Assembly: GCA_964036195.1 (NCBI GenBank)
Contig: OZ038455.1
Location: 11,797,855 to 11,861,854, forward strand
Source: Sphaerolaimus hirsutus
Lineage: Eukaryota > Nematoda > Chromadorea > Monhysterida > Sphaerolaimidae
Direction: 5' to 3'
DNA length: 64,000 nt
Position numbers and translations under genes: made by a program. This document shows positions 1-64,000 of the stretch, one piece after another. Each line of letters opens with the position of its first letter. Position 1 is the first letter of the stretch. Below the pieces are notes generated by a model. It saw only the letters and a list, made by a program, of their open reading frames with translations, did not search any database and was not told the DNA's origin.

Positions 1-41
1 CCAGGGGTGCTTTGATCGGAGAAATATGGTAGTGTGTGAAT

Positions 42-300
42 ACCATATTTCCTCGAAATACCCCCCGGGGGGTGATTGTTTCAGAGTGAGAATTTTGAGA
101 GAAAAACGTGAAAAATGCAACAATAACCACCATTTATAAGTTTTTACAGCTTTACATAAGGATGTAGATGTTATAAATGATGTTCTAACATAACACAGTA
201 AGTGTTTTGAACATCTGTTATGCATTTCCCGGACCACAAATTCATAGTGCCGATTTTGATGGGGGTATTTCGAGGGGGGGGTATTTCAAAGAAATATGGT
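42..300. mobile_element. ACCGTATTTCC-family TIR element
   Basis: Left end ACCATATTTCCTCGAAATAC followed by C and G runs; right end GGGGGTATTTC... closing GAAATATGGT. The body contains GTGATTGTTTCAGAGTG, shared with other copies. Members of this type recur at 42412-42743, 43343-43530, 46636-46970 and 51998-53481, with fragments near 37970-38060, 38260-38360 and 42200-42320. Confidence 0.65.
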
Positions 301-2107
301 ATGTACATAGTATCCAAGTTTAACGATGAAATAAGTATCCAAAGATAATGGTGTCCGCATCTCCTGGTGGTTTCAACAATATTAGGGACTGTGATCAAAG
401 TGTTGAGGAGTGTCCACTGTCCATCAGGGTCTGCTAGCTCACACAATTGAGCTGAGGGCTCCTCACCTCCCAAGCTGTCAAAGGTAGTGGTCACCCATTT
501 GGAACTACCTCCAGCAAACTAACGAAAATTTCCCAATACACAACAAGACGTATGCAAAACCAATATTTGATAAGAAAACCACAGTTTCAACAGTAAAATG
601 CAACTTTTTGTAAAACAACTCTAGTTTTTATCAAAAAACTCAAGTTTTTTTAAAATAACACAGGAATAAAACACAGAAACTCAAGTTTTTTTCATGAAAA
701 AACTCAAAACACAGATATTCATTTTTGAAAAACTCAAAATACAGAAAGTGTTTTTATTTTGAGAACTCACCCGTCATTGGGTACGGTACGGTACTCATCC
801 AGTTCGATCCATATACAACATACCATGTAACTAGATATTGATGTAAACTGGTGGCACATTTAAATGAAAATCAGGTATGTCATTTTTCATAACAATCTCA
901 CAGGGAAACGTGCAGCCCAATATGGCTGCCATTTGTTGTGGGGGTGCCCACAACATTTGCCTACATATATGTCAAGTGGCACCCCATGGCACCTCCCTGT
1001 TCTTCTGCTACAGATAAATGAAAAAAATTTGCCAATTTTTTCCCAGAAAATATAAATGAGAATTTTCAAAAAACCACCCAAAATATGGCTGCGGTAAAGT
1101 GTGCAGCCTTTTTTTTGGTGTGCTGACAACACAAGTGATGAATACACTTGTGTTGGTGCTCTTTCAAAAAATAAAAATTCCTTGTGGCTTGCCCAAAGCC
1201 ATCTTTTGACCCACTGGTAAGTAGGGGGTATATTTTGACCCCCAGCCCACCACCCCACACAAAAATAACCCCCAATATACAGACATGTGCCACGAAGCCA
1301 TGTCAACAATGATTTTAAACTTTGTGATTACCTAAATTGTTGTTGTAATTAAAAAACTGTGATTTTTGATTTTCTGGACATGACCTCTTTATTTGTCTGG
1401 CCCAGTCACACTAGATACAGGGCACATTGCCCATCGGCCACTATAGGTTTTTATCAGATAATTAGTGCCCACATTGAATGGGCACAAGTATTTTGTAATT
1501 TGCATCATGACACTGCAGGCGCTGGACGCGCTGTCACGCGAGTGCCCTCTTTACACAGGGCTGTTTTTATCATTTGTTATAAAAAATACATAAGTGCAAA
1601 AAGGGGCCCAGGAGCAGCCAAATGTTGCCTGTGATACTGAGCGAGCCAATTCTGGCCCCATGTGCTCCATAAATAGCTTGGGATAGTGGATTGTCCACTT
1701 TTTGTAACCTATGTTTTTCTCCAAAAAAAAAATTTTTTTTGATCAACAATGCCATCATCATGTGGGGCTTCTGGGGTTTCTGAGGGGGTAGAAAAGTTGC
1801 ACGTACTTACACTCTACCAATGTCAAAAAACTTTTTTGTCTAAGGTGTCTAGAAAAATATTTATTTAAAATTTAAATTCCATCGGGAACAAAAATTTGTA
1901 CGGAATTCTCATTTTTATTTTCCAGAAAAAAATGTTAAAAAAAGTATTTTCTGCACCAAGGGTGGCCTGAGGGGGGTGCCCCCTAGGGTATATATAGTGA
2001 ACACTTGGGGTCACCCTCACACAAGATGACAGCCTGACAGCTTGCATGTGGGATCTGTAAAATACAATAAAGTGATTTTCTCATTTATATTTTCCACCAG
2101 TTTACAT
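301..2107. other. Non-coding, low-complexity
   Basis: No gene seen. 600-760 has A/T-rich iterations of AAACTCAAGTTTTT. 860-1310 contains scattered open frames on both strands without codon bias or splice signals. 1359-1830 likewise shows nothing I can support. Confidence 0.4.
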
Positions 2108-2296
2108 GGCGAATAAAAAATCTGCGATGAAATTTTTGGCGCTGGCGCTATTGGCGCTTGGCGCTATGCTCTGGAAAAGCGTCATGGCGCTTTTGGCGCG
2201 TGGCGCTAAAATCGTTTGGCGCCGCAATGGGAAAAGCGCCATGGCGCGTTTGGCGCTTGGCGCCGAAACTCTGGCGCTTTTTACATCACTACGTGC
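2108..2296. repeat. GGCGC-rich imperfect palindrome element
   Basis: Dense TTGGCGC/GGCGCC motifs with an end TTTTTACATCACTA. The same motifs and TGATGTAAAA-like ends recur at 41334-41803, so this is a dispersed element. The short open frames across it on both strands are artefacts of the motif. The stretch 2297-2890 after it has no gene that I can support. Confidence 0.6.
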
Positions 2297-2890
2297 GCGT
2301 ATGTAGAAATACATGTATTATATGTATTATACACGCACAACCCAATATACACGTGTGGCATCTTCTCTGCTCCCCGGGGCGAAAACAATATTTGCATTAT
2401 CTGGGCACTTTCAAAGCGTTTTCTACTCTGGCGCGTTTTGTGACTTCCGGCTTTTCAAGTTTGAGATTGAAAGATAGATAAATATATCGCGACGTAAAAT
2501 ACGTTTATCCCCATCCTCCAAGTTTGAAGGAAAAACAAAGCGCCCAAATTCGAAGATTTAGGCAAATTTTGGAGTTTTTTGATCTTACTTTTTTGCGTGC
2601 TACCGTATTTCTTGCAATAGAAGGCGCCCTTCTCTTTCGTCAACTTTATCATCTATCGTCTTTTTGAGGCTATCATGGATTTGTTTTTTAAACCTTTTGG
2701 TTTTTTAATTCTCCACATGCGGAATTGGCACCGCCGACTGAATGTTGATCACACAGGCGCCAGCGGCGATTTGTATTCTGTAATCCGCAGCACCTAAAAT
2801 AATTTAACAACACTAAATACTATATAAAGCAACAATATCAAACTAAAGCGGCAGCAAAAGTGTATCCCCGCCAGGGAGGCGCCAAGCAGA

Positions 2891-5800
2891 ATGCCAGGCA
2901 CGGGGGGTAGTACCCTCACTACTCAGCTGGTGCCACTCCCAGACCCTGTAAAATGTCATGTAAAATATAAAATGTCATGCAAGGTGTCAAAAGTCCACAG
3001 TTGTCAAAATGTACGTACATTTACTCGAAAAATACGTCTACGCGAGTACGCGGTGAATACATTTACATACAGGGTGCGGCAATTTAGACGGACCCCATAA
3101 AGTTTTGAATAACTTGTTACTGGGTAGTCGGATTAACGTCAAATTGTAGGTCAACATTAACAACTAAATAGGAAAGAATCCCTGAAAATATGGTTGCGAT
3201 AGCTCCACTCGTTCATAAGTTATTCATGCAAACGTGAAATTGTCACTTTTCCACCACCTAGCTTTACGAACAATTACGCAAGCGCCCGCCGATTTCCTTA
3301 TGGGCATAACGAATTGGTGGCGGGCGTGCACGCATTTAGGCATGCACCTGCGAAAAGAAAATCAGAAAAATGAAGAAAAAAAACAATCCGATCCCGATAC
3401 CGGTCCCGAAAAGTCAATCGCGTTTGAAAGATATCACAAGGTGGTTAAAAAGTGACAATTACATGTTCGCATGAATAACTTGTGAACGAGTGGAGCTATC
3501 GCAGCCATATTTTCAGGGATTTTTTCCTATTTAGTTGGTTATATTGACCTAAAATTTGACGTTAATCCGACTACCCAGTGACAAGTTATTCAAAACTTTA
3601 TGGGGTCCGTCTAAATTGCCGCACCCTGTATACTTTTGAAAAAAGTAATTATACGCGTACATTATAAAAGTACACGCGTACAGAGAAAATGTATTTTTGT
3701 TGCTAAAATCACAATTTTCTGTTGCTAAAATAAGAAAATTTAGAAGAAATCATATCATTTTTCTAAAAAATACTATATGATCACTAAAAAACGACATATA
3801 TTATGCCTTTTAGGCCGGAATTAGAGCTCAGCGTCGATTCGACGTGAAATGATGACGTGAAATGTTTTCGTGAAATTAATTACACGAGTGTGGATCATGC
3901 TACGGGTCTACAATTTTCTAAGGATAATATATGAATCAATACCTTAATCGTGTCCAATACTGAGTGTTATCAGCCACAACTAGAGCGAATTGAAAAATTC
4001 AATTTTTATCATTTCACGTCATCATTTCACGTCGAATCGACGCTGAGCTCTAATTCCCGCTTTAGAGTGAAACTGACACTCTCACATGTAACAAGTATAA
4101 GCTTTTACGTTTTTCAGGGTAAAAGTACTGGCTTTTACATTTTCGTGGGAAAAAAGTACATATCTTACTCACATTTATGCATGAGTACAAGTAAAAAAAA
4201 AGTATTTTACATTTTCTATACTTTGTGGTGAGTAAAAATAAAATACTTACATACACACATACTTTTGAAAAAAGTTCAGTAATTCTCACAACTCTGCAAA
4301 AGTCATGTAAAATGCCCTGGAAAATGGGGAAAATGAACATTTGCCGCTTTACAGGCATTTTTACATGACTATTGATGACTATTGACACTTTGCATGACAT
4401 TTGACATTTTACAGGGCGTTTTACATGATCTGCGAGTGCACCCTGGACCAAATGGTGCCGCAAGGCATGGACCAATCGTCCACAATGAAGATATTGTTCG
4501 CGCTTCATTTTGTGCTGACGACAATCACTTTGGCTGGCGGCTGGACGCCTCACGCCTACATGTTCTACAATGGATTTTTACTAGTCAGTTCACGTTTTGT
4601 TGATTGGCACGGCTTCAATTTAAGGTTGACGCGTCCACTACTTAGTCCAGCCAATAAATCTATCTGAGCTAACTCGTGCCGGGATGTTATCGTGTAACAA
4701 ATATGACAAAGTCGATAAGCCCATTGTGGAGGACTTCGATTCGTAAAGTTTATAAGACTTTCCCCGTGTCATATGTATGACCAATTTACCCCAACACAAA
4801 ATTATCCACAAGTATAAGTCAAGTCTCATTCCCCACAAGACAAAATTATTGGGGCTGTGAAGAAACATTTTGTCTGTGGAACAAGTACATTTAAAGCCCA
4901 CAGTCTACTGCACTTTTTCCCAAATGTTCCTGCCCAAATGCATTTTGTGGAAATAAATCGTCCTTTATTTAAATTTATTTATTTATTTAAGTTGAAGCCC
5001 ACTGCACCCTGCCATATTTATGTGTTGAAACTTGGATATCATAATTCACATTATTTTATCAAAATTTAGAACTTTACAATATATGGTGTGCAAGCCTCTG
5101 GTATAGGCATGCAATTGTGGCAAATAAAATTTAAAACGCAACTTCAATCAGCGTGTTCGGTGTTGTTATCGACTTTTAGAAGTATTTATAGAAACTTAAA
5201 TCATATTGTTAATATGAGGTTGCATTTTTAGGCTGGCTTACTCTGGGCGATGACATCGCACGACCCCGACCTGCCAATTACAAAGTGCCTTTTTATAACT
5301 GCATTTGCGATCGTCATGGACCTGATCATAATGATTTCATCTTACAACGGCACCGGCTTCAGTGGTGAGTCGGTACAATTGAAAACCGAAAAACAGCTGA
5401 GCAAATATATTTAAATATGTACATATACTCGGCGGACCGCACATTATGCGCAAAATGAATAAATGAATAATAAATGGGCATCGCTCTAAGTGCAATCATC
5501 CCGCATCCAGATTTATCATTCGATCTTGATGCCGGGGTAGACCAACGTAAACAAGCTGTACACTGAAAATAGCTCAGAATTGTGTAAGAAAACACTGTAA
5601 AATGTCATGTCAAAAATGTCATGTCGAATGTATTAAAATTAATGTATCAACACGCCTCACCCACCCCATAAATCATGTGATAAATTTTGTAAATAGTTAT
5701 TCGCACGTAAAAACGAAATATCATGATGAAAAACTGTATAATTTTTGGTTCATTACCGAGATAGGTTATGGTAGGTTTCCATGATACGTGCGATGTCCGC

Positions 5801-6322
5801 GGAGTATACCTATTTCGATGTCTAACGGAACCGATGCGTCAAACACCCAGGCTGGAGAGGTTTATCGCTGGCAGCGTGCATTTTCAATTTTATCGCCAGG
5901 TGCCACTTCCAGACCCTTAAAATTCAGTGTGAAATGTCAAATTTCATGCAAAGTGTCAAAGTCATGTAAAATGACCTGTAAAATGCCAGACTTCCAGCGA
6001 AAACTAAAATCTGACATATTCCAGGGCATTTTACATCACTTCTGACACTTTGCACGATACTTCACATTTTACAAGGTATTTCACAGTGTCTGAGAGTGGC
6101 CCCAGAGTGCCCACGGGTGCGCTGCTGTGGCGCTTTAGACAGCAGCTCACCAGACAGATCTACGCTGGCTACTCGGCGCCGCGCGGCGGCCTGGCGCCAC
6201 AGTCTGGCGCCAGCACCTGGGACCACAGGAGCACGATCAACACGCACGGCTATACTTATGAGACGCCGCCGGCCAGGGGATCACATGCGCCCGTTCACGA
6301 TGCGCAGGCGTTGCACCCGTGA
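2891..6322 (+). CDS. Small multi-pass membrane protein, AGTRAP-like, five exons
   Basis: Proposed exons: 2891-2930, 4447-4583, 5232 to 5364 or 5372, about 5851-5898, and about 6121-6322. Exon 1 starts at ATG 2891. Exon 2 encodes MKILFALHFVLTTITLAGGW and PHAYMFYNGFLL. Exon 3 (acceptor CATTTTTAG|GCTGGC) encodes AGLLWAMTSHDPD followed by CLFITAFAIVMDLIIMISSY, with donor GTGAGT or GTACAA. Exons 4-5 encode YRWQRAFSILSPG then ALLWRFRQQ and a polar tail ending at TGA 6320-6322. The order of hydrophobic helices, the LLWAM segment and the D-L-I-I-M-I helix recall AGTRAP, a four-helix protein that binds the cytoplasmic tail of a GPCR. The identification is from memory and moderate. Exons 1/2 and 4/5 are separated by introner-like elements; the frame closes at CTG-G for the first. 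Exon 4 limits are uncertain. Confidence 0.5.
3070..3628. mobile_element. Tc1/mariner-like MITE with long TIRs
   Basis: Left end CAGGGTGCGGCAATTTAGAC, right end its complement ...GCCGCACCCTG. Inverted arms of roughly 180 bp each face a short centre. It is flanked by TA (3068-3069 and 3629-3630). The uninterrupted sequence TTACATATACTTTT at about 42,073 in a related element shows the empty site, confirming a TA duplication. No transposase coding is present. Confidence 0.85.
3814..4060. mobile_element. Nested small TIR element
   Basis: Inverted ends GCCGGAATTAGAGCTCAGCG and the matching complement ending CCCGC at 4060. The arms of about 50 bp include GACGTGAAATGATGACGTG. Flanked by TTTAG on both sides (3809-3813, 4061-4065), a probable 5-bp target duplication. 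No coding sequence. Confidence 0.75.
5424..5808. mobile_element. TATACTCGGCGGAC-family TIR element in AGTRAP-like intron
   Basis: Starts TATACTCGGCGGACCGCACA and ends with the inverse TGCGATGTCCGCGGAGTATA. It lies between exons 3 and 4 of the AGTRAP-like gene, so exon 4 must start after 5808. Related ends occur at 12059-12310 and 45076-45324. Confidence 0.65.
5896..6120. mobile_element. Introner-like palindromic element, copy 2
   Basis: Left end CCAGGTGCCACTTCCAGACC, right end CTGAGAGTGGCCCCAG. The arms contain inverted GTCAAATTTCATGCAAAGTG and GTCATGTAAAATG motifs. It separates AGTRAP-like exons 4 and 5. Joining at the repeated GGTGC (5899-5903 and 6116-6120) gives SPGALLWRF in frame; joining at CCAG gives another open frame rich in Arg. 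A GT-AG solution also exists here, so this copy does not decide how it is removed. Confidence 0.65.
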
Positions 6323-7505
6323 AGAGAAGGTGATAGCGTGTGATGCACGGCAAAGATGGGTGTGTGATGTGCTGTGAAGTGGATTGGAACTTTATTTGTC
6401 ATCATGGCAATCGAGCTTGTGAATGGCACTTCGCGAACATGTTGGAATAGTTTGCATCTTTCAGGAAGTGCTGTGAAGCGTCGGCAGCATTTAGTGAAGT
6501 GTATTGGCCAATTCCATGAAGTCACTTCATGGATCTTTACGGTACACCACACACCATTTTTTGCTGTGATGGGGATAATGTTGTTTGTATTTATGTAGTT
6601 GATGTCTAGATGATAGATGTCTGAGCTTGAGGGGAGAAAGCTTCAGGAGTTTTAGGGTGTTTTTCGTTCAAAAATGGGTGTTTTTTTATAAAATCAAATT
6701 AAATATAATCTCAAAAAATCACCCTAAAATAAAATTAAATTCTCTGAAACGCAGAGAAAATAATAATGAATACAAATGAGAGATTTTTTATATTTTTCTC
6801 TCATAAAATAAATATAATTTAATATCTCTGAGAAAACCTGAAGAAAATATTAATAAATATAGGATTTTTTATGTTTTATTATTTAAAAAAATAAAAATCT
6901 CCCAAGATTTTTGGGACACTTAACATGCTGTAGTTTGTTTGTTTTTTTTGTGGAGAGAGTGGCTCCATGGCAGTGGTATATCCTTGGTGACACTTTCTTC
7001 TGGCGCTTTTTGATCACTCAAACGATGATATTGAAAAGTCGTGGATGAAGACAAAACTAGCACACAGTCATCCCCGGGTTATTGTGTGGAGTAAATTTTT
7101 TTAAACTTACCCTAGAATGCGGGGAACCCGATAAGTGACGTACTATAATTGGGTGAATTTGGGTGAATGGTGAAAGCAAACTGAGATAAATAATGGTGTA
7201 CTGATGCTGCTGCACAGGTACACAACACTATTTTTATGCTCACTGAGCAAATTGTAGTCAAGGAATACATCATGCTTCCACCAAATGTGACATCTCACTG
7301 GCGTTTGACACAATACGTGATAAGTGAAGTTATTTTGTAAATGAAAGTGCAGTTTTTTGTCAAAATTCTACCCAATAAGTGGGAATGCGGGGAAACCTTC
7401 AATCCGGGGTATCCCCAGTTTTTTTCACAATTCCAACCATTAACGAGGGTGACCCTATAACTGGGGGAACTGTTAACCTGGGGAAGACTGTAGATAATGC
7501 CAACA
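6323..7505. other. Non-coding with a GAAGTG/CTTCAC palindromic repeat
   Basis: 6310-6590 carries repeated GTGAAGTG, CACTTC and GAAGTCACTTC motifs related to 40610-40950 and 50866-51060. From 6600 to 7500 the sequence is AT-rich with AAAATAAA runs. No gene seen. Confidence 0.45.
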
Positions 7506-7672
7506 CACACACACACTAGTTTACCAATATGAAATGCTTGACCATTTTGGTAAAGTGTTTTGACAAAACAGTACGAAACACTGTACAGAGTTGTACGGTG
7601 TTTCGTACTGTTTTGTCAAAACAGTTTACCAAAATGGTCGAGCATTTCATGTTGGTAAACTAGTGTGTGTGG
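7506..7672. mobile_element. Near-perfect hairpin MITE
   Basis: Left arm CACACACACTAGTTTACCAA..., right arm ...TTGGTAAACTAGTGTGTGTGG. Arms of about 75 nt match almost completely around a centre near CTGTACAGAGTTGTAC. The terminal GGCCACACAC motif recalls 49479-49679 and 52626-53010. No coding. Confidence 0.75.
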
Positions 7673-8459
7673 CCCAATAGGTAAGCACACTTAAATAAGT
7701 GCAAAAGCAGTGCATCAAAAGATTGAAGCATGCTCAGTTATTTACTCTCCCCATGTACCTTTTATGATTTTTGCAGTGTTTCTTATGAACCTTATGAAAT
7801 ATGATAGTGGTTGCTACGAATTTGGAGAAAAATGCCAGAATTACCTACTTGCCCATAAATGTTTGTGCATAAATGAAATTGTAGAAAAGTGGTTGAAAAT
7901 TTTGTGCTAAATTAATGTAGTTCACAGCTAGAATAATCTACCCACCCGCATCACAGTCCAAACAGTCTCATAAAGAATTTTTCGCTGGGGCAGGCTGGCC
8001 CATGGCGTTTCTGTGCTCTATTTAGGAGGCTTTTCCCAGAAAATCTGTAACGCGTTGTGACATCTTAATTCATCAAATGCTTTGTTTTGCTAAAAAAATT
8101 GCATTTTATGAGTGTCTTTAAATAAATGTATAATGCTCATGAAAAATTCATACGCAATTATATACACATAAAAATGGAAACAATTTCCAAAGTGTCAAGG
8201 AAACAAGTAATGCAGCATGTTACCAGAACAGATAACGCGTTTACGCGTTTACGCGTTCACACTCAACGCGTTTCACCAGCGGCCAGAGTTGTTAAAATAC
8301 TCGTGTTTTTTTGGAAAACGTAAATGTAAATGTACCAAATTAACTAATTGTAGGTACCTTTACCTTCAATTGATTTGGCACTTTTTCGATACATTCAATT
8401 AGATACCACCCTTTATTAGATCTAATGGTAAATATCATCATGAATCATTTCATACCGTA
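7673..8459. other. Non-coding; truncated hAT end
   Basis: No gene seen. CCAGAGTTGTTAAAATACTC at about 8284 matches the left end of the hAT family (CAGAGTTGTTAAAA) and is followed by AAACGTAAATGTAAATGTAC, but no right end is found. Confidence 0.4.
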
Positions 8460-9190
8460 TTAATTCCAATAGAAGATCGCCGTTCTATTTTTTGATCAAC
8501 TTGTTAACCTGCCATTCAAATCAAATCAAATCAAATTTATTACCACTCTGCCAGCGGGCGTCAAACGGGTATTTTAATAACACAACAAAAATGCACGTAT
8601 AAAATCACCGAACCCTTAACTCAACTGACAAATTGACGCAAATTCGGGCGAGAACATATACAATTAGTACCAACATTGGATTCTACTGGAGGTGCCGTTC
8701 TATTGGAGGCTGCCGTTACAGTATTTCACCAAATTTTTCACATGTTTCTCATTTGAACAATTTAATACTTGTTTTAATACTTGTTTACTACTTCAACACT
8801 TATTTTTAATAAAGCCTGTGCAATATTTTAATATCAGAGCATCAATTTGACCTTTGATATTTATTTTAAAGATTAGAATGTTCTCTCCATTCATATATTT
8901 TATTTATTGTTTGTGTTTTGGCACACCCCCAACATAATTTATACCTGCCGTTCAAATGGGGGTGCCGTTCTATCGGAGTGTGGCGTTCTATCGTTTTCGT
9001 GGATTCGTGGGTGCAAACACGTGCCAAAACCTGCCATTCTATTTGCAGGTGCCGTTCTATTTGAGGTGTTGTTTTATTGGAGGGCCGTTCTCTTGGAGGT
9101 GCCGTTCTATTGGAGGTGCCGTTCTATTGGAGGTGCCGTTCTATTGGAGGTGCCGTTCTATTGCAGGTATCCCATTCTACTAGAAGAAAT
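8460..9190. repeat. GCCGTTCTATT dispersed repeat with 17-bp minisatellite
   Basis: Contains TCAAA tandem copies (8517-8535), scattered TGCCGTTCTATTGGAGG motifs, and a tandem run of TTGGAGGTGCCGTTCTA at about 9095-9172 (four to five copies). Shared motifs such as GTGCCAAAACCTG occur at 41930-43215 and 49030-49420. The open frames across it are not genes. Confidence 0.6.
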
Positions 9191-9516
9191 ACAGTATCTA
9201 TTTTTGATGAAGGCTGTGAAAAGTGCTAAATGCATATTCTTCAACTGCGTGTATCCGACCACGGTGCAACGACGTTTTAATTGCATTTGAAATTTGATTA
9301 TTGTTATTTGCATATAATTCTTAATGAAAAATGTTAACTCAAATGATAGTATTTTGATGAATAAATCTTCATCTACATTTAAGCTACAATTTCTTGATTT
9401 TCTTGAATAAATAACAACAACATAGGTACCTAGGTATTCATAGAATTAAATCGCTCGATTATATTGCATTAATTATCTTTCCATTCTTTGGATAAATATA
9501 TCACAGGTTTAAAATA

Positions 9517-9522
9517 TTTATT
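9517..9522 (-). terminator. Poly(A) signal after the mucin gene
   Basis: AATAAA read on the minus strand, about 40 nt downstream of the TAG stop at 9559. It is a standard hexamer in an AT-rich 3' region, so it fits but does not prove the gene end. Confidence 0.45.
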
Positions 9523-9558
9523 TCACTGGTTCTGTCCTGCTTGGTTATCCCTTCTTTG

Positions 9559-10015
9559 CTAGATACTTTGCCATCTATCCTTGATTTTTCCAAAATCAAA
9601 GTGCTGTAATTCTCTCTCTGACCTCACATTTGGTTTGTCATTCATTTGTGACGACATAGTTGTCTCATAAATGGTGCAACAGCAAGTTCCCTGCTCACGA
9701 TCACAGTACGAGTCAATTTCTGTGTTCTTTAAATTTTCTTTCAAGTCTTTGCACTTTTTCTGGCACATATGCCATCCCATTTTGCTTCTAGTACACGGTC
9801 TGAACATTTGACATACATTTTGTCCATTTTGTTTTGTCAATGAAGTTTCAGTGGTTGTCCCAGTGACCAGCTGCCAGCGCTTAGCGTTTTTCTTGTCAGC
9901 AAATGTACAGCAACATTGCATGGTATCTCTGCTACAAGTGTGAGTTTTATGTATCGTGTTTGTATACGCTGGTAGCGTTTGCATGCTTTTGCACAATCTG
10001 TTGCACATGTTGTTT
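9559..10015 (-). CDS. Exon 5 of the mucin gene: rest of Cys module 4, module 5, C-terminus
   Basis: Continues module 4 with ANNMCNRLCKSM, then an 18-residue spacer, C, x6 and CCC. A short linker and a divergent module 5 follow (VCQMFRPC, x9, C, QKKC, x15, C, x6, CCC). The tail of about 40 residues is charged and ends KIKDRWQSI with a TAG at 9561-9559. An AATAAA on the minus strand at 9522-9517 lies about 40 nt past the stop and is a plausible poly(A) signal. No membrane anchor follows, so the protein is predicted to be secreted. Confidence 0.68.
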
Positions 10016-13000
10016 GCACCAGGGGCAGTGCCGCACCCTGTAAAGTGTAAAGAAACATGTAAAATGTCTTGTAAAGTGTCAATCAAAACAAACAAGTACA
10101 AGTTAAATGACTGAACTCTTGAAACTTTAGATGACATTTGACAGCTTTGTCTATGACATTTTACATGACATTTGACACTTGAATTTACACTTGACAGAAT
10201 GTGGGACTGGCACCGGGCACGTGGCACGGCGCGGCTATGCATACATCTCTGCTATTTGGTGTGCTCGTCGCTGTAGTGGTTGTAGTCGTTGTCTCTGCGG
10301 TCGTTGTTAAACTTGTTGTCGCCGTCGTTTGCGGCGGTGCCGTCACTTTGTCGGTCTGCGCACCTCTGCCGAGAACGCAACAGCATTGATTCACCGTTTG
10401 GCCGCAAGTGTGGCTTTTGTACGTGCCGCCGTATATTTGCTGAACGCTGTCGCACAGTCTGGAGCACATCAGGTCGGCCTGCGGATGCCAGCACGGCGCT
10501 TCGTTGCACACTGTAATGTCCGAGTCTGGTGCCACTACCGGATCCTGTGAATTGCCGTGTGAAGCGTCAAATGTCATGCAATGTGTGAAATATCATGTGA
10601 AATGTCATGTCATGGAAATGGAAAATGTCCAGTAACAAAAGTAAAATAAAATTTGGCATTTTACAGGGAATTTTACATGACTATAGACGCTTTCCAGACC
10701 CTCACAATTTACATGCCATTTTCCACAACTTTTTACACTTTGTATGACATTAGACCTCTCACAGGACATTTTACAGAGTCCGGCAGTGGCCCCTGGCGCC
10801 GTGGACGTCGCCAAGGTCGTAGGCGGCGTCCAAGAGTTGCTGCGAAGGTTGCAACAACACTCCATGGGCGTGACCGCGGCGCTGCACGTGTGGTTCACGT
10901 ATGATCCGTTGAGCACGGGCTCCATATACTGGCAGAGTGTTTGACACATGTCGTTGGCATGTGGACTGGCGCACGGCGCCGGCGCGCAGTGTTTGATTAT
11001 TCCATCACTCGCGCTCGTGGTACCAGGGGCAGTCCCAGATCCTGTAAAAGACACTGTAGAGGTGTAAAAGACTCTGTAAAATGTCATGTGTCATGTAAAA
11101 GACTCAGTTAAGTGTCAGATGCCATATAAAATGCCCTCTAAAGTTTCATGTGTATAGGTATAAATCTAATTGAATCGTATCCAAATCTGATGTTTTTGTA
11201 TCCAAATCTTCTGTCCAAAAGCTGTATTTGTGTACAAAATCATAAGATTAGGATATGATACAATAAGGTTTGGGTACACATGACACTCTACAGGGTCTTT
11301 TACATGACACATGACATTTTAAAGAGTCTTTTACATGACAGACGACATTTTACAGGTTCTTTTACACTTTAAAGGGTCTTTTACAGGGTCTGGGACTGCC
11401 ACCAGGAGCTTCAGTTGAGCTGTACGTAGTCGTGGGCACTTGCGTCGTTGTTACCGGTGCTCTAGTCGTCGCGTTGTTAGAAAGTAGACTACAACAGCAC
11501 TTCAGTGATGACACATTGCATGAATACGAGATAAGTGTCCCTTCAAGTGGCGACGTCATCGACGTGCACAATGTGCTGCACATGCTGTCCGCTTCAGGGT
11601 TGTAGCAGGGGGCGTCCGCACAGTATTCCACCAAGCCTGTGTGGATTGAAATGATTGGATTGAGCACTGAAGAAGGCACCAGGGGGCACTCACAGATCCT
11701 GTAAAGTGCCGTGTAAAATGTCAAATGTCATGCAAAGTGTCAAGAGTCATGTAAAATTCCCTGCAAAATGGCAACTCGGTTGCCATTTTGCAGGCAATTT
11801 TACATGACTTTTGACACTTTGCATGACATTTTACAGGGCACTTCACAGGGTCTGGGAGTGGCACCAGGTGCGCTGTCACGTGCATAGAATATTGTCATCA
11901 GCATAAATATCGTACTGCTGTGCTTCTAGTATTTGAAAGTGACCAGTAAACACACAATGTAAGAAATTTAACCTTCCAAGTCAACATCCAGATCAGCCAT
12001 TTTTTATATTTTTCTCAACCACCTTTTGTTAGACTATCTGGGGCTTTGGAGATTATTCTATACCCCAGTCACTTTACACCCTGCACGCGTGGTCCCCGCT
12101 GGAAGCGTGCCAGCTATTTTTTACCCATGCTATTTTCATAAAAAAGTTGAAAAAGTCATCTCTGTTATAATGCTATATGTTATAATGCTTATTTACAACA
12201 ATGACTTTTTCATCTTTAATACAAAAATCGCATGATTTATCATCATTGGCACGCTTCCAACATGAGACATAAATGAGTGCGAGGGCAGAGTATCATGTCC
12301 GCCGAGTATAACAAATAATTTTTTTTACTAATAGCCTTGACCTCAAACTCCAACATACTCAAACAGCATCCAAATTAGGAAAGGGACAAGAAACTGGGAA
12401 GCAATAAAAACTGTGGTGGACCCCCAGCCTCCTGTTTCTCTATGGGCAAAGAGTCTCAACTAATCTGCACAGTAGTCTACTTGTGTAGCTGCAAACCCAA
12501 CTAGCAGAATCCATTCTGTCCAATACTCCACATAGGGACCGGGCCTATTACACACATGAACCCATCACACATTTACACCCATCACACACATGGTAGAAAC
12601 CCGCCACACACATAGACCATCATGCACACAACTGGAACTGTTTGCCTGATGGGCATATGTGAGCGCCGGGAAACAAATCTGTGGTGGACACACTGGTTTT
12701 ACCAATGTACAAAACCAAGGCAAACTGAGCGATGTGAAATATCAACAATTCCTCAACAAGGAAAAAACATCGACCTGTCTGTGTGGTGACTTCATCAGTC
12801 TGTCCACTGGTGGGTTCCTCAGTGGGCACACCTGTTATGCCACTTGTTTCTTCAGTTGTGATCTCTGTTGTCTGGTCTAGTGGAAACTCAGTGGTGACTT
12901 CATTTGTCTGTCCACTGGTGGGTTCCTCAGTGGGCACACCTGTTATGCCACTTGTTTCTTCAGTGACTTCAGTTGTGTTCTCTGTTGTCTGGTCTGGTGG

Positions 13001-16000
13001 AAACTCAGTGGTGACTTCATCAGTCTGTCCACTAGTTGGTTCCTCAGTGGGCACACCTGTTATGCCACTTGTTTCTTCAGTTGTGTTCTCTGTTGTCTGG
13101 TCTGGTGGAAACTCAGTGGTGACTTCATCTGTCTGTCCACTGGTGGGTTCCTCAGTGGGCACACCTGTTATGCCACTTGTTTCTTCAGTGACTTCAGTTG
13201 TGTTCTCTGTTGTCTGGTCTGGTGGAAACTCAGTGGTGACTTCATCAGTCTGTCCACTAGTTGGTTCCTCAGTGGGCACACCTGTTATGCCACTTGTTTC
13301 TTCAGTGACTTCAGTTGTGTTCACTGTTGTCTGGTCTGGTGGAAACTCAGTGGTGACTTCATCAGTCTGTCCACTAGTTGGTTCCTCAGTGGGCACACCT
13401 GTTATGCCACTTGTTTCTTCAGTAACTTCAGTTGTGTTCTCTGTTGTCTGGTCTGGTGGAAACTCAGTGGTGACTTCATCAGTCTGTCCACTAGTTGGTT
13501 CCTCAGTGGGCACACCTGTTATGCCACTTGTTTCTTCAGTGACTTCAGTTGTGTTCACTGTTGTCTGGTCTGGTGGAAACTCAGTGGTGACTTCATCAGT
13601 CTGTCCACTAGTTGGTTCCTCAGTGGGCACACCTGTTATGCCACTTGTTTCTTCAGTGACTTCAGTTGTGTTCATTGTTGTCTGGTCTGGTGGAAACTCA
13701 GTGGTGACTTCATCAGTCTGTCCACTAGTTGGTTCCTCAGTGGGCACACCTGTTATGCCACTTGTTTCTTCAGTTGTGTTCTCTGTTGTCTGGTCTGGTG
13801 GAAACTCAGTGGTGACTTCAGCTGTCTGTCCACTGGTGGGTTCCTCAGTGGGCACACCTGTTATGCCACTTGTTTCTTCAGTGACTTCAGTTGTGTTCTC
13901 TGTTGTCTGGTCTGGTGGAAACTCAGTGGTGAGTTCATCAGTCTGTCCACTAGTTGGTTCCTCAGTGGGCACACCTGTTATGCCACTTGTTTCTTCAGTG
14001 ACTTCAGTTGTGTTCACTGTTGTCTGGTCTGGTGGAAACTCAGTGGTGACTTCATCAGTCTGTCCACTAGTTGGTTCCTCAGTGGGCACACCTGTTATGC
14101 CACTTGTTTCTTCAGTAACTTCAGTTGTGTTCTCTGTTGTCTGGTCTGGTGGAAACTCAGTGGTGACTTCATCAGTCTGTCCACTAGTTGGTTCCTCAGT
14201 GGGCACACCTGTTATGCCACTTGTTTCTTCAGTGACTTCAGTTGTGTTCACTGTTGTCTGGTCTGGTGGAAACTCAGTGGTGACTTCATCAGTCTGTCCA
14301 CTAGTTGGTTCCTCAGTGGGCACACCTGTTATGCCACTTGTTTCTTCAGTGACTACAGTTGTGTTCTCTGTTGTCTGGTCTGGTGGAAACTCAGTGGTGA
14401 CTTCAGCTGTCTGTCCACTGGTGGGTTCCTCAGTGGGCACACCTGTTATGCCACTTGTTTCTTCAGTGACTTCAGTTGTGTTCACTGTTGTCTGGTCTGG
14501 TGGAAACTCAGTGGTGACTTCATCAGTCTGTCCACTAGTTGGTTCCTTAGTGGGCACACCTGTTATGCCACTTGTTTCTTCAGTGACTTCAGTTGTGTTC
14601 TCTGTTGTCTGGTCTGGTGGAAACTCAGTGGTGACTTCATCTGTCTGTCCACTGGTGGGTTCCTTAGTGGGCACACCTGTTATGCCACTTGTTTCTTCAG
14701 TGACTTCAGTTGTGTTCTCTGTTGTCTGGTCTGGTGGAAAATCAGTGGTGACTTCATCAGTCTGTCCACTAGTTGGTTCCTCAGTGGGCACACCTGTTAT
14801 GCCACTTGTTTCTGCAGTAACTTCAGTTGTGTTCTCTGTTGTCTGGTCTGGTGGAAACTCAGTGGTGACTTCATCAGTCTGTCCACTAGTTGGTTCCTCA
14901 GTGGGCACACCTGTTATGCCACTTGTTTCTTCAGTGACTTCAGTTGTGTTCACTGTTGTCTGGTCTGGTGGAAACTCAGTGGTGACTTCATCAGTCTGTC
15001 CACTAGTTGGTTCCTCAGTGGGCACACCTGTTATGCCACTTGTTTCTTCAGTGACTTCAGTTGTGTTCATTGTTGTCTGGTCTGGTGGAAACTCAGTGGT
15101 GACTTCATCAGTCTGTCCACTAGTTGGTTCCTCAGTGGGCACACCTGTTATGCCACTTGTTTCTTCAGTTGTGTTCTCTGTTGTCTGGTCTGGTGGAAAC
15201 TCAGTGGTGACTTCAGCTGTCTGTCCACTGGTGGGTTCCTCAGTGGGCACACCTGTTATGCCACTTGTTTCTTCAGTGACTTCAGTTGTGTTCTCTGTTG
15301 TCTGGTCTGGTGGAAACTCAGTGGTGAGTTCATCAGTCTGTCCACTAGTTGGTTCCTCAGTGGGCACACCTGTTATGCCACTTGTTTCTTCAGTGACTTC
15401 AGTTGTGTTCACTGTTGTCTGGTCTGGTGGAAACTCAGTGGTGACTTCATCAGTCTGTCCACTAGTTGGTTCCTCAGTGGGCACACCTGTTATGCCACTT
15501 GTTTCTTCAGTAACTTCAGTTGTGTTCTCTGTTGTCTGGTCTGGTGGAAACTCAGTGGTGACTTCATCAGTCTGTCCACTAGTTGGTTCCTCAGTGGGCA
15601 CACCTGTTATGCCACTTGTTTCTTCAGTGACTTCAGTTGTGTTCACTGTTGTCTGGTCTGGTGGAAACTCAGTGGTGACTTCATCAGTCTGTCCACTAGT
15701 TGGTTCCTCAGTGGGCACACCTGTTATGCCACTTGTTTCTTCAGTGACTACAGTTGTGTTCTCTGTTGTCTGGTCTGGTGGAAACTCAGTGGTGACTTCA
15801 GCTGTCTGTCCACTGGTGGGTTCCTCAGTGGGCACACCTGTTATGCCACTTGTTTCTTCAGTGACTTCAGTTGTGTTCACTGTTGTCTGGTCTGGTGGAA
15901 ACTCAGTGGTGACTTCATCAGTCTGTCCACTAGTTGGTTCCTCAGTGGGCACACCTGTTATGCCACTTGTTTCTTCAGTGACTTCAGTTGTGTTCTCTGT

Positions 16001-19000
16001 TGTCTGGTCTGGTGGAAACTCAGTGGTGACTTCATCTGTCTGTCCACTGGTGGGTTCCTCAGTGGGCACACCTGTTATGCCACTTGTTTCTTCAGTGACT
16101 TCAGTTGTGTTCTCTGTTGTCTGGTCTGGTGGAAAATCAGTGGTGACTTCATCTGTCTGTCCACTGGTGGGTTCCTCAGTGGGCACACCTGTTATGCCAC
16201 TTGTTTCTTCAGTGACTTCAGTTGTGTTCTCTGATGTCTGGTCTGGTGGAAACTCAGTGGTGACTTCATCTGTCTGTCCACTGGTGGGTTCCTCTGTGGG
16301 CACACCTGTTATGCCACTTGTTTCATCAGTGACTTCAGTTGTGTTCTCTGATGTCTGGTCTGGTGGAAACTCAGTGGTGACCTCATCAGTCTGTCCACTG
16401 GTGGGTTCCTCAGTGGGCACACCTGTTATGCCGCTTGTTTCATCAGTGACTTCAGTTGTGTTCTCTGTTGTCTGGTCTGGGGGAAACACAGTGGTGACTT
16501 CATCTGTCTGTCCACTTGTGGGTTCCTCAGTCGGCACACCTGTTATGCCACTTATTTCTTCAGTGACTTCAGTTGTGTTCTCTGATGTCTGGTCTGGTGG
16601 AAACTCTGTGGTGACTTCATCTGTCTGTCCACTGGTGGGTTCCTCTGTTGGCACACCTGTTATGCCACTTGTTTCATCAGTGACTTCAGTTGTGTTCTCT
16701 GATGTCTGGTCTGGTGGAAACTCAGTGGTGACCTCATCAGTCTGTCCACTGGTGGGTTCCTCAGTGGGCACACCTGTTATGCCGCTTGTTTCATCAGTGA
16801 CTTCAGTTGTGTTCTCTGTTGTCTGGTCTGGGGGAAACACAGTGGTGACTTCATCAGTCTGTCCACTAGTTGGTTCCTCAGTGGGCACACCTGTTATGCC
16901 ACTTGTTTCTTCAGTAACTTCAGTTGTGTTCTCTGTTGTCTGGTCTGGTGGAAACTCAGTGGTGACTTCATCTGTCTGTCCACTGGTGGGTTCCTCAGTG
17001 GGCACACCTGTTATGCCACTTGTTTCTTCAGTGACTTCAGTTGTGTTCTCTGTTGTCTGGTCTGGTGGAAAATCAGTGGTGACTTCATCTGTCTGTCCAC
17101 TGGTGGGTTCCTCAGTGGGCACACCTGTTATGCCACTTGTGCCTTCAGTGACTTCAGTTGTGTTCTCTGATGTCTGGTCTGGTGGAAACTCAGTGGTGAC
17201 TTCATCTGTCTGTCCACTGGTGGGTTCCTCTGTGGGCACACCTGTTATGCCACTTGTTTCATCAGTGACTTCAGTTGTGTTCTCTGATGTCTGGTCTGGT
17301 GGAAACTCAGTGGTGACCTCATCAGTCTGTCCACTGGTGGGTTCCTCAGTGGGCACACCTGTTATGCCGCTTGTTTCATCAGTGACTTCAGTTGTGTTCT
17401 CTGTTGTCTGGTCTGGGGGAAACACAGTGGTGACTTCATCTGTCTGTCCACTTGTGGGTTCCTCAGTCGGCACACCTGTTATGCCACTTATTTCTTCAGT
17501 GACTTCAGTTGTGTTCTCTGATGTCTGGTCTGGTGGAAACTCTGTGGTGACTTCATCTGTCTGTCCACTGGTGGGTTCCTCTGTGGGCACATCTGTTATG
17601 CCACTTGTTTCATCAGTGACTTCAGTTGTGTTCTCTGATGTCTGGTCTGGTGGAAACTCAGTGGTGACCTCATCAGTCTGTCCACTGGTGGGTTCCTCAG
17701 TGGGCACACCTGTTATGCCGCTTGTTTCATCAATGACTTCAGTTGTGTTCTCTGTTGTCTGGTCTGGGGGAAACACAGTGGTGACTTCATCAGTCTGTCC
17801 ACTAGTTGGTTCCTCAGTGGGCACACCTGTTATGCCACTTGTTTCTTCAGTAACTTCAGTTGTGTTCTCTGTTGTCTGGTCTGGTGGAAACTCAGTGGTG
17901 ACTTCATCTGTCTGTCCACTGGTGGGTTCCTCAGTGGGCACACCTGTTATGCCACTTGTTTCTTCAGTGACTTCAGTTGTGTTCTCTGTTGTCTGGTCTG
18001 GTGGAAAATCAGTGGTGACTTCATCTGTCTGTCCACTGGTGGGTTCCTCAGTGGGCACACCTGTTATGCCACTTGTTTCTTCAGTGACTTCAGTTGTGTT
18101 CTCTGATGTCTGGTCTGGTGGAAACTCAGTGGTGACTTCATCTGTCTGTCCACTGGTGGGTTCCTCAGTGGGCACACCTGTTATGCCACTTGTTCCATCA
18201 GTGACTTCAGTTGTGTTCTCTGATGTCTGGTCTGGTGGAAACTCAGTGGTGACTTCATCAGTCTGTCCACTGGTGGGTTCCTCAGTGGGCACACCTGTTA
18301 TGCCACTTGTTCCATCAGTGACTTCAGTTGTGTTCTCTGATGTCTGGTCTGGTGGAAACTCAGTGGTGACTTCATCAGTCTGTCCACTGGTGGGTTCCTC
18401 GGTGGGCACACCTGTTATGCCACTTGCTTCTTCAGTGACTTCAGTTGTGTTCTCTGTTGTCTGGTCTGGTGGAAAATCAGTGGTGACTTCATCTGTCTGT
18501 CCACTGGTGGGTTCCTCTGTGGGCACACCTGTTATGCCACTTGTTTCATCAGTGACTTCAGTTGTGTTCTCTGATGTCTGGTCTGGTGGAAACTCAGTGG
18601 TGACCTCATCAGTCTGTCCACTGGTGGGTTCCTCAGTGGGCACACCTGTTATGCCGCTTGTTTCATCAGTGACTTCAGTTGTGTTCTCTGATGTCTGGTC
18701 TGGTGGAAACTCAGTGGTGACCTCATCAGTCTGTCCACTGGTGGGTTCCTCGGTGGGCACACCTGTTATGCCACTTGTTTCTTCAGTGACTTCAGTTGTG
18801 TTCTCTGTTGTCTGGTCTGGTGGAAAATCAGTGGTGACTTCATCTGTCTGTCCACTGGTGGGTTCCTCAGTGGGCACACCTGTTATGCCACTTGTTTCTT
18901 CAGTGACTTCAGTTGTGTTCTCTGATGTCTGGTCTGGTGGAAACTCAGTGGTGACTTCATCTGTCTGTCCACTGGTGGGTTCCTCTGTGGGCACACCTGT

Positions 19001-22000
19001 TATGCCACTTGTTTCATCAGTGACTTCAGTTGTGTTCTCTGATGTCTGGTCTGGTGGAAACTCAGTGGTGACCTCATCAGTCTGTCCACTGGTGGGTTCC
19101 TCAGTGGGCACACCTGTTATGCCGCTTGTTTCATCAGTGACTTCAGTTGTGTTCTCTGTTGTCTGGTCTGGGGGAAACACAGTGGTGACTTCATCTGTCT
19201 GTCCACTTGTGGGTTCCTCAGTCAGCACACCTGTTATGCCACTTATTTCTTCAGTGACTTCAGTTGTGTTCTCTGATGTCTGGTCTGGTGGAAACTCTGT
19301 GGTGACTTCATCTGTCTGTCCACTGGTGGGTTCCTCTGTGGGCACACCTGTTATGCCACTTGTTTCATCAGTGACTTCAGTTGTGTTCTCTGATGTCTGG
19401 TCTGGTGGAAACTCAGTGGTGACCTCATCAGTCTGTCCACTGGTGGGTTCCTCAGTGGGCACACCTGTTATGCCACTTGTTTCTTCAGTGACTTCAGTTG
19501 TGTTCTCTGATGTCTGGTCTGGTGGAAACTCAGTGGTGACCTCATCAGTCTGTCCACTGGTGGGTTCCTCAGTGGGCACACCTGTTATGCCGCTTGTTTC
19601 ATCAGTGACTTCAGTTGTGTTCTCTGTTGTCTGGTCTGGGGGAAACACAGTGGTGACTTCATCTGTCTGTCCACTTGTGGGTTCCTCAGTCAGCACACCT
19701 GTTATGCCACTTATTTCTTCAGTGACTTCAGTTGTGTTCTCTGATGTCTGGTCTGGTGGAAACTCTGTGGTGACTTCATCTGTCTGTCCACTGGTGGGTT
19801 CCTCTGTGGGCACACCTGTTATGCCACTTGTTTCATCAGTGACTTCAGTTGTGTTCTCTGATGTCTGGTCTGGTGGAAACTCAGTGGTGACCTCATCAGT
19901 CTGTCCACTGGTGGGTTCCTCAGTGGGCACACCTGTTATGCCGCTTGTTTCATCAATGACTTCAGTTGTGTTCTCTGTTGTCTGGTCTGGTGGAAACACA
20001 GTGGTGACTTCATCAGTCGGTCCACTAGTTGGTTCCTCAGTGGGCACACCTGTTATGCCACTTGTTTCTTCAGTAACTTCAGTTGTGTTCTCTGTTGTCT
20101 GGTCTGGTGGAAACTCAGTGGTGACTTCATCTGTCTGTCCACTGGTGGGTTCCTCAGTGGGCACACCTGTTATGCCACTTGTTTCTTCAGTGACTTCAGT
20201 TGTGTTCTCTGTTGTCTGGTCTGGTGGAAAATCAGTGGTGACTTCATCTGTCTGTCCACTGGTGGGTTCCTCAGTGGGCACACCTGTTATGCCACTTGTT
20301 TCTTCAGTGACTTCAGTTGTGTTCTCTGATGTCTGGTCTGGTGGAAACACAGTGGTGACTTCACCTGTCTGTCCACTGGTGGGTTCCTCGGTGGGCACAC
20401 CTGTTATGCCACTTGTTTCTTCAGTGACTTCAGTTGTGTTCTCTGTTGTCTGGTCTGGGGGAAACACAGTGGTGATTTCATCAGTCTGTCCACTAGTTGG
20501 TTCCTCGGTGGGCACACCTGTTATGCCACTTGTTTCTTCAGTGACTTCAGTTGTGTTCTCTGTTGTCTGGTCTGGGGGAAACACAGTGGTGACTTCATCA
20601 GTCTGTCCACTAGTTGGTTCCTCAGTGGGCACACCTGTTATGCCACTTGTTTCTTCAGTGACTTCAGTTGTGTTCTCTGATGTCTGGTCTGGTGGAAACT
20701 CAGTGGTGACTTCATCTGTCTGTCCACTGGTGGGTTCCTCAGTGGGCACACCTGTTATGCCACTTGTTTCATCAGTGACTTCAGTTGTGTTCTCTGATGT
20801 CTGGTCTGGTGGAAACTCAGTGGTGACTTCATCAGTCTGTCCACTGGTGGGTTCCTCGGTGGGCACACCTGTTATGCCACTTGTTTCTTCAGTGACTTCA
20901 GTTGTGTTCTCTGTTGTCTGGTCTGGGGGAAACACAGTGGTGACTTCATCAGTCTGTCCACTAGTTGGTTCCTCAGTGGGCACACCTGTTATGCCACTTG
21001 TTTCATCAGTGACTTCAGTTGTGTTCTCTGATGTCTGGTCTGGTGGAAACTCAGTGGTGACTTCACCTGTCTGTCCACTGGTGGGTTCCTCGGTGGGCAC
21101 ACCTGTTATGCCACTTGTTTCTTCAGTGACTTCAGTTGTGTTCTCTGTTGTCTGGTCTGGGGGAAACACAGTGGTGATTTCATCAGTCTGTCCACTAGTT
21201 GGTTCCTCGGTGGGCACACCTGTTATGCCACTTGTTTCTTCAGTGACTTCAGTTGTGTTCTCTGTTGTCTGGTCTGGGGGAAACACAGTGGTGACTTCAT
21301 CAGTCTGTCCACTAGTTGGTTCCTCAGTGGGCACACCTGTTATGCCACTTGTTTCTTCAGTGACTTCAGTTGTGTTCTCTGATGTCTGGTCTGGTGGAAA
21401 CTCAGTGGTGACTTCATCTGTCTGTCCACTGGTGGGTTCCTCAGTGGGCACACCTGTTATGCCACTTGTTTCATCAGTGACTTCAGTTGTGTTCTCTGAT
21501 GTCTGGTCTGGTGGAAACTCAGTGGTGACTTCATCTGTCTGTCCACTGGTGGGTTCCTCAGTGGGCACACCTGTTATGCCACTTGTTCCATCAGTGACTT
21601 CAGTTGTGTTCTCTGATGTCTGGTCTGGTGGAAACTCAGTGGTGACCTCATCAGTCTGTCCACTGGTGGGTTCCTCAGTGGGCACACCTGTTATGCCGCT
21701 TGTTTCATCAATGACTTCAGTTGTGTTCTCTGTTGTCTGGTCTGGTGGAAACACAGTGGTGACTTCATCGGTTGGTCCACTAGTTGGTTCCTCAGTGGGC
21801 ACACCTGTTATGCCACTTGTTTCTTCAGTAACTTCAGTTGTGTTCTCTGTTGTCTGGTCTGGTGGAAACTCAGTGGTGACTTCATCTGTCTGTCCACTGG
21901 TGGGTTCCTCAGTGGGCACACCTGTTATGCCACTTGTTTCTTCAGTGACTTCAGTTGTGTTCTCTGTTGTCTGGTCTGGTGGAAAATCAGTGGTGACTTC

Positions 22001-25000
22001 ATCTGTCTGTCCACTGGTGGGTTCCTCAGTGGGCACACCTGTTATGCCACTTGTTTCTTCAGTGACTTCAGTTGTGTTCTCTGATGTCTGGTCTGGTGGA
22101 AACTCAGTGGTGACTTCATCTGTCTGTCCACTGGTGGGTTCCTCAGTGGGCACACCTGTTATGCCACTTGTTCCATCAGTGACTTCAGTTGTGTTCTCTG
22201 ATGTCTGGTCTGGTGGAAACTCAGTGGTGACTTCATCAGTCTGTCCACTGGTGGGTTCCTCGGTGGGCACACCTGTTATGCCACTTGTTTCTTCAGTGAC
22301 TTCAGTTGTGTTCTCTGATGTCTGGTCTGGTGGAAACTCAGTGGTGACTTCATCTGTCTGTCCACTGGTGGGTTCCTCAGTGGGCACACCTGTTATGCCA
22401 CTTGTTTCATCAGTGACTTCAGTTGTGTTCTCTGATGTCTGGTCTGGTGGAAACTCAGTGGTGACTTCATCTGTCTGTCCACTGGTGGGTTCCTCAGTGG
22501 CACACCTGTTATGCCACTTGTTCCATCAGTGACTTCAGTTGTGTTCTCTGATGTCTGGTCTGGTGGAAACTCAGTGGTGACTTCATCAGTCTGTCCACTG
22601 GTGGGTTCCTCGGTGGGCACACCTGTTATGCCACTTGTTTCTTCAGTGACTTCAGTTGTGTTCTCTGTTGTCTGGTCTGGGGGAAACACAGTGGTGACTT
22701 CATCAGTCTGTCCACTAGTTGGTTCCTCAGTGGGCACACCTGTTATGCCACTTGTTTCTTCAGTGACTTCAGTTGTGTTCTCTGATGTCTGGTCTGGTGG
22801 AAACTCAGTGGTGACTTCATCTGTCTGTCCACTGGTGGGTTCCTCAGTGGGCACACCTGTTATGCCACTTGTTCCATCAGTGACTTCAGTTGTGTTCTCT
22901 GATGTCTGGTCTGGTGGAAACTCAGTGGTGACTTCATCAGTCTGTCCACTGGTGGGTTCCTCGGTGGGCACACCTGTTATGCCACTTGTTTCTTCAGTGA
23001 CTTCAGTTGTGTTCTCTGATGTCTGGTCTGGTGGAAACTCAGTGGTGACTTCATCTGTCTGTCCTCTGGTGGGTTCCTCAGTGGGCACACCTGTTATGCC
23101 ACTTGTTCCATCAGTGACTTCAGTTGTGTTCTCTGATGTCTGGTCTGGTGGAAACTCAGTGGTGACCTCATCAGTCTGTCCACTGGTGGGTTTCTTAGTG
23201 GGCACACCTGTTATGCCACTTGTTTCTTCAGTGACTTCAGTTGTGTTCTCTGTTGTCTGGTCTGGTGGAAAATCAGTGGTGACTTCATCTGTCTGTCCAC
23301 TGGTGGGTTCCTCAGTGGGCACACCTGTTATGCCACTTGTTTCTTCAGTGACTTCAGTTGTGTTCTCTGTTGTCTGGTCTGGTGGAAAATCAGTGGTGAC
23401 TTCATCTGTCTGTCCACTGGTGGGTTCCTCAGTGGGCACACCTGTTATGCCACTTGTTTCTTCAGTGACTTCAGTTGTGTTCTCTGTTGTCTGGTCTGGT
23501 GGAAACTCAGTGGTGACTTCATCTGTCTGTCCACTGGTGGGTTCCTCAGTGGGCACACCTGTTATGCCACTTGTTCCATCAGTGACTTCAGTTGTGTTCT
23601 CTGATGTCTGGTCTGGTGGAAACTCAGTGGTGACTTCATCAGTCTGTCCACTGGTGGGTTCCTCGGTGGGCACACCTGTTATGCCACTTGTTTCTTCAGT
23701 GACTTCAGTTGTGTTCTCTGTTGTCTGGTCTGGGGGAAACACAGTGGTGACTTCATCAGTCTGTCCACTAGTTGGTTCCTCAGTGGGCACACCTGTTATG
23801 CCACTTGTTTCTTCAGTGACTTCAGTTGTGTTCTCTGATGTCTGGTCTGGTGGAAACTCAGTGGTGACTTCATCTGTCTGTCCACTGGTGGGTTCCTCTG
23901 TGGGCACACCTGTTATGCCACTTGTTTCATCAGTGACTTCAGTTGTGTTCTCTGATGTCTGGTCTGGTGGAAACTCAGTGGTGACCTCATCAGTCTGTCC
24001 ACTGGTGGGTTCCTCAGTGGGCACACCTGGTATGCCGCTTGTTTCATCAGTGACTTCAGTTGTGTTCTCTGTTGTCTGGTCTGGGGGAAACACAGTGGTG
24101 ACTTCATCTGTCTGTCCACTTGTGGGTTCCTCAGTCGGCACACCTGTTATGCCACTTATTTCTTCAGTGACTTCAGTTGTGTTCTCTGATGTCTGGTCTG
24201 GTGGAAACTCTGTGGTGACTTCATCTGTCTGTCCACTGGTGGGTTCCTCTGTGGGCACACCTGTTATGCCACTTGTTTCATCAGTGACTTCAGTTGTGTT
24301 CTCTGATGTCTGGTCTGGTGGAAACTCAGTGGTGACCTCATCAGTCTGTCCACTGGTGGGTTCCTCAGTGGGCACACCTGTTATGCCGCTTGTTTCATCA
24401 ATGACTTCAGTTGTGTTCTCTGTTGTCTGGTCTGGGGGAAACACAGTGGTGACTTCATCAGTCTGTCCACTAGTTGGTTCCTCAGTGGGCACACCTGTTA
24501 TGCCACTTGTTTCTTCAGTAACTTCAGTTGTGTTCTCTGTTGTCTGGTCTGGTGGAAACTCAGTGGTGACTTCATCTGTCTGTCCACTGGTGGGTTCCTC
24601 AGTGGGCACACCTGTTATGCCACTTGTTTCTTCAGTGACTTCAGTTGTGTTCTCTGTTGTCTGGTCTGGTGGAAAATCAGTGGTGACTTCATCTGTCTGT
24701 CCACTGGTGGGTTCCTCAGTGGGCACACCTGTTATGCCACTTGTTTCTTCAGTGACTTCAGTTGTGTTCTCTGATGTCTGGTCTGGTGGAAACTCAGTGG
24801 TGACTTCATCTGTCTGTCCACTGGTGGGTTCCTCAGTGGGCACACCTGTTATGCCACTTGTTCCATCAGTGACTTCAGTTGTGTTCTCTGATGTCTGGTC
24901 TGGTGGAAACTCAGTGGTGACTTCATCAGTCTGTCCACTGGTGGGTTCCTCGGTGCCCACACCTGTTATGCCACTTGTTTCTTCAGTGACTTCAGTTGTG

Positions 25001-28000
25001 TTCTCTGTTGTCTGGTCTGGGGGAAACACAGTGGTGACTTCATCAGTCTGTCCACTAGTTGGTTCCTCAGTGGGCACACCTGTTATGCCACTTGTTTCTT
25101 CAGTGACTTCAGTTGTGTTCTCTGATGTCTCGTCTGGTGGAAACTCAGTGGTGACTTCATCTGTCTGTCCACTTGTGGGTTCCTCAGTCGGCACACCTGT
25201 TATGCCACTTGTTTCTTCAGTGACTTCAGTTGTGTTCTCTGATGTCTGGTCTGGTGGAAACTCAGTGGTGACTTCATCAGTCTGTCCACTGGTGGGTTCC
25301 TCGGTGCGCACACCTGTTATGCCACTTGTTTCTTCAGTGACTTCAGTTGTGTTCTCTGTTGTCTGGTCTGGGGGAAACACAGTGGTGACTTCATCAGTCT
25401 GTCCACTAGTTGGTTCCTCAGTGGGCACACCTGTTATGCCACTTGTTTCTTCAGTGACTTCAGTTGTGTTCTCTGATGTCTGGTCTGGGGGAAACACAGT
25501 GGTGACTTCATCAGTCTGTCCACTAGTTGGTTCCTCAGTGGGCACACCTGTTATGCCACTTGTTTCTTCAGTGACTTCAGTTGTGTTCTCTGATGTCTGG
25601 TCTGGTGGAAACTCAGTGGTGATGTCATCAGTCTGTCCACTGGTGGGTTCCTCGGTGGGCACACCTGTTATGCCACTTGTTTCTTCAGTAACTTCAGTTG
25701 TGTTCTCTGTTGTCTGGTCTGGTGGAAACTCAGTGGTGACTTCATCAGTCTGTCCACTAGTTGGTTCCTCAGTGGGCACACCTGTTATGCCACTTGTTTC
25801 TTCAGTGACTTCAGTTGTGTTATCTGTTGTCTGGTCTGGGGGAAACACAGTGGTGACTTCATCTGTATGTCCACTGGTGGGTTCCTCAGTGGGCACACCT
25901 GTCATGCCACTTGTTTCTTCAGTGACTTCAGTTGTGTTCTCTGATGTCTGGTCTGGTGGAAACTCAGTGGTGACTTCATCTGTCTGTCCACTGGTGGGTT
26001 CTTCAGTGGGCACACCTGTTATGCCACTTGTTTCTTCAGTGACTTCAGTTGTGTTCTCTGTTGTCTGGTCTGGTGGAAACTCAGTGGTGACTTCATCAGT
26101 ATGTCCGCTAGTTGGTTCCTCAGTGGGCACATCTGTTATGCCACTTGTTTCATCAGTGACTTCAGTTGTGTTCTCTGTTGTCTGGTCTGGTGGAAACTCA
26201 GTGGTGACTTCATCAGTCTGTCCACTGGTGGGTTCCTCAGTGGGCACACCTGTTATGCCACTTGTTTCATCAGTGACTTCAGTTGTGTTCTCTGTTGTCT
26301 GGTCTGGTGGAAAATCAGTGGTGACTTCATCTGTCTGTCCACTGGTGGGTTCCTCAGTGGGCACACCTGTTATGCCACTTGTTTCTTCAGTGACTTCAGT
26401 TGTGTTCTCTGATGTCTGGTCTGGTGGAAACTCAGTGGTGACTTCATCTGTCTGTCCACTTGTGGGTTCCTCAGTCGGCACACCTGTTATGCCACTTATT
26501 TCTTCAGTGACTTCAGTTGTGTTCTCTGATGTCTGGTCTGGTGGAAACTCTGTGGTGACTTCATCTGTCTGTCCACTGGTGGGTTCCTCTGTGGGCACAC
26601 CTGTTATGCCACTTGTTTCATCAGTGACTTCAGTTGTGTTCTCTGATGTCTGGTCTGGTGGAAACTCAGTGGTGACCTCATCAGTCTGTCCACTGGTGGG
26701 TTCCTCAGTGGGCACACCTGTTATGCCGCTTGTTTCATCAATGACTTCAGTTGTGTTCTCTGTTGTCTGGTCTGGGGGAAACACAGTGGTGACTTCATCA
26801 GTCTGTCCACTAGTTGGTTCCTCAGTGGGCACACCTGTTATGCCACTTGTTTCTTCAGTAACTTCAGTTGTGTTCTCTGTTGTCTGGTCTGGTGGAAACT
26901 CAGTGGTGACTTCATCTGTCTGTCCACTGGTGGGTTCCTCAGTGGGCACACCTGTTATGCCACTTGTTTCTTCAGTGACTTCAGTTGTGTTCTCTGTTGT
27001 CTGGTCTGGTGGAAAATCAGTGGTGACTTCATCTGTCTGTCCACTGGTGGGTTCCTCAGTGGGCACACCTGTTATGCCACTTGTTTCTTCAGTGACTTCA
27101 GTTGTGTTCTCTGATGTCTGGTCTGGTGGAAACTCAGTGGTGACTTCATCTGTCTGTCCACTGGTGGGTTCCTCAGTGGGCACACCTGTTATGCCACTTG
27201 TTCCATCAGTGACTTCAGTTGTGTTCTCTGATGTCTGGTCTGGTGGAAACTCAGTGGTGACTTCATCAGTCTGTCCACTGGTGGGTTCCTCGGTGCCCAC
27301 ACCTGTTATGCCACTTGTTTCTTCAGTGACTTCAGTTGTGTTCTCTGTTGTCTGGTCTGGGGGAAACACAGTGGTGACTTCATCAGTCTGTCCACTAGTT
27401 GGTTCCTCAGTGGGCACACCTGTTATGCCACTTGTTTCTTCAGTGACTTCAGTTGTGTTCTCTGATGTCTCGTCTGGTGGAAACTCAGTGGTGACTTCAT
27501 CTGTCTGTCCACTTGTGGGTTCCTCAGTCGGCACACCTGTTATGCCACTTGTTTCTTCAGTGACTTCAGTTGTGTTCTCTGATGTCTGGTCTGGTGGAAA
27601 CTCAGTGGTGACTTCATCAGTCTGTCCACTGGTGGGTTCCTCGGTGCGCACACCTGTTATGCCACTTGTTTCTTCAGTGACTTCAGTTGTGTTCTCTGTT
27701 GTCTGGTCTGGGGGAAACACAGTGGTGACTTCATCAGTCTGTCCACTAGTTGGTTCCTCAGTGGGCACACCTGTTATGCCACTTGTTTCTTCAGTGACTT
27801 CAGTTGTGTTCTCTGATGTCTGGTCTGGGGGAAACACAGTGGTGACTTCATCAGTCTGTCCACTAGTTGGTTCCTCAGTGGGCACACCTGTTATGCCACT
27901 TGTTTCTTCAGTGACTTCAGTTGTGTTCTCTGATGTCTGGTCTGGTGGAAACTCAGTGGTGATGTCATCAGTCTGTCCACTGGTGGGTTCCTCGGTGGGC

Positions 28001-31000
28001 ACACCTGTTATGCCACTTGTTTCTTCAGTAACTTCAGTTGTGTTCTCTGTTGTCTGGTCTGGTGGAAACTCAGTGGTGACTTCATCAGTCTGTCCACTAG
28101 TTGGTTCCTCAGTGGGCACACCTGTTATGCCACTTGTTTCTTCAGTGACTTCAGTTGTGTTATCTGTTGTCTGGTCTGGGGGAAACACAGTGGTGACTTC
28201 ATCTGTATGTCCACTGGTGGGTTCCTCAGTGGGCACACCTGTCATGCCACTTGTTTCTTCAGTGACTTCAGTTGTGTTCTCTGATGTCTGGTCTGGTGGA
28301 AACTCAGTGGTGACTTCATCTGTCTGTCCACTGGTGGGTTCTTCAGTGGGCACACCTGTTATGCCACTTGTTTCTTCAGTGACTTCAGTTGTGTTCTCTG
28401 TTGTCTGGTCTGGTGGAAACTCAGTGGTGACTTCATCAGTATGTCCGCTAGTTGGTTCCTCAGTGGGCACATCTGTTATGCCACTTGTTTCATCAGTGAC
28501 TTCAGTTGTGTTCTCTGTTGTCTGGTCTGGTGGAAACTCAGTGGTGACTTCATCAGTCTGTCCACTGGTGGGTTCCTCAGTGGGCACACCTGTTATGCCA
28601 CTTGTTTCATCAGTGACTTCAGTTGTGTTATCTGTTGTCTGGTCTGGTGGAAACTCAGTGGTGACTTCATCAGTCTGTCCCCTGGTGGGTTCCTCAGTGG
28701 GCACACCTGTTATGCCACTTGTTTCTTCAGTGACTTCAGTTGTGTTCTCTGATGTCTGGTCTGGTGGAAACTCAGTGGTGACTTCATCAGTCTGTCCACT
28801 GGTGGGTTCCTCGGTGCGCACACCTGTTATGCCACTTGTTTCTTCAGTGACTTCAGTTGTGTTCTCTGTTGTCTGGTCTGGGGGAAACACAGTGGTGACT
28901 TCATCAGTCTGTCCACTAGTTGGTTCCTCAGTGGGCACACCTGTTATGCCACTTGTTTCTTCAGTGACTTCAGTTGTGTTCTCTGATGTCTGGTCTGGGG
29001 GAAACACAGTGGTGACTTCATCAGTCTGTCCACTAGTTGGTTCCTCAGTGGGCACACCTGTTATGCCACTTGTTTCTTCAGTGACTTCAGTTGTGTTCTC
29101 TGATATCTGGTCTGGTGGAAACTCAGTGGTGATGTCATCAGTCTGTCCACTGGTGGGTTCCTCGGTGGGCACACCTGTTATGCCACTTGTTTCTTCAGTA
29201 ACTTCAGTTGTGTTCTCTGTTGTCTGGTCTGGTGGAAACTCAGTGTTGACTTCATCAGTCTGTCCACTAGTTGGTTCCTCAGTGGGCACACCTGTTATGC
29301 CACTTGTTTCTTCAGTGACTTCAGTTGTGTTATCTGTTGTCTGGTCTGGGGGAAACACAGTGGTGACTTCATCTGTATGTCCACTGGTGGGTTCCTCAGT
29401 GGGCACACCTGTCATGCCACTTGTTTCTTCAGTGACTTCAGTTGTGTTCTCTGATGTCTGGTCTGGTGGAAACTCAGTGGTGACTTCATCTGTCTGTCCA
29501 CTGGTGGGTTCTTCAGTGGGCACACCTGTTATGCCACTTGTTTCTTCAGTGACTTCAGTTGTGTTCTCTGTTGTCTGGTCTGGTGGAAACTCAGTGGTGA
29601 CTTCATCAGTATGTCCGCTAGTTGGTTCCTCAGTGGGCACATCTGTTATGCCACTTGTTTCATCAGTGACTTCAGTTGTGTTCTCTGTTGTCTGGTCTGG
29701 TGGAAACTCAGTGGTGACTTCATCAGTCTGTCCACTGGTGGGTTCCTCAGTGGGCACACCTGTTATGCCACTTGTTTCATCAGTGACTTCAGTTGTGTTA
29801 TCTGTTGTCTGGTCTGGTGGAAACTCAGTGGTGACTTCATCAGTCTGTCCCCTGGTGGGTTCCTCAGTGGGCACACCTGTTATGCCACTTGTTTCTTCAG
29901 TGACTTCAGTTGTGTTCTCTGATGTCTGGTCTGGTGGAAACTCAGTGGTGACTTCATCAGTCTGTCCACTGGTGGGTTCCTCGGTGCGCACACCTGTTAT
30001 GCCACTTGTTTCTTCAGTGACTTCAGTTGTGTTCTCTGTTGTCTGGTCTGGGGGAAACACAGTGGTGACTTCATCAGTCTGTCCACTAGTTGGTTCCTCA
30101 GTGGGCACACCTGTTATGCCACTTGTTTCTTCAGTGACTTCAGTTGTGTTCTCTGATGTCTGGTCTGGGGGAAACACAGTGGTGACTTCATCAGTCTGTC
30201 CACTAGTTGGTTCCTCAGTGGGCACACCTGTTATGCCACTTGTTTCTTCAGTGACTTCAGTTGTGTTCTCTGATGTCTGGTCTGGTGGAAACTCAGTGGT
30301 GATGTCATCAGTCTGTCCACTGGTGGGTTCCTCGGTGGGCACACCTGTTATGCCACTTGTTTCTTCAGTAACTTCAGTTGTGTTCTCTGTTGTCTGGTCT
30401 GGTGGAAACTCAGTGGTGACTTCATCAGTCTGTCCACTAGTTGGTTCCTCAGTGGGCACACCTGTTATGCCACTTGTTTCTTCAGTGACTTCAGTTGTGT
30501 TATCTGTTGTCTGGTCTGGGGGAAACACAGTGGTGACTTCATCTGTATGTCCACTGGTGGGTTCCTCAGTGGGCACACCTGTCATGCCACTTGTTTCTTC
30601 AGTGACTTCAGTTGTGTTCTCTGATGTCTGGTCTGGTGGAAACTCAGTGGTGACTTCATCTGTCTGTCCACTGGTGGGTTCTTCAGTGGGCACACCTGTT
30701 ATGCCACTTGTTTCTTCAGTGACTTCAGTTGTGTTCTCTGTTGTCTGGTCTGGTGGAAACTCAGTGGTGACTTCATCAGTATGTCCGCTAGTTGGTTCCT
30801 CAGTGGGCACATCTGTTATGCCACTTGTTTCATCAGTGACTTCAGTTGTGTTCTCTGTTGTCTGGTCTGGTGGAAACTCAGTGGTGACTTCATCAGTCTG
30901 TCCACTGGTGGGTTCCTCAGTGGGCACACCTGTTATGCCACTTGTTTCATCAGTGACTTCAGTTGTGTTATCTGTTGTCTGGTCTGGTGGAAACTCAGTG

Positions 31001-34000
31001 GTGACTTCATCAGTCTGTCCCCTGGTGGGTTCCTCAGTGGGCACACCTGTTATGCCACTTGTTTCTTCAGTGACTTCAGTTGTGTTCTCTGATGTCTGGT
31101 CTGGTGGAAACTCAGTGGTGACTTCATCAGTCTGTCCACTGGTGGGTTCCTCGGTGCGCACACCTGTTATGCCACTTGTTTCTTCAGTGACTTCAGTTGT
31201 GTTCTCTGTTGTCTGGTCTGGGGGAAACACAGTGGTGACTTCATCAGTCTGTCCACTAGTTGGTTCCTCAGTGGGCACACCTGTTATGCCACTTGTTTCT
31301 TCAGTGACTTCAGTTGTGTTCTCTGATGTCTGGTCTGGGGGAAACACAGTGGTGACTTCATCAGTCTGTCCACTAGTTGGTTCCTCAGTGGGCACACCTG
31401 TTATGCCACTTGTTTCTTCAGTGACTTCAGTTGTGTTCTCTGATGTCTGGTCTGGTGGAAACTCAGTGGTGATGTCATCAGTCTGTCCACTGGTGGGTTC
31501 CTCGGTGGGCACACCTGTTATGCCACTTGTTTCTTCAGTAACTTCAGTTGTGTTCTCTGTTGTCTGGTCTGGTGGAAACTCAGTGGTGACTTCATCAGTC
31601 TGTCCACTAGTTGGTTCCTCAGTGGGCACACCTGTTATGCCACTTGTTTCTTCAGTGACTTCAGTTGTGTTATCTGTTGTCTGGTCTGGGGGAAACACAG
31701 TGGTGACTTCATCTGTATGTCCGCTGGTGGGTTCCTCAGTGGGCACACCTGTCATGCCACTTGTTTCTTCAGTGACTTCAGTTGTGTTCTCTGATGTCTG
31801 GTCTGGTGGAAACTCAGTGGTGACTTCATCTGTCTGTCCACTGGTGGGTTCTTCAGTGGGCACACCTGTTATGCCACTTGTTTCTTCAGTGACTTCAGTT
31901 GTGTTCTCTGTTGTCTGGTCTGGTGGAAACACAGTGGTGACTTCATCTGTATGTCCACTGGTGGGTTCCTCAGTGGGCACACCTGTCATGCCACTTGTTT
32001 CTTCAGTGACTTCAGTTGTGTTCTCTGATGTCTGGTCTGGTGGAAACTCAGTGGTGACTTCATCTGTCTGTCCACTGGTGGGTTCTTCAGTGGGCACACC
32101 TGTTATGCCACTTGTTTCTTCAGTGACTTCAGTTGTGTTCTCTGTTGTCTGGTCTGGTGGAAACTCAGTGGTGACTTCATCAGTATGTCCACTAGTTGGT
32201 TCCTCAGTGGGCACATCTGTTATGCCACTTGTTTCATCAGTGACTTCAGTTGTGTTCTCTGTTGTCTGGTCTGGTGGAAACTCAGTGGTGACTTCATCAG
32301 TCTGTCCACTGGTGGGTTCCTCAGTGGGCACACCTGTTATGCCACTTGTTTCATCAGTGACTTCAGTTGTGTTATCTGTTGTCTGGTCTGGTGGAAACTC
32401 AGTGGTGACTTCATCAGTCTGTCCCCTGGTGGGTTCCTCAGTGGGCACACCTGTTATGCCACTTGTTTCTTCAGTGACTTCAGTTGTGTTCTCTGATGTC
32501 TGGTCTGGTGGAAACTCAGTGGTGACTTCATCTGTCTGTCCACTTGTGGGTTCCTCAGTCGGCACACCTGTTATGCCACTTGTTTCTTCAGTGACTTCAG
32601 TTGTGTTCTCTGATGTCTGGTCTGGTGGAAACTCAGTGGTGACTTCATCAGTCTGTCCACTGGTGGGTTCCTCAGTGGGCACACCTGTTATGCCACTTGT
32701 TTCTTCAGTGACTTCAGTTGTGTTCTCTGATGTCTGGTCTGGTGGAAACTCAGTGGTGAGGTCATCAGTCTGTCCCCTGGTGGGTTCCTCAGTGGGCACA
32801 CCTGTTATGCCACTTGTTTCTTCAGTGACTTCAGTTGTGTTCTCTGATGTCTGGTCTGGTGGAAACTCAGTGGTGACTTCATCTGTCTGTCCACTTGTGG
32901 GTTCCTCAGTGGGGACACCTGTTATGCCACTTGTTTCTTCAGTGACTTCAGTTGTGTTCTCTGATGTCTGGTCTGGTGGAAACTCAGTGGTGACTTCATC
33001 TGTCTGTCCACTTGTGGGTTCCTCAGTCGGCACACCTGTTATGCCACTTGTTTCTTCAGTGACTTCAGTTGTGTTCTCTGATGTCTGGTCTGGTGGAAAC
33101 TCAGTGGTGACTTCATCAGTCTGTCCACTGGTGGGTTCCTCGGTGGGCACACCTGTTATGCCACTTGTTCCATCAGTGACTTCAGTTGTGTTCTCTGATG
33201 TCTGGTCTGGTGGAAACTCAGTGGTGACTTCATCAGTCTGTCCACTGGTGGGTTCCTCGGTGCGCACACCTGTTATGCCACTTGTTTCTTCAGTGACTTC
33301 AGTTGTGTTCTCTGTTGTCTGGTCTGGGGGAAACACAGTGGTGACTTCATCAGTCTGTCCACTAGTTGGTTCCTCAGTGGGCACACCTGTTATGCCACTT
33401 GTTTCTTCAGTGACTTCAGTTGTGTTCTCTGATGTCTGGTCTGGGGGAAACACAGTGGTGACTTCATCAGTCTGTCCACTAGTTGGTTCCTCAGTGGGCA
33501 CACCTGTTATGCCACTTGTTTCTTCAGTGACTTCAGTTGTGTTCTCTGATGTCTGGTCTGGTGGAAACTCAGTGGTGACTTCATCTGTCTGTCCACTTGT
33601 GGGTTCCTCAGTCGGCACACCTGTTATGCCACTTGTTTCTTCAGTGACTTCAGTTGTGTTCTCTGATGTCTGGTCTGGTGGAAACTCAGTGGTGACTTCA
33701 TCAGTCTGTCCACTGGTGGGTTCCTCAGTGGGCACACCTGTTATGCCACTTGTTTCTTCAGTGACTTCAGTTGTGTTCTCTGATGTCTGGTCTGGTGGAA
33801 ACTCAGTGGTGAGGTCATCAGTCTGTCCCCTGGTGGGTTCCTCAGTGGGCACACCTGTCATGCCACTTGTTTCTTCAGTGACTTCAGTTGTGTTCTCTGA
33901 TGTCTGGTCTGGTGGAAACTCAGTGGTGACTTCATCTGTCTGTCCACTGGTGGGTTCCTCGGTGGGCACACCTGTTATGCCACTTGTTCCATCAGTGACT

Positions 34001-36693
34001 TCAGTTGTGTTCTCTGATGTCTGGTCTGGTGGAAACTCAGTGGTGACTTCATCAGTCTGTCCACTGGTGGGTTCCTCGGTGCGCACACCTGTTATGCCAC
34101 TTGTTTCTTCAGTGACTTCAGTTGTGTTCTCTGTTGTCTGGTCTGGGGGAAACACAGTGGTGACTTCATCAGTCTGTCCACTAGTTGGTTCCTCAGTGGG
34201 CACACCTGTTATGCCACTTGTTTCTTCAGTGACTTCAGTTGTGTTCTCTGATGTCTGGTCTGGGGGAAACACAGTGGTGACTTCATCAGTCTGTCCCCTG
34301 GTGGGTTCCTCAGTGGGCACACCTGTTATGCCACTTGTTTCTTCAGTGACTTCAGTTGTGTTCTCTGATGTCTGGTCTGGTGGAAACTCAGTGGTGACTT
34401 CATCTGTCTGTCCACTTGTGGGTTCCTCAGTCGGCACACCTGTTATGCCACTTGTTTCTTCAGTGACTTCAGTTGTGTTCTCTGATGTCTGGTCTGGTGG
34501 AAACTCAGTGGTGACTTCATCAGTCTGTCCACTGGTGGGTTCCTCAGTGGGCACACCTGTTATGCCACTTGTTTCTTCAGTGACTTCAGTTGTGTTCTCT
34601 GATGTCTGGTCTGGTGGAAACTCAGTGGTGAGGTCATCAGTCTGTCCCCTGGTGGGTTCCTCAGTGGGCACACCTGTTATGCCACTTGTTTCATCAGTGA
34701 CTTCAGTTGTGTTATCTGTTGTCTGGTCTGGTGGAAACTCAGTGGTGACTTCATCAGTCTGTCCCCTGGTGGGTTCCTCAGTGGGCACACCTGTTATGCC
34801 ACTTGTTTCTTCAGTGACTTCAGTTGTGTTCTCTGATGTCTGGTCTGGTGGAAACTCAGTGGTGACTTCATCTGTCTGTCCACTTGTGGGTTCCTCAGTC
34901 GGCACACCTGTTATGCCACTTGTTTCTTCAGTGACTTCAGTTGTGTTCTCTGATGTCTGGTCTGGTGGAAACTCAGTGGTGACTTCATCAGTCTGTCCAC
35001 TGGTGGGTTCCTCAGTGGGCACACCTGTTATGCCACTTGTTTCTTCAGTGACTTCAGTTGTGTTCTCTGATGTCTGGTCTGGTGGAAACTCAGTGGTGAG
35101 GTCATCAGTCTGTCCCCTGGTGGGTTCCTCAGTGGGCACACCTGTTATGCCACTTGTTTCTTCAGTGACTTCAGTTGTGTTCTCTGATGTCTGGTCTGGT
35201 GGAAACTCAGTGGTGACTTCATCTGTCTGTCCACTTGTGGGTTCCTCAGTGGGCACACCTGTTATGCCACTTGTTTCTTCAGTGACTTCAGTTGTGTTCT
35301 CTGATGTCTGGTCTGGTGGAAACTCAGTGGTGACTTCATCTGTCTGTCCACTTGTGGGTTCCTCAGTCGGCACACCTGTTATGCCACTTGTTTCTTCAGT
35401 GACTTCAGTTGTGTTCTCTGATGTCTGGTCTGGTGGAAACTCAGTGGTGACTTCATCAGTCTGTCCACTGGTGGGTTCCTCGGTGGGCACACCTGTTATG
35501 CCACTTGTTCCATCAGTGACTTCAGTTGTGTTCTCTGATGTCTGGTCTGGTGGAAACTCAGTGGTGACTTCATCAGTCTGTCCACTGGTGGGTTCCTCGG
35601 TGCGCACACCTGTTATGCCACTTGTTTCTTCAGTGACTTCAGTTGTGTTCTCTGTTGTCTGGTCTGGGGGAAACACAGTGGTGACTTCATCAGTCTGTCC
35701 ACTAGTTGGTTCCTCAGTGGGCACACCTGTTATGCCACTTGTTTCTTCAGTGACTTCAGTTGTGTTCTCTGATGTCTGGTCTGGGGGAAACACAGTGGTG
35801 ACTTCATCAGTCTGTCCACTAGTTGGTTCCTCAGTGGGCACACCTGTTATGCCACTTGTTTCTTCAGTGACTTCAGTTGTGTTCTCTGATGTCTGGTCTG
35901 GTGGAAACTCAGTGGTGATGTCATTAGTCTGTCCACTGGTGGGTTCCTCGGTGGGCACACCTGTTATGCCACTTGTTTCTTCGGTAACTTCAGTTGTGTT
36001 CTCTGTTGTCTGGTCTGGTGGAAACTCAGTGGTGACTTCATCAGTCTGTACACTAGTTGGTTCCTCAGTGGGCACACCTGTTATGCCACTTGTTTCTTCA
36101 GTGACTTCAGTTGTGTTATCTGTTGTCTGGTCTGGGGGAAACACAGTGGTGACTTCATCTGTATGTCCACTGGTGGGTTCCTCAGTGGGCACACCTGTCA
36201 TGCCACTTGTTTCTTCAGTGACTTCAGTTGTGTTCTCTGATGTCTGGTCTGGTGGAAACTCAGTGGTGACTTCATCTGTCTGTCCACTGGTGGGTTCTTC
36301 AGTGGGCACACCTGTTATGCCACTTGTTTCTTCAGTGACTTCAGTTGTGTTCTCTGTTGTCTGGTCTGGTGGAAACTCAGTGGTGACTTCATCAGTATGT
36401 CCGCTAGTTGGTTCCTCAGTGGGCACATCTGTTATGCCACTTGTTTCATCAGTGACTTCAGTTGTGTTATCTGATGTCTGGTCAGGTGGAAACTCAGTGG
36501 TGACTTCACCAATTGTTCCATTGGTTGATAATACAGATATGTCATCTGCTGTCTTCATAATGTCTTTGATTGAGTCTCTTTTATTCATCAAGGTTGGTGC
36601 CAATTGTTGCATTCCCATATAAGCACTGGCAGTCTGTATTTGGACAAGATTTGCCATGTTGATGATGATTATTACCATTGGTAGAACTGCCAT
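9559..36693 (-). CDS. Giant secreted mucin-like protein, repeat domain plus five Cys-rich modules
   Basis: Proposed five-exon gene on the minus strand. Exon 1 is 36693-12775, exon 2 about 11636-11401, exon 3 about 11021-10793, exon 4 about 10525-10210 and exon 5 about 10015-9559 (TAG stop). Intron 1 is canonical: donor CAGACAG|GTCGAT at 12774, acceptor CCACACAG|GC ending at 11637, phase 1 on both sides, joining ...TTQTG to LVEYC. Introns 2-4 are palindromic introner-like elements. Restoring one base missing near 22,500 makes the summed coding length 25,158 nt, exactly divisible by three (about 8,385 aa). Each repeat unit carries an N-T-T sequon, many Thr and no Lys or Arg, so I infer a secreted, heavily glycosylated, strongly acidic polymer whose Cys-rich tail could cross-link it. 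The function (matrix, capsule, glue or house) is not visible. Certain: the repeat and the Cys modules. Inferred: that they form one transcript. Confidence 0.75.
10016..10217. mobile_element. Introner-like palindromic element, copy 3 (inside Cys module 4)
   Basis: Flanked by GCACCAGG (10016-10023) and GCACCGGG (10210-10217). Removing 194 nt with one flank copy joins APCHV-PGA-NNMC and gives exactly eight residues between cysteines, as in modules 1-3. 194 is not a multiple of three, so the element cannot be read through. The arms carry inverted TGTAAAGTGTAAAG/ATTTTACATG-type motifs. Confidence 0.8.
10210..10525 (-). CDS. Exon 4 of the mucin gene: Cys module 3 and start of module 4
   Basis: Encodes SDITVC, then complete module 3 (NEAPC, x8, C, SRLC, x15, C, x6, CCC), a long Thr-rich linker (about 30 residues, mostly Thr/Ala) and the first residues of module 4 (VCIAAPCHVPG). 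The exon is cut inside module 4 by the palindromic element 10016-10217, so the rest of the module must come from exon 5. This split module is the best evidence in the window for how the elements are removed. Confidence 0.7.
10526..10796. mobile_element. Introner-like palindromic element, copy 4
   Basis: Flanked by CTGGTGCC and CTGGCGCC (10526, 10793). It is 267 nt between matching points and contains an in-frame stop, so it must be removed. It joins STAP to DSDITVC. Arms TGTGAATTGCCGTGTGAAG / CTCACAGGACATTTTACAG are inverted. The segment lies in a Thr/Pro linker, where several splice choices would be tolerated. Confidence 0.72.
10793..11021 (-). CDS. Exon 3 of the mucin gene: Cys module 2
   Basis: Encodes TTSASDG, then module 2 with C-x4-C-x8-C-x3-C-x15-C-x8-CCC (HCAPAPCASPHANDMC, QTLC, CCC), then a short linker TPPTTLATSTAPG. 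It lies between two introner-like elements (11022-11406 and 10526-10796), and both flanks carry the APG codons that form the duplicated target. Its similarity to module 1 in spacing and in the APC..P.A..MC core supports it as a real exon in this frame. Confidence 0.68.
11022..11406. mobile_element. Introner-like palindromic element, copy 5
   Basis: Flanked by ACCAGG at 11022-11027 and 11401-11406; 379 nt between matching points (not a multiple of three). Long arms of repeated TGTAAAAGAC / GTCTTTTACA motifs. It joins TEAPG to TTSASDG. A GT-AG alternative adding six residues is also in frame. Confidence 0.72.
11401..11636 (-). CDS. Exon 2 of the mucin gene: Cys module 1 plus Thr linker
   Basis: Begins after a classical 3' splice site (ATTTCAATCCACACAG) and needs one base from the previous exon, which exon 1 supplies. 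It encodes LVEYCADAPCYNPEADSMC and onward. The module pattern is C-x4-C-x8-C-x3-C-x15-C-x6-CCC, followed by a Thr/Pro-rich linker (ATTRAPVTTTQVPTTT) that ends in APG. The end of the exon lies inside the ACCAGG target duplication shared with 11022-11027. I do not recognise this Cys module from a named family. Confidence 0.7.
11676..11868. mobile_element. Introner-like palindromic element, copy 6 (near-perfect hairpin)
   Basis: Flanked by a perfect nonamer GGCACCAGG (11675-11683, 11860-11868). Arms of about 85 nt pair almost completely around a 5-nt loop (CTCGG near 11,775) with one 7-nt bulge. It sits in canonical intron 1 of the mucin gene. This is the cleanest copy for defining the family consensus. 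Confidence 0.82.
12059..12310. mobile_element. TATACTCGGCGGAC-family TIR element, copy in mucin intron 1
   Basis: Matches 45076-45324 in the opposite orientation along its length (CACCCTGCACGCGTGGTCCC, GGAAGCGTGCCA, ACATGATACTCTGCCCTCGC). Internal arms GGAAGCGTGCCA.../...TGGCACGCTTCC are inverted. No coding. Confidence 0.7.
12775..36693 (-). CDS. Exon 1: signal peptide and about 200 Thr/Glu/Pro repeats
   Basis: The ATG at 36693-36691 has a good eukaryotic context (A at -3, G at +4). The first ~25 residues are hydrophobic (MAVLPMVIIIINMANLVQIQ followed by TASA) and read as a cleavable signal peptide. A short non-repeated stretch (about residues 26-60, containing two Lys-Asp-rich turns) precedes the repeats. 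The unit is 39 residues/117 bp with landmarks PTEEPTSGQ, FPPDQT, ENTTEV and SGITG. It has 11 Thr, 10 Asp/Glu, 4 Pro, one Phe, no Cys and no Lys/Arg, giving about -10 charge per unit. Some units lack three residues (108 bp). About 203 units fit the span. The reading frame changes once, at 22,498-22,500, where a GGG run present in neighbouring units is GG. If real, this truncates the protein after about 4,700 residues; otherwise it is a sequencing or assembly error. Confidence 0.85.
12783..36530 (-). repeat. 117-bp coding tandem array with higher-order repeats
   Basis: About 203 units of 117 bp (rare 108-bp units). Higher-order structure is visible: 24,961-26,290 is repeated at 27,301-28,630 (2,340 bp, 20 units); 28,441-31,900 contains successive 1,170-bp (10-unit) copies differing by only a few bases (for example TGATATCTGG at 29,101 and CAGTGTTGAC at 29,241); about 20,359 and 21,062 are 6 units apart; about 13,800 and 15,200 are about 12 units apart. 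These block sizes are multiples of the unit, as expected from unequal exchange. Confidence 0.92.
22498..22500 (-). other. Single-base deletion (frameshift) inside the mucin repeat array
   Basis: The plus strand reads TCCTCAGTGGCACACC where other units read TCCTCAGTGGGCACACC. The minus-strand frame switches here and would end 43 residues later. The repeat frame continues without a stop on the other side for more than 3,200 residues, which argues for a very recent mutation or a sequencing/assembly error rather than long-standing loss. Confidence 0.9.
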
Positions 36694-36753
36694 TTTGTTA
36701 TGTAGTTGTTAGTTATTCTGTGTAAGGCAGTTTTTAGTAGACAGTTAGGCAGT

Positions 36754-36760
36754 TTTTATA
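36754..36760 (-). promoter_or_regulatory. TATA box of the mucin gene
   Basis: TATAAAA on the minus strand, about 61 bp upstream of the proposed ATG, in the context GCATATAAAAACTGCC. The spacing would place the transcription start near 36,725-36,730 and give a 5' UTR of about 35 nt. The upstream edge of this short promoter abuts a long-TIR transposon starting at 36802. Confidence 0.5.
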
Positions 36761-36801
36761 TGCATATGCAGAGTGATTTGGATACAAAGTATTTATGTAC
36801 T

Positions 36802-37707
36802 TGGTCTGGTTGGAAAGTCCCCGGGCAGTGTTCGCCATTCGCGCTAGGGGTAAGCTACGGTCATAAAATTTTGACAGGTTAAGATATGAGGTGTTGTGAG
36901 TTTTGACCTAAAATTTTAACCTTCTAGCTCTACCCACTGCGGAACTGTTGGGGTTTCAGTTTTGGTCATTTTGTACTGGTGTACACATGGTGCTCTAGCT
37001 CAATGCTGCTTTAAGTTGTGATCTTGAAACTTTGGCTAGTGTAAGCCACCAGTGTTGGCAATGTGCCAGCACTTACCAACATTAGCTATGATATCATAAG
37101 CCTAGTCCATATTGTCATTACTGTCACTACTCTCACTACCACATTCATCATTCTGCCTCTCCTTCTCAAAATTGCCCCCTTGGAGTCTACTCACTGCTGT
37201 TGAACACAGGTAATGTGTCCACTACACACTAGTAATGAAACATAGGGAAATTTTATTCACATAATTTATTTACTTCACATTTCAAAACAACATTAAAATC
37301 ACTACAATACATTATGATAAATACAATACTCAGATGACCACCAAAAACATCCACCACAGTTCCCACGTTTATTGCACATTACCCTGATCTGCGTATTAAT
37401 TTTACCTTAATAGCAATGATGTTGATGAAAGTGTTGAATATTATTAGCCTATTACCAACACTGGTGGCTTACACTAGCCAAAGTATCATGATAACAACTA
37501 AAAGCAGCATTGAGCTAGAGCACCATTTGTACATCAGTAAAAAATGACCGAAATCCCACAGTTCCGCAGTGGGTGGAGCTAGAGGGGTGAAATTTTAGGT
37601 GAAAACTCAAAACACCTGATATCTTAACCTGTCAAAAAATTTTTTTGACCGTGGCTTACCCCTACCGCGAATAGTGAGCACTGCCCGGGGACTTTTCAGC
37701 CACACCA
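36802..37707. mobile_element. Long-TIR element abutting the mucin promoter
   Basis: Ends TGGTCTGGTTGGAAAGTCCC and the inverse of TGGTGTGGCTGAAAAGTCCC. Arms of about 250 bp (36802-37061 and 37456-37707) share CCGGGCAGTG, GGGGTAAGC and TGGCTTACACTAGCC. The centre contains, on the minus strand, a short frame ending ECGSESSDSNDNMD before a stop near 37,100, possibly a coding relic. The left end is only about 110 bp from the mucin ATG. Confidence 0.75.
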
Positions 37708-39828
37708 TGTATAAATATATGTTGGTATTTTCTACATTTTGGTAGCAGACTCATTTCAGTGGTATATCTGGTACAGCTATTATTCTCCACTCTCAAGAAG
37801 AAAATGAAAATGTTACAATTGCTCTATATGTCACAGACCTTTATATATTTATCACAGACATACACTTTTAAGCCAGTGTAACCACGGTGTAAACTGGGAA
37901 ATGGCACTGGAGGCAGAATGTCTGCGCAGGAAATGCATTTGATGTAAAACATATACATATTATATCTCCTCAAAATGCCCCCAGTGGGTTAATTTTTTCA
38001 GAGTGCAAATTCTCAGGGGGGGCATTTCGAGGGGTGCTTATCCAAGGGGGTTATTATGTTTTCAAAAACTTACATGAAGTATCATAGTAAAGAACACACT
38101 TTCACATTACAAAAACTGGTCACAAATGCAACCAAACAGGATTTGTACATATAAATGTACATTGCTACACAGACTAGTCTATGTGTAGTTGTGATGCAAA
38201 TTGACCACAATATGTAGATACATCATGTACATGGCACACATGATGCACTTGATTCCAAAGGGGGGAAGGGGGTATGTTGAGAGGGTTTACTTTTCCTCAG
38301 ATCATTCAGACCTGGGAGTATGTTGAGGGGGGATTACTTCAAGTAGGGGGTATTTTGAGTAAATATGGAAACATATTACATTCCATTCCAAATGTGTTGG
38401 TTACATGTGTCATGCATCAGAGTTGTGCATCAGCCACCAGCAGACATCCACTTTCTAGACAGATCTCAAGTACAAATTTTAATTTACATTCTATTTTCCA
38501 TAAAATATGTGAAATGAATGAAAGGTAGATAAAAATGTGTAAAAACTAGGGTTTCAACTTTCAATTTTCCATTTTTGCAGGCAAATTTTTTTACATTTGC
38601 GTTTTCCAGCTGCTGAATTTTTTCCTATTTCTGTTTCTGTTTTTTCTGGCTCATTTTCTGTTTTCCAGCTAACATTTCAGTTGTTCCACATTTTTTCTGT
38701 ATTCCGGCTTTTATTCCACCTGTTTTTCATTTGCTCAATTTTCTGTGTTTTTTTCCGCTGCAGTTTCCCTTTTTTGGCTCAACTTTTTGGGGTTTTTTTG
38801 TTGCAGCCAAACTGGTGAAAATGCAGGTTCTCAATTATATGAATTTTACTGTTTCCAGCAAAATTTCTGCTAATTTTTTTAAATTACCAGATGAATTTCT
38901 GCATTTATTTTCCATTTCCATTTTGGCAATTTATTTTCTTTCTTATCAGAAGCATAAGTCTTTCTTTTCTCAGAATAAAAACAACAACAAGAAGATGTAG
39001 AACAGTAGTTATATAATACATACCTTTTTTGAGAACTAAAACAATATATTAGTATCAAAATGGCCATTTACATCCTTTGGTGCATAGGACAGCCACAGTG
39101 CCATGGTTAGAAAATTAATGCTGGGTATTAAAAAAATGAACTATATAATGACCAATAAATGACGGAAGGCAGAACAAGCGAACATGAAATCCGCTGCATG
39201 AATAATTCTTCTGTAATGTTTGCGCAGTTTCATCCACATGGAAATGTTTGAACAGCTGCATACTTAATTCGATGCTTTAAGTTTTTAACACTGATCCCAT
39301 AGTTGTGAAAGCGTGTTTGATCTACTTTTACCAAAACGTGTACTGGATCAAATACATTTACGTTTTCTCCCAAAAAGTGTCAGCACTGGCCTTTACATCT
39401 TCTTCTTTAAAGTATCAGGGTATATTTACAGAAGACATTTTTTTACTGTTTCACTATACCGTATGCCCTCGTTTATCTCCCCTGCCTTTTAAATTATCAC
39501 CCCTCGTACCCACGTTTGATGGGTGGGAAATAAGTAGGTATTTCATACATACAGTGGCAGCAGGATAAATATGTATAACTTAAACACTGTGGTGTCCATG
39601 AACATAAAAAATACCTACATCACAATAAAAAATTGGTGTGTGATGTGTCAATTTCAAATTCTTCATATACCACTCAGTCTTCGCGAGGCGGAAGGGTACA
39701 AAGTAACAGTCAAAAAGTTATAACATAACGCACGAAAAAAATAATAACGTAGTAAAACAAATACAACGTAGGAATACATGCGATAATGACTGCGAAAGTA
39801 GAAACATTAACTGCGGTGCATTAATATA
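37708..39828. other. Non-coding; repeat fragments
   Basis: 37968-38060 and 38260-38370 hold GGGGGTATTTTGAG-like fragments of the ACCGTATTTCC family. 38580-38930 is a pyrimidine-rich repeat (TTTCCAGCAAAATTTCTGC, CCAAACTGGT) also present in the NK2 intron (50100-50420). 39000-39828 shows no gene. Confidence 0.45.
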
Positions 39829-40512
39829 TGAAGGGTGTGCTTCTAAAAGTACCGATCTACAAATTTTTCAAATTTGAGTTAGGACCATTTTTGGGGTCCC
39901 CATAAAAATGCGCTTCAAAAATATATATAATATGTGGGGGGTGCGAAATTCAATTTTGAGATATGGGGGGTTGAAAAAAGCAAAAAAATCGCAAAATACA
40001 GTTTTTGAAATTTTAAAAGTACCGATCTACAAGCTTTTTCAGCTTTTGTGTCTTTAAAAGTACCGATCTACACACTTTTTTCAAAATTGTTCTTTTCAAT
40101 GTACCGATCTGCACATTATTTTTTGTGCTTCTAAAAGTACCGATGTCAGATCGGCGTCCTGTTGCGCAAAAAATCATTTTGTGCTTTTTTATTATGGGTA
40201 AAAGTACCGATCTACAGCTTTCTGATTTTGTGCTTTAAAAAATACCGATCTGCACGTTATTACCAATTTGTTCCTTTAAAATGTACTGTACTACAAAAAT
40301 ACAATTCCCTAAATTTTATATAGCTAGTGATATGTGTATAATCAATGATTATACCCATGCATGTGGATACCCAACAATATGGCCGAAATACCCATACCCA
40401 AAATTCCCATACCCAATACCCATGTATGGGTATTGCATGCCCCAAACTTTCAATTGCGATTATCTCAAAATCGTTTTTTTGTAGATCGGTACTTTTAGAA
40501 GCACACCCTTCA
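39829..40512. mobile_element. TIR element with internal AAAGTACCGATCTACA iterations
   Basis: Ends TGAAGGGTGTGCTTCTAAAA and its exact inverse, about 34 bp, flanked by TA (39827-39828, 40513-40514). Inside, AAAGTACCGATCTACA recurs as about six more direct copies, some degenerate (near 40015, 40053, 40098, 40133, 40199, 40240). No transposase frame is present. Confidence 0.8.
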
Positions 40513-40609
40513 TATGTTCATCGAATCGCTTGTGACACAGAAAGACCGTGACGTAAGCAGTCTTAGTGTCACAGTAGCACGCCCAATACACAAACGGTGT
40601 AAAAATACT

Positions 40610-40950
40610 AGCTAATCAGAATGTGTTGTGAAGTGTCCTCACGGCGACACTTTCCGACGCTGTGACGTGCTGGCTGGCGCTTCCCGGCGCTTCACGAAAA
40701 TTGTTGTGAAGACACTTCACATCACAGACGTGTATCACAACACGGCACAAATGTTTTGTGAAGTGTCTTCACTTCGTCAGCGTCAGGAAGCGTATGTTTC
40801 ACGAAATTTTGGACGAAATGATAGGTGAAGTGTGTGGAAAACACCTCACCAAAAATTTCGTGATGTGTGGTGAAGTGTGTGGAAGTGTCTTCACAGAGGC
40901 CGCTTCACGCACATCCAACCCACTTCCACACACTTCACGAACCTATTTTT
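40610..40950. repeat. GTGAAGTGTCTTCAC palindromic repeat
   Basis: Many copies of GTGAAGTGTCTTCAC, GCTTCACG and their inverses, making local hairpins. Related to 6310-6590 and 50866-51060. Open frames across it are not supported as genes. Confidence 0.6.
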
Positions 40951-41333
40951 TTGCTGTGCATGCCAACACGACAATAGCCTGACACATCAGGGTGACATCA
41001 ATTTGCAGGTCCCACTTTTCCACAAGTGTGGGGCTCAGCTAACATTGCAGCGAAGCACATGGAGTAAAACTGGCAGGTAGCCAACCTGTGAAACTGAGTA
41101 TAAAGACTAGTGCTCATAGCAGAAATTGGGGGTAGCGTTTTAGGGTAGGGGCACCCAGGAACGCATGCTAATAATTCGGGAACCGCTAGGCTAGTTACTG
41201 GAGCCCGTGTGTGAACCGCTATTAGCAACCATTTGTTGTCGCTTAATCGCATTCCGCGGCCATTTTCTCTGACTCGGACGGAAATCATATCTTTTACTCT
41301 CGTTACTACAATACGTAATTGTATCCAAATTAC

Positions 41334-41803
41334 TGATGTGAAAAGCGCCAGAACTTTGGCGCCAAAAGCCAAAAGCGCTATGCCGCTTTTCCGACCCAAA
41401 TGGCGCCAGAGCAAAATAGCGCCAAGGGCCAGAAGCCCGATGGCGCCATTCATGTAGGGCTCGAAACTCGATTTTTTTCGAACTCGAGTTCGAGTCGCAA
41501 CCCCAAAAAATTTCCGGTTGTGTCGGCGAGTCGAGTCGGGCGAGTCAGTGAAAATTCGAGTCGAGTCAGGCAAAAAACTCAAGTCTCAAGTCGGGGCCAT
41601 ATTTTTCCGGTCGAGTCGGGTGAGTCGAGTCGGTACCCAGTTTTACCCTCGAGTCACGAGTCGAGTCGAGTAGAGTTTGAGCTCTACTTTCATGGGCATG
41701 GCGCCAGAGCAAAATAGCGCCAAGCGCCAAAAGCGCCATGGCGCTTTTTGCTTTGGCGCTAACGCCAGGCGCCAGCGCCATGGCGATTTTACATCACTAA
41801 TCG
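41334..41803. mobile_element. GGCGC-rich element interrupted by a GAGTCGAGTC-rich insert
   Basis: Outer parts (41334-41455, 41697-41803) are rich in GGCGCCA and end CTGATGTGAAAAGCGCC and ...CGATTTTACATCACTA, inverted. The insert (41456-41696) is packed with GAGTCGAGTCGGG motifs and starts GGGCTCGAAACTCGA, with an inverted AGAGCTCAAACTC end. The flanks 40960-41333 show no gene. Confidence 0.6.
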
Positions 41804-42006
41804 AAATACAAACTTTGATATATGCCAACTTACCATAATGTCCCCGATCCAATACTTTAACGCTTTCAACGTTCTTACAGTCTACAGACCATTCTTACTT
41901 ATGATTTTCTTTTCTTTATTTTTGTGTTTTGGCCCTCTTCCAACGTAGTTTCAGGATGCCAGTCTATTGCCGACTGCCGTTCAATTGGAGGGTGCCGTGT
42001 TTCTAG

Positions 42007-43160
42007 CAGAGTTGTTAAAAGGTACGTACGTTTACTCGAAAAATACGCGTACGCGAGTACGTGGTAAATACGTTTACATATACTTTTAGAAAAAGTAACG
42101 TACTCACATGTACGCGTACATTTTTCAAGCATACGCGTAAAAAAATGTATTTCTGAGAATGCAATGTGGGACGTATTTATAAGGTGACTACACTGCAATG
42201 TACTCTATTTTCTCGAAACCCCCCCCCCCCGGGCTGGGGGGTGATTCTTTCATAGTGCAAATTTTCAGGGCGGTTAAAGAATAACGGGTATTTCAACGGG
42301 GGTTATTACTTCGCCAGAATTTTTTCGAACTCTCAGTACTGATCATTGTTTGTAACATACGCCAAGATAGAAAAATGCAACAATGAGCACCATATACAAG
42401 TCTATAAACTTACCGTAATTGCTTGAATAATCCCCCTGGGGGATTATTATTTCGTCAGACTTTTTTGAGGGGGGAACTATTCGAGGGGGGGAACTATTCG
42501 AGGGGGGAATTATTATTTCGTCAAAATTTTCAAGCATGTTTCTATCAACACATTTTATGAAATGTGCTTTATTAACACAAGAACGTGCCATTTTTGTTGA
42601 TATTGGGCACAAATTATTGATCAACTCTTTTAAGGGGGGAATTATTCGAGGGGGGGAATTATTATTTCCTCACTTGTCTTACAGGGGGGGATTATTCGAG
42701 GGGGGAATTATTCAAGGGGGGGAACTATTCAAGCAAATACGGTATATACATAAGTATTTATGTAAATAGAGATGACATAAACCCTGTTCTAGCGTGACGC
42801 AGTCATTGTTTTAACGTGTGTCTTGCATTTCGCAAACATAACATGAACGTTTTGATATTTACGTTCTTGTTACACTCAGTTAGGGGGGGGGGTGTCGATG
42901 GGGGGTATATTAGGTAATTCGTAGTGACCATTTTAAGGGGGGGGGTAAATATTTCAAAAACCTACCCAGTTCTACATATTCTATGAAGAAAAGTGCTCAC
43001 TTTTGCATTTTACTGGAGAAAAAAAATTGTACTCACATTTACGCGTACGTACAAGTAAAAAAAAAGTATTTTACGTTTTCTATACTTTGTGATGAGTAAA
43101 AAAAAAATACTTTACGTTTACATATACTTTTAAAAAAGTTCAGTAATTCTAACAACTCTG
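42007..43160. mobile_element. hAT-type non-autonomous element, copy 2
   Basis: CAGAGTTGTTAAAA ... AACAACTCTG, flanked by a perfect 8-bp duplication GTTTCTAG (41999-42006, 43161-43168). The outer body has TACGTTTAC motifs, as in copy 1. Nested inside is an ACCGTATTTCC-type element (42412-42743) plus G-rich fragments at 42200-42330 and 42880-42960. Confidence 0.85.
42412..42743. mobile_element. ACCGTATTTGCTTGAATAAT element, copy
   Basis: Starts ACCGTAATTGCTTGAATAAT and ends with the inverse ATTCAAGCAAATACGGT. The body has repeated GGGGGGAATTATT and ends mirrored. It matches 46636-46970 closely. Confidence 0.75.
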
Positions 43161-43342
43161 GTTTCTAGAGCATAAAAACGTGCCAAAACCTGTTGTTCTC
43201 TCGGAGGTATGCCGTCCTTATTTCAAGAAATATGTTAAACATGGGTAATCTTTGAAAACCGAGCCCTTACTTAAGTACCTGATCCAGTGCTCGATAATCG
43301 ATTTCGAGCTGTCCCTGTCCGACTATGACATGTATTTATTGT

Positions 43343-43530
43343 ACCGTATTTCCTCGAAATACCCCCCTAAAAATGGGCACTATGAATTTATTAGCCCCAT
43401 CCCCCTCGAAATACCCGCCCCCCATTTTTAGTGAAAAGGGAACGTAAACGACAAAAGCTACGGTTTGTGATCCAGGCAATGCAAAACAGACGTTACCTAA
43501 AAACAACGAGTGTGTTACGTTAACACCGTG
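43343..43530. mobile_element. ACCGTATTTCC-family left half
   Basis: ACCGTATTTCCTCGAAATAC followed by C-rich blocks and ACTATGAATTTAT, similar to 51998-52180. It is broken by the hairpin element 43531-43750. The matching right end may be at 46444-46491 with other elements inserted between, but that link is tentative. Confidence 0.5.
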
Positions 43531-43750
43531 CCAGTTCTGCAAAATGAGAAGTAAAATGGCAAAGCCGAAGTAAAAGCGCAAAGGCGAAGTGAAATGGCAA
43601 GTGAATTGGCAAGGGAAATAGCAAACGCGAATAGAAATTTATTTTTATTTTTATTTTGTACTTCGCTTTTGCCAATTCACTTGCCATTTCACTTCGCCTT
43701 TGCGCTTTTACTTCACCTTTGCTATTTCACTTCTCATTTTGCGGAACTGG
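43531..43750. mobile_element. Hairpin MITE (CCAGTTCTGCAAAATGAGAA)
   Basis: Left arm CCAGTTCTGCAAAATGAGAA...GGCGAAGTGAAATGGCAAG; the right arm is its inverse, ending TTTTGCGGAACTGG. Arms of about 95 nt around an AT-rich centre. No coding. Confidence 0.75.
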
Positions 43751-45075
43751 CCCCTGTTTTATACCAAACGATGGCAAACCCTCCAGAAAAAAGTATTTAA
43801 ATTTTTAAGTATTTTTTCTGAAATGACTTTTCAAATTTTTGAATTTTTCCCCAAAACAGTTTTTGAATTTTCAAATTTAGTTTTCGAATTTTTGAATTTT
43901 TGGGTAGTTTTCGAACTTTTTAGGTAGTTTTCGAATTTTTTTGGGTAGTTTTCGAATTTTTTTAAATAGTTTTCAAATTTTTTTGAAAAAATTGTATGCA
44001 AAACTTAATTGAACTTGGAAGTCAACGTTTTACGTTTTTATTACAGCTCAGACACACCGCACCCGCAAGTCAATTGTCAATTGATGTAGAATGTTGAACT
44101 TACGAATACATGGGGACTTCCGCTCCAAAAGTTCACAAGCGCCATATCCAGAAAAATCGAGTTAGCTGTGGATTCGACATCCACGTATAATTCTGCCCAT
44201 TTTGGTAAAAAAATCAGTGTTATAGTCCATTTCGTTCCCGAGATACAGTGGTACCGTTTTTCAGAAAAATCACAATTTTCATATCGAAAGTGCACATATC
44301 CATCTCAGATCCCCTATGAAAAACAGAACTTTCATTTCGTAAGTGCACATATCCATGTCAGACCACCGGAGTTTCATTTCATAAGTGCACATATCCAAAA
44401 AATAGTTTCTTTTAAAAAAGTGCACGCGTGCTCCGGATCGCTCGCGAAGAGCCGGCCGGATTTCCCATACAAAATAAAGTTTCATTTCCAAATGTGCATA
44501 CGTGAATTTCCAAATTTATTTTGCTCTATAAATCGAATATGGGTATAAATATAGATCTGAAAATTTAGGTTTGTGTACTTCTCGAAAAGGGCTTCTCAGT
44601 GGTGTAATTGGTTTTGCCCCGCGATGCACTGTTAGGAAGTTATTTACATTTCAAGTTCAAATTTTCAAATTTACTCCTTATTTTGGGTGGTTTACAAAAT
44701 ATGACATAACTCCCAAAATATTTACCAGCCGACAAAATTTAGGGACACAAAAATTGTAGACAGATGTCCGAGATATCTGAAAAGTGCAGGGCAAGCTTTG
44801 TTGCCCAAACATGGCGCTGCCGGGCCAGCGCCAAACTTTAAAATGCGATTTTGAAAAATCGAAAAATCTGGATATGTTAACTTTTGGAATGAAATTCCCC
44901 ACATATCAATGCCTTGAATAACCTAAAAAAGTTCGAAAAGTCTTTTCAAATCTTTTGAAAAAAATAGATTTTTGTGTTTTTTCACCGTGTGCTCAAAAAT
45001 TCGAAAAGTCCAAAAAAATTCGAAAATTCGAAAACTATTTCGAATTTTTGAATCTTTTTTTGCCGTCGTTATTTA
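43751..45075. other. Non-coding; TTTCGAATTTTT and GTGCACATATCC repeats
   Basis: 43800-43990 and 44935-45055 are runs of TTTTCGAATTTTT/AAAATTCGAAAA. 44270-44510 has repeated AAGTGCACATATCCA. No gene can be supported. Confidence 0.45.
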
Positions 45076-45324
45076 TATACTCGGCGGACATGATACTCTG
45101 CCCTCGCACTGATTTATGTCTCATGTTGGAAGCGTGCCAATGATTATTAAATCATGCGATTTCCATAAAAAGGTGAAAAAATTCATCGATGTGAGTATGT
45201 TAATGAACAACATTATAACAACAATCAATTTTGTCATCTTTTTATGAAACTCGCATGCGTTAACTATTGTTGGCACACTTCCAGCGGGAACCACGCGTGC
45301 AAGGTGTAAAGTAACCGGAGCATA
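45076..45324. mobile_element. TATACTCGGCGGAC-family TIR element
   Basis: Begins TATACTCGGCGGACATGATA, ends GTGTAAAGTAACCGGAGCATA; internal inverted arms GGAAGCGTGCCA / TGGCACACTTCC. Homologous to 12059-12310 in opposite orientation. Confidence 0.7.
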
Positions 45325-45522
45325 CCATCTACATATTTACTTACCTATCTATTTAAGTCTATTGACTCTTATACATGGTGCTTATTGTAGCCTTTTTGAC
45401 GTCTGTCTACGTATGTTATAAATTAGTACTGGGAGTACAAAAAAATTTCTGGCAAAATAATAAGCTCCCACCTAGAAATACCCTCCCCCCTCGTTAACCC
45501 CCCACTTCCACCCTCAAAATTC

Positions 45523-46436
45523 CAGAGTTGGAAAAACGTATTTACGTTTACCCGAAATACCCGGTTATTTGGGTATTTATATTTACGTTTACATTTACGT
45601 TTTCCAAAAATACCATTACGTTTTGTTACGTTTTCCTGACCGAAATACCCAGGTACTTGGGAAAATGTAAAAATTCCGACATTTAGTAGTTTCTTAGTGT
45701 CAGCGCCCTCGAATGGAACTGCACATTTAAATGAATTCTCTACCGATTTTGATGGTTGAGAACTTTGAATGATCAGAAGGATGAGGCGATCGCTTTTGTT
45801 CAGCGATTAGAATTATTACAAACAATACCTCAAAAATTAAATGCACTCCAATACATAGCCACTATGTCACAGTTTATATCATGGGACATTTTTCCAAAAT
45901 AGGCTAAACAAACAGTTATCAAAGTTGCAATACACTGAAACGGTGGCTGTAGAGCATCCATTTAGCCATGCTGGGCTTTTGAAATTTGGTAAAAAAAAAT
46001 CCATTTGGGATATGGAAACATTTGTGTGGTTTATTTATCAGATTGCACTACAAAAGGTGTAATTTTTACTCAATTTTGATGTTTATATCATTGTTGTATG
46101 TGTTAGCTTATCACTTGTTAAAGTTGTCTGACTCGATGTTGTTCATTATGGTGAAAATGTGTTGCTAAAAACATAAAAATATTGTACGGAAGTCAGCGAC
46201 TGACCCATATAAAGTTGAAAATAATGGTATTTTTCAAAGCAAAGTGGCAAATACGTTTAAAAAATGTATAATGTATAAACATTTAATGTATTAAAAATTT
46301 TACGTTTACGTTTTTTTAACGTCTTTTTTGGTATTTTAAAAATACCTTACGTTTTAGTATTTTTACTTTTTATTTGGAAAAGGTATTTACGTTTACATTT
46401 ACGTTTTCCAAAAATACCAGTATTTGTACAACTCTG
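45523..46436. mobile_element. hAT-type non-autonomous element, copy 3
   Basis: CAGAGTTG ... CAACTCTG, flanked by CAAAATTC (45515-45522) and CACAATTC (46437-46444), an 8-bp duplication with one mismatch. TIR regions carry ATTTACGTTTACATTTACGT on both ends in inverted order. It is inserted in ACCGTATTTCC-type sequence. The interior open frame is short and has no transposase features. Confidence 0.8.
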
Positions 46437-46635
46437 CACAATTCTCAGTCTGAAACAATCACCCCACGGGGGTATTTTGAGGAAATACGGTAGTTCTCGC
46501 ACCGCCGAATTAATTGCTCGTAAATGATAACGTTGTTCCCGCGCTGGTTCACAAAAAAGCTAATTCATCGGCAATTCCCGTGCCAGTTCACAAAAAATCA
46601 AATTCATCGATAATTCAAACCTTTTTTTTTAAAGT

Positions 46636-46970
46636 ACCGTATTTGCTTGAATAATCCCCCTGGGGGATTATTATTTCGTCAGACATTTTTGAGGGGGGAA
46701 CTATTCGAGGGGGGATTTATTCAAGGGGGGGGGGGAATTTTTATTTCGTCAAAATTTTCAAGCATGTTTCCAGCAACTCAGTTCCCAAAACATGCCTTAT
46801 AAACACAATAACGTGCCATTTTTGTTAAAATTAGGTAGAACAAATTAATCAAATCTTTAAAGGGGGGGATTATTCAATGGGGGGTATTATTATTTCCTTA
46901 CTCGCCTTACAGGGGGGGATTATTCAAGGGGGGAATTATTCAAGGGGGGAACTATTCAAGCAAATACGGT
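46636..46970. mobile_element. ACCGTATTTGCTTGAATAAT element
   Basis: 335 bp, starts ACCGTATTTGCTTGAATAAT, ends ATTCAAGCAAATACGGT; a near copy of 42412-42743. G-rich blocks of GGGGGGAATTATT on the right side. Confidence 0.8.
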
Positions 46971-48379
46971 ATTTATCCCGCGTTTGCAAACCGCACAGCA
47001 AATGGAAACCTTTCTATCCGCTTGAAATAAATAAACGATAGAGATGGCCTGGCCAGCAGTAGGAATCAAATGGATAAAGCTATCGAATTTCTCGAGTGGT
47101 CCGGCCATGGGAAACAATGGGCTGCGTGATTGAAACCAAATCAAATTTGTGGCGCCCTAGTTGGCGCAGGGGCCAAATTCAAATAGAACGTAGGGCGCAC
47201 GTAGGGCGCCCTAAACGCGTGTGAACGCATGGGGTTTCATTTCCCGCACAAACCTTCCTCAGCGTAGAGCGCCCCACGTGCGCCCTAGATCCCAATTATA
47301 TTTGGTCCCTGAAAGAACTCAAGATGCCCGCTAATTGAGTGCGCCGTGCCACTTTGAATTGTTTGCTCATTTCATCGGCTCTAGTTTTGGTTTGGCGGCG
47401 TCACGCGATCCCATGAAATCCATGCAATCGGGGCTCGATTTCATCGCCGCGGCGGCCCATCCCGCGTGCGACGGTGGCAAGAAATTGGGGTGAAAACACA
47501 GGGTTTCTATGTTTCCGTGTTTCTGTGGTTCTTATATATATTTTTACTCGGAAACACAGAACATGTTGAACAGTGAAACATTTGTGTTTTTGCGAGCATG
47601 ATTGTCCTTGGCTAAAAAATCAACGTTTCCACCAAAAGCTGTAAATTATTATGACAATTGATAACAGGGTAGCATGCAAGATATTTTTCAGCAATTCAAG
47701 CCAAAATAAATCCAAAACACAGAAACATGCCTGAAAGCAAACGTTGACATCATTGCCTGTGTTCATTTTCGGCCATTGTACCGTGTGATGCGTTCAGCTC
47801 GCACGATTCACGTTTCTGTTATCTTTGAAAAGTTTTATTAGACAGCAATAAATGAAAAGTAGTTAACGCGAATATTGTATTTATTTACATATAGACATAT
47901 CAATTATGAATATTTGCGAGTCCATTTTGCCAGAAATACATTTAATAGTGAAAAATTCAAACAATCAATGCTGAATATAATTATTATATTTAAAAATTGA
48001 ATTGGGCACCACTTCGATCACAATGGATCTAGATAAAAACGCGGAAGAAAACATTCTTGCATAGACCGCAAAAAAATACTTTTTCACGTCTAAATGAACC
48101 ATCCCGCATTTGGGCGAGGGGGTGAGAAATACGGAAGGCGGCACTTTAGCTCGAATATTGGATCACTTCACCCCACTTAAATATACGATTTCCCATCTTT
48201 GGTAAAATAGAAATACACTCGCGCTGAGTAAACATTTGAACAATGAAAAGCGGCCGCCTTAGCGATATGCTCGGATATAATCGCGAGATTAAACTTGACT
48301 TCTGAGCGGAGAAATTCCTTTGAAGAGAATTTCGCCGAAAAAGTGGATTACGGTAGCGCGACAAAGTGCGTTACCGTAG
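46971..48379. other. Non-coding apart from one GC-rich island
   Basis: 47150-47330 contains inverted AGGGCGCACGT / ACGTGCGCCCT motifs. 47368-47475 is treated separately as a possible exon. 47480-48379 is AT-rich with no gene visible, except an inverted CTACGGTAACGCAC-like pair near 48,345-48,380. Confidence 0.4.
47368..47475. CDS. Possible GC-rich exon upstream of the NK2 gene, strand unclear
   Basis: A CpG-rich island open on both strands. Plus strand: after an acceptor-like CATTTCATCGGCTCTAG it reads FGLAASRDPMKSMQSGLDF and IAAAAHPACD, with a possible donor GTGGCA; this could be an upstream NK2 exon. Minus strand: NFLPPSHAGWAAAAMKSSPD, then CMDFMGSRDAAKPKLEPMK and a TGA (complement of 47368-47370). 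Both look protein-like and neither matches a family I can name. Confidence 0.3.
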
Positions 48380-48745
48380 TTGAGAAAAGTTCGCAAAATT
48401 GCGAGTCGATATGAACTGCTGGTGGCACTCTCTGACCCTGTAAAATGCCTTGTAAATTGTCAAATGACATGCAAACGGTCACAGAAGTCATGTAAAATGC
48501 CCTGGAAAATTTCAAATGACCTTGCCATTGTATTTACAAGGCATTTACCTGACTTTTTACACTTTGCGTCACAACATTTGACATTTCACAGGGCATTTTA
48601 CAGGGTCCGGGGAATGCCCCTGGACATCCGTAGAGAGCGGCAGATCTGTTCACGACGAAAGACGCAATGTTGATGGCGGGCGTTACGCAGCCGGAGTTGT
48701 GAGACAGCATGAATTTCAGACAGCTAATTTCGACTTTCATTTCGG
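48380..48745. pseudogene. Possible small exon pair around introner copy 7, strand unclear
   Basis: The flanks of copy 7 are GC-richer than their surroundings, as for other exons here. On the minus strand an ATG at 48740 opens MKVEISCLKFMLSHNSGC and continues across the element to a stop near 48,354. On the plus strand RKVRKIASRYELLDIRRERQ is open and stops at 48,668. Neither resembles a family I know. I cannot choose the strand or call it functional; it may be a gene remnant. Confidence 0.25.
48419..48623. mobile_element. Introner-like palindromic element, copy 7
   Basis: Left CTGGTGGCACTCTCTGACCC, right CAGGGTCCGGGGAATGCCCC followed by TGG; CTGG occurs at both ends. Arms with TGTAAAATGCC / GGCATTTTACA are inverted. 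The 201-nt removal is frame-neutral and joins an open stretch in both directions: plus strand SRYELL-DIRRERQICSRRK, minus strand AALYGCP-AVHIDSQFCEL. It may mark an otherwise unrecognised gene. Confidence 0.65.
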
Positions 48746-49478
48746 CGGATTACTCAATAAATGGAATGCGGTGTGTTTGTCTAAGTTTTTTTTGGTGAGT
48801 ATGTGTACCTACATTCAGGTGTAAATTATTATCACGATTGAATTTCGAATTAACTTTTTTCGTTGTTGGCGTTACAAAAGTGAGCAGTTTTGTCTGTGAA
48901 CAGAAAATAATCTTCAGTTAGCAGAATGCCATCATTCCGATTTGTTGCAACTCGATAATTTAGTTTTTAAAATTATCAATCTGCACATTTCATGTTGATT
49001 TCTGATCATCCCGATTACATTAGCATCATGAAATGTAAATGCATTCACCCAGTACTTAAATACTGTACTTTCTGTAAAAGAACCTGTCCTTCTATTCAAT
49101 GCTGCCATTCTATTTTTTCGCCAAGTTTTTCCCACATTTGTCATTGGATGGAACACACCATTTGTGTTTGTAATGAAACATTAGTAACATTTGAGTATCA
49201 GAGCATCAATTCAAACAAAACTGAATGTGAAAACAATGCCTGAATCAAGTTCTGAACATCCTGGATGTTCTCACCACCCATTTTTCAAATATTCTAGTGT
49301 TTTGGCACTCTTCCGATGTAATTTCTGCACGCCATTCTATTGGAGTTCCTGTCCTGGTGACTGCGATTCTATTTTTCATAGGTGCAACAACGCCAAAACC
49401 TACTGTTCTACTGGTTAGAAAAAATATGGTATGTATTTTTGAGTAAAATATAAATTTTTACAATGACAAACATCAATG
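48746..49478. other. Non-coding; GCCATTCTATT-type repeat
   Basis: 49030-49420 carries GCCATTCTATT, TTTGGCACTCTTCC and GCCAAAACCTAC, related to 8460-9190. No gene seen. Confidence 0.4.
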
Positions 49479-49679
49479 TGGCCACGCAAGCTAGTTTTCA
49501 ATGTTCCTTTTTGAAAACTCGTAAATCAGCATTGAACGCACTGAGTTTTCTAGAATGAGTCGTTTTTACTCTCCGTCAACCGTAGATGACGGGCACCTCA
49601 TTGTAGAAAACTCAAATGCATTCAATGCAGATCTACAAGTTTTCAAAGTTTTGGTTGAAAACTAGCTTGTGTGGCGCCA
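49479..49679. mobile_element. Hairpin MITE upstream of the NK2 exon
   Basis: Left TGGCCACGCAAGCTAGTTTT, right AAAACTAGCTTGTGTGGCGC; the arms are inverted along much of their length. A partial related piece follows to about 49,755, only about 40 nt before the NK2 acceptor. Confidence 0.65.
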
Positions 49680-49797
49680 TTGCGGGAAACTCAAATCTGT
49701 TCAAAGCTGTTTTGTGAGTTTTCAAATTTTTGGTTGAAACTAGCATCTGTGGAGCCGAATCACACTTTCACCTCTACAACTGCCATTCACACTGCAG

Positions 49798-50811
49798 GCC
49801 GCATCCCAGCAATACACAAGTCGCATTTCACAACCAGTGCATCAGGCAACCGCCATTAACCAACCCCCGAACAGTTCTTCCCATTCTGGTGAACTTCCCA
49901 TGCTTGCCCTGAGAAAATCTACGCTCGAAGATGGGGCAAAAAGTGACGAAATTAATGATGATGAAAGTGGCAGCGAATCGCCAGTGGTTCACTTGAAATT
50001 TCAGCACAATAGAAGGAAACCCAGGGTCCTTTTTACGCCTGAGCAGGTATATTTTTTAATTCATTTTTAAGGTTTCCCTATCTGTTTTTCCATCAACCTT
50101 ACCCCATTTTCCATTTTCTGATTAAATTTTCTGTTGTCTCGCCATTTTTCTTCTTTAAGGTTCAATTTTCTGTTTTTCCACCTCGTTTTCCCTTTTTCAC
50201 TCGTTCTGGTTCAACTTTCAGTTTTCAGTTTCTACCAAACTGGTAAACATGCATGCCAGTTTTAAACTATGTATGTGATTTTTTCTGTTTCCAGCAAAAT
50301 TTCTGCCAATATTTTTCATCCCCAAAAAAATTTCTGGAATTTTTTCTATTGCAGCAAATTTCAGCAATTTCTTCTATTTCTGACAAAATTTCAGCAATTT
50401 TTTTTCTCTTTCTGTGCACCTTCTTTCATTTTCCCTCTTCTGGCCTTCCATTTTTTTGTTTTCCGGTAAGTGCAAGAAAGTTCTGTTTCCGTTTTCCGTT
50501 CATGATGAACCAAGGTTTGGATTGGTTGTTGTTGTTGATCGTTGTTTCTTTTTTTTCTTCGGGTTTTTTGAGAGAGATCTGAAAAGATTAATATTTATCA
50601 GGTATACTTCCTTAAAATCACCCATGTTTCAATCACAGGTGCGAATTTTGGAGCGCCGCTTCGAGGCGCGCCGCTATGTGTCGCCGTCGGAACGCGACCA
50701 ACTGGCCGTCGATTTGCATTTGACACCGACCCAGGTCAAAATTTGGTTCCAAAATAGACGCTACAAGTGCAAAAGGCTCCACCAGGACAGAACTGTGCAG
50801 TTTACAGCGAA
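49798..50811 (+). CDS. NK2-class homeobox gene, two exons seen
   Basis: Exon a (49798-50046) follows a good acceptor (CATTCACACTGCAG) and encodes an acidic Ser-rich stretch ([15 protein letters not shown]) and the start of a homeodomain, [14 protein letters not shown] 592-nt GT-AG intron (50047-50638, phase 0) splits the homeodomain after position 12. Exon b starts at 50639 with [20 protein letters not shown] and contains recognition helix [19 protein letters not shown]. Tyr54 (NRRYK) is the NK2-class signature; Trp48, Phe49 and Asn51 are intact. It is therefore a DNA-binding developmental transcription factor. Exon b probably ends at a donor GTGGGT near 50812. The 5' exons and the C-terminus were not located. 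A pyrimidine-rich repeat lies in the intron, and a palindromic element begins about 55 nt after exon b. Confidence 0.85.
50100..50420. repeat. Pyrimidine-rich repeat inside the NK2 intron
   Basis: Shares CCAAACTGGT, TGTTTCCAGCAAAATTTCTG and TTTTCTGTTTTCC blocks with 38580-38930. Intronic, non-coding. Confidence 0.5.
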
Positions 50812-50865
50812 GTGGGTTGGGTTTGGCAAAAATGTTTTTTTTCTCGATATTTATAGCTTCCTTGA

Positions 50866-51060
50866 AGAGCTTCCATCCACACGCTTCAGCGCGCTTCACC
50901 AAACAGCGTGAAATTTGTGAAGTGTCTTCCACACGCTTCACGCTGCTTAGCGCTTCCACACGATTCACCAAAATAAGAAAGCAGCATCAGCGCCATATTA
51001 AAACGCGTGAAGTGTCTTCACTCAAATTTTCGTGAAGCGTCATGAAGCGCTAGTGTGGTT
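50866..51060. repeat. GAAGTGTCTTCAC palindromic repeat after NK2 exon b
   Basis: CCACACGCTTCAGCGCGCTTC ... GTGAAGCGTCATGAAGCGCT with GTGAAGTGTCTTCAC copies inside. Related to 40610-40950. It may limit exon b or lie in the next intron. Confidence 0.55.
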
Positions 51061-51951
51061 GGTGGAGCGTCGGGAACATAAGGGATTTTCTGATATGGAG
51101 TTTTGAAGTTGCATGCTTTGTTCTTCATGCAGTTATTTATGTGGATGGGAGGGAAAGTTTGATGCGCTATAACTTTTGATTGGAAAGAGATATTGAACTC
51201 ATTTTGGTTTTATATGAGTTCTCGTCGTCTAAAGTATATGATAGCATGTTCAAATAAAGAAATTTGCTCAAAATTTGGCATTCAGAAATTGGGTCAAATC
51301 GATACGACCGCAATTGTACATCACCAAAATGACCTCAAAAATGGAATCTCCAATAATTTTTCCTCATTTTAGAAGTTAAATGAACAAAATCGGCCGTGAA
51401 ATAACGGAGTTATTGACATTCCAAGTTTACGTGTTCAAGGCGACACCCGAAAAAATTGAAAAATGTGTATTTTTTCAGACCCACCCTATCTCGGGTCAGG
51501 GGGGTCGTAGAACGTCGAATTCGATTTTCAATACCGCCCCGAGCTGATACATCATTATGTTAAAGTTTCGACAAATTTCGCCAAGTGGTTGCAAAGTTAT
51601 AACCATGCAAACTTTGGCGGACCCCCCCCCCTAAAATGCTATCCCGAAAATCCCCTATGGTCGGTAACGATGGCCAAAAAAGATTCGAAAATTCGAAAAC
51701 ATTTTCGAATTTTCGAATTTTTTCGGAATTTTCGAATTTTTATTTCACCCCTAGAAAAAACACTTAAAAATCGATTTATTTTTCAAAAAATTCGAAAATT
51801 CGAAAATTCAAAAATTCGAAAATAGTTTTCGAATTTTTCAGGCAATTCAAGGCAACAAAACGCATTCTTAAGTTCAACGTGCTAAATAAAGCGACAATTG
51901 ATATGCGGCGCGTATGAAAAAGCGAAACGTAACAAAAAACAAACATTGAAA
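51061..51951. other. Non-coding; ATTCGAAAATTCG array
   Basis: 51061-51660 has no supported gene. 51670-51850 is an array of ATTCGAAAATTCGAAAA and its inverse, like 43800-43990 and 44935-45055. Confidence 0.4.
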
Positions 51952-51997
51952 TGTCATCCGCGGCGGAAGAGGCGGACTTCGACACATCCGTTTTTAT
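51952..51997 (+). other. Possible short coding start cut by a repeat
   Basis: ATG at 51952 in good context (GAAATGT) opens MSSAAEEADFDTSVF in GC-rich sequence unlike the flanks, then runs straight into an ACCGTATTTCC-family element at 51998. It may be a first exon remnant or chance; no downstream exon was found. Confidence 0.15.
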
Positions 51998-52182
51998 CCC
52001 GTATTTCCTTGAAATATCCTCCCTCCCTCAAAATACCCCCCTCAATATTTGCCCTATGAATTTATAACCCCCCCCTCGAAATACCGCGCCCAAATTTGGT
52101 GTATAGAGAACGATTGTGCGGTTTGTTATCTGGGAAACACGTACAAAACAATGACTGTGTTGCGTTAGAACAGGGTTTGTAC

Positions 52183-53301
52183 CAGAGTTGTTAAAATACC
52201 GGTATTTTTGGAAAGCGTAAGCGTAAGCATAAATACACTTTCCCAATTTTGAGTATGGATACTGTAAGCGTAAGGTATTTTTAAAATACCTAGGAAAGCG
52301 TAAAATAAAGCGTAAGCGTAAATTTTTTTGAGAGAGTGCTCTTGGCATTGAGCATCGTAAAATACTCTTGCTTTCACATTTAGATCAATGTATCACTGAT
52401 TCTGTCCATTTTTGCTCAGTTAATTCTTTTCAAAACAAGATCTCGGCGACATTTTTCGGTCGTCCATTTGGTAGTCTGCCCTCGTAGCAATTCATGAGCA
52501 GTGACACTTATATCATATTCTAACTCGGATTTCGTGCTGTCGACGTCAACAACATCGTCGTCGGAATCCATTTTCTGTCCCAAAATCACTAATCTAACGA
52601 CACAATATTGACCAGACATTCATATTGGTGCCACACACGCTGGATGTCGACTGTTTCGGTGTCAACTCAATTTTGGTTCAATTTAGGTCGCAGGACAATT
52701 TTCAAGTGCACGTGCGGCAAAGTCGAAGAGAAATTTATATGGCCATGTGCATTTGAACATGGGTTCGCAGCCCATAAACGCAAAATTTATGAAAAACTGT
52801 TGGCCCAGTTGACATCCGATGTCAACTGGTCCAACAGTTTTTCATAAATTTTTAGTTTATCGGCTGTGAAATTATGTTCAAAAGCACATGACTATATAAA
52901 TTCCTCTTAGACTTTGCCGCACGTTCACTAGAAAATCGTCCTGCGACCTAAATTGAACCAAAATCGAGTTGACACCGAAACAGTTGACATCCAGCGTGTG
53001 TGGCGCCATGTGTTGCGACACAATTTATACATGTGCCGCTATTTCCAGTGCAATACTGCGCACACACAGTCTCTATTTTTTTGTATTTTTTCATTTTCGT
53101 TTTTGTATTTTTACACTTTTTCAAAAGCATAAAACTGGGTCATGTGGAAAGTTTTTTTACGCTTTTAGTATCCGGGTAATTTGGCCAGGAAAGCGTAACA
53201 AAGCGTAAGGGTATTTTATGAAAGCGTAAGCATAAGCGTAAGTATAAATATCCATTTACCCGGGTATTTCGGGTAAGCGTAAATACGCTTTCGCAACTCT
53301 G
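52183..53301. mobile_element. hAT-type non-autonomous element, copy 4
   Basis: CAGAGTTGTTAAAATACC ... GCAACTCTG, perfect 8-bp duplication GTTTGTAC (52175-52182, 53302-53309). Ends contain AAGCGTAAGCGTAA in inverted order. Contains the nested hairpin 52626-53010. A minus-strand frame (52416-52619) encodes an acidic peptide (MDSDDDVVDVDSTKSELEYD) that could be a coding relic, without recognisable transposase motifs. Confidence 0.85.
52626..53010. mobile_element. Large nested hairpin MITE
   Basis: Left GGTGCCACACACGCTGGATG, right CATCCAGCGTGTGTGGCGCC; arms of about 190 bp are inverted almost throughout, with centre GACATCCGATGTC near 52,815. No coding. Confidence 0.8.
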
Positions 53302-53482
53302 GTTTGTACCATCTACGTACTTATATAGGTAAGTCTATAGAGTCTTATAAAAGGCGGTTTTTGTTGCATTCTTTACATCTGTGTTACTTACAAAAAAAAA
53401 ATTGAGCACTGGGATTTCGAAAAATTTCTGGCAAAGTAATAGACCCCCAGGGGGGGGGGGGTTAATCCAAGGAAATACGGTA

Positions 53483-53545
53483 TTTGATGCCAATATTTTA
53501 TTTGATGCCAATATTCTATTTGATGCCAATATTTTATTAGACACC
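53483..53545. repeat. Short tandem repeat TTTGATGCCAATATTTTA
   Basis: About three copies of a 19-bp unit TATTTGATGCCAATATTTT just right of the ACCGTATTTCC element. Confidence 0.7.
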
Positions 53546-54728
53546 GATTTTTAAATTGTTGTCTTTATTGCCATTGCTGCGTTGGTGAATTAAATGTGTC
53601 AATGTGTGAACTAAATGAAGAAGCAGGACACTGGTCCGTATAACTCCTTCACCATTTGTGCTGACCGTGGCAAAATGGATGGATAAAGAAATACAGAGAA
53701 TTGATAATTAGGCTCATATTTGCACATTTACTTATTTGCACTATTTTACATTTTATGCACTATATTACTTTACCACACAAATTGTATTTCCTGCACTATA
53801 CTATTTACCCATGGAGAATATTCGATTAGGAAAGTGTTCTATAAGTTATTGATAGGTTTATGTGGAATGTTTAGGTTAAAAGGTCAAATAAGTTATTATT
53901 AGGTGTATTAATACAAAATTAGGCTCATTCAACTCGCCGTAATTTTCTGATCATTATTATATATACATTTACATGGTTTACTTGCAATTTGGGAAAGTCA
54001 AAAGTTGTAAATATTTATGTGCCACGTATTTATTTAGGCCAGCGTCCTAATAGAGAAATAGTGCCCTGTGTGTAACTAACATTTTCTGTATGAATTTACG
54101 AAGCCTTTCGCGTAGGCATAATTATAATACCCTGCTCAAGCTGAATGTATTATAGACCCTGCTCAATTACAATACCTATTTACCTCGAATAAGTCCCAAT
54201 TTTGTTAGACTATTCAACATCCGTTTCCAGGAAGTGATTATTATTATTATATCAAATATACCCTACTCTATTTACGTCATTAGGAACATTTGCACTACTA
54301 TTTCCAGTTTTCGAACCCTATTATATTAGTTCCAATGTGCGTCAATGTTTTCTGACAAATTGAAGCAAATTAGTAAATCGGCCGAGTTTGCCGACTTCGC
54401 GCCTCGTAAGATTAATAGTTTTTCTATTAACCCAAGTTGTACCTGGTATTTCTTTACCATAAGTATTTGAATGTATGCCCACGCAGTATGAGGCAACTGT
54501 TTCGGCTAGATATGTTTATTTGTTGCATTTGTGACTTATTTGTGTATATGTATTAGGAAATTACTGTAGCTGTTTTTCTATACATGATTTCCGTGTCCTA
54601 GCTACTTTGGAAGTTTTTACTTCAGTCTGCGGACCCCAAGCTACTGAACGAAAATAAGCTAGCGATAGAAACTTCGACTAGGAAGCTCGCTAGGCTTTGC
54701 GCTTTTGTAACATGCTGTATCTGACCAA

Positions 54729-54734
54729 AATAAA
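54729..54734 (+). promoter_or_regulatory. AATAAA in the probable 5' LTR
   Basis: The hexamer lies in GACCAAAATAAAGTACC, about 1.4 kb before the gag start. It is consistent with the poly(A) signal of an LTR R region, but no second LTR is available for comparison. Confidence 0.3.
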
Positions 54735-56147
54735 GTACCTGAAACAATTCGAACCCCCTTTTTCAACACACAACTACGAAATAAACTCAACTTGGCTGTC
54801 GACAAGTGGATGTTCGGCTACAACGGGAAATCAACCACTCTAAAGGCCGTTTCTCACTACGGTCTTGAAGCAGCCGGATTCGGTGGTAGAAGACGCTGAC
54901 TTCGGTGGCTTCATCACATGGCGCAGCGAGCAGGGTGATTGCATGACATTGTGCTATCACCAAGCCGGAACGGACATTGTGCGGCAGTTGGCAGAACTTC
55001 AAAAGTCCTGCTGAACATCAATTGGCCTTGGCTGAGCGTTGGCTGTTGATTTGCAGACAGCATTGTGCCAGAGTCACGGCACTCCTGTCTACATCTTGGG
55101 AGCGGTTCTACGCTCACGCGCGGAGGACACTGGAGTTCTGACAAGCCTGTCAGGATTTCAGGCAGCTTTCACCAGTGTTCTAGCAAGGTGCTAGACGCTG
55201 GGCGGCACCGGCATTTGACAAGGAGTCATTGTCGAACGGTGGTCAAACTTTTGCTGGACGCTCCTGAACATCCGGACGCCAGTGACCGCTCGCACGTCCT
55301 TCCTATGCCGAGGGAGGGTGACCTGACGGAGACAGGATCGCCACAGAGCCACGCTAGTCAAAGGGCTGTTTTTTGGGCATTCGCGGAGGTCCCTCGCTCC
55401 ACTGGGTAAGAGTGGACTCATACCTCGGAAGTGCAAAAGTAGGGGTATCAGTGTACAAAGGGCTGTAGCTGACAGAGGGCTGTAGCTGACAGAGAGTGGA
55501 TTTGAAAACCAAGTATTAGGATACTTGGTAGCGTGTAGGGGCTTTGCGGAGCTCCCATCAAATATACACGCTGTGCCTGCTCGGTACCATCAGATCAGAC
55601 AGCACAAAAGTGCCAGAATACTGCATTGCACAGGCGCAATTGCAGAGCAGTGTACAGAAACACTGCCCAGAATCAGAAAGTGCACCAGAGTGCACAGAAA
55701 CGTGTCACAGGCGACACGGCAAGCACAGCACTGCGCACAGCGGCACAGGGGCCGCTCAGGAAAGCAAGTGGCCGGCGTGGTCACAAGGCACACAGGCGTG
55801 CCAGAAAGAGCGCCAGAGCGCTCAGAAAGAGTGTGTACGGACCCTCTTTGGGCGCACACTGCTGGGCAAAGAACTTGTTTATTGTCCAGAAAGATTTGAC
55901 CGGTGTGTTGAAGTCAACGCGTGTAAACAATCACGTCAGGGGCTTTAGGAACACACCTGGTGCCAGTGCAGTAAAGGTCAACGCGTGAGAACACGTCAGG
56001 GGCCTGTAGGACTGCATTGGTATTGTGCGTGGCACAACAAATCCGTGGTGCACAGAGCACTGCACAGAAAGACGCAGAGAAGCGTCACAAGCGTCACAGG
56101 CGACGCACTATAAAGAGAAACAGTGAAGGAAAAATTCATCAGCAAAA

Positions 56148-57600
56148 ATGGTTTCGCCAACAGGTCACATCAGAAAGACCCTGGGGCCAGCAAAGCACAG
56201 GGTGGAAAGTAGATTGGCAAGAGAATTTGCCAAGTATGACCTGGAGCTATTTGCGGAAGCATCAAAGGAAGATAAGAGAACAGAGATGAGAAGAGTGATT
56301 GCAACTATCAAACAGGAGGGTGCAAAATTGGAAAGTGCAATGACTGCAGTGAGAACTCAATTTGACGCATGGAGGGACATCGTCAAGGACATTGACGAAC
56401 CCGACCAGTTGGAACAAGAACAGAAGATATACCAAGACTCATATGAGGAGTATGCAAACATGTCAGACTTGGTGACACAGAAAATTGCAGCCATGAATGT
56501 ATACATCGAAGAGTTGCAAGACATGATCCAGCAACAGAGCGGAAATACCATGTATGAAGTCAATACAGCATTCATACAGCAGATGGCTGCCCAGATGGCT
56601 CTGACAGCTCAGGGAGCTGCTCCGGGGGCCAGTTCAACCAATGTAACCACAGCAAAGAGCGTCAAATTACAGAAACTGGAAGTGGAACAGTTTACTGGGG
56701 AAATTGTCAAATTTCGATCATGGTGGCAAATGTTCGAATCCCACATTCACAATCGGACAGATTTGGAGGACATTTCCAAGTTTTCATACTTGAGGAGCTT
56801 GCTGAAAGGCTCAGCATTTGGCATGATCAGTGGATTGAGTGTGACCGCAGAGAATTATGCACCCGCAATTGCAATGCTCAAAAAGAGATATGACCAGCCA
56901 GTTGTGGTCAGAAACACGCTGATGAGTAATATCATGAAGCTGCGACAGGCCAGGAATACCTGTCAGGATATGAGAATTTTGTTTGATGCAATTGAAAGGC
57001 TGCTCCAGCAGTTGGAGTCACTGGGTGAATCAGTGGAGCATCCAATGCTGTTGAGCCAGCTGCAACAGAAAGTGCCACCAGAGGTTCTCAGGGAAATCCA
57101 GAAGGAACAAGGAACTGAGGAAGCCTTGACGGTGGAAAAATTTAGAGAGCTGTTTGGCAAGCAGCTAGCGCTCAGTGAGGCTGTACAGCACGCACAGCAA
57201 ACTGAGGCACCAGTTCAGCAATCGCGCCAGGGATTCGGGAATAATCCTCGCGCACAGCAATTCAATAATCGATTCCAAGGCAATGGGAATCGATTCAGAG
57301 GGCCAGAGAACCCAAGGACCAGCACAGGGAGCATGTCTGTGATCCAGAATGGTCAGAGTGCACCACAGGCTGGATTCATGAATCCTGGGAGGCCGTGTGT
57401 GTTCTGCAATGACACACAGCAATTACACTTTAATGATAAGTGTCCAAAGTTCAAAACTGCCAGAGAAAGGAGAGTGATTTTGTCAAAGGCAGAGCGATGC
57501 CTGAGATGCCTGCAGAGAGGGCATTACATGAATCAATGTCAATTTACGAGAAATTGTTTCTATTGCAAGTCCAATAGGCACCACACTGCGGTGTGGAGTA
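56148..57600 (+). other. Gag region of the Bel/Pao polyprotein
   Basis: Begins MVSPTGHIRKTLGPAKHR. A helical, charged N-terminal part follows, then the conserved Pao gag core (QFTGEIVKFRSWWQMFESHI, then SYLRSLLKG and AIAMLKKRYDQP). A Gln/Asn/Arg-rich linker leads to three knuckles: CVFC...H...C (C-x2-C-x6-H-x4-C) at residue 417, CLRCLQRGHYMNQC at 451, and CFYCKSNRHH at 470, whose last ligand is Trp instead of Cys/His. Such knuckles bind genomic RNA in capsids. Confidence 0.8.
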
Positions 57601-60600
57601 CACCCAATTTGAAGAGTACAGGTGAACACCACATCCAGGTGTACACATTCGGAAATGAAAAGCCGCACTATAAAGTAGTACAGCAAGTGGAATTCAGAAT
57701 GCGGCTTAGAAATGGCCAGAAAGTTGATATGGTGGCTGATGTGGTCCCGACGTTAACCACAGAACAAATCAAAGTGCCTGTGTCAGAACAGGATGAAAAG
57801 TACCTGCAGAAGTACTTCCCGGATGAGAGTTACTTTGCAGACAGAATTCCCAAGGAAAAAGGGACAGAGTGCAAGTTCAAGCCAGACATTATAGTGGGCT
57901 TGAATTATTTCTGGGACTTGATGTCCAGAAACACCAGCACCACCAGACTTCCGTCAGGATTGTATGTCATTCCATCAGAATTGGGATTGCTGATGGGAGG
58001 TGGGCAGCTGACGAGCAACAGAAATCAATGGACCACGGATGGTGCATATCCGGTGGTGGTCAACACAATTGTGCATCAAATTCAGAGAGAAAAGTGGTAC
58101 GAGGAAGCACCGTTGTCAATTGCTCCTGTACCAAATGTCAAAGACATGGATAGACTGGATACCATTGGCATAATGGACCAGCCAGACCTCGTCGAGGACG
58201 ATGAGGCCATCAAGCAATTCAATGAGAGTGTACAGAGAAACCCAGATGGACGGTACTCTGTAAAGTTCATGTACAAACCAAATTTGCATGAACTCCCAGA
58301 TAACAAAGCAATGGCGTTCAAGAGGTTCAGGTACCTCACCAACAGGCTCAAGAGAGACCCAGAGTTACTGGAGAAAATTCAGGCAATCATGAAAGCACAA
58401 GAGGAGCAAGGAGTAATCGAGAAAGTTCAAAAGTATATTATGGATGGCAGAAAGTTCCATATTTTGCCTCATCAACCAGTGATAACGCCAGAGAAAACTA
58501 CCACAAAGGTCAGAGAGGTATATGATGCCTCAGCAAAACCGCCAGGCATGCCAAGCTTGAATGAGTGCATGTATCGCGGTCCAGTGATACTACCACAGCT
58601 GGTAGGGATGCTGATGCGATTCCGGTTGCATGGAATCGCCCTGGTCGCAGACATAGAGAAAGCGTTTCTGCAAATTAGTCTGCAGGACAGTGACAGAGAT
58701 GTGACAAGATTTCTGTGGTACAAGGATCCCACGAAACCATCCATGGAGGACAACATTCAGATTTACAGATTTGCCAGAGTGCCATTTGGTATAATCTGCA
58801 GCCCAGCGCTGCTAGCGTTGACAGTCAGATACCACCTGAATCAAGCTGGCACAGAAAATGCAAAATTGATCGATGAAAATCTGTATGTGGATAATTTGAT
58901 CCTCAGCGTGGACACAGAGCAGAAAGCAATCGAATTGTACCAGGAATCCAAAGTGCTGTTCACAGAGGCACAGATGAATCTGAGAGAATGGAACAGCAAC
59001 AATAAGAGCTTTACTTGGCAATTGGCAGAGTCAGATGTAGCCAAGGAAATTGTCACAACAGTCCTAGGAATGAAATGGGACACAGAGAGCGACCAGATGT
59101 GGCTGAAAACGCCAAAGACAGTTCAGCAATCACAGTTATCAGAAACTGACCAGAAAATCAAACTTCCCACGAAAAGGACAGTTGCAAAGGTGACTGCAAG
59201 ATGTTTTGATCCAATGGGACTCGTTAGTCCTGTCCTACTGCCGGCAAAGAGATTTTTGCAAACGTTATGGCATTCAGGACCAAGTGCCAAAGAATGGGAC
59301 ACACCCCTGTCTGAGGAACAGACAGCAATTTGGCAGCAATTAGAGACAGAGTTGCTCAAAGTTGGACAGATCAAGTTCAACCGAAATTTGAATTATCAGA
59401 GTGGTGCAGATGCACAACTGCACATTTTCGTCGATGCCTCAGCAATGGCATACAGCGCAGCGGCATACATATGCCAGAAAACAGAAAATGACAGCGGCAC
59501 GTCAAGCCTGCTGTACTCCAGATTGAGACTCGCTCCAAAGAAACCAGAAGTGACAATTCCACGGCTGGAATTGTTAGCAATGTTGATCGGCAGCAGAATG
59601 TCAAAGTTTATTCACAAGGAGCTCAAGGACGTCAAATTCGGTCAAACAGTCGTATGGTCAGATTCAACTTGTTGTCTGAAGTGGCTGATGACTGCGAAGC
59701 CACTGGCATGTTTTGTCAAGAACAGATTGGATGAAATCAGGAAAATTCAGAGTGAGACAGAAAACATGCATATCAGACACATCGCAGGACTGGAGAACCC
59801 AGCTGACATGGCTACAAGAGGCATGAATATGTCAGAGTTGGAAGGCAGTAACCTGTGGTGGAAAGGGCCAGAATGGCTGATGACTGGAGAGTGGCCAGAG
59901 CCAAAAGTGGAGCCAGTTACGCCAGAAGTAATGGCAGAAATCAAGAAAGAAGAGCTCAAGTTCCCAAAAGCCAGTCCAATTTACCTGGGCGCCACACAGC
60001 AAGTGGTCAGTGACCCAGATACCAGCAATGTGCAAGTTGACGAAAGCAAGCAAAGCAATCCATTGGGAATTGAGATTCAGAGATTCTCGTCACTGACAAA
60101 GTTACTGGATTCAACAGTATACGTGATGAGATTTGTGCGACAGATGCACAAAAAGCGCAGCAAAAATGACAGTCAGAATGGATTGTCAGAAATCATGAAA
60201 AGTATCTGTGGTACAATAAAACCACAGGGAATTATCAGTATTGAAGAGAGAGAGATTGCGTTGAAATATTGGATCAAAGTGACGCAACAGAATCATTACA
60301 AAGGAGTGGCAGAGATTCTAGCAACAGGCCACAGCAAAGGCAGCCAGAATGGCAAGAAAACAGCTGCAGACCAGCAGTTGATCAAATGGCTCAATGTGCA
60401 AATGCATCAGGATGGAATCCTGAAGTGCCACGGCAGAATGGAGCATACTGACCCACAGGAGGTCACAGTGCCACTCATACTGTTGCCAGCAACGGCTACA
60501 GTGACTCAGCTGATCGTCAAAGACCAGCATGAGAAGTTGATGCACGCAGGAGTGCAACACACATTGGCAGCGATCAGACAAAAGTACTGGATTACACAGG

Positions 60601-63600
60601 GCAGACGGGTGATCTACAATATGACCAGAACCTGCCCAACCTGTAAGAAATTGGGAGCAAAGCCGTACCAGCTTCCACCAATGCCAGATTTACCAGAAAC
60701 CAGAGTTCAGAGAGCCAGACCGTTCCAGTACACGGGCTTGGATTATTTGGGACCAGTTTGGTACAAAGTGGACAAAGATCACAGGAAAATGTGGATCTGT
60801 TTGTTCACATGTATGGTGACACGTGCAGTTCACCTGGAAAGTGTGCTGGACATGACAGCACAGGAATTCCTGAACGCAGTCAGGAGATTCATCGCCAGGC
60901 GTGGAAAGCCTGAGGCAGTGATTTCAGACAATGCGACGCAATTCAAATTGACAGAGAAAGTGCTCAGCACAAGCACTGACAAGGCCATCAATACTGGAAA
61001 GGAATGGTCAGAAATGGTCAAAGGTGGAGCAGTACAGACATACTGCTCACAGCAACAAATCCAGTGGAACATGACTATTCCTATGGCACCATGGCAGGGA
61101 GGAGTCTATGAAAGAATGGTGGGCATCACCAAGAAACATTTCAAAGCAGCTGTGGGGCACAGAATGTTAACCCTACAAGAATTGTTGACACTTCTGCCAG
61201 AAGTTGAGGCAGTGATCAACAGCAGGCCAATCTCTTACATCTATGGTGATGTAAAGAGCCTCAGAGTATTGACGCCAAAAGACTTCCTGACAGGGGAAGG
61301 TCAGATTGGAGCACCACAGTTTGACGCAGACAAAGATGGAGAATTTGTGCCCAGAATGGATAACGCAGCGAAACTGCAGAAATATTGGGAGACAACCCAG
61401 CAAACTTTGGATAAGTTCTGGGACTTGTGGCATCAAGAGTATATCCCGAGCTTGAGGGAAAGGACTCAGGTGACACACAAACATGGCAGATTAACAGCGA
61501 CTCAAGAACCCAAAGTGAATGAAGTTGTACTGATTTATGAAGAAAACATGCCCAGAGGTGCATGGAGGATGGGTCGCATCGAGCAGTTAGAACCTAGCAA
61601 AGATGGACAGATTCGCTCAGCAAGAGTCAGAACTGCCAACAGAAATGTGGTTAGCAGACCACTCAATCAATTGTATCCGCTGGAAATCAATTCAAAGACA
61701 ATGGATATCCCAGAGACAGCAGTGACAGTCAAAGTGGATTTACTGGACCCAGCAATTGTCCAGAAACGTGTCAGAAATCAGAGCTCGAACAGAGACTCTG
61801 TACCAAACCCTGCTCAGAGGAACTCGGCATCGGGTAGAGTCCTGAGGAGTGCAACAGGGAAAACCGCGGCAACCACCAGCAGTCTGGTGATTGGAATGCT
61901 GTGCATGGTGTTGATGCTGACAGGCATGTCAGAGTCAGCAACGCTGAGAGAAGCCGGCAAGGCTTACAGCGAAGTATTTTCCAGAACATACGTTCTAGAA
62001 ACCTCGACAGTAAGGCCACCATCATTGGCAGCGCATCATGGATTGCCACCTTTGCCTTCAGAATGGCCACCAAAATCTGTCAGAGAAATGCAGACTTATG
62101 AGAGATTCAAGGATGCAATCAAAGATCATCCTGTGGAACAGGTGATCAGCTCACAAAGCCAGAAGTATCAGATTTGTACCAGTGGGAGACATGGACATGC
62201 GCTTACAGTTCCTGAAGAAGTGCAGTGCCATATCCCACCAAGGAATTTTGTCAAAGCAATGAAAGTTACACTTTACGCACAGAGACAGATTCCACAGAAA
62301 GAGAAAGCATACAGATGCTACATCAGAATCAAAGAGATCATCACACACACCAGTTTCTGGGGAGCGAAAGGCATTACAGGCAATTTTGAGAAATACCAGC
62401 AAGTTGGCGTGGTAGCCTGTAACTATGCAAGAATTCACAAAATGTTCAGAGGAACACCTTTGGTAGAAATGGAGCCCAGAGTGTGGACAACCAATCAAAC
62501 CTTGAATGTGGAATATTCATGGTGTTGCCATGACAAAGAGAATGTCGTCAGTAACTTCTACATGGAAGAAGGAACTGTGGCTTCACTTGATGGAAAGACT
62601 GTAATCAGCGACTTGCAAGATTTCAGCCAATGCAGAGCCATGATGGGACATTGCAGAGACCACAATTATGGAATCACAGTGTGGGATACGGAGAATTTCA
62701 AGCATCAATGTGCATATGAGAGAATTGGCAGATTCAAATCAGAAATATCTGGCCAGACAATTATTGTATCAAAGTTGCAAGCAGCATACTCCCACAGCAA
62801 CAAGACAAAGAGGCCAATTGGTTCAGAATGTGTTCCGGGAGACACATACTACACCGATCAAGGAGGTGTATTCATCCAGTTTGACAGAAGAGAAGATGTG
62901 CCTGTAGAATGGGCAATGCCAGGAAAGATAGTGGAGGCAAGAGAGTCAACAATCAGTGGAACGTTGTATGCCAGATTAGACGACAGAAACTCCAAGTTTC
63001 AATTCCTGCAACATGTGGTCAGAGAGATGACTCAGGCACAATTTGCGATTGTATGGCATCAGCTATGTCAACTTCGCAAGAACCAGCTGGACATGTTGAC
63101 TCAGCTTTTCCGCATCGATCCAACACTGGGGATTCGAGCCATGCTGGGAAGACAGGATGTTCATGCAGAATGGGCTGGAGAAGCAATTATGTTTTGGGAA
63201 TGCAAGGAAGTGCAGCCATACATAATTTATCAGACAGGAAAAGTGGGAGAGACATGTTACAAGTACACACCAATGAGATTGGACAAAGACGGGCCTTTGT
63301 GGTTCAAGAGCCCAGGCAGCAGAGACTTGGTGGAGAAATCACCAGAAGAGGATTGCAGCCACACCACACCGCACCTGTACAGAAATGAACATGGACAGTG
63401 GAAGTCCGCACATGGAATGGTACATGTTACAGAGACGCCGATTGAAATGACATGGAAAGGACAATGGCAGGCCTTCACGTTTGATGCGCCTCACCTGTTC
63501 ACCAACATTGTCAACAGAGCGACCAATTTCATGGATGTCAGAGGCCAGATTCAGAGACTACAGAATTTGGAGCATGTGCAGAACCAGTTGATCGATTACA

Positions 63601-64000
63601 CAGCAGATATGTCATTGGATCCCAGAGTGATCAGAAATTCAATAGAAGGCATTGGAGCTGGAATTGGACAGACAGCAGCAGGAATCGGCAAGGCATATGG
63701 TCACTACATATCTGGAGTATCAAAAGGGTACACCAACTTTATGGGAGGAATGCTGAAAGGACCCTTTCAAGTGATCATCAACACAATCGCAATGCTGCTG
63801 GGAATCACAATCCTGGTAGCTGGAATTGTAGCTGCAGGATACCTGTGGTACAATTGGAGAATTGCCACAGGGAAACCAGTGATTCCACCATGCGTATACA
63901 CATGCATATGGAAATGCATAGTGTGTCCATTCAAGTGCATATGGCTATGCTTCAGAGCCGTCAGATACACTATCAAGAAGTCAACTCAGAGAGAGACCAA
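56148..64000 (+). CDS. Bel/Pao gag-pol-env-like polyprotein, single open frame, no stop in window
   Basis: ATG at 56148 (A at -3, G at +4); the frame stays open for 2,617 complete codons to the window edge. Order by residue: coiled gag N-terminus (about 30-130), gag core of the DUF1759 type (about 176-265), three zinc knuckles (417, 451, 470), the rear part of the Pao peptidase region ending DIIVGLNYFWDLM (about 580), reverse transcriptase (about 770-1000), RNase H (about 1090-1225), integrase (about 1455-1820) and an env-like part (about 1910 onward). Its length and intactness suggest a recently active copy. Odd points: no D-S/T-G protease motif, YVDN instead of YVDD, and no stop or frame change between pol and env. 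It is an endogenous retroelement of an invertebrate. Confidence 0.88.
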   Translation, partial: MVSPTGHIRKTLGPAKHRVESRLAREFAKYDLELFAEASKEDKRTEMRRVIATIKQEGAKLESAMTAVRTQFDAWRDIVKDIDEPDQLEQEQKIYQDSYEEYANMSDLVTQKIAAMNVYIEELQDMIQQQSGNTMYEVNTAFIQQMAAQMALTAQGAAPGASSTNVTTAKSVKLQKLEVEQFTGEIVKFRSWWQMFESHIHNRTDLEDISKFSYLRSLLKGSAFGMISGLSVTAENYAPAIAMLKKRYDQPVVVRNTLMSNIMKLRQARNTCQDMRILFDAIERLLQQLESLGESVEHPMLLSQLQQKVPPEVLREIQKEQGTEEALTVEKFRELFGKQLALSEAVQHAQQTEAPVQQSRQGFGNNPRAQQFNNRFQGNGNRFRGPENPRTSTGSMSVIQNGQSAPQAGFMNPGRPCVFCNDTQQLHFNDKCPKFKTARERRVILSKAERCLRCLQRGHYMNQCQFTRNCFYCKSNRHHTAVWSTPNLKSTGEHHIQVYTFGNEKPHYKVVQQVEFRMRLRNGQKVDMVADVVPTLTTEQIKVPVSEQDEKYLQKYFPDESYFADRIPKEKGTECKFKPDIIVGLNYFWDLMSRNTSTTRLPSGLYVIPSELGLLMGGGQLTSNRNQWTTDGAYPVVVNTIVHQIQREKWYEEAPLSIAPVPNVKDMDRLDTIGIMDQPDLVEDDEAIKQFNESVQRNPDGRYSVKFMYKPNLHELPDNKAMAFKRFRYLTNRLKRDPELLEKIQAIMKAQEEQGVIEKVQKYIMDGRKFHILPHQPVITPEKTTTKVREVYDASAKPPGMPSLNECMYRGPVILPQLVGMLMRFRLHGIALVADIEKAFLQISLQDSDRDVTRFLWYKDPTKPSMEDNIQIYRFARVPFGIICSPALLALTVRYHLNQAGTENAKLIDENLYVDNLILSVDTEQKAIELYQESKVLFTEAQMNLREWNSNNKSFTWQLAESDVAKEIVTTVLGMKWDTESDQMWLKTPKTVQQSQLSETDQKIKLPTKRTVAKVTARCFDPMGLVSPVLLPAKRFLQTLWHSGPSAKEWDTPLSEEQTAIWQQLETELLKVGQIKFNRNLNYQSGADAQLHIFVDASAMAYSAAAYICQKTENDSGTSSLLYSRLRLAPKKPEVTIPRLELLAMLIGSRMSKFIHKELKDVKFGQTVVWSDSTCCLKWLMTAKPLACFVKNRLDEIRKIQSETENMHIRHIAGLENPADMATRGMNMSELEGSNLWWKGPEWLMTGEWPEPKVEPVTPEVMAEIKKEELKFPKASPIYLGATQQVVSDPDTSNVQVDESKQSNPLGIEIQRFSSLTKLLDSTVYVMRFVRQMHKKRSKNDSQNGLSEIMKSICGTIKPQGIISIEEREIALKYWIKVTQQNHYKGVAEILATGHSKGSQNGKKTAADQQLIKWLNVQMHQDGILKCHGRMEHTDPQEVTVPLILLPATATVTQLIVKDQHEKLMHAGVQHTLAAIRQKYWITQGRRVIYNMTRTCPTCKKLGAKPYQLPPMPDLPETRVQRARPFQYTGLDYLGPVWYKVDKDHRKMWICLFTCMVTRAVHLESVLDMTAQEFLNAVRRFIARRGKPEAVISDNATQFKLTEKVLSTSTDKAINTGKEWSEMVKGGAVQTYCSQQQIQWNMTIPMAPWQGGVYERMVGITKKHFKAAVGHRMLTLQELLTLLPEVEAVINSRPISYIYGDVKSLRVLTPKDFLTGEGQIGAPQFDADKDGEFVPRMDNAAKLQKYWETTQQTLDKFWDLWHQEYIPSLRERTQVTHKHGRLTATQEPKVNEVVLIYEENMPRGAWRMGRIEQLEPSKDGQIRSARVRTANRNVVSRPLNQLYPLEINSKTMDIPETAVTVKVDLLDPAIVQKRVRNQSSNRDSVPNPAQRNSASGRVLRSATGKTAATTSSLVIGMLCMVLMLTGMSESATLREAGKAYSEVFSRTYVLETSTVRPPSLAAHHGLPPLPSEWPPKSVREMQTYERFKDAIKDHPVEQVISSQSQKYQICTSGRHGHALTVPEEVQCHIPPRNFVKAMKVTLYAQRQIPQKEKAYRCYIRIKEIITHTSFWGAKGITGNFEKYQQVGVVACNYARIHKMFRGTPLVEMEPRVWTTNQTLNVEYSWCCHDKENVVSNFYMEEGTVASLDGKTVISDLQDFSQCRAMMGHCRDHNYGITVWDTENFKHQCAYERIGRFKSEISGQTIIVSKLQAAYSHSNKTKRPIGSECVPGDTYYTDQGGVFIQFDRREDVPVEWAMPGKIVEARESTISGTLYARLDDRNSKFQFLQHVVREMTQAQFAIVWHQLCQLRKNQLDMLTQLFRIDPTLGIRAMLGRQDVHAEWAGEAIMFWECKEVQPYIIYQTGKVGETCYKYTPMRLDKDGPLWFKSPGSRDLVEKSPEEDCSHTTPHLYRNEHGQWKSAHGMVHVTETPIEMTWKGQWQAFTFDAPHLFTNIVNRATNFMDVRGQIQRLQNLEHVQNQLIDYTADMSLDPRVIRNSIEGIGAGIGQTAAGIGKAYGHYISGVSKGYTNFMGGMLKGPFQVIINTIAMLLGITILVAGIVAAGYLWYNWRIATGKPVIPPCVYTCIWKCIVCPFKCIWLCFRAVRYTIKKSTQRET
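57600..59870 (+). other. Pao peptidase remnant, reverse transcriptase and RNase H
   Basis: Only about 110 residues separate the last zinc knuckle from DIIVGLNYFWDLM, and no D-T/S-G triad is present, so the catalytic half of the aspartic peptidase seems absent. The reverse transcriptase has motif A VADIEKAFLQI (Asp835), motif B RFARVPFGIICSPALLA and catalytic YVDN (913-916). RNase H shows Asp1096 (HIFVDAS), Glu1141 (PRLELLAM), Asp1172 (VVWSDST) and Asp1220 (ENPADMATRG), a complete DEDD set. Confidence 0.8.
60480..61740 (+). other. Integrase region
   Basis: Zinc-binding part: HEKLMHAGVQHTLAAIRQKY with His1461/1466 and CPTC at 1496/1499 (HHCC). Catalytic Asp1532 (YTGLDYLGP), Asp1594 (ISDNATQF) and Glu1655 (PWQGGVYERMVG); the D-E spacing of 60 residues is longer than the retroviral 35, as expected in Bel/Pao. 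A C-terminal module (GEFVPRMDN... then VVLIYEENMPRGAWRMGRIE) resembles the domain that follows integrase in Pao elements. All catalytic residues are present. Confidence 0.82.
61860..64000 (+). other. Env-like membrane glycoprotein region, fused to pol, truncated by window
   Basis: Starts near a hydrophobic segment (LVIGMLCMVLMLTG, residue about 1915) that could act as an internal signal. A Cys-containing ectodomain of about 600 residues follows, with a few N-x-S/T sites and a basic KTKR site near 62,805 that resembles a processing site. Gly-rich helical sequence (about 2515-2540) leads to a transmembrane helix (IAMLLGITILVAGIVAAGYL, about 2545) and a tail with six Cys in about 21 residues. 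The architecture is that of a captured viral envelope. I cannot assign its fusion class from reading alone. Confidence 0.6.

Follow-up and report, generated by a model that had tools for sequence, protein, structure and literature searches.

A Palindromic MITE Family as a Candidate Source of GT..TG Introns in the Nematode Sphaerolaimus hirsutus

Results and Discussion

A Candidate Introner in a Cys-Module Gene

The 194-nt palindromic segment at positions 10020–10213 of the window (the whole stretch of 64,000 nucleotides of Sphaerolaimus hirsutus DNA that was analyzed) is, on balance, best interpreted as an introner, that is, a transposon-derived intron, which the U2 spliceosome would remove at the edges of the element as a GT..TG intron, with the protein thereby restored. 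We infer both splicing itself and its mechanism from orientation bias, reading frame, and homology. For the element family, GT..TG removal appears to be the best reading of the sequence, because the joins in a PKG-like and a NEK7-like kinase gene are gap-free, the internal AG there leads to a frame shift, and none of the GT/GC-AG pairs enumerated yields the edge sequence. For the copy at 10020–10213 (element A), such removal is likely, and is better supported by its sister copies than by element A itself, since here the internal AG is in frame, and since joining the edges of a further copy in the same gene (element D) breaks the reading frame.

Element A interrupts a gene on the minus strand, at approximately positions 9,559–11,900 of the window, which encodes four Cys modules and into which the same palindromic element has inserted four times (copies A, B, C, and D). 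Module 1 lies in the stretch at 11403–11679 (with the true 5′ exon boundary inside this stretch, as discussed for element D below), module 2 in the exon at 10793–11023, module 3 and the start of module 4 in the exon at 10214–10525, and the remainder of module 4, followed by a further Cys-rich part and the stop codon, in the last exon at 9559–10019. In the sense of the gene, element A is inserted with its GT end first, and the edge intron runs in frame from GT (10213–10212) to TG (10021–10020). The first-pass annotation had described a palindromic segment that splits module 4 and whose flanks, once joined, restore the C-x8-C spacing, and our computation of both the join and the fold bears this out: the edge join (GTGCCCG|GTGCAAAC in nucleotides) yields CIAAPCHVPGANNMCNRLC, with C-x8-C as in modules 1–3 (APCYNPEADSMC, APCASPHANDMC, and APCWHPQADLMC), and also restores the P-x-A-[ND]-x-M-C pattern common to these three modules. 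The arms of the palindrome (10019–10081 and 10154–10216) are 75% complementary, and the RNA strand folds with an energy of −68.1 kcal mol–1, compared to −44.0 ± 4.2 kcal mol–1 for shuffled sequences (z = −5.8, with 0 of 200 shuffles equally stable). The duplication flanking the segment, initially taken to be 8 bp in length (GCACCAGG/GCACCGGG), is in fact a 3-bp CWG target-site duplication, the rest being end sequence of the element or chance similarity. Its upstream copy (10214–10216) reads CCG and has diverged from CWG, and its downstream copy (10020–10022) reads CTG, the TG of which is the proposed 3′ splice site.

It had also been claimed that the segment must leave at noncanonical boundaries, and that only a single GT-AG choice is in frame. 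Enumeration of donors from −12 to +45 and acceptors from −60 to +80 of the edges gave six GT-AG choices that are in frame and stop-free, the mildest of which is the one originally noted, adding six residues including an extra Cys; “must” is therefore too strong for element A taken alone, as a canonical in-frame choice exists. This choice runs from the edge GT to an internal TTTACAG (10038–10044, minus strand, 18 nt from the downstream edge), giving the join GTGCCCG|GGTGCGGC and the additional residues CHVPGCGTAPGANNMC. We consider it a possible, albeit unlikely, alternative that element A is an introner spliced canonically in this manner. The internal AG is in frame and stop-free in both elements A and C, the TTTACAG, located upstream of the edge TG, resembles a good acceptor, and published introners, such as those of Aureococcus, can add codons, according to the parts of PMC9860276 consulted. 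Splicing at this position would, however, break the C-x8-C spacing of module 4, and the kinase copies described below argue further against it. We note that in elements A and C the internal AG lies 18 nt from the edge, rather than 19 nt, such that the canonical product stays in frame with six added residues; this shared one-base difference might reflect use of the internal AG in these two copies.

Other Copies of the Element in the Window

Element A is not a chance palindrome, as its gene contains three further copies, an AGTRAP-like gene carries another, and two more lie in other parts of the window. Element C (11024–11402, minus strand, 379 nt) again has the GT end first and a CTG duplication, giving a GT..TG intron that is in frame, with its internal AG, 18 nt upstream of the edge, likewise in frame. 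Element B (10526–10792, minus strand) has the GG end first and a CAG duplication, and its edges thus read GG..AG; here, an internal donor, GTAAAA at +18, combined with the edge CAG, provides a canonical in-frame intron. Most simply, element B and the second copy in an AFMID-like gene (L022, where this choice was read by eye) would both splice from this internal donor to the edge CAG, which adds six residues.

Element D (11680–11864, minus strand) has the GT end first and a CTG duplication, and its edge join is out of frame, provided that exon 1 reads MLMTIFYARDSAPG. Five canonical in-frame choices are available, one of which runs from the edge GT to a CTTCAG located 13 nt beyond the edge, and by eye a CACACAG further downstream also fits. 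Element D may have inserted at the 5′ splice site of an older intron (CTG|GT), similar to a copy in a SMYD-like gene (L033, approximately 794–1172, minus strand; the name was given by eye, and a Pfam search gave no match), which seems to occupy such a site and apparently uses a downstream AG. The MITE may thus replace existing 5′ splice sites too. The out-of-frame edges of element D would also fit a scenario in which the insertion simply damages the Cys-module gene, the allele being improperly spliced, or a decaying or polymorphic copy, as would the observations that a protein search at E 10 returned no homologue of the Cys-module protein and that Pfam gave no significant match to it. We nevertheless regard such damage as improbable, given that there are four copies in the one gene, that the arms of element A have already diverged, and that all four Cys modules retain open frames and their Cys pattern.

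The AGTRAP-like gene (4452–6322, plus strand) comprises exons at 4452–4583, 5232–5364, 5851–5899, and 6106–6322, and the element at 5900–6105 (plus strand, 206 nt), with its GT end first and a CAG duplication, forms a canonical GT..AG intron between the last two; the remaining two introns are plain GT..AG. When joined at CCAG|GTGCC..CCCCAG|A, the exons match PF06396 (E 4.9e-9, residues 12–107 against profile positions 8–103), with the junction at residue 105, such that the match extends only two residues past it. A protein search at E 10 returned no homologue of this protein. Just upstream of this gene is a copy with other repeats nested within it (2930–4446, plus strand, edges approximate and set by eye), among them a second palindromic element at 3067–3631, with 193-nt arms that are 93% complementary. 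The last copy (48422–48619, plus strand) has a CTG duplication and lies outside any recognized gene.

The window also contains many short direct repeats of the type GGAGGTGCCGTTCTATT at 8680–9180, a plus-strand open frame with a homeodomain at 50384–50911 (PF00046, E 2.8e-18), and a 23.7-kb array at 12850–36508, composed of 202 copies of a 117-bp unit with 95% matches. This array lies inside long minus-strand open frames coding for Ser/Thr-rich repeats of the type TSGQTDEVTTEFPPDQT(T/S)ENTTEVTEETSGITGVPTEEP, and probably encodes a huge mucin-like protein.

A Common MITE Family with a CWG Target-Site Duplication

Comparison of copies shows a palindromic MITE family that duplicates a 3-bp CWG target site on insertion and has two differing ends: one starts with GTGCC (GTGCCACTCCCAGACCCTGTAAAA) and the other, read on the opposite strand, with GGGGC (GGGGCACTCCCAGACCCTGTAAAA). 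The family is very common, with a single end pattern giving 12,084 matches at up to three mismatches, and a control pattern 0, in the genome of 348 Mb (762 contigs); exact matches to the end pattern in viral and prokaryote collections numbered 0. Exact GT ends are flanked by CAG in 1,399 cases and by CTG in 1,207 cases genome-wide. The internal TTTACAG is found 19 nt from the downstream edge in 48 of the 53 other copies measured, and we dropped on these grounds the idea that the family is built to stay in frame in all four configurations. The target-site duplication together with terminal inverted repeats, which serves as a criterion for introners, is present in the family, as are similar copies whose ends are intron boundaries, recognized as such by homology only.

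The genome contains 163 matches to Harbinger-type (DDE_Tnp_4) transposases, which shows that such genes are present and common. Among the matches listed, most carry four in-frame TGA codons over approximately 630 nt, which may correspond to an intron in the transposase gene.

Copies in Protein Kinase and Other Conserved Genes

A scan of 30 loci around protein-kinase exons returned seven copies, six of them inside kinase coding sequence, namely in NUAK/MARK-like (L065), SGK1-like (L072), PKG-like (L087), and NEK7-like (L090, minus strand) genes, and in the kinases at L075 and L081. Nine intron gaps were also retrieved, one of which contained a seventh kinase copy (L092), with the Pkinase match spanning its junction (E 3e-5). 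In the PKG-like gene, the GT..TG join is gap-free against solved PKG across RVEL/V (E 2.9e-19), and in the NEK7-like gene, it is gap-free against solved NEK7 across EELRAL/VAHC (best E 1.1e-26). On the established kinase fold, the former join lies in strand β2, right after the glycine-rich loop, and the latter in a C-lobe helix; in nucleotides, the two read GAGCTG|GTCTAC and GCCTTG|GTGGCC, respectively. For L075, Pkinase spans the GT..TG junction with an E of 1.4e-4, a match that is under the Pfam cut-off and not gap-free, and a PDB search gave nothing at E 0.001.

In each of these three kinases, the internal AG is located 19 nt from the edge, and its use would shift the frame, which rules it out as the family-wide acceptor. 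As these copies are of like configuration to element A, and as the spacing implies the same outcome for 48 of 53 copies, they argue against splicing of element A at its internal TTTACAG. The same is true of the first copy in the AFMID-like gene (L022, 1502–1899, minus strand), which has lost the internal AG, where the next AG, 29 nt upstream, would break the frame, and where GHSAGAQLA is preserved across the edge CAG, the identity of this gene being based on weak matches. We also enumerated all in-frame, stop-free GT/GC-AG pairs for the three kinases, with donors from −30 to +50 and acceptors from −70 to +60, and none of the resulting pairs (40 for the PKG-like gene, 17 for L075, and 24 for the NEK7-like gene) gives the edge sequence. 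The pairs starting at the edge GT delete 7–19, 4–13, and 6–8 residues, respectively, but one pair per kinase keeps the length while swapping residues (GT+23/AG+23 in the PKG-like gene, GC−19/AG−19 in L075, and GT+18/AG+18 in the NEK7-like gene).

The SGK1-like copy is a canonical intron with a gap-free join, and the NUAK/MARK-like join shows a one-residue gap near the junction when aligned with MARK4. Among copies selected by means of the CAG pattern, the one in PRPF8 (L057, with the same join in L058) shows no gap at the junction and a two-residue gap elsewhere, and the one interrupting a carnitine octanoyltransferase gene (L045) a one-residue gap elsewhere in the alignment. The kinase copy at L081 carries CTG on its upstream side and CAG on its downstream side, as though a TG end had been improved to AG exactly at the edge, although this may be chance, because the opposite mismatch (CAG upstream and CTG downstream) occurs in L030, L038, and L042. 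Of eight plain intron gaps, seven (L091, L093–L096, L098, and L099) are GT..AG at both ends by eye, and the eighth (L097) is readable at the donor only; together with the plain introns of the AGTRAP-like gene, this suggests that splicing in this genome is otherwise ordinary.

Orientation and 3′ Ends of Copies in Genes

Twelve of the 14 gene copies that entered the count start with GT at the 5′ edge (binomial p = 0.0065), a small sample in which genes were recognized partly by eye, as do 6 of 6 copies at the kinase loci alone (p = 0.016). The counted copies come from sources that were not selected by their duplication, that is, the window, the loci found by DNA similarity (29 copies detected, most of them outside recognized genes), the kinase loci, and the intron gaps. 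The GT-first copies are those in the AGTRAP-like gene, the seven kinase copies (L065, L072, L075, L081, L087, L090, and L092), the first AFMID-like copy, an OCT-like copy (L008, with homology on the downstream side only), and elements A and C; the second AFMID-like copy (GG at both ends) and element B are GG-first. We left out of the count a serine racemase-like copy (L004), which maybe forms one composite intron with the next intron, a copy within an older intron of a phosphatase gene (L027), a noncoding copy (L068), an FkbM-like copy with one-sided homology (L028), an exchanger-like copy for which an exon split was not demonstrated (L030), the second copy in L033, apparently at the older intron’s donor, and the copies in L031–L060 that were chosen via the CAG pattern. 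At the 3′ edge, the 12 GT-first copies comprise six with AG (five CAG/CAG copies and L081) and six with TG. Given 1,399 CAG-flanked and 1,207 CTG-flanked ends genome-wide, and six of each in genes, CTG is thus not visibly depleted in genes.

This orientation bias disfavors two further explanations. Excision of the element from somatic DNA would be in line with the direct repeats, the terminal inverted repeats, and the Harbinger-type transposases of the genome, but it requires neither an orientation nor a GT, and the counted gene copies show both; we therefore deem it the least plausible account, with a very small chance of being correct. The first-pass annotation had left the choice between an intron and a DNA-excised element, and it is the intron, derived from an introner-type MITE, that the 12 GT-first copies favor over excision. 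The second explanation is that a hairpin intron is removed without the spliceosome, as happens with the nonconventional introns of euglenids; the strong hairpin that brings the ends together and the short direct repeats at the edges could be invoked in its favor. The 5′ GT of 12 of the 14 copies counted, as well as the GT..AG ends of the CAG half, however, point to the spliceosome, and such removal appears highly improbable. With respect to the exact boundaries that had been suggested, the family favors GT..TG, and the variants GG..CT and GC..GT amount to one and the same join, shifted within the short repeat.

Possible Origin and Splicing of the Introns

Taking these observations into account, element A would be an old MITE copy with a 3-bp CWG target-site duplication, from a family that would itself provide the 5′ splice site, through the GT of the GTGCC end. 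The downstream copy of the duplication would then supply the last bases of the intron, such that a CAG target would give GT..AG and a CTG target GT..TG, and the U2 spliceosome would cut exactly at the edges, regaining the uninterrupted protein. The edge donor, GTGCCA, is weak. On one possible route, the TTTACAG located 18–19 nt upstream of the edge may serve for early recognition or as a branch-point region, and the TG downstream of it may be used in the second step, with the hairpin keeping the ends of the intron close to each other. The branch would be expected within TTTAC, approximately 21 nt from the edge.

We tentatively propose, with confidence a little short of even, that an animal MITE family has given rise to numerous spliceosomal GT..TG introns whose productive and constitutive 3′ splice site is TG, with the CWG target giving AG or TG and a host that tolerates both. 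Largely the same intron body, ending in AG or TG in different genes, would be a natural experiment on 3′ splice-site choice, and the ability to function at CAG as well as CTG would widen the range of safe target sites for the family, which bears on how introners gain a foothold.

Comparison with Known Systems

Transposon-derived introns are already known, and the family therefore represents no new intron class; the new part is the TG 3′ end and the pairing of CAG with CTG. Our literature search turned up no introner family in animals whose introns end in TG, although one may still be in print, and a search for work on intron gain in chaetognaths found none. With respect to the element itself, the NuwaI group of the PHIS (PIF/Harbinger-like) superfamily, reported mainly from animals, is described as having a CWG target-site duplication (PMC4482050), which the family studied here shares, in a genome with Harbinger-type DDE transposases; an intron role is not among the passages of that work considered here.

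Among hairpin-forming introns, the introner-type introns of the dinoflagellate Amoebophrya resemble the present family in their inverted repeats, their direct repeats of 3–5 nt at the exon borders, and their hairpin, but are described in the sections consulted as having many splice motifs (PMC7789003), whereas the copies studied here retain GT and end in either AG or TG, in an animal with GT-AG plain introns. The nonconventional introns of euglenids share the hairpin, and are defined as a class by nonconserved borders, unlike the GT found here in 12 of 14 copies and the GT..AG of CAG copies. Fritillaria borealis is likewise an animal, and the part of PMC13326754 at hand names introner transposons whose splice sites are weak as one potential source of its introns; however, its introns have AG/AC and AG/AT termini and YAY borders, and only 5% are canonical. 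The element copies show neither these termini nor these borders, having GT 5′ ends in a genome with GT-AG plain introns.

As regards the TG 3′ end, GT-TG ends are known from human U2 introns, with GNAS and TSPYL2 as examples (PMC4176328, as excerpted). According to the excerpts of PMC2374985, human TG acceptors occur only as alternatives to an AG within 28 nt, and never alone. Such an AG is present at 18 or 19 nt in element A, element C, and the three GT..TG kinase copies (L075, L087, and L090), which fits the human rule but makes mixed products likely; in contrast to the human sites, TG would here be the productive site.

The closest parallel is provided by introners of the DNA-transposon type, reported from Aureococcus, Chrysochromulina, and Symbiodinium, with copepods named too (PMC9860276). 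In the portions of that study consulted, these are likewise short elements with inverted ends and a target-site duplication that usually leave the frame intact, and the Chrysochromulina case (its Figure 2C) similarly carries a 5′ splice site and takes its 3′ splice site from the duplication. The same portions mention rare GC and GA 5′ sites, but not TG 3′ ends, whereas in the family described here the target sequence decides whether the 3-bp CWG duplication provides AG or TG, and copies with TG persist in conserved genes.
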